A stretch of 44,023 nucleotides of DNA from an uncultured Clostridia bacterium (GTDB lineage Bacteria > Bacillota > Clostridia > Christensenellales > UBA1242), in the NCBI GenBank assembly GCA_947366545.1, contig CANBAL010000009.1, forward strand, positions 1 through 44,023, given 5' to 3'. The notes beneath the pieces were generated by a model, which saw only the letters and a program-made list of their open reading frames with translations, did no database searches and was not told where the DNA came from. The stretch's first letter is position 1. The number at the start of each line of letters is the position of its first letter. Of the stretch, positions 1-44,023 are shown one piece after another. Position numbers and translations under genes: made by a program.

Positions 1-68
1 CCCGTCAGGACTCGAACCCGAACAAATGGTTCCGAAGACCATTGTGCTATCCATTACACCACGAGAGC
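1..68 (-). tRNA. tRNA-Arg (anticodon TCG), 3' end truncated by window edge
   Basis: Reverse complement GCTCTCG...ATGGT-CTTCGGA-ACCAT...TCGGG-TTCGAGT-CCTGA-CGGG; anticodon loop CTTCGGA gives TCG; the acceptor 3' strand continues off the left edge. Confidence 0.93.
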
Positions 69-181
69 ATGTTTTTATTATATAGTATTTCACTTGTTTT
101 GTAAACATTTTCTCATTATTCTTATGAAATATTTGATTTTTATTAAAAAAAATGGTATCTTAATTGGTATAAGAGGTGTTT

Positions 182-2200
182 ATGAACAAATTTAAGAAAA
201 CGATACTTTATATGGTACTTTTAACCATTGTAGGCTACGGCATTGGTATCGGTATCGCTGTCGCAACAAATGGCGGAGCATTTAAAATGCCGGATACCCT
301 TACAAACTCGCTCACATTTATTTGTGCGGGTATGGGTCTGCTTGGCGGGTTCGCACTTGGTCTTGCTTCCAAATCAAAGAAGAAGGACAATGGCAAAAAT
401 ACTGGTGAAACAGCGCAAGGTGAAAAACTGGATGTTGAAACCGACTCCACTTATGCCACGCCTGCCAGCATCAAAGCGGACAAAGACTTTATCAATACCA
501 CATGGGATCAATTACCTACCTGTAAACAAACAGGATTCCCTTTCCGTAACAAAATGGAGAATGGAAAATACAACATCAGCATGAAATATGAAACGCACGC
601 ACTTGTTATAGGTACTACTGGTGTAGGTAAAACTCAAATATTCGCCAACCCTACCATACGAATACTCGCACACTCTGCAGAAAAGCCTTCTATTGTTGTG
701 ACTGACCCTAAAGGTGAATTGTACGCAGATAATGCAAACATTCTTAAAAAAGAGGGCTACAAAGTTGTAGTTTTAAATCTTGAAGACCCTTACTCCTCTT
801 CCAGATGGAACCCTATGGAACCAGCATTCAGAATGTACCAAAGAGCAGGAAACCTTGCACAAGAAGTAAGAAAGTTCTCTAATTGTACACCAGAAGACAT
901 GGGCTATAAAAAATTTACATCAGACGAGCTTAATGGAATAACTTATGGCGACACATGGTATGGCTTTGAGGGAAAGGCTTTTCCTAACAATGAAATACTT
1001 AAAAAAGAGTTAGAGGCCAGAAAATCACAACTTGAAACAGAAGCCAACTCCAAAGTGAGAAACATTGCAATTTCATTAATACCAATAAGTGCGGAAGTGA
1101 AAGAGCCTTCTTGGCCACAAGGTTGCCAAGACCTGATAACTGGTATTATGCAAGGTATGCTTGAGGATTCAAGAAATCCAGAACTTGGAATGACCATTGA
1201 TAAGTTTAACTTATACAACCTCAATAAACTTGCAATGCACCGTGATAAAGGCGACCAACTGCTTAAAACCCTTTGTGATTATGCCGAAGGGCGTGATCCT
1301 AAAAAATCAAATGTTAAGAACTTAATGTCAACCATTTGTTATACCAGCCCTACCACACAAAAATCATTCTTGGGCACACTTGGCTCCAGCCTTGGTAAAA
1401 CACTCGGCGATGATGGAATACTTTACATGACAAGCGGAACAGATATCGACTTTTCAAGAATACCAGAAGAGCCTACCGCATTCTTTGTGAGAATTCCTGA
1501 TCATAAGGCAGAGCGTCACCCTCTTGGTGTGCTTTGCATACAACAACTTTATTCTGAACTTGTAGATATAGCAAACAGAACTGTCGACGCGAAAGGAAAA
1601 ACAGGAAAACTTAAAAGACAAGTGTATTTTATTCTTGATGAGTTTGGTAACATGCCTCCATTCCAAGACTTTGATAAAATGATGAATGTCGCTCGTTCAA
1701 GAAATATCCGTATTGAAATCATATTGCAAGCGTTCAAGCAACTAGATGTTCTCTATGGCCCGGAAAAAGCCAAAAATATTATCGGCGGCTTCCAGATGCA
1801 AGTGTATCTCGGCTCCGAAGATCAAGACACGGTACAGGCTTTCTCAGACTCTTGTGGACAAATTACTGTTTACACCGAAGAGGAATCTAAGTCTGAATCC
1901 GAAACAGACGGAAAGAAAAATACTACTACCAACAAGAGTACTCAAAGACACAGGCGTAACCTTGTTGAAAAAGAGGTGCTTAGGGCATTGCCTATGTGGA
2001 ATGTTGTTGTAAAACTTTTCAGAAAACCTATTATCAAAGAAGAAATGACACCATTCTGGAACACAAAGTGCATGGAAAAAGATCCTGCAAACCCTGCTGT
2101 TGGACTTGCAAAAAGTTTGGATTATGATGCAATTTATTATGATTACGAAAAACGAAACAGACTTATTGTTAAACCTCGTAGTCCATTTGACAGATTTTAA
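182..2200 (+). CDS. VirD4/TraG-like type IV secretion coupling ATPase
   Basis: N-terminal TM segments, Walker A GTTGVGKT, VVTDPKGELY, Walker B-like YFILDEFGNMP; RBS AAGAGGTG before ATG 182 (the ORF track start at 176 is GTG). Confidence 0.9.
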   Translation: MNKFKKTILYMVLLTIVGYGIGIGIAVATNGGAFKMPDTLTNSLTFICAGMGLLGGFALGLASKSKKKDNGKNTGETAQGEKLDVETDSTYATPASIKADKDFINTTWDQLPTCKQTGFPFRNKMENGKYNISMKYETHALVIGTTGVGKTQIFANPTIRILAHSAEKPSIVVTDPKGELYADNANILKKEGYKVVVLNLEDPYSSSRWNPMEPAFRMYQRAGNLAQEVRKFSNCTPEDMGYKKFTSDELNGITYGDTWYGFEGKAFPNNEILKKELEARKSQLETEANSKVRNIAISLIPISAEVKEPSWPQGCQDLITGIMQGMLEDSRNPELGMTIDKFNLYNLNKLAMHRDKGDQLLKTLCDYAEGRDPKKSNVKNLMSTICYTSPTTQKSFLGTLGSSLGKTLGDDGILYMTSGTDIDFSRIPEEPTAFFVRIPDHKAERHPLGVLCIQQLYSELVDIANRTVDAKGKTGKLKRQVYFILDEFGNMPPFQDFDKMMNVARSRNIRIEIILQAFKQLDVLYGPEKAKNIIGGFQMQVYLGSEDQDTVQAFSDSCGQITVYTEEESKSESETDGKKNTTTNKSTQRHRRNLVEKEVLRALPMWNVVVKLFRKPIIKEEMTPFWNTKCMEKDPANPAVGLAKSLDYDAIYYDYEKRNRLIVKPRSPFDRF

Positions 2201-2209
2201 AATTTAAAG

Positions 2210-2232
2210 AAGACGGTAAATCCGTCTTTTTT
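2210..2232 (+). terminator. Rho-independent terminator after the VirD4-like gene
   Basis: AAGACGG-taaat-CCGTCTT followed by a T run. Confidence 0.85.
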
Positions 2233-2277
2233 GTAACCCTACTAAATTGCAGAACATATATACTAATGAGGGCAAAT

Positions 2278-2739
2278 ATGGAATATAATGATGAAAAACT
2301 ATTGTCAATAGACGAGTATGAAGTTATGGCAAAAGCCTATTCTCAACACTTGCGTGATAAAGGCTTTATTTTTATACAAGTCGATAGTGAAGAGAATAAT
2401 GAGCTAATCTGTGAAGTGAATGAGCTTTTCTCTCAGATAAAAAGTTCACTTTTCTACTTAGGAAATTTTTTGGGTACTGGACGCTTATACTCGCTTACCG
2501 ATAGACAAATCAGACTTTTTCAAACAATATATCCCGATTGCACTCAAACAAATTCTTATAAAATACGCGGAGATAAAACAAAGTGCTTTTTAAATTTGAT
2601 GTCCCTTGAAAGCACTCTTATTTCCAAACTTTTAACTCTAAGCGAAAACTCTCCTTTTTTTAAACAATTAGATACAATGATTCGTGAAAGACTTTATGTA
2701 ACAAGTGAAATTTACAAAATAAAAGGACTAATTTCTTAG
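2278..2739 (+). CDS. hypothetical protein
   Basis: ORF with GAGGGC RBS before ATG 2278; no recognised motif. Confidence 0.7.
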   Translation: MEYNDEKLLSIDEYEVMAKAYSQHLRDKGFIFIQVDSEENNELICEVNELFSQIKSSLFYLGNFLGTGRLYSLTDRQIRLFQTIYPDCTQTNSYKIRGDKTKCFLNLMSLESTLISKLLTLSENSPFFKQLDTMIRERLYVTSEIYKIKGLIS

Positions 2740-2745
2740 TCCTTT
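2722..2745. terminator. Bidirectional terminator shared by two convergent genes
   Basis: AAAGGACTAA-tttc-TTAGTCCTTT with T runs on both strands; both stop codons lie inside. Confidence 0.8.
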
Positions 2746-3293
2746 TTTTGTGACATTTTTTCGATTACAATAGGTAGCACCTCGTCAATCGCCTTTCTGT
2801 AATCTCTAAAATATTCTGGCCTGTATGGAAGAAAAACATCTCGCGCTTTAGCAAGTACTTCACTACTTAGCGACAATTTGTTGACAAGTTCCATGCAAAG
2901 TTCTTGCCCTATTATCTGTATATAGTTGTACTCATTTATTCCATTATAATATTTTATTTTAGGAAACTCTTTCGATTCTACTATTTGGTCGTAAGCATAC
3001 CCCATAAAAAACTGCAGTTTTTCTATAGCAAACTCATTACCATTTGCCGCGGATAGAATCTCCCAGTCCATATATTTTTTATAATCTTCATCAAGAAGAC
3101 GCTCCACACCATTCTTGTAATAGTATGCTACAACATCTTGCATTATGGCATCGTCCTCACCCGCGCCTTTTATAGCTTCCTCAAAAAGCTTTTCAAACTT
3201 TGCTCTGCTATCTTGGGCACTATTTAATTTCTCTCGCCATTCCAAAAACTCTGCATAAGCCTCTTTCCTAGGGATCCTCTCTTTCTTTTCCAA
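2736..3293 (-). CDS. hypothetical protein
   Basis: 185-aa ORF, TTG start preceded by AAGGAG. Confidence 0.7.
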   Translation of the reverse strand: MEKKERIPRKEAYAEFLEWREKLNSAQDSRAKFEKLFEEAIKGAGEDDAIMQDVVAYYYKNGVERLLDEDYKKYMDWEILSAANGNEFAIEKLQFFMGYAYDQIVESKEFPKIKYYNGINEYNYIQIIGQELCMELVNKLSLSSEVLAKARDVFLPYRPEYFRDYRKAIDEVLPIVIEKMSQKKD

Positions 3294-3366
3294 GTTAATA
3301 CTCCTTAATTAAATTATACTGTTTTTAAACAAAGTTACAAAATCATTTTAAGACTAAAATTGTCTT

Positions 3367-4581
3367 TTATTGCTTTTTGCCAAGTATCACAAGCACTTCA
3401 AAATTGGCGGTACGCGGAAACATATCAAACAGCGTAACTTGCATAAGTTCAAATCTGTCCATTCTGGCAATGTCACGGACAAGGGTGGCAGGATTGCATG
3501 ACACATATATTAACCTACCCTCCTGCATATTTAACGCCTTGCATACACTCTCATCACATCCGCTTCGTGGTGGGTCTAAAACAATAAAGTCAAACTTGTT
3601 TTCAAGCTGTGGAATAACCTCACCACAATCCCCTTGAATATTTGTAAGGTTCGCAAGTGAATTTTCCTCTTTTAATGACTCGGCACTTTCATGTTCTATA
3701 TTGCCAAGTTCAACTCCAACCACATCTCGGCAATGCTTTGCCAGCATACCACTCAGCACTCCTGCACCACTATACGCATTTAGTACATTTCCGCCTTTCA
3801 CTAAAGCACAAATATTATCATATAACTTCTCAGCAACCTCGTTATTCACCTGCCTAAATGCGTCCATATCGAAATTGTAAGTAAGTCCATGCTCGTCTGC
3901 TTTTATATCTTTGCCATACAACCGCTTTTTATCTCCGCCTTTCATGGATAAAAACAGAAATACATCTTCACCAAGTAATAAAGACAGCCCAGTGAAATCA
4001 ACATTAATCTCTCTATTCAAATCAAATTTTAAAAAGGTATATCTCTCATACCGCCTTATTGTAACCGTACTAATTTGCTTTTGCAAATGGTTTTTTAATA
4101 TAAAGTTATTTAAATTCTCAAACAAAGTATTTGTTTTCTCATCTACAAGAAGACAATGCTTGATATTTATAACTTTGTCACTTTGTCCGCGTTTCAACCC
4201 CAAACCTTTTTCATTGCAAAAAAGTTTAATTTTATTGCGATAGTTATACTCCTGCGGACTTGCAACAACTTCTATTTTTTTATTAAACCCAAGTTTAGCA
4301 AGTTGTCTTGCCAAAATTTGTTCTTTTAGTTTTAATTCATCTTGATAACTTATATGCTGAAAATCACAGCCACCACACTTTGTAAAGTATGGACAAGGAG
4401 GCTCCCTTCTGCAAGTTGAAGCCTCTAAAATATTCTTGGCTTCTGCCTTGATATAAGAGGATGTTACCTTCCTTTTTTCTATCTCAACCTCTTCCCCCAC
4501 TAAAGTATAAGGCACAAAACACACCTTGCCGCCCTCGTGCCCTACACCTTCGCCGTTATAACCAAAATCAGTTATTTTCAT
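3367..4581 (-). CDS. TrmA/RumA(RlmD)-family RNA (uracil-5-)-methyltransferase
   Basis: CPYFTKCGGCDFQH Fe-S cysteines, NAYSGAGVLS, VLDPPRSGCDE, YVSCNPATLVRD; overlaps the engB stop by 4 nt. Confidence 0.92.
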   Translation of the reverse strand: MKITDFGYNGEGVGHEGGKVCFVPYTLVGEEVEIEKRKVTSSYIKAEAKNILEASTCRREPPCPYFTKCGGCDFQHISYQDELKLKEQILARQLAKLGFNKKIEVVASPQEYNYRNKIKLFCNEKGLGLKRGQSDKVINIKHCLLVDEKTNTLFENLNNFILKNHLQKQISTVTIRRYERYTFLKFDLNREINVDFTGLSLLLGEDVFLFLSMKGGDKKRLYGKDIKADEHGLTYNFDMDAFRQVNNEVAEKLYDNICALVKGGNVLNAYSGAGVLSGMLAKHCRDVVGVELGNIEHESAESLKEENSLANLTNIQGDCGEVIPQLENKFDFIVLDPPRSGCDESVCKALNMQEGRLIYVSCNPATLVRDIARMDRFELMQVTLFDMFPRTANFEVLVILGKKQ

Positions 4582-5168
4582 CTGTTTGCCTCTATTTTGT
4601 TTTCTATGTATTCAAGTACTTTGTCTCTACCGCATCCGGTTTCACCACTTGTAAGGATTATGAGTTCTTCACGAATATTCAATCCTTTGGCAAGCATTTT
4701 TTTCTGCACAGACTGTTTTGCTTTTGATAATTTATCAACTTTGGTAGCAAGAATCATAAAAGGTATTTGATTATATATCAAAAATTCAAGCATAGCCTTA
4801 TCAAGCTCGCTTGGCTCATGCCTTATGTCAACAAGCACAAACACAGTGTCAAGTGACTGAGAGCCTGTCAAATACTCCCCCATAAGACCTGCCCAAACAT
4901 CTAAATGACTTTTACCAACCTTGGCATAACCATACCCTGGAAGGTCAACAAAGCGAAACTCATTATTAATATCAAAGTAATTCACCATTTTTGTAAGCCC
5001 AGCAGTAGAAGAAGTTTTTGCAAGCCTTTTCTGTCCTGCAAGCATATTGATAAGAGAACTTTTGCCCACATTACTTCGGCCCACAAAAGCAAACTCAGGA
5101 ATGTCATCCTGAATTATTTTTGATTTTTCTACCACACTTGTTTTATACACTGCACTTTTTATTATCAT
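4578..5168 (-). CDS. engB: ribosome biogenesis GTPase EngB/YsxC
   Basis: FVGRSNVGKSSLIN, DLPGYGYAKV, ATKVDKL motifs. Confidence 0.95.
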   Translation of the reverse strand: MIIKSAVYKTSVVEKSKIIQDDIPEFAFVGRSNVGKSSLINMLAGQKRLAKTSSTAGLTKMVNYFDINNEFRFVDLPGYGYAKVGKSHLDVWAGLMGEYLTGSQSLDTVFVLVDIRHEPSELDKAMLEFLIYNQIPFMILATKVDKLSKAKQSVQKKMLAKGLNIREELIILTSGETGCGRDKVLEYIENKIEANR

Positions 5169-5174
5169 GGTCTT

Positions 5175-5203
5175 ATAATATCATACTTTGTGACATTAAT
5201 CAA
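5175..5203 (-). promoter_or_regulatory. Predicted leaderless sigma-A promoter of engB
   Basis: TTGATT-N17-(TGA)TATTAT-AAGACC-ATG; -10 ends 6 nt before ATG; no SD. Confidence 0.75.
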
Positions 5204-5207
5204 TAAA

Positions 5208-5229
5208 AAAACCGCTTTAGGCGGTTTTT
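5208..5229. terminator. Rho-independent terminator after the 5262..5657 gene
   Basis: ACCGC-tttag-GCGGT flanked by A run and T run. Confidence 0.8.
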
Positions 5230-5261
5230 AAAAATTAACATCTTTGGCCACTAGCGAAGTC

Positions 5262-5657
5262 TCATTGTGGCAACTGTGCCATAGGTGCTGTAATCATGGC
5301 GCCTATTGGTGAATGCATAGTAATGTTTGCTACAACCACAGAAAGAGTGCTTGCAAGTACGCGTGCAACCTGACTGTTTGCAAAATAGAGTGGGGCATCA
5401 TCAAGTTTATCATATTCACTCGCGTTGATAATAACCTCAACACTCATAGCCACCATCAAGGACAAAATGCTTTTTGGTTCTGGTTTAATATTTCTTTGCA
5501 TTGTCACTTTTACGGCATCACTTCTAAGTCTCTCCACGCTTACCTCATCCCAAACACGCATATTAATCGTCGAGTTGTTTGCTGGTGGATCCAACTTCTC
5601 GTACTCTACCTTTTCAAGTAGTGGTTTAAAATTCATGTTTCTAATTACATTTTCCAT
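5262..5657 (-). CDS. possible SecB-like chaperone / hypothetical protein
   Basis: 131 aa; RNIKPEPKSILSLMVAMSVEV strand pattern and C-terminal ...VARVLASTLSVVVANITMHSPIGAMITAPM resemble the SecB fold; RBS AAGGAG. Confidence 0.45.
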   Translation of the reverse strand: MENVIRNMNFKPLLEKVEYEKLDPPANNSTINMRVWDEVSVERLRSDAVKVTMQRNIKPEPKSILSLMVAMSVEVIINASEYDKLDDAPLYFANSQVARVLASTLSVVVANITMHSPIGAMITAPMAQLPQ

Positions 5658-5771
5658 TTTTCTTCTCCTTTTGATTCTTTCCTTTAAACTAGTTAATTAT
5701 AACATAAAATTATATGAGTTGCAACATATTATTTATTAAGGCAATAACTCTCAAAATAAATCCCGTCTTAT

Positions 5772-5800
5772 TTGACAAAAATAAACTTATTTGATATCAT
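5772..5800 (+). promoter_or_regulatory. Predicted leaderless sigma-A promoter of nrdG
   Basis: TTGACA-N17-(TGA)TATCAT-TTTTAT-ATG; -10 ends 6 nt before ATG. Confidence 0.8.
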
Positions 5801-5806
5801 TTTTAT

Positions 5807-6496
5807 ATGAAAATCTTTGGGCTTGAAAAATTATCAATGGTGGACTATGAAGGGCATTTGTGTTGCACTGTCTTTACTGCTGGTTGTAATTTCCGCTGCC
5901 CATATTGCCATAATTCTGACCTCGTGGAAGGCAAAAATCTTCATGAAATAACTGAGGAAAACTTCTTTTCTTTTCTCCAAAAACGCAAAGGGCTTTTAGA
6001 CGCGGTATGCGTTTCAGGGGGCGAGCCAACCTTACAACCCGATTTAATAGATTTTATCAAAAAAATAAAAGCCCTTGGCTATCTTGTAAAACTTGATAGC
6101 AACGGCACAGCACCAAAACTGCTTAAAGAACTGGTCAGTCAAAATTTAATCGACTATGTCGCAATGGATATCAAAAATAGCCGAGATAGTTATCGTAGGA
6201 CAGCAGGTAACGGTTCTTTCGATATAAAAAAGATAGAAGAAAGCGTAGACTTTTTAAAACAAGGCAAGGTAGACCACGAATTTCGCACAACGCTCGTGAA
6301 AGGGCATCATACTGAGAAGGAGATCAAAGAAATTGCTTTATGGCTCAGTGGTGCAAAAAAAATGTATCTTCAATGTTTTGTAGATAGCGGCAGTTGCATA
6401 GCAAGCGGACTTGAAAAGATTGAAAAGACAGAGGTCGAACATTTTAAAGAAATTTTATCACAAACAATTAAAGAGGTCCATTTACGAGGATATTAA
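5807..6496 (+). CDS. nrdG: anaerobic ribonucleotide reductase activase (radical SAM)
   Basis: TAGCNFRCPYCHN radical SAM cluster, VSGGEPTLQ. Confidence 0.92.
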   Translation: MKIFGLEKLSMVDYEGHLCCTVFTAGCNFRCPYCHNSDLVEGKNLHEITEENFFSFLQKRKGLLDAVCVSGGEPTLQPDLIDFIKKIKALGYLVKLDSNGTAPKLLKELVSQNLIDYVAMDIKNSRDSYRRTAGNGSFDIKKIEESVDFLKQGKVDHEFRTTLVKGHHTEKEIKEIALWLSGAKKMYLQCFVDSGSCIASGLEKIEKTEVEHFKEILSQTIKEVHLRGY

Positions 6497-6497
6497 A

Positions 6498-6522
6498 AAA
6501 CAATAGCGTTTTGCTATTGTTT
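6498..6522. terminator. Bidirectional terminator nrdG/trxB
   Basis: AAACAATAGC-gtttt-GCTATTGTTT. Confidence 0.85.
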
Positions 6523-6523
6523 T

Positions 6524-7426
6524 TTATAAACTATCTAAATAAGTGCATGCGTTGGTTCCTGCTATTGCACCATCGCCACACGCAGTTGTAAGTTGGCGTA
6601 CCTTTTTGGTGCGGCAATCCCCTGCTACAAAAAGCCCCGCAGTCCTCGTTGTCAAGTTTTCATCAGCGACAATATAGCCATCCTTTGATAAATCTACTAA
6701 ACTAGCGTAAATCTTATTGTCTGGCACCTGTCCTATTGCAACAAACAAAGCGGGAGTGTCTATTCTTAGCATTTCGCCTTCATGCTCAAACACAAGGGAT
6801 TCAAGTTTATCTTTTCCAATCAATTCTTTAAGCCTTGCATTGTGCGTGATTTTTATATTTTTCTTTTGTTTGATTGCTTGAACAAGCCTATCATCACCAA
6901 AAAATTTATCAAATAAAGTTAAAACATGCACGCCTTTACAAGTCGAACTCAATAATAACGCATATTGAAGAGCGGTATTTCCATCGCCTATAAGCACCAC
7001 TTCATCGTCCTTGTAAAAAGCGCCATCGCATAACGCACAATAACTTATTCCATGACCAATTAGGTTTTCTTCATTAGGCAAATTAAGTTTTCTGTGCTTA
7101 ACTCCCGAGGCAATTATTACGCTTTTTGCTTCAATTTTTTCAAATTCAGTATGAACTGTAAAGATGCCACTTTCTTTTTCTATTGAAATTGCTTCTCCAA
7201 ACTTAAAATTCACGCCCAAATCAGTGATTTGGTCAAACATGCGATCAGCAAGTTCAACCCCAGATAATGACTTAATGGTAGGAAAGTTTTCTACTCTTGG
7301 CGATTCGGCAATTTGTCCGCCAATGCTGTTTTTCTCAAGCAAAGTAACATTTTTACCATTTCTGAGTGCATAGAGCGCAGCAGTCATTCCTGCTACGCCA
7401 GCACCAATTACTAAAATATCTGTCAT
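6524..7426 (-). CDS. trxB: thioredoxin reductase (FAD/NAD(P)H)
   Basis: GAGVAGMTAALYA, CALC redox pair in YCALCDGAFY, GDGNTAL, AGDCR; overlaps the nrdD stop by 4 nt. Confidence 0.93.
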   Translation of the reverse strand: MTDILVIGAGVAGMTAALYALRNGKNVTLLEKNSIGGQIAESPRVENFPTIKSLSGVELADRMFDQITDLGVNFKFGEAISIEKESGIFTVHTEFEKIEAKSVIIASGVKHRKLNLPNEENLIGHGISYCALCDGAFYKDDEVVLIGDGNTALQYALLLSSTCKGVHVLTLFDKFFGDDRLVQAIKQKKNIKITHNARLKELIGKDKLESLVFEHEGEMLRIDTPALFVAIGQVPDNKIYASLVDLSKDGYIVADENLTTRTAGLFVAGDCRTKKVRQLTTACGDGAIAGTNACTYLDSL

Positions 7427-9801
7427 GCTCTCCTCTTCATTAACTCTATGTATCTGTTTATTTCACTAGCATTGTCATATCTATCATAACCCTGCCCGTT
7501 TGGCACAAGCAGTGTTGGCGCCTTTTTAACATCAAATTTTTCAGTAAGTTCGTGCTCCTCTTCCGCATCTATGATTGTGTACTTAATTCCGGCCATATTC
7601 AAAAGTGCCTTTGCCATCTTACAATTTGGACAAGTTTTAGTTGTGAAAAGTAAAAGTTCTTTACCACATTTCTCGTTTGCCTCTAATTTAACACCCTCTT
7701 CCGCTTTAGCACAAGTCTTGCTACCCTTCATACGGGATTCGGCAATATTGTATACCTTTCTATCTTCAAATTCTTGAAGTTTTCCGTCGTTCCAGTTTTG
7801 TACTGGGCGGTAGTATCCAGTAATTCTGCTGTAAACCTCGGTTACCGCACCGCAGGTAGGACAGGTGTGGTGTTCACCAGTTATGTAACCATGCTCTTTA
7901 CATATAGAATATGTAGGAGACATAGTGTAATATGGGAGTTTATAGTTTTCAGCAATCTTTCTTACGAGTTGTGCTGTAGCCTGCCAAGAATCAAGTTTTT
8001 GACCAAGGAAGGCGTGGAATACGGTACCAGATGTATAAAGTGTCTGCAATTCATCTTGTACATCAAGGGCATCAAAGATATCTGCAGTATACCCAACAGG
8101 AAGATGTGAGGAGTTGGTATAGTATGGAGTTTTCCCTTCGTTTGCAGTAATGATATCTGGGAAGCGCTCTTTATCATGCTTAGCAAAACGATATGAGGTG
8201 GACTCTGCAGGTGTAGCCTCTAGGTTGTAAAGGTCTCCATACATTTCTTGGTAATCAGAAAGTCTTTCTCTCATGTGATTAAGTACTTTCTTTGTAAACT
8301 CTTGTCCCTTCTTATCGGTAAGGTCACACCTCAGCCAATTTGCATTGAGGCAAGCCTCGTTCATACCAACAAGACCGATTGTTGAAAAGTGATTATTAAA
8401 TGTGCCAAGATATCTCTTAGTATATGGATACAAACCAGCTTCTAGCAATTTTGTAATGGTTTCACGCTTTACCTTCAAACTGCGTGCTGAAATGTCCATA
8501 AGTTTGTCAAGGCGGTCAAAGAAATCTTCTTCATTTGCCGACTGATAAGCAATTCTAGGCATGTTAATTGTTACAACCCCAACAGAGCCAGTACTCTCAC
8601 CGCTACCAAAGAAACCACCAGATTTCTTGCGAAGTTCCCTAAGGTCAAGACGGAGACGGCAGCACATACTTCTTACATCTGAAGGCTCCATATCACTATT
8701 AATATAGTTTGAGAAATATGGAGTGCCATATTTTGAAGTCATCTCAAAAAGCAGACGATTGTTTTCAGTATCTGACCAGTCAAAGTTTTTAGTAATAGAA
8801 TATGTAGGAATAGGATACTGGAAACCACGACCATTTGCATCGCCCTCAATCATAATTTCAATAAAGGCTTTGTTTACCATTTCCATTTCTTTTGCGCAGT
8901 CTTTATACTTAAAGTCTTGATCCTTTCCACCGACGATGGCAGGCAGTTCAGCAAGGTCATTTGGCACCGTCCAGTCAAGAGTAATGTTTGTGAATGGCGC
9001 TTGAGTTCCCCACCTTGATGGAGTGTTAACACCATAAACGAAAGACTGTATACACTGTTTAACCTCTTTGTATGACAAATTATCAATCTTTACGAATGGA
9101 GCAAGATAGGTATCAAAAGAAGAGAATGCCTGCGCTCCTGCCCATTCATTTTGCATAATACCAAGGAAATTTACCATTTGATTGCAAAGTGTTGAAAGGT
9201 GTGAGGCTGGAGAAGATGATATCTTTCCAGGAATTCCACCTAATCCCTCCCGAATAAGTTGCTTGAGTGACCACCCAGCGCAATATCCAGTAAGCATTGA
9301 AAGATCATGAATATGTATATCGCAGTTTTTGTGTGCATTGCCAATTTCTTTATCATATATTTCGTTAAGCCAATAATTTGCAGTCATGGCACCTGAGTTA
9401 GATAAGATAAGACCACCAACAGAATATGTAACGGTTGAGTTTTCTTTAACACGCCAGTCAGACAAATTCAAATACTTGTCCATAGTTTTCTTGTAGTCCA
9501 TAAGTGTTTCATCTGCCTTGCGAATTTTTTCTCTATTCTTTCGGTATAGAATGTAGCATTTAGCAACATTGCCATAGCCATTATTCATAAGCACAGATTC
9601 TACCGTATCTTGAATGTCCTCTACTGTAGGGAATTTGTTTTCAAACTTTTCAGTAAGTTCAAGTTCTGTAAGTTTAGCAAGTTTTTTGCAATCCCTTACC
9701 TCTCCGTCACCTAACGCAAGCATTGCCCTTACTATAGCATTCTCGATTTTAGAGATATCATAGTCTACAACTCGTCCGTCTCTTTTGATAATTTTATCCA
9801 T
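7423..9801 (-). CDS. nrdD: anaerobic ribonucleoside-triphosphate reductase with C-terminal redoxin domain
   Basis: ATP-cone KIIKRDGRVVDYDISKIENAI, zinc site HTCPTCG, glycyl radical loop RITGYYRPV, extra C-terminal LLLFTTKTCPNCKMAKALL...VKKAPTLLVPNG. Confidence 0.93.
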   Translation of the reverse strand: MDKIIKRDGRVVDYDISKIENAIVRAMLALGDGEVRDCKKLAKLTELELTEKFENKFPTVEDIQDTVESVLMNNGYGNVAKCYILYRKNREKIRKADETLMDYKKTMDKYLNLSDWRVKENSTVTYSVGGLILSNSGAMTANYWLNEIYDKEIGNAHKNCDIHIHDLSMLTGYCAGWSLKQLIREGLGGIPGKISSSPASHLSTLCNQMVNFLGIMQNEWAGAQAFSSFDTYLAPFVKIDNLSYKEVKQCIQSFVYGVNTPSRWGTQAPFTNITLDWTVPNDLAELPAIVGGKDQDFKYKDCAKEMEMVNKAFIEIMIEGDANGRGFQYPIPTYSITKNFDWSDTENNRLLFEMTSKYGTPYFSNYINSDMEPSDVRSMCCRLRLDLRELRKKSGGFFGSGESTGSVGVVTINMPRIAYQSANEEDFFDRLDKLMDISARSLKVKRETITKLLEAGLYPYTKRYLGTFNNHFSTIGLVGMNEACLNANWLRCDLTDKKGQEFTKKVLNHMRERLSDYQEMYGDLYNLEATPAESTSYRFAKHDKERFPDIITANEGKTPYYTNSSHLPVGYTADIFDALDVQDELQTLYTSGTVFHAFLGQKLDSWQATAQLVRKIAENYKLPYYTMSPTYSICKEHGYITGEHHTCPTCGAVTEVYSRITGYYRPVQNWNDGKLQEFEDRKVYNIAESRMKGSKTCAKAEEGVKLEANEKCGKELLLFTTKTCPNCKMAKALLNMAGIKYTIIDAEEEHELTEKFDVKKAPTLLVPNGQGYDRYDNASEINRYIELMKRRA

Positions 9802-9842
9802 AATTTTTCTCCTTTTCCTTAGTCTTTTGCGACCTTGACTAC

Positions 9843-9872
9843 ATCATATCACCATACAATATATTGTGTCAA
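9843..9872 (-). promoter_or_regulatory. nrdD promoter
   Basis: TTGACA (9867-9872) -N18- (TGA)TATGAT (9843-9848), upstream of AAGGAG RBS. Confidence 0.7.
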
Positions 9873-9900
9873 GCGATTTTAAATACAATATATATTGTGT
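9854..9900. promoter_or_regulatory. Two NrdR-box-like palindromes
   Basis: ACAATATATTGT (9856-9867) and ACAATATATATTGT (9885-9898), centres about 30 bp apart, upstream of nrdD. Confidence 0.75.
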
Positions 9901-10076
9901 TTTTGAAAAATTTTACCCCTTTTTCCATAGGTATTATAGAGGCAATATCTATTAAAATATAACCATCCTCCAAAAACTCAAAAAATATTTTTTATAACAA
10001 AAAAAGAAAGCTGTTAACTTTCTCATCTTCTTTGATCTATATTTATTTCAATTTTGCAAAAAATGGTACCGTTAAT

Positions 10077-10671
10077 CTATTTTTTCAAAATCGCACAATA
10101 CCATTGCTCTTCTCTGCCCTCTCGTTTGTCACCTGAAACAAACTCATCTTTAAATTTAAACTTTTTTAATTTCTCATTTTGTTTAATAAATTTTCTAAAT
10201 GATCTTTGTGTGAATTCATTAAAGTGCTTGCCATACTTATTGTCGTATTCATTATCTCCAAATCTCGCACTAAAAAATAAAACCCCGTTTGATTTCAACG
10301 CTGTATATATCTTGAATAAAACTTTTTCAAGGTCTTGCCTATCCAAATGATGAATTGAGGCTAATGCCCAAACCCCATCAAACTTTTCAACATAGTCCAT
10401 ATCTTGAAACAACATACATTTAACTGGTTGTTCTAGTAAATTTGAAGCAAAATGACAAAATTCTTTTCCTCCATCAATCGCTTCCACTTTATAACCCATC
10501 TTTTTTAAAATGATATGAATCTCTTCCGCTGCCACAACCAACATCTAAAATTGTACCACCTTCTGGTATATATTTTAAAAAAACTTTGTAATAATCCGAA
10601 TTATCAACATTGATTGTTCTCATAATATAGTCAGCAAATTTTTGATTAAATATTTCATGCGTATTATTCAT
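10077..10671 (-). pseudogene. class I SAM methyltransferase, frameshifted
   Basis: ILDVGCGSGRDSYHFKKDGL (10489..10671) and LKKMGYKVEAIDGG... (10077..10544) join if one base is removed at the T6 run (10501-10506). Confidence 0.8.
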
Positions 10672-10733
10672 GATATTCTCCTTAAAAGAGTTTTTATTAC
10701 ATAACGAATTTTTGATTTTGCAAAAATCAGAAG

Positions 10734-11069
10734 TTATTTAGTTCTAATAAAAACAGCTTCAAATGTTTCATTTCCTGTATTCCTTTGTTCGTGAAATTCT
10801 CCGCGTGGAAAAATAAAGAAATCTCCTACATGAAACTCATATTCGCCGTCTTCATCTCTAACAATACCATTTCCTTTAAGTACATACATAAACTCATTAC
10901 AGTCATCGTGCTTATGCCATTCAAAAACTCCTCCAGCACGCAGCCAACCATGTGTTATTCCCTGTATATTTTTCACTTCATCGTTTGCTACAAACAGTTT
11001 TCTACTTCCCGCACCATCATGTGCTGGCTCTAATCTTACACTTTCCTTAGATTTTTTAATGACTTTCAT
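10734..11069 (-). CDS. cupin-domain protein
   Basis: EWHKHDDCNEFMYVLKGNG...FHVGDFFIFPRGEFHEQRN; ATG 11069 with GGGAGGG RBS (the ORF track start would overlap the tRNA). Confidence 0.88.
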   Translation of the reverse strand: MKVIKKSKESVRLEPAHDGAGSRKLFVANDEVKNIQGITHGWLRAGGVFEWHKHDDCNEFMYVLKGNGIVRDEDGEYEFHVGDFFIFPRGEFHEQRNTGNETFEAVFIRTK

Positions 11070-11104
11070 AATCCCTCCCAAAATATTTTTGTCATAGCTG
11101 CACT

Positions 11105-11190
11105 TGGTGCGGATAGTGAGAGTTGAACTCACAAGATGTTACCATCACAAGTACCTGAAACTTGCGCGTCTGCCATTCCGCCATATCCGC
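11105..11190 (-). tRNA. tRNA-Leu (anticodon CAG), CCA encoded
   Basis: Reverse complement GCGGATATGG...CAAGT-TTCAGGT-ACTTG...long variable arm...TATCCGCACCA. Confidence 0.93.
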
Positions 11191-11257
11191 TTATATCGCA
11201 TTATACAGTAAGTGCAAGGCTAGTATATAACATACAACTCTACATTGTCAAGTTAAT

Positions 11258-11284
11258 AAAAGGTGCAAATTAATTGCACCTTTT
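11258..11284 (-). terminator. Terminator after lemA
   Basis: AAAGGTGCAA-attaa-TTGCACCTTT. Confidence 0.8.
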
Positions 11285-11286
11285 AA

Positions 11287-11859
11287 TTAGAATTGCACTT
11301 TAACATTTTTGCGTTCTTCTGGGGCTTCAACCTCAAAGAGTTCACGCTTTTCAAACTTAAACCATTTTGCAATTATGGAACTTGGGAAAACTTCTCTTTT
11401 TGTATTGTAGATTTTAACAGTGCCATTATAGTACTTTCTTGCGGAAACAAGTTCTGCCTCTATTTCATTTAATGTTTTCATAAGTTCAGTAAAATGCTTA
11501 TCTGCTTTTAAGTCTGGATAATTCTCTGTTACCTTGAAAAGCGATTTCAATGTGCTTGAAAGGGCGTTCTCTTTCTTTATTTTCTCCCCGCCATTTGCAT
11601 TCATAGCATCATAGCGTGCACGCATAACTCCTTCAAGGGCCTCGCTTTCATGTTTTGCATAACCTTTTACAGTTTCCACTAAGTTTGGAATAACATCATA
11701 TCTCTTTTTAAGATATACATCCATAGTGGAAAATGCTTCATCCACATTGTTTCTGTGCCTAATAAATCCGTTGTATGTTGCCACAAGCCATATTGCAAAG
11801 ATAATGCCAAGCAAAGCAATGACTCCCACAACAATAAGTGCTATTTCTCCTCCGCTCAT
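11287..11859 (-). CDS. lemA: LemA family protein
   Basis: TYNGFIRHRNNVDEAFSTMDVYLKKRYDVIPNLVETVKGYAKHE, NTKREVFPSSIIAKWF. Confidence 0.93.
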   Translation of the reverse strand: MSGGEIALIVVGVIALLGIIFAIWLVATYNGFIRHRNNVDEAFSTMDVYLKKRYDVIPNLVETVKGYAKHESEALEGVMRARYDAMNANGGEKIKKENALSSTLKSLFKVTENYPDLKADKHFTELMKTLNEIEAELVSARKYYNGTVKIYNTKREVFPSSIIAKWFKFEKRELFEVEAPEERKNVKVQF

Positions 11860-11912
11860 ATAAACCTCCTATTTATATTGTTATTATACCATATTATATA
11901 AATTTGTTAAAC

Positions 11913-11939
11913 AAAAATAGCGAATTATTCGCTATTTTT
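11913..11939 (-). terminator. Terminator overlapping the tilS stop
   Basis: AAAATAGCGAA-tta-TTCGCTATTTT. Confidence 0.8.
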
Positions 11940-13263
11940 TCACTTCAATCATATATCCAAGGGTTGCATTTTCGTCAAGTTTCACCTTTTCGCTAATTTC
12001 CACCCCTGCAATAGCATACACCTCATTCCCGTCAGCAAGCACTGGAATATTATCACGCTGGCGCACCGGTATCTTCTTATCTATAAAGTAGCTTTTTAGT
12101 TTTTTAGTTCCACCGCCGAATTTAGTAAACATATCTCCGTCTTGTCTAAAACGCCATACTGCTGACTTAGGCAGTTTTTTATAATCTATGTAAAGTCTAC
12201 CTTCGCAAGGCTCAAACGATTTTACTCTTTTAATGTTCACCTTACCAAAATTTGCCACTTCAAACTCGCCACATTTAAAAGGTTGATTTAATGTGGTCTC
12301 TTCTTGTTTCCTATTCGAGATTGTTACATAATCATATTCTTTAAATACGATTGCATCAAAAGGAAGGTATAACCTATTGCCATTAGCACCATTAATTGCA
12401 AGGTCTTTTATTGCCCGAAGGTGTTTTCTTTCTATATCACATGTAATGCCAATACCCTTCAGCGCTTTAAAAATCACCCTAGTAACTATTGAGTTTGGAT
12501 AAAGGAAATAACTGCTTGGAATTCTTACCAACTTATCTTCAAACATCATAGCGTCTGCGTAGATGTGAGAATTAATATATTCGTCATCATCCGTCACACT
12601 CTGCCCAAAGGCTGTAATAGCGTTAACTGCATTAGGCCATCTTTTTAAGATGTCTTTCATAATCACATTACGCACATAGTTGCGGTTATAGGAAGTATCA
12701 CTGTTCGTATAATCATCCACATATTCAATTTGATGCTCAGAGAGATAATTCAAAATTTCTTCTTTGGTTGTTGTCAGCATAGGTCTAATATATACATGGT
12801 CGCGTATAGGCTCCATTCCCTTCGCCCCAGCAACACCAGCGCCCCTAAAAATATGCATAAGAATTGTCTCGGCTTGGTCAAGTGCGTGATGAGCAAGTGC
12901 AATTTTATCAACAACTCCTTTTCTTAATAAAGTATTAAACACCCCATACCTACCGTCACGAGCAGCGGTCTCCAAACTTACATTTTTATCCTTCGCGAGT
13001 TTTGGTGCATCAATACGGAATTTATAAAATCTCACGCCAAGTTCTTTTGCCTTTTCCTTAACAAAGTCTGCATCCATGTAACTATTTTCTCTTATTCCGT
13101 GGTCGACATGAATCGCAATAACCTCAATATCATATTTCTGTTGATTCTCTGCCAAAAAGGAAAGTAGTGCCATTGAGTCACTTCCGCCACTTACACCAAC
13201 ACCGATAACATCCCCTGCTTTAATTAATTTTTGCTTGTCAATAAATTCAATAGTCGATAACAT
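11932..13263 (-). CDS. tilS: tRNA(Ile)-lysidine synthase
   Basis: GVSGGSDSMALL PP-loop, HVDHGIRENS, HHALDQAETILM; ATG 13263 with GGAG (the track uses TTG 13284). Confidence 0.93.
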   Translation of the reverse strand: MLSTIEFIDKQKLIKAGDVIGVGVSGGSDSMALLSFLAENQQKYDIEVIAIHVDHGIRENSYMDADFVKEKAKELGVRFYKFRIDAPKLAKDKNVSLETAARDGRYGVFNTLLRKGVVDKIALAHHALDQAETILMHIFRGAGVAGAKGMEPIRDHVYIRPMLTTTKEEILNYLSEHQIEYVDDYTNSDTSYNRNYVRNVIMKDILKRWPNAVNAITAFGQSVTDDDEYINSHIYADAMMFEDKLVRIPSSYFLYPNSIVTRVIFKALKGIGITCDIERKHLRAIKDLAINGANGNRLYLPFDAIVFKEYDYVTISNRKQEETTLNQPFKCGEFEVANFGKVNIKRVKSFEPCEGRLYIDYKKLPKSAVWRFRQDGDMFTKFGGGTKKLKSYFIDKKIPVRQRDNIPVLADGNEVYAIAGVEISEKVKLDENATLGYMIEVKK

Positions 13264-13283
13264 ATTTTTACTCCATGCACTCA

Positions 13284-13312
13284 ATTATACTCCAAAATAT
13301 AACTTTGTGCAA
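13284..13312 (-). promoter_or_regulatory. tilS promoter
   Basis: TTGCAC-N17-TATAAT; very short leader with GGAG. Confidence 0.65.
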
Positions 13313-13456
13313 GGTTAATTTTTAAAATTTTCTTTATTTTTATGAATTTTATCTAATTTTATTATAATATCGCAATTTTTGAGTACTTTAATTAATTTCT
13401 CTGGCTATGTGGTAACATGACTTTAAGAAATGTCCTGCATTTTACAGAGGTGATTT

Positions 13457-13657
13457 ATGGTTGGAGAACGAATAAAATCATTAAGAACTGAGAAGAATTT
13501 ATCACAAGAGTCCCTTGCTAAAAAAATCCAGTCAAACCAAAAGCAAATCAGCAAGTGGGAGCTAAACAAAATCGAACCAAATATTGATGCCCTTTCCCGT
13601 CTTGCCGACTATTTTGAGGTGAGTGTAGATTATCTTATAGGTCGCGCTGATTACTAA
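13457..13657 (+). CDS. XRE-family HTH regulator
   Basis: IKSLRTEKNLSQESLAKKIQSNQKQISKWELNKIEPNIDALSRLADYFEVSVDYLIG; RBS AGAGGTG. Confidence 0.92.
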   Translation: MVGERIKSLRTEKNLSQESLAKKIQSNQKQISKWELNKIEPNIDALSRLADYFEVSVDYLIGRADY

Positions 13658-13663
13658 AAATAA

Positions 13664-13692
13664 TTGAAAAAACTCCATAAATATGTTATAAT
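13664..13692 (+). promoter_or_regulatory. Predicted leaderless sigma-A promoter of walJ
   Basis: TTGAAA-N17-(TGT)TATAAT-ACACGC-ATG; -10 ends 6 nt before ATG; no SD. Confidence 0.82.
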
Positions 13693-13698
13693 ACACGC

Positions 13699-14481
13699 AT
13701 GCGAATAATAAATCTTTCTTCGGGAAGTGACGGAAATCTTACATACCTTGAAAGTGACCACGCCAAAGTTTTAATTGACGCGGGTCTTTCTTGTAACGAA
13801 ATTGTAAAAAGGCTTGGACTTTTATCTGTAAGACCAGAAGAAATTAATGCTATTTTTTTAACTCATGAACATACTGACCACACAAAAGGCGTAGATATTT
13901 TCTCGGGTAAATACAATACACCCGTATTTGCACATGAAAAAGTGTGGACCACCTTTGACCAGAAAGCAAATCGTATTTCTTCTTTAAATAGAAAAACCTT
14001 TGATAAGGCATTTTCTTTTTCTGATTTAGATATCTTACCCGTAGAAATTCCACATGATGTGCCTTGTTTTGGATATAGTTTTTTTCAAAATGACAAAAAG
14101 ATAAGTATTTTGACGGATTTAGGACATACTAATGACAGAATACTAAATAGTATTGCAAACAGTCAGTTGGTATATCTTGAGGCAAACTACGATAAGGAAA
14201 TGCTGATGAAGGGAACTAAGTATCCCCTTTCACTTAAGATGCGAATAAGCGGGCCAAATGGTCACCTTTCAAATGAGGATAGTTATAATGCACTTGAGTA
14301 CTTAGTAAGCACTGGGACAAGGCAGGTTGTCCTTTCACATCTCAGCAAAGAAAATAATACCCCCGACCTTGCTTATGACTATATGTGCGAGCATCTTCTA
14401 ATGCAAGGTATTGAGGAAGGCGTGGATGTAAAAATTGATGTGGCATCCACAAGGCCAGGAGTTTTCTTTAGATTAAAATAG
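13699..14481 (+). CDS. walJ: YycJ/WalJ-like MBL-fold hydrolase
   Basis: SSGSDGN N-terminus, LTHEHTDHTKG, ILTDLGH, VLSHLSKEN; next to htrA as in wal loci. Confidence 0.85.
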   Translation: MRIINLSSGSDGNLTYLESDHAKVLIDAGLSCNEIVKRLGLLSVRPEEINAIFLTHEHTDHTKGVDIFSGKYNTPVFAHEKVWTTFDQKANRISSLNRKTFDKAFSFSDLDILPVEIPHDVPCFGYSFFQNDKKISILTDLGHTNDRILNSIANSQLVYLEANYDKEMLMKGTKYPLSLKMRISGPNGHLSNEDSYNALEYLVSTGTRQVVLSHLSKENNTPDLAYDYMCEHLLMQGIEEGVDVKIDVASTRPGVFFRLK

Positions 14482-14502
14482 CCAACGACGAAGGGAGGAA
14501 AA

Positions 14503-15522
14503 ATGAAATCTAAAATCGTGTTGGCTTTTTTGTTGCTCACGTCCTGCCTACTTTGTGGGTGCGGCGGCACCGATAATTCATACTACATAGATAAGACGGT
14601 GGATATGCGTGTAAGAGAAATCACTTTGGAAGGCACAAACGAGCTTGAAATGCTTGACAAGGCAAGAAGTGCAGTAGTCGGCATAAGTGTCGATCTTGGG
14701 AATGGCTATGCAATAGGCAGTGGGGTTGCACTTAAAAACGGCAACTATATTTTAACCAACAATCATGTGGTGGAGGACGGCGGCAATATAATTCTTTACT
14801 ATGCAGATAAAAGTATAGGCAGCGGAAAACTACTTTGGCGTGATGCAGGACTTGACCTTGCGATACTAAAATCTTCAAAAGAAATTCCTTATCTTAAAAT
14901 AGGTAGTTCTAAGGCCTTGCAGGTAGGAGAAAGCGTGTATGCTTTTGGTACACCCCTCACATTGCAGTTTAAGCACACAGTAACAAAAGGAATTGTCTCA
15001 GCACTTAATAGAACTTTAGAGGTTGAGTCTACTGGCGGAAGCAACTTTTTACAATCCCTTGTTCAACATGATGCAAGTATAAATCCTGGTAATAGTGGCG
15101 GTCCCCTTATCAATTCAAAGGGCGAAGTAGTTGGCATAAACACTCTTAAGGCAAGCGAAGGTGAAGGTCTTGGCTTTGCCAATCCTATTGAAATCGGCTC
15201 AGTCATCCTTGATAGAATAATCGAAAACAATAGTTATAAAACCCCTTATCTTGGCGTGTTTGGTTTTGATAGTGAGATTGCACAAATTTATGGTGAGGCA
15301 TTAAACCAAGACGGCGTTTATGTTGTGGATGCCTTGGGGCCAGCAAAAACGGCAGGACTAGTTAAAGGCGATGTCATAACCTCTCTTGGAGGAATACAAA
15401 TTAAAAGCATGCAAGATTTGCGGACTGGACTTTTCAACTTCAACGCTGGCGATAGAATCATAATTGAATACTCGCGGAATGGGCAAAATTACAGCAAAGA
15501 GATATCGCTTACTCAAAAATAG
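14503..15522 (+). CDS. htrA: HtrA/DegP-like serine protease with PDZ domain, predicted lipoprotein
   Basis: Triad ILTNNHVV / DAGLDLAILK / NPGNSGGPL; C-terminal PDZ; N-terminus LLLTSCLLCGC lipobox-like. Confidence 0.92.
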   Translation: MKSKIVLAFLLLTSCLLCGCGGTDNSYYIDKTVDMRVREITLEGTNELEMLDKARSAVVGISVDLGNGYAIGSGVALKNGNYILTNNHVVEDGGNIILYYADKSIGSGKLLWRDAGLDLAILKSSKEIPYLKIGSSKALQVGESVYAFGTPLTLQFKHTVTKGIVSALNRTLEVESTGGSNFLQSLVQHDASINPGNSGGPLINSKGEVVGINTLKASEGEGLGFANPIEIGSVILDRIIENNSYKTPYLGVFGFDSEIAQIYGEALNQDGVYVVDALGPAKTAGLVKGDVITSLGGIQIKSMQDLRTGLFNFNAGDRIIIEYSRNGQNYSKEISLTQK

Positions 15523-15535
15523 TGACAAAACCACC

Positions 15536-15573
15536 AAAAACTGACCAAAATTATCAAAAAATAGGTCAGTTTT
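15536..15573 (+). terminator. Terminator after htrA
   Basis: AAAACTGACC...GGTCAGTTTTTTT. Confidence 0.7.
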
Positions 15574-15586
15574 TTTATTTACCCCC

Positions 15587-15615
15587 TTGAAAAGCACAAA
15601 TTTTTGTGATAAAAT
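15587..15615 (+). promoter_or_regulatory. Promoter of the 15643 gene
   Basis: TTGAAA-N17-(TGA)TAAAAT. Confidence 0.7.
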
Positions 15616-15642
15616 ATATAAAGAATGAAAGGGGGAAAGATT

Positions 15643-17448
15643 ATGAAAATCAATTTCTATAATTCTATGGCTAACGCTCTACTTAAACAGAGTGGAAATG
15701 AATACGGAGATATCAAACATATCGCTATTGATAATTTAAAAACTAGTAATGTGGACACTGCTCTTTTAGATGATAGTTGTATTTCATCAAGATTAATCTT
15801 AGGTGAAATGACTATTGCTGACCTTCCAAGAGAAATAGAGGAAAAATCTTCTACTGGACAAAACGATGCAAATTATTCTAACGAGAAGGTAGAAAAAATC
15901 AACGCTGCTATCAAGGCGTTAAAAAAGGGGACTGCTGAGAACCTTGCAGCAATGCTAGAAAATCATCCTGAATTTATCTCTAATGATGTATTTAGGACTG
16001 GATTTATAAATATATTAAAAGATAATTCAAAAAACAATTTAATTCCTACTATCTTTGCCACCATTCTTAGGTCTAAATTAGATGATTCTATTGACTTAGA
16101 TACTCGAAAAGAATTTGAATATGAAATGGAGCCAATTATTGAAGCGTTAATTGTTAACAAAAAGGTAGAAACAAAAACTTATTTATATGACGCCGTAAAA
16201 GGATCAACCCCTGTTATAGACGAAGTTGTTGAAATTTTATCAAATAACGGTGTGCCATCTGAAACTATAAATGCTTTAATACACGATCTTGTAACCACCT
16301 ATCACATGGCACAAACAATCACAGGCAAAACTTCTGACTGGTCAGTGTCATTAAATTCCGATAGTGCAAACTCTATGTGGTATGTTGCCGAAGATGGCAA
16401 TAATCAAACACTCTTGCCAAGCAATGTCAAATTCCTTAAAAACATTGAACACATCACTGACGCATTGGTGCTAGGTGCAAAAGATCCTGACCAAGGCGAT
16501 AATGGTATCTTCACGGCTTTCAAACTTCTTCAAAGCAAAATCTCTGGCAAAGAGATAAATGAAAGAGGAGAAATAGACACCCGCTTTGCAAATCCAGACA
16601 AACTTTTGCAACATTTATCAACAATGGTATTCCTATGTGACGGAATGTGCAATGAAATGGGAGTGGAAACTGAACAACTTACAAACTTGCAGTTTGCCAT
16701 AATGAATCCATTGACTGATATTATTGAGTCTTTACTAACACAAAAAGGCTCAAACCATATAACTGAAATTGTAAACAAGGCATATGAAGACGCAAAGACA
16801 ATTTTAAAAGAAGAGCAAAGCATTGATTATGACAGAAAATACGCAACTGAGGTAACTAATACAAGTGCGCGAACAACATCAGCCAAGGAGACAAAAGTCG
16901 CTGCAACTGTAGTAGAGGTAAAGGCACCTGCAAAGAAAGATGCGGCAACAAAAAAGAAAGAAGCTGTTATAAAATGTAACAAAGCATATAGAAAAGCAAC
17001 TAAGAAATTAGTTGTAGAAACTCTTAGTTTATCAGATATATACAATAGAATTAACGATATTGACCTAGGTGATAATGCAAAGCTTGTAAGAGCAATAAAA
17101 AGTATCATTAATTACTATTTAATCAAAGCAAGGGGTCTTGAAAGAAATATAGAAAGCGGTGAAAAAGAAACACTTTCTAAAAAGTTAAATGTTCGCAAAA
17201 TTGCAAAAGAATTGCAAGAACAACTTAACTGGCTTAATGAAGAAGAGTTTAAAAGCGCAATTAATACAGCAAAACAAATCTTAACCGACATAGCAGGCCT
17301 TGATAATCAAGATTTATCAAAAGAAACCGTTGGTACTCTTGCAGAGTTATCAGCAAAAGAAATTTTAACTAATAACATTAGCAAACTTCCAAAGAAGGCG
17401 GCCGCTACAACTACAGATGCAAAAATCGTAGACACAGAAACTGAATAA
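15643..17448 (+). CDS. hypothetical protein, about 600 aa, with Lys/Ala-rich linker
   Basis: Long ORF with AAAGGGGG RBS and strong promoter; no recognised domain; linker VEVKAPAKKDAATKKKEAV. Confidence 0.85.
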   Translation: MKINFYNSMANALLKQSGNEYGDIKHIAIDNLKTSNVDTALLDDSCISSRLILGEMTIADLPREIEEKSSTGQNDANYSNEKVEKINAAIKALKKGTAENLAAMLENHPEFISNDVFRTGFINILKDNSKNNLIPTIFATILRSKLDDSIDLDTRKEFEYEMEPIIEALIVNKKVETKTYLYDAVKGSTPVIDEVVEILSNNGVPSETINALIHDLVTTYHMAQTITGKTSDWSVSLNSDSANSMWYVAEDGNNQTLLPSNVKFLKNIEHITDALVLGAKDPDQGDNGIFTAFKLLQSKISGKEINERGEIDTRFANPDKLLQHLSTMVFLCDGMCNEMGVETEQLTNLQFAIMNPLTDIIESLLTQKGSNHITEIVNKAYEDAKTILKEEQSIDYDRKYATEVTNTSARTTSAKETKVAATVVEVKAPAKKDAATKKKEAVIKCNKAYRKATKKLVVETLSLSDIYNRINDIDLGDNAKLVRAIKSIINYYLIKARGLERNIESGEKETLSKKLNVRKIAKELQEQLNWLNEEEFKSAINTAKQILTDIAGLDNQDLSKETVGTLAELSAKEILTNNISKLPKKAAATTTDAKIVDTETE

Positions 17449-17451
17449 TAA

Positions 17452-17479
17452 AAAAAGAATTGCAAATGCAATTCTTTTT
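17452..17479. terminator. Bidirectional terminator
   Basis: AAAAAGAATTGCA-aa-TGCAATTCTTTTT between convergent genes. Confidence 0.88.
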
Positions 17480-17480
17480 T

Positions 17481-19052
17481 TTATTGAATGTTTTTAAGTT
17501 TTTCAAGTTCAGCCGCTATATCAAGCCTAGGGAATAGCATTCCGGTTGGTTCTATTTCCGACCCCGTTTTTAATGCGTAAAACTTTTGTATATTTTTAAA
17601 ATCACCTTCATTGGCTCTAAGCGAATTTAATGTCTTTGTTGCACACTCTGGCAAAAAGGACTGCAATAAAAGCGAGCCAATTCTAATAGTTTCCAAAAGA
17701 TTTCTCATTACATTTGCAAGGGTTTGTTTTTTATTTTCATCTTTACTTAATGCCCAAGGCTCAGTTTTCTCAATGTACTTATTTGCCTGTGAGAAAATAT
17801 TAAAAATACTTGCCAGTGACTTTGATACGTCAAAGTTCTTCATATATTCAAATACTTTGGCCGTCTCAGTTTTAACCACCTCTTTAAGTTCCCCGCTCGC
17901 CTCAAGATTATCATCCTTCACCTCTGGCACAACAGATGCAAAATACTTCTTAAGCATTCCCAGCGTTCTAGAAACTAAATTGCCATAATTATTAGAAAGA
18001 TCGCTATTAAATCTATTCAAAAAGATTTCTGTCGAATAGTTGCCGTCCGAGCCAAAAGGAATTTCACGAAGAAGAATATACCTAACAGCATCAGCAGAAT
18101 AGTTTGGCACCAGCACGCGTGGGTCAATGCACTCCACACTTCCAGTGTCCTTACTTTTAGAAAGTTTGTCGCCGCCGAAAAGCATCCAGCCATGCCCAAA
18201 CACCCGCTTTGGAAGTGGCAAATCTAATGCCATAAGTATTGCCGGCCAAATAATGGCGTGAAATCTTACAATTTCTTTACCTATAATATGTACATCCGCT
18301 GGCCAATATTTTTTAAAATTGCTATCATCCTCACTGCCATAGCCGAGTGCAGATATATAGTTTGAAAGTGCATCAATCCAAACATAAATTGTATGTTTAG
18401 GGTCAAATTCTACTGGCACGCCCCATTTAACCGAGGTACGGGTAACGCAAAGGTCGTCAAGTCCTCCCTTTAGAAAGTTGTTAACCATTTCGTTTACTCT
18501 AGACTGTGGCTGTAAAAATTCCGGATTGTCTTGATATAACTTTAACAGTTTATCGGTAAAATCGCTTAACTTAAAGAAATATGCCTCTTCCTCTTGCACA
18601 GATACTTCTCTACCGCAATCTGGACATTTGCCGTTTACAAGTTGGCTTTCAGTCCAAAAGGCTTCACATGGTGTGCAATACCACCCTTTATAATGCCCTT
18701 TATATATATATCCTTTTTCGTAAAGCGTGTTAAATATCTTTTGTACAGTTTTTTCATGCTCAGGATCAGTAGTTCTAATAAATTTGTCATAGGTAATGCC
18801 AAGAAGTTGCCACAAATTTTTTGTATCCGCTATAATTTCGTCCAAATACTCCTTTTCACTTTTGCCTTGTTTCGCCGCAGACTGACTTATTTTCTGTCCA
18901 TGTTCGTCCGTGCCCGTCAAAAAGAAAACATCCTTCCCCTGCATACGATTAAATCTTGCCACTGCATCACAGATCACTGTAGTATAGCAGTTGCCAAGCG
19001 TCAATTTGTTACTTGGATAATAAATAGGTGTAGTTATATAAAATTTATCCAT
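17481..19052 (-). CDS. metG: methionyl-tRNA synthetase
   Basis: ITTPIYYPSNKLTLGNCYTT, TGTDEHGQKI, CPDCG zinc knuckle, KLSKS; ATG 19052 after GGAGG. Confidence 0.96.
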   Translation of the reverse strand: MDKFYITTPIYYPSNKLTLGNCYTTVICDAVARFNRMQGKDVFFLTGTDEHGQKISQSAAKQGKSEKEYLDEIIADTKNLWQLLGITYDKFIRTTDPEHEKTVQKIFNTLYEKGYIYKGHYKGWYCTPCEAFWTESQLVNGKCPDCGREVSVQEEEAYFFKLSDFTDKLLKLYQDNPEFLQPQSRVNEMVNNFLKGGLDDLCVTRTSVKWGVPVEFDPKHTIYVWIDALSNYISALGYGSEDDSNFKKYWPADVHIIGKEIVRFHAIIWPAILMALDLPLPKRVFGHGWMLFGGDKLSKSKDTGSVECIDPRVLVPNYSADAVRYILLREIPFGSDGNYSTEIFLNRFNSDLSNNYGNLVSRTLGMLKKYFASVVPEVKDDNLEASGELKEVVKTETAKVFEYMKNFDVSKSLASIFNIFSQANKYIEKTEPWALSKDENKKQTLANVMRNLLETIRIGSLLLQSFLPECATKTLNSLRANEGDFKNIQKFYALKTGSEIEPTGMLFPRLDIAAELEKLKNIQ

Positions 19053-19073
19053 ATCGTCCTCCAATTTACCCTA

Positions 19074-19102
19074 ATATTAACATGGCTAAAATTAATTGTC
19101 AA
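19074..19102 (-). promoter_or_regulatory. metG promoter
   Basis: TTGACA-N17-(TGT)TAATAT, then GGAGG RBS. Confidence 0.7.
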
Positions 19103-19176
19103 TTCATTCCTTTCTTATCGACAAAAATACCTTTTTATTTATTTTATTTTGCTCCCGCCCCGCCCAATAAGTCTGC

Positions 19177-19182
19177 TACAAT
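19177..19182 (+). promoter_or_regulatory. Extended -10 of the micro-ORF
   Basis: TGC-TACAAT-TTTTAC-ATG; -10 ends 6 nt before ATG; no recognisable -35. Confidence 0.45.
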
Positions 19183-19188
19183 TTTTAC

Positions 19189-19275
19189 ATGCACAAATAT
19201 ATATTTCTAATTGGGCTTGTAGCCATGTTTATAATAGTATATTTTTTAACTTTTTTTGCCCCTACCATAAGTTAG
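19189..19275 (+). CDS. candidate 28-aa transmembrane microprotein MHKYIFLIGLVAMFIIVYFLTFFAPTIS
   Basis: Intergenic uvrA/metG, one continuous hydrophobic helix, leaderless-type -10 placement; absent from the ORF track because of size. Confidence 0.45.
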   Translation: MHKYIFLIGLVAMFIIVYFLTFFAPTIS

Positions 19276-19282
19276 TAGATTA

Positions 19283-22111
19283 TTATAACATTTTTCTTAA
19301 AAATTTGCCGGTAAAACTATTTGCATTAAGTGCCACCTCTTCAGGGGTGCCTTCTGCCACTATTGTTCCGCCGCCGTCTCCACCTTCTGGCCCAAGATCG
19401 ATAATATGATCAGCACACTTAATTACATCAAGATTATGCTCAATTACCACCACCGTATTTCCACCTTCAACAAGCCTATTCAAAATAGAAATCAATTTTT
19501 TAATATCATAGGCATGTAGTCCTGTGGTTGGCTCATCTAAAAGATAGATCGTCTTTCCTGTGGATTTTCTTGCAAGTTCGCTGGCAAGTTTTACCCTTTG
19601 TGCCTCACCACCAGAAAGTGTTGTTGCAGGCTGCCCAAGTTTGATATACCCAAGCCCCACATCATAAAGTGCTTGCACTTTATTTTTTATTGCAGGGATA
19701 TTCTCAAAGAAGGAAAGTGCCTCTTCAATCGTCATTTCAAGCACATCAGAAATCGTCTTGCCTTTGTAATGCACCTCAAGCGTCTCCCTATTGTATCGCT
19801 TTCCTTTACATACCTCACAAGGCACTGTAATATCGGGAAGAAAATACATTTCAATTTCCTTTACGCCCGCTCCTTCGCAAGCGTCACAGCGTCCACCTTT
19901 TATGTTAAAACTAAAACGACCCGAACCATATCCTCTTGCTCTTGCCTCTGGCGTGCTTGCAAATAAATCTCTTATTGCAGTAAACAGCCCCACATAAGTG
20001 GCAGGGTTGGAGCGCGGCGTCCTTCCTATAGGAGATTGATCAATCGCAATCACCTTATCAAGTTCCTTCACTCCCTCAATTTTGGAGAATTTGCCTTGTT
20101 CAAGTCTTGCACCATTAAGCACATTAGATAAATATGGGTATACAATACCATTAACCAAACTTGACTTACCACTGCCCGAAACACCAGTGACTGCAGTAAA
20201 GACGCCAAGCGGAATTTTAACATCAATTCCGCGAAGATTGTTTTCTTTCGCACCAATAATCTTCAAAAATTTCGTTGACGATCTTCGCGTCTTTGGCACT
20301 TCAATCTTCTCTTCACCTGTAAGATATTTTGCCGTGATAGAATTTTTGTTTTTCATAATAGTCTCTAGCGTACCATTGCCAACAATCTCGCCGCCATGTA
20401 CGCCGGCATAAGGTCCAACATCAACTATCCAGTCGGCTGCACGCATGGTATCCTCATCATGCTCAACCACAATAAGCGTGTTGCCCAAATCTCGTAAATG
20501 TTTCATAGTCCCAATAAGTCTTTCGTTGTCACGCTGATGAAGTCCTATGCTTGGCTCATCCAGAATATAAAGCACGCCACTCAGCCCACTACCTATTTGG
20601 GTAGCAAGTCTTATTCTTTGCGCCTCACCACCAGAAAGGCTTTCTGCAGAGCGTGATAAAGTTAGATAGTTAAGGCCTACATCATTCAAAAAGTTAAGTC
20701 TTGCATTGATTTCCTTCAAAATGCTGTGCGCTATCTCCATTTGTGCCTTGTTAAGTTTCAGATTTTGGAAATATGGCACAAGTTCCCCTACACTCATATT
20801 GCAGGTTTCAACTATGTCCTTATTATTAACTCTTACCGAAAGTGCCGCCTCATTCAACCTCTTGCCATGACATACAGGGCAAGGCAGTTCTCTTACAAAC
20901 TTGGCTATCTCCAGTCTTATAAATTCGCTTTTACCTGTTGCAAGACGCCTCTTAAGATTATTGATAATTCCTTCAAATGATAATGCCTTTTTGCCGTTAT
21001 AATGCTCAAAAGTCTTGTTTCTTGTTTCGTTTTCATATAAATCAAGCCTTTCGCCGTCATTTCCATATAGAAGAATATCAAGTTTCTTTCTAGGTAATTT
21101 ATTTACTGGCGTATTAAGGTCGATGTCATACTTCTTTGCCACCGCATTCAAATACCGGCTTGTAAGCGAGCCTTCATCCATTCGCCAACCTGTGATGTTG
21201 AAAGCACCTTCATTAATTGATAACTCAGAATTTTTTAAAACAAGCGCCTCATCAAAGTCGGTTACCACGCCAAGTCCCGAACAATTTGGACAAGCCCCAA
21301 ATGGTGCATTAAAAGAGAAGATTCTTGGGGTAATCTCTTCCAGTGTCCAACCGCATTCTGGGCAGGCATAATTTGTGCTAAACAACTCTTCTTTGCCGTC
21401 ATTATCGAGTATTACAAGCCCATCACCAAGTTTGATAGCAGTTTCCAAACTATCTGTAAGACGGGTACGAGCGGACTCTTTTAAAACAATTCTGTCCACC
21501 ACGGCATTTATGTTGTGTTTTATATTTTTATCGAGATTAATTTCTTCGTCAAGCGAGTATATATTGCCGTCAACCTGCACTCTTACATAGCCCGACTTTT
21601 TAAGGCTTTCAAAAACCTTTGCGAACGCCCCCTTTTGCCCGCGTGCTAAAGGTGCCAAGATTGTCAACTTGCTCCCCTCACCATATTCAAAAATCGCGTC
21701 TACAATTTGGTCTATAGTCTGCTGCGAAATAGGCTTGTGACAATGTGGACAATATGGTGTTCCCACGCGTGCATATAAAAGCCTAAGATAGTCGTATATC
21801 TCAGTAACCGTACCCACCGTCGAACGAGGGTTGTGATTGGTGGTTTTTTGGTCAATAGAAATAGCGGGACTTAATCCGTCTATCGATTCAACATCTGGCT
21901 TTTGTGCTTGTCCCAAAAATTGACGAGCATATGAAGATAGGCTTTCAATATATCTTCTTTGCCCTTCGGCAAAGATAGTACCAAAGGCAAGGGAACTCTT
22001 GCCCGAGCCACTTACTCCGGTAAAAACAATCAGTTTGTTTTTAGGTATTTCCAAACTGATATTCTTCAAATTATTTTCTTTTGCACCTGTAATTAAAATT
22101 GAGTCTTTCAT
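19283..22111 (-). CDS. uvrA: excinuclease ABC subunit A
   Basis: ITGAKENNLKNISLEIPKNKLIVFTGVSGSGKSSLAF, two ABC domains with LSGGEAQR, zinc fingers. Confidence 0.97.
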   Translation of the reverse strand: MKDSILITGAKENNLKNISLEIPKNKLIVFTGVSGSGKSSLAFGTIFAEGQRRYIESLSSYARQFLGQAQKPDVESIDGLSPAISIDQKTTNHNPRSTVGTVTEIYDYLRLLYARVGTPYCPHCHKPISQQTIDQIVDAIFEYGEGSKLTILAPLARGQKGAFAKVFESLKKSGYVRVQVDGNIYSLDEEINLDKNIKHNINAVVDRIVLKESARTRLTDSLETAIKLGDGLVILDNDGKEELFSTNYACPECGWTLEEITPRIFSFNAPFGACPNCSGLGVVTDFDEALVLKNSELSINEGAFNITGWRMDEGSLTSRYLNAVAKKYDIDLNTPVNKLPRKKLDILLYGNDGERLDLYENETRNKTFEHYNGKKALSFEGIINNLKRRLATGKSEFIRLEIAKFVRELPCPVCHGKRLNEAALSVRVNNKDIVETCNMSVGELVPYFQNLKLNKAQMEIAHSILKEINARLNFLNDVGLNYLTLSRSAESLSGGEAQRIRLATQIGSGLSGVLYILDEPSIGLHQRDNERLIGTMKHLRDLGNTLIVVEHDEDTMRAADWIVDVGPYAGVHGGEIVGNGTLETIMKNKNSITAKYLTGEEKIEVPKTRRSSTKFLKIIGAKENNLRGIDVKIPLGVFTAVTGVSGSGKSSLVNGIVYPYLSNVLNGARLEQGKFSKIEGVKELDKVIAIDQSPIGRTPRSNPATYVGLFTAIRDLFASTPEARARGYGSGRFSFNIKGGRCDACEGAGVKEIEMYFLPDITVPCEVCKGKRYNRETLEVHYKGKTISDVLEMTIEEALSFFENIPAIKNKVQALYDVGLGYIKLGQPATTLSGGEAQRVKLASELARKSTGKTIYLLDEPTTGLHAYDIKKLISILNRLVEGGNTVVVIEHNLDVIKCADHIIDLGPEGGDGGGTIVAEGTPEEVALNANSFTGKFLRKML

Positions 22112-22117
22112 AGGAGT

Positions 22118-22145
22118 ATTATACCCCTTTTTTCTTCAATTTCAA
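22118..22145 (-). promoter_or_regulatory. Predicted leaderless promoter of uvrA
   Basis: TTGAAA-N16-TATAAT-ACTCCT-ATG; -10 ends 6 nt before ATG. Confidence 0.72.
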
Positions 22146-22151
22146 ACAAAA

Positions 22152-22175
22152 AAACAGCATTTCCTAATGCTGTTT
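22152..22175 (-). terminator. Terminator after the 22186 gene
   Basis: AAACAGCATT-tcct-AATGCTGTTT. Confidence 0.8.
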
Positions 22176-22185
22176 GTTTTGTCCA

Positions 22186-22548
22186 TTATTGATTTTCATC
22201 GCTGTATAATGTTACGCGGGCATCAACATCGTTTATGCCACTTATTCCTCTCTCTGGCATAACCTTATAGGAAAACGCATCTGCTTTTTCAAGCAATTCC
22301 TCTGGCACAGACCTAAGTACGCTTAGGGCAGAATCCTTATATTCCCCGTCATAACCTATTAAAGGAAGTTTAACATAAAGTTCGTCTATTTTTATAAGCC
22401 CCTTTGCACGCTCCCCTAGCTTTGCATCGCGTAAAGAAAGTGCATTCTCTGGCATCTTAGTAAAATATAATTTACCCAAGTGATTTCTTACATATTTAAG
22501 TTTGTCAGCATAATCCATAAGTTCCGCTGTGCTTAATTTTCTCATCAT
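22186..22548 (-). CDS. hypothetical protein
   Basis: 120-aa ORF with GAGGTGG RBS, lies between uvrB and uvrA. Confidence 0.7.
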   Translation of the reverse strand: MMRKLSTAELMDYADKLKYVRNHLGKLYFTKMPENALSLRDAKLGERAKGLIKIDELYVKLPLIGYDGEYKDSALSVLRSVPEELLEKADAFSYKVMPERGISGINDVDARVTLYSDENQ

Positions 22549-22604
22549 CCACCTCGCTTGTCATAAGTATAGCACAGCATGGCAATGTCGTCAATAGGTA
22601 AATT

Positions 22605-24566
22605 CTATTTCTTTGCCTTTTCAAGCTGTTTTTTAAGTTCCTGAATTTTATTCCGCAGTTCAATCGCCCTCTCAAATTCAAGCGAGTTGGAAGCAATCTT
22701 CATCATGGATTTAAGTTTTTCAATTTCTTTTGGTATTTCTTCAAGTGCAAGATGTTTATCTTTTACTTTTTGAGAAATTTCCAATGTGTTGGTAATTTCC
22801 TTAATAATAGTCTTCGGTACTATACCATGTTTCTTATTATATTCGTCTTGAAGTTTTCTCCGCCTTTCTGTTTCATCTATAGCGCGTTTCATAGAATCGG
22901 TAATTACATCTGCAAACATTATCACCCTACCGTTTGCATTTCTTGCGGCACGGCCTATTGTTTGTACAAGCGCACCCTCACTGCGAAGAAAACCCTCTTT
23001 GTCTGCATCAAGTATGCAAACAAGTTCCACCTCTGGCATATCAAGTCCTTCACGAAGAAGATTGATACCAACAAGCACATCAAACTCACCCGAGCGAAGA
23101 CCATTGATTATCTCCACCCGCTCCATAGTATCAATCTCACTGTGCATATATTTTGCTTTTATGTTATGCTCGGTTAAATAAGTGGTCAAACTTTCCGCCA
23201 TTTTTTTAGTAAGCGTGGTAACAAGGACGCGAGCGTTGTGTGAGGTTACCACCTTAATTTCCTTCATAAGCTCATCAATCTGATTTTCAATAGGGCGTAC
23301 TTCTATAAGTGGGTCAAGTAGACCTGTAGGTCTTATAAGCTGCTCTACCACCTGACCCGCACGCTCAAGTTCATATTTTGCAGGGGTAGCCGAAACATAT
23401 ATCGTTTGCTTAAGGCGAGAGTTAAATTCTTCAAAGGTAAGCGGTCTATTGTCTCTTGCAGCCTCAAGTCTAAATCCATAATCAACAAGTGAGGTCTTTC
23501 TTGCTTTGTCGCCATTGTACATAGCACGAATTTGAGGAAGAGTCATATGACTTTCATCTATAATAGTAAGGAAATCTTTTGGAAAATAATCAATAAGCGT
23601 GTAAGGTGCTTCGCCAGCCTTTCTGCCATCAAAGTATCTTGAATAGTTCTCGATACCGCTGCAATAACCCACCTCCCTCATCATTTCAATATCATATGCT
23701 ACACGCTGACCTATTCTTTCCGCTTCAATAAGCTTTCCTTGGCTTTCAAAATCTTTAATCGCAGTCAGCCTGTCGCTTTCTATTTGGCTTAACGCCTGTT
23801 CCATCCTCTCACGCCCTACAGCGTAATGGGTTGCAGGATAAATCGCCACATGCTTAAGTTCGTTTATTAAGTTTCCTGTCACAGGCTCAAACTCATAAAT
23901 TCGCTCTATTTCGTCACCAAAGAATTGTACCCTGATTGCCATTTCGGACTGACTGGAAGGAAAAATATCAACAACCTCACCCTTTACACGGAAGGTCGAA
24001 CGCTTGAAATCAATATCATTTCTTGTGTATTGAATATTAATCAGTGCGTTTATCAAATCTTCTCTGTCCATAATATCATTAGGCCTTAATGAAATATGTA
24101 AGTTGTAATACTCGTTTGGATTACCAAGACCATATATACAAGAGACTGAGGCGACAATAATTACATCATTTCTCTCGAGTATTGATGAGGTTGCACTAGA
24201 ACGCAACTTATCTATTTCTTCATTTATAGACATATCTTTTTCAATATAGGTGTCACTTGAGACTATGTATGCCTCGGGTTGATAATAGTCATAGTAGGAT
24301 ACAAAATACTCCACACGATTGTGAGGAAAAAATTCACGAAATTCATTGCATAACTGTGCCGCAAGCGTTTTGTTGTGTGCGATTACAAGAGTAGGCTTGT
24401 TTATCTTTTGAATGATATTTGCCATAGTAAAAGTTTTACCACTGCCAGTGACACCCAAAAGCACTTGCTCTTTCAGCCCATCTTCCAGCCCTTCCACCAA
24501 TTTGTCAATCGCTTCTGGCTGATCCCCCGCGGGTTTATATTTTGACTGTAAATCAAATTTCTCCAT
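22605..24566 (-). CDS. uvrB: excinuclease ABC subunit B
   Basis: [47 protein letters not shown]-terminal UVR motif. Confidence 0.97.
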
Positions 24567-24572
24567 AGACTT

Positions 24573-24603
24573 ATTATACCTCATCTCGCATAAAAGTCTA
24601 CAA
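24573..24603 (-). promoter_or_regulatory. Predicted leaderless promoter of uvrB
   Basis: TTGTAG-N19-TATAAT-AAGTCT-ATG; -10 ends 6 nt before ATG. Confidence 0.6.
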
Positions 24604-24622
24604 CTTTTTTAGTTTAAATAAA

Positions 24623-24645
24623 AAAACACGGAAAATCCGTGTTTT
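24623..24645 (-). terminator. Terminator after the VirB6-like gene
   Basis: AAAACACGGA-aaa-TCCGTGTTTT. Confidence 0.85.
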
Positions 24646-24659
24646 TTATTATCTTTATT

Positions 24660-27137
24660 TTACTTCTTTGCAATTCCTTTCTCCATGAGCTTAATAAGAT
24701 CATCAAGTTTCTTGTTGGTGTCTTCTGTTTTCTTAAGCTGCTCTTGACCAAGTTTATCACCAGTCTTAGGGGCTGGATCCTTACTTCCTGCATTGCCATA
24801 ACCAGTAAATACACCTGCAAGTGAATCCACAAATCTTCCTCTTGCAATCCTGCTCTGCTCACGACGGGTGTCAAGTTCTTTCTGCGTTGTTGCGGCTTCA
24901 CGAGCCTCACCATAAACTCCGTCAATTTTGCCCTTATCATCAAGTTTGTAGTTTGTTGCTCTTCCAAAGGTTCCAATAAGTCCGCTAAGATTCAATCCGA
25001 CATCCTTCATGCCATCTTTAAGTCCCTTCATAATCGCACCGCCAAGTGCTCTTGCGTCGTTTGCAACCATTTGTTTTTCCATATCAGGCACATACTTACC
25101 ATCTTTATCCATATAGTTTGAAGTACGGATGGCCTCCATATTTGCTTTAGCTTGATCTCTAATTGCTTCTTGTCCATCTCTTGCTTGAATAATTTTCCAT
25201 TGACGATCTGTATAACCTTTTTGATCAGAAATCTTCTTCTGTGCTCTTGCATCAGCTATATCAGCAAACGAATCATCCTTAAGCATTTCTTCCTGCATTT
25301 GTTGTCTTATGAATGCATCTCTGTCTGCACCAGTCAAACCTTTTGCATCAGCCATTCTGTCTGCTTTTCGTACTTTGGCAGCATTGGCAGAATCTCCCAT
25401 ATAATTATTTACATGATCCTGTAATTTTAGTTCTGCAATAGCTTGATTATTAAAAGCAGCATCCGCTTTATCTCCATACAATAGATCATCCGCCAAGTCT
25501 ATCTTATGCTGAGCCTTACCCATCTTATTTTGCTCTTGATTAGCTTTATTCTTAGCTCTTGCCATTCGAAGCCCTTTCTCAGCCGCACCAAAAGCCATAC
25601 CCATCCCGGGAATAAATTTTCCTACTTTCATTGCTACATTTGCTGCGGCCAACGCTCCACCAATAGCTTTGCCGCCGACTTCTTTAATACCAGCCTTGGC
25701 GTCATCGCCTGTCTTCACTGCATCGGCTCCACCAATAAGTCCTGATAGGAACCCTATAAAAGCTTTTACCATACTAAGTCCCGCAATAACAATCAACAAG
25801 TTCATAATGTAGTCCATTATAGTAATGTTGAAGAATTGTATATTACTTAAGTAAGGTAGCAACAAGAAGAAAAGATTAATCCCCACTACAGCACCAAAAG
25901 CCATAAGTACTTGTTGCATAAATTCTCCACGCCACTTTTTAAATGCACCAAATTCGTCAAGTGGAGCAAGCCCAAGCAGTGCTGGATAAATTAAGAATAG
26001 TGCTGCCGACTTAATGATACGGGTAATAAGCCCTAAAATAATACTTACCATCAAGCCAAACAAAACTATAACCGCCGCACCAGCTATTATAAAATTGAAA
26101 GACCATAAATCATAATAATACCAAACAAATCCGACATTATACTTCGTAAATGAATATACGAAACTACCCGCAACAACAAATGATGGCGTGGTCGCTACTT
26201 CAATAGCGAGTTGCATAGGATTGTAAATAACCTCTAATGCTGTCCACTTACTTGAATCCAACCTCAAATTGTTTGCAAAGGCATAATCTATTTGATATGC
26301 AATCCATTCCCGCTTGTCTTGTCCGGCAGGAATATTATTTTTACCAAAAATATCAAAGTCATAATAGTAACCAAGTTCAGGACCAAAATATGACACAACG
26401 CCATCCAGTATTCCCGCGGTATAATCTGTTGTTCCTCGGTCCGGATTATATCTACCCGTTCTCATTCGGTTAGCGTCGCGTGCAGCAGTCTTGAAAATCA
26501 ACCCCGAAAATGTTTCTCGATTTGTTCCCGCCCCCGCACTAAAAATATCGAAGTTGCCATAAACCTCATTACCTTTTGTATCAGTGGATGAGGTAAATAC
26601 ATTATTGTACTGGGCGCCGTAGATTCCCTCCAATGTCTCTGCGGATGTGCTTGCGGATGTGATATTATCCAAAGTTCTAAGTAAAAATGTAGAAAGCCAA
26701 AAACCTGCTATAACAACCACTGGTACGATGGCGAAGGTAAGCACAGATTTGATAGCAGTGTAGATATATGTAACAGGATTTGTTTTTCCAGAATCTTCGT
26801 TGTAGTGTGATTTGATGATTGCAAACATGGTTGTAAGAACAAGCACGATTGCACCGAAAATTACAAGTGACCAAAAAGTAGTAGTAAGGGCGGAGTATGC
26901 TGGAGCGTTTTCGCCAATACCCAAAATTCCCATGATAAATTCAAGTACAGGGTCGGTATTTTTAATGGCTTCACCGTCAACATAATACACATCAAGGCCA
27001 GCAAGTTTTCTAAATACTAATTGAAGGGCATCCAAGACGCTGGCAATCGCCGTGTAAATAAAATACATACACTTAGGAATATAACTTAAAAAGCCAGTAA
27101 TATAATCCCACATTGCCCAACTTAATTGAGATATCAC
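24660..27137 (-). CDS. VirB6/TrbL-like T4SS (ICE-type) integral membrane protein
   Basis: Multiple TM segments (WSLVIFGAIVLVLTTMFAII, LTFAIVPVVVIAGFWLSTFLL, LIYPALLGLAPLDEFGAFKKWR...) then a long hydrophilic Ala/Lys-rich tail; GTG start after AGGAGG. Confidence 0.72.
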   Translation of the reverse strand: MISQLSWAMWDYITGFLSYIPKCMYFIYTAIASVLDALQLVFRKLAGLDVYYVDGEAIKNTDPVLEFIMGILGIGENAPAYSALTTTFWSLVIFGAIVLVLTTMFAIIKSHYNEDSGKTNPVTYIYTAIKSVLTFAIVPVVVIAGFWLSTFLLRTLDNITSASTSAETLEGIYGAQYNNVFTSSTDTKGNEVYGNFDIFSAGAGTNRETFSGLIFKTAARDANRMRTGRYNPDRGTTDYTAGILDGVVSYFGPELGYYYDFDIFGKNNIPAGQDKREWIAYQIDYAFANNLRLDSSKWTALEVIYNPMQLAIEVATTPSFVVAGSFVYSFTKYNVGFVWYYYDLWSFNFIIAGAAVIVLFGLMVSIILGLITRIIKSAALFLIYPALLGLAPLDEFGAFKKWRGEFMQQVLMAFGAVVGINLFFLLLPYLSNIQFFNITIMDYIMNLLIVIAGLSMVKAFIGFLSGLIGGADAVKTGDDAKAGIKEVGGKAIGGALAAANVAMKVGKFIPGMGMAFGAAEKGLRMARAKNKANQEQNKMGKAQHKIDLADDLLYGDKADAAFNNQAIAELKLQDHVNNYMGDSANAAKVRKADRMADAKGLTGADRDAFIRQQMQEEMLKDDSFADIADARAQKKISDQKGYTDRQWKIIQARDGQEAIRDQAKANMEAIRTSNYMDKDGKYVPDMEKQMVANDARALGGAIMKGLKDGMKDVGLNLSGLIGTFGRATNYKLDDKGKIDGVYGEAREAATTQKELDTRREQSRIARGRFVDSLAGVFTGYGNAGSKDPAPKTGDKLGQEQLKKTEDTNKKLDDLIKLMEKGIAKK

Positions 27138-27234
27138 CTTTGCCCTCCTTTATATTATCATTTACATTATAACAAATTAAATTACAAAAAACAACATATT
27201 TCAAAAAAGAAATTATACTAAGCCTATAAAAAAT

Positions 27235-27258
27235 TAGGCATTTTTTCCAAAATGCCTA
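27235..27258 (-). terminator. Terminator after rsmA
   Basis: TAGGCATTTT-ggaa-AAAATGCCTA then T run on the minus strand. Confidence 0.8.
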
Positions 27259-27262
27259 TCAT

Positions 27263-28042
27263 TTATCTTAGCTGATTATAAATCTCAACAAATTCATTGA
27301 TATCAAGTTGCTCAGCACGCTTTTTTAAGGTGCTTTCATCCAATTTTTCCTGCAACGTTTTTTTATCATACACCTGCGAAAGATTGTTTGAAAGCGTTTT
27401 TCTTCTCATGGCAAAAGCAGCCTTGATCATCCTAGAAAATTTGTTTTTATCTATTCCATAATACTTATCTTTCTCAATATCAATTCTCACAATAGCTGAA
27501 TCAACATTTGGCACAGGATAAAACATATTGCGATTTACCTCTCGCATTATGCGAGCCTGTCCATAAAAGGCAATCATAACCGAAAGAATACCATAGTCCT
27601 TCCCGCCTTTAGGCGAAACAATCCTCTCTGCCACCTCTTTCTGCACCATAATGGTCATAGAAATAATCTTCTCACTTTCTTCCAAAAACTTAAAAATTAG
27701 TGGCGTAGTGATATAGTAAGGCAGGTTTGCCACAAGCTTATACTCGCCTTCAAAATGCCCTTCAATTTTTTCCAGTTTTTCTTTGAGTGCATCACCAAAA
27801 ACAAATTCTACATTTGTTAAATTTAATGCCTTGAGTGTGCCTTCAAGCTCCTTGTCTATCTCGTAACTTACAACCTTCTTAGCATATGCCGATAAACTCG
27901 TTGTCAGTGCTCCTGCCCCCGCACCGATTTCCAGAACCTCGTCCTCCATTGTGACGCCAGCATCCCTAACAATCGCATTAAGAAGGTTTTTGTCTGTTAA
28001 AAAGTTTTGTCCAAACTTTTTCTTAAAATTGTGTCCCGTCAT
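27263..28042 (-). CDS. rsmA: 16S rRNA (adenine1518/1519-N6)-dimethyltransferase
   Basis: KKFGQNFLTDKNLL, EIGAGAGALT, NLPYYITTPL. Confidence 0.96.
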   Translation of the reverse strand: MTGHNFKKKFGQNFLTDKNLLNAIVRDAGVTMEDEVLEIGAGAGALTTSLSAYAKKVVSYEIDKELEGTLKALNLTNVEFVFGDALKEKLEKIEGHFEGEYKLVANLPYYITTPLIFKFLEESEKIISMTIMVQKEVAERIVSPKGGKDYGILSVMIAFYGQARIMREVNRNMFYPVPNVDSAIVRIDIEKDKYYGIDKNKFSRMIKAAFAMRRKTLSNNLSQVYDKKTLQEKLDESTLKKRAEQLDINEFVEIYNQLR

Positions 28043-28806
28043 AAGCCAAACAATCTCCTTGCATTTTCTGTGGTGTGCTTTGCAACATCGCTGACCTCTA
28101 TACCTTTAAGCGAGGCTATCTTCTCTGCAATCAAAGGTATGTATGCTGGCTGGTTGAGTTTTCCACGATTTGGCTCTGGTGCAAGGTATGGGCAGTCAGT
28201 TTCAAGCAAAAGTCTGTCAAGCGGAACAAAAGGCACCACCTCTTGAAGTTTTCTACCATTTTTAAAGGTGACAACACCGCCTACCGAAATATGTAAACCT
28301 AGTGCAAGTACCAGACGCGCACTCTCTAAACTTTCACTAAAGCAATGAAAGGTGCCACCATATTCTAGCAAGTTCTTATTTTCTTGCAAAAGTTCCAGCA
28401 TATCACCCACCGCATTACGGCAATGTATAACAATAGGCAGTTTTAATTTGTGTGCAAGAAAAAGCTGCTCTAAAAACACTTTTTTCTGAACATTTTTATC
28501 AGGGCAGCCCTCCATGTATTCAAGTCCTATTTCGCCAATGCCTACCACCTTTTTATTTTCTGCCAATTTTTCTAGCGTTTTTAAATAGTCTTTTTCTACC
28601 CTTCCTGCATCTTGTGGATGAACACCTATGGTTGCATACACCCCCTCATATTTCTCCGCTACCGCTATTGCCTTATACGCGGTTTCAATGTCGCTTGCAG
28701 AACATATAATTTTCTTCACATTCATATCACTTGCATACTTCACTATTTCATCTAGCATGCCATCAAACCTTTCATTGTATAAATGTGCGTGAGTATCAAT
28801 AAACAT
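28039..28806 (-). CDS. tatD: TatD-family DNase
   Basis: MFIDTHAHL, IGEIGLEY, VIHCRNA, LLETDCPYLAPEPNRG. Confidence 0.96.
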   Translation of the reverse strand: MFIDTHAHLYNERFDGMLDEIVKYASDMNVKKIICSASDIETAYKAIAVAEKYEGVYATIGVHPQDAGRVEKDYLKTLEKLAENKKVVGIGEIGLEYMEGCPDKNVQKKVFLEQLFLAHKLKLPIVIHCRNAVGDMLELLQENKNLLEYGGTFHCFSESLESARLVLALGLHISVGGVVTFKNGRKLQEVVPFVPLDRLLLETDCPYLAPEPNRGKLNQPAYIPLIAEKIASLKGIEVSDVAKHTTENARRLFGL

Positions 28807-28908
28807 TCTTTTCTCCTAAAAAAATATTAGCAAACACTCGCCTTAAAAGTCAAATAAATCGTGGACATGGCCCCTTCTAAATGCTTGTCCACAAGCATAT
28901 ATTACAGC

Positions 28909-29475
28909 ATGAACAAGATTTGGCTTTTTATGATAATAAGTTCAATGTGTTTTTTATTGTGGTCAAGCCCTGCGACCATAGTTTCAACAATGGTAGAAGC
29001 ATCCAGCGGCGCCTTAAAACTCTCGATAGACCTTTGCGCAGTTTATGCGGTGTGGCTTGGAGTGCTTGAACTTGTAGATGCAAGCGGACTAGGTGAAAAA
29101 CTTGCCAAACTACTTCATCCGCTTATCAAAAAACTGTTTAAAATTGATAATAACGAAATTGAAAAAATGATAGCACTTAACATGTCGGCGAATATGCTGG
29201 GGCTTGGCAATGCTGCAACCCCTATGGGTATCAACGCAATGAAGGCCCTTGATGATGGCTCTGGCGTAGCCACCACCGCCATGATTATGCTTATAGTGAT
29301 AAATGCAACCTCAATCCAACTTTTGCCAAGCACTGTAATCGGTCTTCGTGCCTCCGCAGGCAGCAGTGCGCCCGCTGATATAATTTTTCCAACAATCCTT
29401 GCCACCGCTGTAACCTCAATTTGTGGAGTATGCCTTGTAAAACTTTTTAGTAAAATTAAGCGGAGGAAGAAATGA
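28909..29475 (+). CDS. spmA: spore maturation protein A-like
   Basis: VWLGVLELVDASGL, NMLGLGNAATPMG, NATSIQLLPSTVIGLR. Confidence 0.9.
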   Translation: MNKIWLFMIISSMCFLLWSSPATIVSTMVEASSGALKLSIDLCAVYAVWLGVLELVDASGLGEKLAKLLHPLIKKLFKIDNNEIEKMIALNMSANMLGLGNAATPMGINAMKALDDGSGVATTAMIMLIVINATSIQLLPSTVIGLRASAGSSAPADIIFPTILATAVTSICGVCLVKLFSKIKRRKK

Positions 29476-29978
29476 GTGCATACATTATTCCAGTCCTCTT
29501 TGTGACTCTGTTTAGTTATTGCTACATTAAAAAAATAAACACCTATGACACTTTCGTCAAAGGTGCAAAAAAATCTATTTCCCTTGTGGTTGATATTTTC
29601 CCTTTTATTGCAACCATTATGATAGCCGTAGCTTTACTTCGTGCAAGCGGAATCACCGCGATACTTGCTGGCTGGCTTTCGCCAGTATTCAATTTGTTAG
29701 GTATACCACCCGAGCTTATCGAGCTTGTTCTCCTCCGCCCTTTCACAGGTGCTGGCAGTTATGGCCTTCTTGAAAGCGTGCTACTCCAGTATGGCCCCGA
29801 TTCATATATTTCTCGATGTGCCTCTGTGATTCTTGGCTGTAGCGAAACAATCTTTTATGTTGCCACTGTCTACTTTTCACAAACAAAAGTCAAAAAACTT
29901 TTATACGCAATCCCTGTTGCTTTGATTTGCGCCCTTGTAGGTTCAATAGTCGCATGTCTTCTGTGCAGGGTTATATAA
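29472..29978 (+). CDS. spmB: spore maturation protein B-like
   Basis: FPFIATIMIAVALLRASG, RPFTGAGSYGLL, CSETIFYVATVYF; overlaps spmA by 4 nt. Confidence 0.9.
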   Translation: MSAYIIPVLFVTLFSYCYIKKINTYDTFVKGAKKSISLVVDIFPFIATIMIAVALLRASGITAILAGWLSPVFNLLGIPPELIELVLLRPFTGAGSYGLLESVLLQYGPDSYISRCASVILGCSETIFYVATVYFSQTKVKKLLYAIPVALICALVGSIVACLLCRVI

Positions 29979-30720
29979 AATTTCTTGTCTTCAACTTTTC
30001 TAAAAACTCGCCGTCTTGTTTATTAGTAACAAGGTTTGGAAGCACTTTTACTCCCGCTTTTCCACCTTTAACCGCCTCAATGACAACTAAAACCACTTTC
30101 CCTTTCCCGTTTTCAGTAAAAAACATAGTCTTAGGTTGCAAGTCGTGTTTTATTAATGTAGAAATTAATTCCCCGCTTCGCTCTGCTGAATAAACAAGAT
30201 AAAGCCTTCCTCCAAATTTAAGGATGCCGCTTGCCACTTCGCACAATTCGTCAATCTTTAAAAGGTTGTCATGTCGCGCCTTTTCTCGAACACTGTTCTC
30301 TCCACCTTTTTTACTTTCTTTCATATATGGAGGATTTGAAAATACAACATCGACGCTTACTTTTTTAATATATTTGCAGTAATTTTGCACTTTATCTTCA
30401 ATAATTTCTATTTTTTCTTGTAAATTATTCAGTTTTATGTTACGCCTTGCAAGGTCTGCTAACTGAGCATCAACCTCAAACGCCTTTATAGATTTAAACT
30501 GATTTTTTGCACTAGCAAGAATAGAAATTACCCCACATCCAGCACCAATTTCTACCGCATTTTCATACTTTTTTATTTTTAAAAAGTTTGCAAGTATTAC
30601 GCTATCCGAAGTAAAAGTATAAAGACTTTTATTCTGTATAATTTTCAAGCCTTTACACTCAAGATCTTCTATTCTTTCATTTTTACCTGTCTGCTCTAAA
30701 TTTAATATCTTTGAGGTCAT
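29971..30720 (-). CDS. trmN6: TrmN6/YfiC-like tRNA adenine methyltransferase
   Basis: EIGAGCGVISILAS, VVFSNPPYMK; downstream of ricT. Confidence 0.88.
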   Translation of the reverse strand: MTSKILNLEQTGKNERIEDLECKGLKIIQNKSLYTFTSDSVILANFLKIKKYENAVEIGAGCGVISILASAKNQFKSIKAFEVDAQLADLARRNIKLNNLQEKIEIIEDKVQNYCKYIKKVSVDVVFSNPPYMKESKKGGENSVREKARHDNLLKIDELCEVASGILKFGGRLYLVYSAERSGELISTLIKHDLQPKTMFFTENGKGKVVLVVIEAVKGGKAGVKVLPNLVTNKQDGEFLEKLKTRNFI

Positions 30721-31501
30721 AATTTTTTATTTCCACCGTATTGTCACTTTCAAATTTAACATTCACCGTCTTTCGAAGTAGATCGCAGTAAACAACCTTT
30801 CCTTCGCCGTCTCTGGTCTTAACAAAACTGTTCACCTTTGGCATTTCCTTTAAAACCTCTACATAGTAATTATTTTCATAACCTAGGCAGCATAAAAGTT
30901 TTCCACAAAGCCCGCTAATACTGTTAGGATTTAAAGACAACCCTTGATTTTTTGCCATTTTGATTGAAACATGGTCATTTATTCCTAATCCTTGATGACA
31001 ACAACAGGTCTTGCCGCAAGGCCCAATCCCCCCTAAAATTCGTGAGGCATCTCGAGGCCCAATCTGCCTTAACTCCACCCTCATTTTATACTTTTCAGCC
31101 AGTTTTTTTACAAGGTCGCGGAAATCAACCCTGTTTTCAGCGGTGAAATTAATGGTAAGTTTGCTACCATTATAATTGCCTTCCACAGATACCACCTTCA
31201 TCTCAAGTCCGCTTTTTGCAATAAGTTCCTTGATTTCTGGCAAAAGTTCTGCCGCCTTTTTATCGTTTAAAAAGGCTTCTTCCACCTCTTCTTTTGTCGC
31301 CACCTTCAATACATTTTTTAAAGAATCTTGAAGAGAAGATGCATCAACCTCTTCCTTTTCTTTTACTATTTTTACTATGTCTTTCCCCTTTTCAGTATCA
31401 ACGATAACATAGTCGCCCTTTTTTAGTTCAAAACCATTAGGACTGAAATAGTAATCGTTATTTCCATGCAAAAATCTAGCACTAACAACCTCTATCTGCA
31501 T
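30683..31501 (-). CDS. ricT: PSP1-domain protein RicT/YaaT
   Basis: RQIGPRDASRILGGIGPCGKTCCCHQ, GLCGKLLCCLGYEN. Confidence 0.95.
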   Translation of the reverse strand: MQIEVVSARFLHGNNDYYFSPNGFELKKGDYVIVDTEKGKDIVKIVKEKEEVDASSLQDSLKNVLKVATKEEVEEAFLNDKKAAELLPEIKELIAKSGLEMKVVSVEGNYNGSKLTINFTAENRVDFRDLVKKLAEKYKMRVELRQIGPRDASRILGGIGPCGKTCCCHQGLGINDHVSIKMAKNQGLSLNPNSISGLCGKLLCCLGYENNYYVEVLKEMPKVNSFVKTRDGEGKVVYCDLLRKTVNVKFESDNTVEIKNYDLKDIKFRADR

Positions 31502-32439
31502 ATGTATTTAACCTCCAATATATTCAGTAGTAAATTCTCCATTCCTAGTGTCATGTTGACATTAAATTGTTTTTCCTTGTTCACCTTGTCAATTAGCCCA
31601 GCTATTTCACATAGGGCGCGAAGCGTGTAATCGCCCAGCACAGCATTCAAATCATCCATGAAAGGTCGAAGTTTTACAAGTTCACTTTTTCCGCCCTTAA
31701 TTTTTATTAAATCCTCGACGATTAGTGTAAAAATATCTAAAATTAATTGAATCTCGCTTTTATATGATAAAAGTTTTTTTGAGTATTCTAACACTTGTTT
31801 GCTGTTTTTCATCTTGGTAAATACAGACAAGCAGTCTTGACACAAAGTGTCAAAATTCTTCATTTTATTAAGGGATTGTGCCTTTCCAATTTGGCCGTCA
31901 CAACATGCAAGAATCAGCTCCTTGTTCTCTACCTTACCAAGGATGTGCTCTACCAGTTCATCGCTAAGTTTTTTTAATTCCACCTTGTTGCATCTTGATT
32001 TTATGGTAGGAAGCACTAAGCTCGTGTTAGTGCAGGTCAAAATCAAATATACATTTCGAGAAGGCTCCTCAAGTACCTTCAAAAGTTTATTTTGTGCACT
32101 TTCCATAGAGTTGTCAATATTGTTTATGATAAAAACCTTTCTGCTTGCAAAGATAGGCTTAACAAAACTTTCGTCACCAATCTCTTCACTATCAGAAACC
32201 AATAACTTTTCCTTAATAGGATAGCTTTTAAGATCTGGATGAGTGCCCGCCAATACCTTCTTGGCGTTTTCACTTTCAAAATTTATTCCTTCATCCATAA
32301 TAAGAAGTGCAGTAAGTTTAGCAAACTCTTTAAGATAAATTTCGTCCTTGCCTATAAGCATCAAAGATTTAGGGAAATCGTGGATTTCTCTTTCAAGGGC
32401 TTTAAAATCTTCTGTTTTAAGAATTTCGTCTACTAACAT
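31492..32439 (-). CDS. holB: DNA polymerase III delta' subunit
   Basis: SAQNKLLKVLEEPSRNVYLILTCTN, LPTIKSRCN; holB-ricT-trmN6 order. Confidence 0.92.
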   Translation of the reverse strand: MLVDEILKTEDFKALEREIHDFPKSLMLIGKDEIYLKEFAKLTALLIMDEGINFESENAKKVLAGTHPDLKSYPIKEKLLVSDSEEIGDESFVKPIFASRKVFIINNIDNSMESAQNKLLKVLEEPSRNVYLILTCTNTSLVLPTIKSRCNKVELKKLSDELVEHILGKVENKELILACCDGQIGKAQSLNKMKNFDTLCQDCLSVFTKMKNSKQVLEYSKKLLSYKSEIQLILDIFTLIVEDLIKIKGGKSELVKLRPFMDDLNAVLGDYTLRALCEIAGLIDKVNKEKQFNVNMTLGMENLLLNILEVKYICR

Positions 32440-32445
32440 GAGTAT

Positions 32446-32451
32446 ATTTTA
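32446..32451 (-). promoter_or_regulatory. Predicted leaderless extended -10 of holB
   Basis: (TGA)TAAAAT-ATACTC-ATG; -10 ends 6 nt before ATG; weak -35 TTTATT. Confidence 0.6.
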
Positions 32452-32489
32452 TCATAATTCTTTAATTAAATAAAGCACAAGTAAAAGAA

Positions 32490-32510
32490 AAACCACAATT
32501 TATGTGGTTT
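32490..32510 (-). terminator. Terminator overlapping the cation ATPase stop
   Basis: AAACCACA-attta-TGTGGTTT. Confidence 0.7.
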
Positions 32511-35127
32511 TCTTTTTGTTAATTAACTTGTATATCCACTTATACGCCTCACTTGCAAGCATCATTATAATTGAGAAACCTATAATAATCCCCCACTGAA
32601 TCCAATTCAAATGCACAAGCCTCAGCATTTTATTTAACGGAGTCAGTGCAAGTATCGCAAGAAGTCCAAAGCAGAAGAGAATGGAAATGGTAAAAAACTT
32701 GTTTTTAAATGGGTTAGATTTAAACATGTTCCCGTTCGTTCGCATTGAAGCCAAGTAAAACATTTGAACAATATTAAGAGTGTAGAAGGCCATAGTAGAG
32801 GCGACATATTGATTATATAGTTTAAGCCCAAAAGCATACGCCCCTACCACTAAAATTGTTTGTATCAGTCCAAGTACGGCTATCGACCAACCAACGCCAT
32901 CTGAGAACAAACTTTTTTTACTGTCTCGCGGTTTGATGTCCATAAGGTTCTGCTCTGGCTTTTCAACGCCAAGTGCGATTGCTGGAAGAGAGTCAGTGAT
33001 AAGATTTACAAACAAAATCTGCACTGGAAATAAGAAAACAAAGCGTGGAAAGAATACTGTGGCAAGAAATAGAGATAGCATTTCTCCCATGTTGGCGGAG
33101 AAAAGAAATTTCACTGTTTTTTGTATGTTTTGATATATCTTTCTGCCTTCTTCCACTGCCACCACAATAGTAGAAAAGTTGTCATCAGTCACGATTATGT
33201 CTGCAACCTCTTTTGTAACATCGGTGCCCTGCAAACCCATGCCAATCCCAATGCTGGCTTTTTTCAAACTAGGTGCATCGTTAACTCCGTCACCAGTCAT
33301 GGCAACCACCCGTCCCTGTTTTTTAAGAATTTCTACTATTCTAACTTTGTTATCGGGGCTTACCCTAGCAAAAACATTGATATCTTTTATTTTTTTCAGT
33401 AGTTCTTCATCGCTCAGTTCGTCAAGTTCACTCCCCGTCATCACCTGTTTTTTATTAGAAACAATGCCAATTTCTTTCGCGATTGCAAAGGCGGTGTCTT
33501 TGTGATCACCCGTAATCATGATAGGTCGCATTCCCGCTTTTTTGCATTTCTCTACTGCTTTGTCCACCCCTTTGCGAGGCGGATCAATCATACCCACAAG
33601 GCCAATAAATATAAGCCCATTTTCCTCCATTTTACTGCTATTTTCCAAAGGCTTATACGCTACAGCCAGCACCCTAAGTGCCTCCTCCGCCATAGCCGAA
33701 TTTGCATGCAACACCTCTTTTTTACGCTCGCTGTTAAAGGGACAGATTTGTCCGTTTATCAAAATTTTATCACATTTCCTAAGTAAAAAGTCGGTAGCAC
33801 CTTTTGCGAACATTATTTTCTTATCATTTACAACATTTAAAGTGCTCATCACCTTTCGTCTGCTATCAAAAGGAATTTCATCAAGCCGCTTACACTCTTT
33901 CTCAAGCCTGCTCTTGTCTAGGCCGCATCTTTCACCAAACTCTGCAAGGGCAACTTCCGTGGGGTCACCCACAAATTTGGATTTGGATTTTTTCACATCA
34001 TTACATAAAAGCAGCGCGTTAAAAAACATCTCATTGTTTTTATAGTCCACCTTGCCTTTCATTAATTTCCCATTAATAAAAGAGGTTGTAATCGTCATTT
34101 TGTTTTGTGTGATTGTCCCCGTTTTATCTGAACATATTACATCACAACAACCCAGTGTCTCCACAGAGTGCATACGCTTGACAATCGCTTTTTGTTTGGC
34201 AAGTCTGGCCACACCCATGCTCATAATGATTGTAATCACCGCAGGCATGCTTTCAGGTATTGCCGCTACAGATATCGCTACTGCCGTCAAAAACGCCTCT
34301 AAGATATTCCCTGGTCTTGCAACTACTTCCAAGAAAAATGTCACCGCCGCCATGGCAAGTACAAGATAGGTAAGCACTTTCCCTACATCTTTAATTCCTT
34401 TTTGAAGTGGCGTCATTTCCTTTTCAACACTCTTTATCGCTTGTGCTATTTTTCCTATCTCGGTATCTTTGCCTATTGCAACCACCACGCCTATTCCTCT
34501 TCCCGCGGTAACAGTACAACCTTTGTATGCCATATTGTGTCGGTCTGCAAGTGGCGTGTTTTCCAAATAGCATTCATCTGCCACCTTTCGCACAGCATGA
34601 CTTTCGCCAGTAAGCGAACTTTCATCAACCTGCATTGATGCGCTTTCAATTATGCGTACATCAGCAGGAACTATTGAACCAGATTCTAAAACAACGATAT
34701 CACCCACAACAATATTTTTAACATTAATTTTTATTTGCTCGCCGCCCCTAAGCACCACGGCCTCAGGCTCCGTCATTTTCTTTAATGCGTCAAGTGATTT
34801 TTCTGCTTTGTACTCTTGAATAACCCCAAAAATCGCGTTCATAATGACGATAGCAAGTATTATTGCTCCGTCAAATATTTCACCAAAGCTTTTTTGTACG
34901 GCACCGATTATTATAGAAATTGCAGACGCCGCAAGCAAAATAAGAATCATAAGGTCCTTAAATTGTTCAATAAACTTATAGAAAATTGAGGTGTGCTTTT
35001 CTTGTCCTAAATCATTATCTTGTCCTTTATTTAACCTAAGGCTTGCCTCAGAATTGGTAAGCCCTTCTTTAGACGAATTTAGTTTTAATAGTGTTTGACT
35101 TGCAGTTAAGTTATAATACTTTTCCAT
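32500..35127 (-). CDS. P-type (type IIA, calcium-like) cation-transporting ATPase
   Basis: VDESSLTGES, CSDKTGTITQNKM, VAMTGDGVNDAPSLKKA, PEGL-equivalent AIPESMPAV. Confidence 0.95.
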   Translation of the reverse strand: MEKYYNLTASQTLLKLNSSKEGLTNSEASLRLNKGQDNDLGQEKHTSIFYKFIEQFKDLMILILLAASAISIIIGAVQKSFGEIFDGAIILAIVIMNAIFGVIQEYKAEKSLDALKKMTEPEAVVLRGGEQIKINVKNIVVGDIVVLESGSIVPADVRIIESASMQVDESSLTGESHAVRKVADECYLENTPLADRHNMAYKGCTVTAGRGIGVVVAIGKDTEIGKIAQAIKSVEKEMTPLQKGIKDVGKVLTYLVLAMAAVTFFLEVVARPGNILEAFLTAVAISVAAIPESMPAVITIIMSMGVARLAKQKAIVKRMHSVETLGCCDVICSDKTGTITQNKMTITTSFINGKLMKGKVDYKNNEMFFNALLLCNDVKKSKSKFVGDPTEVALAEFGERCGLDKSRLEKECKRLDEIPFDSRRKVMSTLNVVNDKKIMFAKGATDFLLRKCDKILINGQICPFNSERKKEVLHANSAMAEEALRVLAVAYKPLENSSKMEENGLIFIGLVGMIDPPRKGVDKAVEKCKKAGMRPIMITGDHKDTAFAIAKEIGIVSNKKQVMTGSELDELSDEELLKKIKDINVFARVSPDNKVRIVEILKKQGRVVAMTGDGVNDAPSLKKASIGIGMGLQGTDVTKEVADIIVTDDNFSTIVVAVEEGRKIYQNIQKTVKFLFSANMGEMLSLFLATVFFPRFVFLFPVQILFVNLITDSLPAIALGVEKPEQNLMDIKPRDSKKSLFSDGVGWSIAVLGLIQTILVVGAYAFGLKLYNQYVASTMAFYTLNIVQMFYLASMRTNGNMFKSNPFKNKFFTISILFCFGLLAILALTPLNKMLRLVHLNWIQWGIIIGFSIIMMLASEAYKWIYKLINKKKTT

Positions 35128-35139
35128 TCGCCCACCCTT

Positions 35140-35901
35140 TTAAAATATAAATGATAATATTGCAATAATCATTAAATATAGCGCAAACCACCTAAAATTT
35201 GTTTTTTCCGTCACCTTAAGCATCATTTTTATTGAAATTGTCCCCACGAGAAAGGCAACCAAGAATGCTAGCAAAAGCCCCACCACATTCACACTTATCA
35301 CTTCTTTCATCGCAACAATATCGTATACTTCCATAAGCAGTGAAAGAAGGATTATTGGCAAGCTCATTAAGAAAGAAAACTTTGCGGTTTTTTCTTTGTT
35401 CGCACCCGAAAGTAACCCGCCACAAATTGTGGCACCAGAGCGCGATATTCCAGGAAAGATTGCAAGCCCCTGAAATACCCCCATTACAATTGCTTGCTTG
35501 GTTGAGATGCTGCCGTCGCTTGCTCGTCTTTTTTTAGAGTAGAAATCAGTGCCTAAAAGTACTAATGCACTTATAATAAAGCAAAAACCTAATGCCCCAC
35601 CTCCAAACGCTTTGTTCACAAGTGGCATAAGTACAAGTGCGAGAATACATGTTGGAATGGTAGCAATGTACAGTTTTACAGCATCTTCCGAAAACGGATG
35701 TTTTATAAGTTGCCAGATTTCCTTACGGAGACAAACCATAACTGAGAAAAAGGTTGCAAGATGCAATATTATGCTTATAAATAAGGTTTCTTGAATGCCA
35801 AACCACCTGCTAAATAACACCAAATGCCCACTTGACGATACCGGCAAAAATTCTGTTAATCCTTGCAGTGTCCCAAGCACAACTAAAAAAAATATTTGCA
35901 C
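35140..35901 (-). CDS. uppP: undecaprenyl-diphosphate phosphatase
   Basis: GLTEFLPVSSSGHL, GLAIFPGISRSGATI; GTG start. Confidence 0.95.
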   Translation of the reverse strand: MQIFFLVVLGTLQGLTEFLPVSSSGHLVLFSRWFGIQETLFISIILHLATFFSVMVCLRKEIWQLIKHPFSEDAVKLYIATIPTCILALVLMPLVNKAFGGGALGFCFIISALVLLGTDFYSKKRRASDGSISTKQAIVMGVFQGLAIFPGISRSGATICGGLLSGANKEKTAKFSFLMSLPIILLSLLMEVYDIVAMKEVISVNVVGLLLAFLVAFLVGTISIKMMLKVTEKTNFRWFALYLMIIAILSFIF

Positions 35902-35988
35902 GCTTGTCTCCCTTTAGTTTAAATATATAAACAAGGCTGTGCAAATATTCATGCTAGTTACTTTATGCGAAATACGGCAATAAAAAAC

Positions 35989-36007
35989 AGAGCTTTTCGC
36001 TCTGTAT
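35989..36007 (-). terminator. Terminator after the 36009 gene
   Basis: ACAGAGC-ttttc-GCTCTGT. Confidence 0.8.
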
Positions 36008-36008
36008 T

Positions 36009-38195
36009 TTACTTGTTAAGGTTAGAAATTTCTTTGATTAAATCTTCTATTCGATTATTTATCTTGGCAAGTTCCTCTGGTGAAGACTGTTCTCTCACCT
36101 CTTGTGCCTGCGCTTGAAGATTCTCAATTTCCTTCATAATCTTGTCTGTTTCTTTGGCAATCGCTTCGTTTTGGGAACTATCCATAGCCTCGTCAATTTC
36201 TGAACTAATAAGCATTTTCATTTTGCTAAGTTTGTTTTCTTCTTCGCTTATCATTTCGTTAATTTTTTCAAGACTTGCAAGTCCATTTTCTTGAGTGCTT
36301 TTTACTGCCTTTTCTTTAGGTGGATTTTTTCTTGGCCTGCCAACAGGTTTCTTTTCTTCCTTTTTTGTTTCTTCTGCTTTTCTTGGTCTGCCGCGTTTTT
36401 TAGCCTCTTTCACAGGTTCTTCTTTAACCTCTTTCTTAGGTCTGCCACGCTTTGACTTTGGCTTATCCTCTCCTTGCTTCTCAGTAGGAACTTGAACCTG
36501 TTTCTCAACTGTTTCTTGGGTTTCAACCTCTGGCTGTGGTTCCTCTTCAGGCTCTTCCATAGGCTCTTCTACTTTTTCTTCTTTCTCATCACCTACATAG
36601 GAGCCGAATGCTACAACATCGTCAAGGCGCTCTTCCTCTTCAATTTGTGCTTGCTCTTTTGGCTCATCAATAAGCGTACCATTCATATCATAGACTTTGC
36701 CGTCTACATCATGGAAAAGTCCATTTGGATCGTGATATGAGCCGTCCTTGTAAACAAAGTTGCCGTTTTCATCATACACGCCGTCACTGGTATTTTCTTC
36801 AATTTCGTCGCCAAGCCTTGCCCTTAAAGTGTTGTTCTCGTCAACAAGTCTCTTTATTTGGGTTTGCACTACGATAAGTTCTTGCTCATTGTTGTCGCGT
36901 TGCTTAATAAGGTCACTCTTTTCCTGTGCCACCTTTCTCTCAGCCTGAGACTGTGCACTTCTCATCACCTTCTCATAGAAAGATTGATATTCCGCAACCA
37001 TGGCCTTTTGCACAGCATCTTTGGAGTCGTCAAGTTGAATCCTTAGGTTATCAACCTCTTGATTTAACTCTTCAATAGAAAGAGCAAATCTTGTTTCTTC
37101 TTGGTCATATTCGCTTTGTAAAGATTCCTGCTTTGAAATCTCTTGCTCTTGTTGTTTTCTAAGGAATCCTACCTCCATTCTGTTTGTGGTGGCTTCCTGC
37201 TGTTGAATAAGTTTATTGATGTTCTCTTTTGATGCTTGAATCTTCCTTTGCAAATCTTTTTGTACATTCTCATGGTTTCTACGAAGTGCCTCTTTTTCAG
37301 CCTCCACATGGGAAATCTTTGCAAGAGTGTTTGTCTTTTTGTTGATAAACGCCTCTGTTTCCTTCATCGCTCTTTCAAGCACAAGGGAGCCGTCAACCCC
37401 TGCATCTGCAAAGTTGTATTCAACATATTCCACATCGCTCTTCTTTGCGTTTTCAAATTCCTCTTTGGCTTTCCTTGCCCTGCTTTCGTAGTATTCACGA
37501 AGTTGAGGGTTACCCTTGCTGATTTCTTTTGAAGAAAAGAGTAAGTCGAAATCAATATAAGAAGGAAGGTCAACGCAAGCATTTAAAATAAATCTTGCAA
37601 AAATGTGGTAGTGGCTGTAAATGTCGTCAAGGTTTGTCGTTTTTCTTCCCTTAAGGAACATAGACGCTACAATGCTAATAATTAAAACAAATACTGGAAG
37701 TGCAATCGCGGAAATTAAGTTTAATCCTGTCAAGGTGGTTACACTACCCATTCCAAAAAGGAGAACAATGGACGCCCATATAAGAGAAACTAAGTTCAAA
37801 TTTTTAATGTTATTTGCCCAACTGCTTGTTTTAAGAGGTTTTTCCACAAGGTTTTCAAGTGATAGATAATGCGTGGCTTCTTTCTCTCTAAAAAGTATGT
37901 ATTGTTGCCAGTAGTATACAAGACGCTTTGGTCCTTTCTTAATAAGGTCATTAAATTCTTTAATATTATTCTGGTCAATTTTTTTGTTTATAAAAAGCCA
38001 AGAGTTAAGTTTATCCAAACTCCTCCTTAATCTCATCTCGTATGAAAAGGCGGTCTTTAAAACAAATATAAATACAAGAAATAGTTCTACCACCAAAGCG
38101 ATAGCAAGCATCCCTTCAAAATGAATGGCTTGTGCAACCTGTTGAAAAAAGGTTTTGAACGAGCTTTCTATTTCGCATAACATGGAAAAATTCAT
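36009..38195 (-). CDS. membrane-anchored coiled-coil protein with three AT-hook motifs
   Basis: N-terminal TMs; long coiled coil; KRGRPKK, KRGRPRK, GRPRK hooks; AGGAGG RBS. Confidence 0.85.
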   Translation of the reverse strand: MNFSMLCEIESSFKTFFQQVAQAIHFEGMLAIALVVELFLVFIFVLKTAFSYEMRLRRSLDKLNSWLFINKKIDQNNIKEFNDLIKKGPKRLVYYWQQYILFREKEATHYLSLENLVEKPLKTSSWANNIKNLNLVSLIWASIVLLFGMGSVTTLTGLNLISAIALPVFVLIISIVASMFLKGRKTTNLDDIYSHYHIFARFILNACVDLPSYIDFDLLFSSKEISKGNPQLREYYESRARKAKEEFENAKKSDVEYVEYNFADAGVDGSLVLERAMKETEAFINKKTNTLAKISHVEAEKEALRRNHENVQKDLQRKIQASKENINKLIQQQEATTNRMEVGFLRKQQEQEISKQESLQSEYDQEETRFALSIEELNQEVDNLRIQLDDSKDAVQKAMVAEYQSFYEKVMRSAQSQAERKVAQEKSDLIKQRDNNEQELIVVQTQIKRLVDENNTLRARLGDEIEENTSDGVYDENGNFVYKDGSYHDPNGLFHDVDGKVYDMNGTLIDEPKEQAQIEEEERLDDVVAFGSYVGDEKEEKVEEPMEEPEEEPQPEVETQETVEKQVQVPTEKQGEDKPKSKRGRPKKEVKEEPVKEAKKRGRPRKAEETKKEEKKPVGRPRKNPPKEKAVKSTQENGLASLEKINEMISEEENKLSKMKMLISSEIDEAMDSSQNEAIAKETDKIMKEIENLQAQAQEVREQSSPEELAKINNRIEDLIKEISNLNK

Positions 38196-38351
38196 AATTT
38201 CCTCCTAACCTAAATTTAGTATAGCATAAGAAAAAAAATAATCATAATAAAAATTAATTAAATTTTTATTTTTAATTATTTTTTTCATATTTTTATTTTT
38301 TATTTATTTTTAGCCAAAATTGATATTTCCGCCTAAATAAAAGGTGATAAA

Positions 38352-41300
38352 TTAATCAAAATATTCAATTAATTCTGCATTTTTTAATGATAAAATGTAT
38401 TTTTTATTCAATTTTATTCCAAATGCTTTTTCAATGGCAAGAGAATAGATGTCTAATTGTTTACTATATTTTTCCAGTATTTTTTCATTTGATTTATTTT
38501 GAGTGTATTTGTAGTCTACTAAATAATTTTGCGCGCCAATGGCAAACATGTCAACAACGCCTTGTACCAATAGTTCATCTTCACAATTTGTATCAATAAT
38601 TTCTTTCGCTTGCGCCTTCATAACAAACTGTTTTTCTTTGTAAACCTTACTTTCGCCTATAAGATTTTTAATTATTAAAATGTTTTTTAGCAGCAGTTCT
38701 CTATTTATTAAATCAAGATAGCCCGCAGTAAACTCTTCCGATTTCTCCATTAACTGCTTGTTCAAATCGTCAATGTTTTCAACCTTTTCAAAGTCAATAA
38801 GCTTTAACGCTTCATGATAAGCATTTCCCGTATTCAAAAAGTCTTCGTTTGATTCAAGGTCAAACTTTTCTATTTTTTGATTTAAATTGTTAAGTCCTGT
38901 CACAGAGTTTTTAAAATTAAGTGTACAATTTTCATAGCCATTATACTGAAAATTTAAATACTCTCTTACTTTTTCAAGTTGACCTTCCGAAAGCTGTTTT
39001 GTTTGAAGGTTTATCTTTTCTATAGAAGGCTCTGACACTTTATTGACAAGATTTAATTCCCAATCGCCAATTACTACCCGTTCTTCATTCTTTAGTTTCT
39101 CAAGCACACTTTCCCCAAAAGCATAAAATATCAGTTGCAAATAGTTCTTTGCTTTTAAAGGTGAACCATTGTAATAAAGATTGTTTATTTTATCTTGTCC
39201 TACTATATATAAATGATTTTTAGCACGAGTGAACGCAACATAAAAAATCATTATTTCGTCAATCATTTCCTTTTCACGATTTTGGCTCTTTATCATTTCA
39301 AGTACTGGAGTTGTGCATTTTATATTTGTAAGTTCGTTATATGCATATGTGCCAAGCCCTAATTTTTCATTTATTTCATAGTTTTTTCTTGAAGGCTTTT
39401 CAAGTTTTTGCCCAGCACCTGCAAGAATCACAATCGGGTATTCCAGTCCTTTGCTTGCATGAATGGTCATAAGCTTTATCGCATCACTTACTCCCTCGTT
39501 TATACCTTTCTTCTGTCCGCCAGTTTCTTCAAAATAAGAAATTGCTTCACTTACGCCCAAATCTTTTGCTTTTAATTCCTGCATAAAATTCATCACAAGC
39601 ATATACTTTGTCTTGTCTTGTTTAAGATAGGCAAAATAATTTTTATTAACAAACAATTCGTTTAACGCACGATAAAGCCCTATCGTTTGTACTTTTAGTT
39701 TTAATTCATCCAGCATTTGATAAAAATCTTTAATCTTATCATTAGGCTGACTTTTTAGCGCTTCATAGAAATGTTTTTCCTCTGGTGCGAGCAATCTTTG
39801 CGATGCCAATTCGTCCAAAGTAAACCCACCTAAAGGTGAAGCTAACACCGAGATTAGAGAGTTGTCATCATTTTTATTAATAAGCAATTTTAATAAATTT
39901 AAAAGCATTTGCACATCGCCATCTTGGACTGCAAGTTGTTTACTGTCTACTAAAACAGGGTATCCCCTCTCCACAAGTTTTACCGCTAGTGTGTCCATGA
40001 GTGAGTTTCTGCTTCTAAATAATACTACTATGTCTCCTAGTTCTACCTTTCTATAGTCTCCTAATTTGGTGTCATAGATTTCTTTCATTAACAGTTCGTC
40101 TATCCGTGCCACTATGACGCTGGCTTCAAGACTGTCTTTATCATTTGACAAAAGCTCATCGTCTTTAACACTATACACGCCTTTAATTAGCGTCTCTTTT
40201 TCTACTTCTGGTTTTTCCACAACATCAACTCTTACTGATGGTAACTGCATTTTTCCAAAAGGCACTTCCCCTTTCAGCATTGAGGTTTGCTTATAATCAA
40301 GCCCCACCACTTCTTGCGTCATAACCCTTTCAAAAATCTTATTAATAAAGGATAGGAGCCTGTCATCGCTTCTGAAATTTCCTCTAAGAAAAGCAACCCC
40401 ACCACTAGCAGAAAAATCCTCTATATCTTGCTGCATTATCTCCATGGTGGCGTTTCTAAAGCCATAGATACCTTGTTTCGGATCACCAACAGCAACAAAG
40501 TGACTGTTTTTTGTGATAGGCTTGATAATAGCCTCTTGCACCCTATTTGTATCTTGGTACTCGTCAACAAAAACATAATCATATTTTTCTTGTATGCTTG
40601 AAAGCACTTCTTCATTTTCCATAAGCGAAAGTGCCAAGTTTTCTATGTCCACAAAATCCACAATATCAAGGTTGCGCTTTAATTTTTCATACTCTTCTTT
40701 GTAAATTTTGTATAAATCAAGCAACGCTTTCGATAAACTGCCATTTTCCTGCTTTTCTAATAATATTTTATCGTCAAAGTTATATTTCCCTATTTGTTCT
40801 AAGAAATTTTTTATTTCCTGCCTTAATGATTTCACTAGATTAACGGACTCTTCGTCGCGATTTTCTCCTCTTATAATAGGGATTTGTTCTAAATTTATCA
40901 TTTTAAGGTTTTTTACATTAAAAATAAAATTTTCCGAATAGTTTTGGTCAAGCAAATGATAAATATAGTCGCAATATCGCTGATATTTTGGCTCATCAAC
41001 CTTCTCTTTTACTTCTTGCGTAAGTGTTTTCAACCTTTCTATCTCTTCAAGTAAATCCTCGTTCGCCTCTTTTAAAGCAAGTTTAAATATAGAAGGTTGA
41101 TTTGATGAAAAATAATTTATTTTATCATCTGGTTTGTATAAGGCCGAGAAAAAACTTTCGATACCAAGAATCGTATCAAAAATAATGTTTTTATTTTTTC
41201 TGTAACTATAATAGATTTCGTTAAGCTCACTTAAATTGTCTTTTTCAAAAGCTGTTATCGCCCTCTCAAAAGCCTTGCTCTTCAATTCACTTCCGTCTTC

Positions 41301-41660
41301 TAGGACAGAAAAATTTTCATCCAGTTCAAGTTTGTCAATATTGCGTCTAATCAGTTTTTCACAAAAAGCATCTATAGTGGAAATATCTGCTATTGACAAA
41401 TCGTCAAGTTGCTCCAGTAAATACTTGTCATAATTTTGTTTTAACAAGGCTTTACTTAGCCTTTCCCTCATTTCTCCCGCAGCAGCACGAGTAAAGGTCA
41501 GTACCAAAATTCTTCTAATCGGAATATGTCTCTCTACAACAAGTTTGGTGATATATTCTATTAGAACAAAGGTCTTTCCACTACCAGCAGAGGCGCTAAC
41601 AATAAGATTTTTGCTATCATTATTTATAGCACTATTTTGCTCTAAAGTTAATTTACTCAT
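38352..41660 (-). CDS. addA: AddA helicase-nuclease subunit
   Basis: NLIVSASAGSGKTFVLIEY, DEYQDTNRVQE, GDPKQGIYGFR, VALTRAK-like VAFTRAKNHLY, C-terminal YLVDYKYT nuclease motif. Confidence 0.94.
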   Translation of the reverse strand: MSKLTLEQNSAINNDSKNLIVSASAGSGKTFVLIEYITKLVVERHIPIRRILVLTFTRAAAGEMRERLSKALLKQNYDKYLLEQLDDLSIADISTIDAFCEKLIRRNIDKLELDENFSVLEDGSELKSKAFERAITAFEKDNLSELNEIYYSYRKNKNIIFDTILGIESFFSALYKPDDKINYFSSNQPSIFKLALKEANEDLLEEIERLKTLTQEVKEKVDEPKYQRYCDYIYHLLDQNYSENFIFNVKNLKMINLEQIPIIRGENRDEESVNLVKSLRQEIKNFLEQIGKYNFDDKILLEKQENGSLSKALLDLYKIYKEEYEKLKRNLDIVDFVDIENLALSLMENEEVLSSIQEKYDYVFVDEYQDTNRVQEAIIKPITKNSHFVAVGDPKQGIYGFRNATMEIMQQDIEDFSASGGVAFLRGNFRSDDRLLSFINKIFERVMTQEVVGLDYKQTSMLKGEVPFGKMQLPSVRVDVVEKPEVEKETLIKGVYSVKDDELLSNDKDSLEASVIVARIDELLMKEIYDTKLGDYRKVELGDIVVLFRSRNSLMDTLAVKLVERGYPVLVDSKQLAVQDGDVQMLLNLLKLLINKNDDNSLISVLASPLGGFTLDELASQRLLAPEEKHFYEALKSQPNDKIKDFYQMLDELKLKVQTIGLYRALNELFVNKNYFAYLKQDKTKYMLVMNFMQELKAKDLGVSEAISYFEETGGQKKGINEGVSDAIKLMTIHASKGLEYPIVILAGAGQKLEKPSRKNYEINEKLGLGTYAYNELTNIKCTTPVLEMIKSQNREKEMIDEIMIFYVAFTRAKNHLYIVGQDKINNLYYNGSPLKAKNYLQLIFYAFGESVLEKLKNEERVVIGDWELNLVNKVSEPSIEKINLQTKQLSEGQLEKVREYLNFQYNGYENCTLNFKNSVTGLNNLNQKIEKFDLESNEDFLNTGNAYHEALKLIDFEKVENIDDLNKQLMEKSEEFTAGYLDLINRELLLKNILIIKNLIGESKVYKEKQFVMKAQAKEIIDTNCEDELLVQGVVDMFAIGAQNYLVDYKYTQNKSNEKILEKYSKQLDIYSLAIEKAFGIKLNKKYILSLKNAELIEYFD

Positions 41661-44023
41661 CTCCGCCCTCCTTTGTCGCCTTGTCGATGTCCTCCTGAGA
41701 AATCCTATCTTTTTTTCTTACTCCTTTCTTCTTATCAATAAGGCAGATGCTGAAATATGGACACCTCTCACAAGAAAATTGTGACGGCTTAGCCTCGATA
41801 TATCCACTTTCAATTTCTTCCAAAGCCTTAGCGGAAACCTTTTTTGCATAGCCTTCAAATGTGGAAAGCGGAAACTTCGCGAGTGCAGAGCCTTTATACC
41901 CACTTGTCGCCTTTGGGCTTACCGCAATTATATCGCTTGCACCTGATTGCAACTTGTAGTCAAAAAGCGGCAACACCTGCTCGTCATTTTCCACAAGCCC
42001 TTTTAAAAGCACGGCTTGTTCATCCTCTTTGTCAAAATCATATCTGCTGTCAAAATAAAATGTGCCCACACATTTTTTATTAATAAGTTTTCCACTAGCG
42101 CTTGCGTAAAGGAAAAGTTGAAGTTTGTCGCCATAATATAAATCTTTCAGTATTGGTGCAACATGGCCAGTCTTATAGTCCATAACTCTAAAATAATTAT
42201 CTACTGCGTCAATTCTGTCAATTTTTCCTAAAAACTCGATTGTTTTACCTTCCCCATAGTTCAAATAAAAACCGCCGAGGTTCTTTTCCACAAACACTGG
42301 TTTAAATTGTGAAAACCTTTGCTCAAAACATATCCTTGCAAGCAAGAATTTTGCAAGCCTTGTTATGTAATTTAACAAACTCTTACTGTCTATCGTGGCC
42401 TCAAGTTTTTCTTCGAGGTTTTCCTCTCTTATTACCAAAGAGAGATTTTCATTAATATAATCTTCTATTTCTTTCGGCATTAGGCTGCCCAAACGCATTT
42501 TGTTATCTAGCACAAATTTTTCTGCCAATTTATGACAGATGTTACCAATATCTCTTTGGTCAAACTCATATTCTTCTTGTTCAACCGCCCGTAAGCCGTA
42601 TCTTACAAAATGTTTAAATGGACAATCAAAAAAACATTCAAGTTGTGTCACTTTGGTATAATCTTTTGGGAAAAATAACTTATGTGCGTCAACTGAGATT
42701 TCCTTTTTGGAAAGGTCTACAACGCTCTCCTCTATTTCCGCCGCGTTTAATATAGGCTTTTTAAAAGCATCCAAGCCTTGTCCTTCTAAAATTAGTTTTT
42801 TCCCGCCTATCGAAAATAAAAGTCTATCTATATTTCCTTCTTCTACATTTTCAATTTGGTAAAATGCACCTGCGGAAACAATTCCTTTTCCGTATATCTT
42901 GGAAATATTGTCAATATAAGCAGGCACCTCCACCTTTCCACCTTCGCTGTTTGCAAGGAAACTTATTGTGAGACTGCGACTAAAATCACATAAAAGATTA
43001 AATAATTTAAATCTGTTTCGTCTGTTAATCATCCTAATACTAGGCTCTATCTTTTTTAAAACGCTGAGTGCATCTATATCATCATCGCTGAGAAGTCCAT
43101 TATCGCCAGAAAGATATGGCAGATGCTCGCCACCCATTACGATAAGATTTTTTGTCCCATAGAAACAACTGTTTCCAGCATCACCAACAAAGACAGCGTC
43201 AACATAGGTTGGCACAGTGGATACTTCTTTAAATGTCAAAAGTAATTTTAAATATTTTAGATATTCGCCTTTTGAACATGCTTCATCTTTTTTAAACTCA
43301 GTAAGTTTGCTTATCGTCTCCAAAAGAATTTCTTTTACTTGTACGTTTATCTGATACTCTTTTACTAAGCCCTCACGCTCTAATCTGCCTAAAAGATTTT
43401 GATATTCACTGTCGAATTTGTCAATTATGGCTAAAATGATGTCCCCTATTTGAGAAAAAGTGCTTGCCTTTTCAAGTCCATCAAGCGTCTCATCAAACCT
43501 AGGACAAATGCCCGCCATATACTTTTTGTACCTATTTTTTCCATTTATGTTAAGTTTGTCTATTTGAAAACAAACTTCATCCGAGTTTTCCACTCCAAAA
43601 ATTAAGTTTGAGGCAAGTGATTTCAAGGCTTCTTTTGAGTAATCCTTTGCTATCACCTCTAATATTTGAAGTATAAATTGTGCAAGCAGCGAACTGTCTG
43701 CCGTTTGTGACTGATCAATATAATATGGAATATCAAGCGCTTTTAAGTATCTTTCCAAATGTGGTGCATAGTTTTCTAAATCCCCACATGCGATAGCAAA
43801 ATCACTGTACCTTTCGCCTTTAAAAGCCTTGTACTTTATCATCTTGCATATAGTTTCACACTCTTCTTGAATGGTGGATGCTGCAAGAAGCGAGACAAAG
43901 TCTCCCTGTTCGCTTTCAATTTCACCGATTGAATATAGTTTGTTTATAATCCCGCTTGACTTTCTTTCACAAATTTTAGGTGAAACAACTTCAATGACCG
44001 CTCCAAGCTCTTTAGATAAAGCC
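41653..44023 (-). CDS. addB: AddB helicase-nuclease subunit, 5' end beyond the window
   Basis: CFFDCPFKHFVRYGL and CERCPYFSIC Fe-S cysteines, VMDYKTGH nuclease motif; the frame stays open from 43842 to the window edge. Confidence 0.93.
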   Translation of the reverse strand, partial: ALSKELGAVIEVVSPKICERKSSGIINKLYSIGEIESEQGDFVSLLAASTIQEECETICKMIKYKAFKGERYSDFAIACGDLENYAPHLERYLKALDIPYYIDQSQTADSSLLAQFILQILEVIAKDYSKEALKSLASNLIFGVENSDEVCFQIDKLNINGKNRYKKYMAGICPRFDETLDGLEKASTFSQIGDIILAIIDKFDSEYQNLLGRLEREGLVKEYQINVQVKEILLETISKLTEFKKDEACSKGEYLKYLKLLLTFKEVSTVPTYVDAVFVGDAGNSCFYGTKNLIVMGGEHLPYLSGDNGLLSDDDIDALSVLKKIEPSIRMINRRNRFKLFNLLCDFSRSLTISFLANSEGGKVEVPAYIDNISKIYGKGIVSAGAFYQIENVEEGNIDRLLFSIGGKKLILEGQGLDAFKKPILNAAEIEESVVDLSKKEISVDAHKLFFPKDYTKVTQLECFFDCPFKHFVRYGLRAVEQEEYEFDQRDIGNICHKLAEKFVLDNKMRLGSLMPKEIEDYINENLSLVIREENLEEKLEATIDSKSLLNYITRLAKFLLARICFEQRFSQFKPVFVEKNLGGFYLNYGEGKTIEFLGKIDRIDAVDNYFRVMDYKTGHVAPILKDLYYGDKLQLFLYASASGKLINKKCVGTFYFDSRYDFDKEDEQAVLLKGLVENDEQVLPLFDYKLQSGASDIIAVSPKATSGYKGSALAKFPLSTFEGYAKKVSAKALEEIESGYIEAKPSQFSCERCPYFSICLIDKKKGVRKKDRISQEDIDKATKEGGDE

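Follow-up and report, generated by a model that had tools for sequence, protein, structure and literature searches.

The 44,023-nucleotide stretch of Clostridia DNA that we analyzed (the window) encodes, directly downstream of addB and addA, a membrane protein with three AT-hooks on a tail predicted to lie in the cytoplasm. The best explanation of this protein, which we hold with moderate confidence, is that it is a cytoplasm-facing membrane tether for DNA, one that probably holds the chromosome to the membrane of the cell and may do so at breaks. A first-pass annotation of the window had proposed chromosome anchoring; given hooks that are both cytoplasmic and conserved, a membrane-DNA tether is indeed the best reading, but general anchoring is only one option within it, and that annotation had overlooked the ZorA/MotA-type fold of the membrane domain, the order-wide addAB gene order and the histone H1-like tails that replace the hooks in some lineages. 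The ORF, topology, fold similarity, hook conservation and gene order described here are computational results, from which we infer oligomerization, DNA binding, tethering and contact with AddAB.

The gene is a real ORF on the minus strand (36009..38195), the strand to which the parts listed below, the hairpin and addAB also belong, and encodes 728 amino acids; it is supported by orthologues and a family-wide profile, has an ATG start preceded by AGGAGG, and is followed directly 3' of the stop by a terminator-like hairpin with a 7-bp stem and a T-run (35987..36005). Hydropathy and flanking charge in 32 family members bear out the N-terminal transmembrane segments noticed at first pass, placing TM1 at aa 29-47 (38055..38111), TM2 at aa 134-152 (37740..37796) and TM3, with a near-invariant Pro167, at aa 162-181 (37653..37712), all within a membrane domain of aa 1-260 (37416..38195). 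The AlphaFold2 (AF2) model then shows a helical rod at aa 269-461 (36813..37391; pLDDT mostly >85) made of two long helices, aa 269-335 and 339-461; the long helices expected from the sequence are thus present, but they span about 190 aa together and not the 250 aa of coiled coil first estimated. Next come a glycine/aromatic repeat, YDxNGxxVYxDGSYHD, at aa 472-510 (36666..36782; 73% mean orthologue identity), modeled as a beta-hairpin repeat of short strands, and, as previously described, an acidic region ahead of the hooks, here a disordered linker at aa 513-580 (36456..36659) with low pLDDT and 24% identity in orthologues. All three hooks fall inside the interval first assigned to them, about 36318-36461: KRGRPKK at aa 582-588 (hook 1, 36432..36452), KRGRPRK at aa 600-606 (hook 2, 36378..36398) and GRPRK at aa 619-623 (hook 3, 36327..36341). 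The protein ends in a helical coil at aa 638-728 (36012..36284; 54% orthologue identity), modeled as helices of aa 638-703 and 706-727, which corresponds to the second coiled coil anticipated after the hooks.

Many family members carry the glycine/aromatic repeat (YDENGNYVYxDGSYYDxxGxYHD) in one to three or more copies ahead of the tail; it is also seen in the C terminus of L062 and in L055 and L081, and has no family match. Kinship of these repeats with the EAGR box of the Mycoplasma cytoskeleton was considered and dropped, as 37 members gave no Pfam match (E 0.1) and their PDB matches were only chance-like. A phage_LysB match (E 0.014) and PDB matches to TraB and KIF21A were likewise taken as chance coiled-coil matches.

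The orientation of the protein in the membrane follows from the charges around its transmembrane segments. In the 32 family members, the residues ahead of TM1 have a net negative charge, a strongly basic loop joins TM1 to TM2, and TM2 and TM3 are separated by a short, slightly acidic loop; together these place the N terminus outside and the tail with its hooks inside. The ZorA/TolQ-like fold likewise has its C terminus inside. Hooks located outside the cell had been named as the result that would count against anchoring; the positive-inside rule and the fold both predict the opposite, with the tail in the cytoplasm.

We examined the membrane domain by structure prediction and comparison with the PDB. 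The AF2 model of aa 1-260 (pLDDT 83, pTM 0.69) has ZorA as its best Foldseek match (probability 1.00, E 7e-5, TM-score ~0.5), as does the full-length model (probability 1.00, E 3e-4); TolQ and ExbB rank after ZorA, and the top 45 PDB matches of the domain model are all ZorA, TolQ or ExbB. TM-scores of ~0.5 with high rmsd denote the same fold class, not close similarity. The superfamily pattern of TM1, cytoplasmic helices, TM2-TM3 and a cytoplasmic C terminus is present, and on the modeled structure the membrane domain is predicted to share the MotA/TolQ/ExbB/ZorA superfamily fold. Sequence profiles point the same way: an order-wide domain profile (A4) places ZorA first among PDB sequences with a colinear match (E 2.9e-4), but unrelated helical membrane proteins reach 1.7e-3, so sequence homology to ZorA is likely and not proven. 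The same profile matches 506-aa ZorA-like proteins of the class, encoded beside an OmpA-family partner gene, at E 1e-13. Against a ZorA-like profile built from two sequences, the order profile scored weakly; adding L173 and L174 raised the probability to 97.8, a value that is not independent because both sequences were found with the order profile.

ZorA-like coiled-coil membrane proteins adjoin an OmpA-type gene in other Clostridia (L173:1491-3862, L174:2744-5088, L170:7348-9826 and L171:176-2696). Those of L173 and L174 have aroE-like genes and genes resembling those for type IV pili as neighbors, and those of L170 and L171 are near ribosomal protein genes, with no obvious defense island; these pairs are possibly housekeeping ZorAB-like motors.

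The genomic neighborhood of the gene is shared more widely than the hooks. Its conserved upstream neighbors are addA (38352..41660; TIGR02785, E 2e-135) and addB (41653..44023, running off the window; TIGR02773, E 6e-60), both scoring below the curated cut-offs and both backed by synteny. In 33 of 37 family loci the gene follows immediately downstream of addB-addA, and a homologue holds this position in 18 of the 19 loci that belong to other families of the order; the neighbor on the far side is variable. Most homologues from these other families (L123-L142) are short, at 284-584 aa, and one has 840 aa; their linkers are acidic, hooks are absent, a C-terminal helix is frequent, and almost all of the genes still follow addA. 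The gap before the gene in the window, 156 bp and AT-rich, may hold its own promoter, so that cotranscription with addAB is uncertain. Elsewhere in the window, we noted a TraG/TraD-type conjugation coupling ATPase (PF02534) at 176-2197, possibly a remnant or part of a conjugative element integrated in this 0.95-Mb genome, and two large ORFs, 15625-17445 (607 aa) and 24663-27137 (825 aa), with no Pfam match at 1e-5.

The fixed addAB link suggests that the tether serves AddAB, and it invites an explanation in which DNA binding is secondary: the ZorA-fold anchor and rod would act as a Zorya-like recruiter that brings AddAB to the membrane for incoming or broken ends, the hooks only holding the substrate. 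Precedent exists in Zorya phage defense, in which ZorAB, a MotA-fold anchor, recruits nuclease effectors to the membrane (PMC11890865). The ZorA-like fold and rod fit this explanation, as does the order-wide linkage, which includes hookless homologues, and the joint absence of AddA and the homologue from two genomes (G118, of the same genus and rated complete, and G039). Three other genomes, in contrast, have AddA with no homologue next door (G006, G014 and G046), no ZorB/OmpA partner was found in the source genome, and PADLOC returned no match for the protein; we regard the recruiter as a possibility, held tentatively.

We give the same low level of credence to a general nucleoid-membrane anchor that acts in segregation or positioning like RocS or Rv3852, with addAB adjacency reduced to inherited gene order. 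Both of those proteins join a membrane anchor with DNA binding, multiple hooks favor broad binding of AT-rich DNA, and four sampled family genes lie away from addA (L066, L070, L079 and L089). This explanation does not readily account for an addA adjacency that persists across many families while the other neighbor varies, and the source genome already has ParB and SMC, for which reason we rejected the idea that the protein stands in for ParABS/SMC. The fixed AddAB link points to DNA ends or repair.

The hooks lie well beyond chance expectation. Shuffling the 216-aa tail 200,000 times never produced three GRP[RK] motifs, and even one arose in only 0.4% of cases. AT_hook (PF02178) is the only Pfam family reported for the protein, with hook 2 passing the gathering score; the ORF is the sole match of this profile in the whole source genome, and none of 14 control genomes has a match above the cut-off. 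Codon usage differs in part among the three hooks. Lack of conservation in orthologues, which had also been named as evidence against anchoring, is not what a homologue search revealed: 21 of 22 close orthologues carry one to six hooks, and hooks occur in many other genera. Within these 22 orthologues, identity is 91-100% in the GRP cores of hooks 1 and 2 and 24% in the linker around them, and conservation is weaker at hook 3 (~27-64%). HMGA-type AT-hook proteins are soluble, unlike this membrane protein, and CarD is a known bacterial case of HMGA-like DNA binding.

Within the taxonomic family, one of small-genome gut Clostridia, a family profile detects the gene in 150 of 197 genomes, representing 29 of 42 genera. 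Several genomes scored as negative have a diverged version immediately behind addA; of 11 such versions, 7, short divergent members among them, keep a single KRGRGRPKK-type hook. Hooks were found in 16 of 38 sampled family proteins, reaching 11 per protein in other genera, and GRP hooks were absent from the other 22; the Pfam model, a GRP core flanked by Lys/Arg, was matched by 16 of 37 members. Mapped onto a tree of N-domains, which are only 26-50% identical between genera, hook presence requires 4 changes (15.7 for shuffled labels) and is phylogenetically stable. Hookless members mostly have Lys/Ser/Thr/Pro-rich tails that recall histone H1, and 17 of the 22 have a stretch of 60 aa with a net charge of +9 or more; in some genera, lysine-rich, H1-like tails replace the hooks. 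AT content was rejected as the reason for the distribution (GC 0.316 at hook loci and 0.309 at non-hook loci). Three proteins, L062, L071 and L080, have neither hooks nor a clearly basic tail and are natural negative controls for DNA binding. Tail charge in homologues outside the family ranges from -22 to +11 and is mostly below 9, so the tethering of DNA may have been added late to a function that is older.

Such tails could instead bind another polyanion, such as ribosomal RNA, polyphosphate, acidic proteins or anionic lipid, GRP being one flavor of basic linker. The many Lys/Ser/Thr/Pro-rich tails that lack GRP and the matching AT content of hook and non-hook loci are consistent with this idea, but it appears improbable given that the exact GRP core is sharply conserved within a drifting linker, that the KRGRGRPKK-type hook is kept even in short divergent members, and that amino acid composition does not account for the hooks.

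We also considered whether the membrane domain works as a motor. In ZorA and MotA, a Ser/Thr ring surrounds the partner's aspartate (PMC11890865). Pfam profile searches gave no PF01618 match for the AT-hook protein or family members, TM2 and TM3 of family members have no conserved Ser/Thr polar ring or acid (only Pro167 is conserved), and searches of the source genome with MotB_plug (PF13677) and OmpA (PF00691) returned no match to these two profiles. No ZorB-like OmpA protein was found in that genome, so the set of ZorA, ZorB and effectors that makes up a Zorya system was not recovered. Lacking PF01618, a polar ring and a detectable MotB/OmpA partner, the domain probably acts as a scaffold and not as an ion motor. 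On these same three grounds it is highly improbable that it is a ZorA/MotA-type stator powered by the proton gradient to move a DNA-bound tail, a role for which the superfamily fold speaks.

The tether that we favor would work as follows. The three-TM ZorA/TolQ/ExbB-fold domain would anchor the protein in the cytoplasmic membrane, probably as an oligomer and, by analogy, possibly a pentamer, from which helical rods would extend into the cytoplasm, each with a flexible linker that displays several AT-hooks. The hooks would grip the minor groove of AT-rich DNA, and with several chains bearing several hooks each, individually weak hooks could give a firm but mobile attachment between nucleoid and membrane. 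Broken or incoming DNA ends and AddAB may thereby be held near the membrane. The addAB link is wider than the hooks, so the basic partnership is probably with AddAB, and the grip on DNA would have been added or strengthened in the family.

Comparison with known systems clarifies which parts of this arrangement are new. ZorA (PDB 8qyd, PMC11890865) shares the three-TM core, the cytoplasmic helices between TM1 and TM2, the long C-terminal cytoplasmic rod and a genetic link to a DNA-degrading machine. The AT-hook protein differs in having hooks on its tail and AddAB in place of ZorC/D/E, and it lacks a detected ZorB/OmpA partner, the conserved polar ring, and PF01618 and PADLOC matches. RocS of Streptococcus pneumoniae (PMC11500499) likewise combines a membrane anchor, coiled coil and DNA-binding domain in one protein, but has its DNA-binding domain at the N terminus and an amphipathic helix at the C terminus, where ours has three TMs and AT-hooks. 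Rv3852 of Mycobacterium tuberculosis (PMC8233713) is a nucleoid-associated protein held in the membrane by a single C-terminal TM helix, and the parts of the literature consulted describe no ZorA-type domain or addAB link for it. The combination of membrane anchor and cytoplasmic DNA-binding element found in these two proteins is, for the AT-hook protein, a prediction. HMGA-type proteins, including Myxococcus CarD (PMC4374960), have multiple KRGRPRK/KRGRGRPKK hooks on a charged disordered linker; here the hooks are on a membrane protein. The plastid proteins MFP1 (which has a coiled coil) and PEND are membrane-bound DNA-binding proteins proposed to anchor nucleoids (reviewed in PMC4154389); they are eukaryotic with unrelated domains, and the analogy is one of function. 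Our literature search, thin on subscription journals, revealed no publication that describes a membrane protein linked to AddAB or a bacterial AT-hook protein anchored in the membrane. Membrane-nucleoid proteins are thus already known from RocS and Rv3852, and what appears to be new is the combination of fold, hooks and addAB gene cluster.

If the tether is real, it would be a rare bacterial case in which a membrane protein bears HMGA-type AT-hooks and so links chromosome and membrane directly, and it would show the ZorA/MotA fold used as a scaffold and not a motor. Because AT-hooks and H1-like tails replace each other in nature, the family already offers an experiment on the requirements of a DNA tether, and the order-wide addAB linkage provides a specific, testable hypothesis about the cellular site of end processing. 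More speculatively, and in our judgment rather unlikely, the protein could be an order-wide and hitherto undescribed third component of the AddAB cluster, a static motor-fold platform lacking an ion-motor partner that brings AddAB and DNA to the membrane, to which one small-genome Clostridia family added AT-hooks or H1-like tails. Such a platform would be a counterpart of Zorya in repair or first-line defense.
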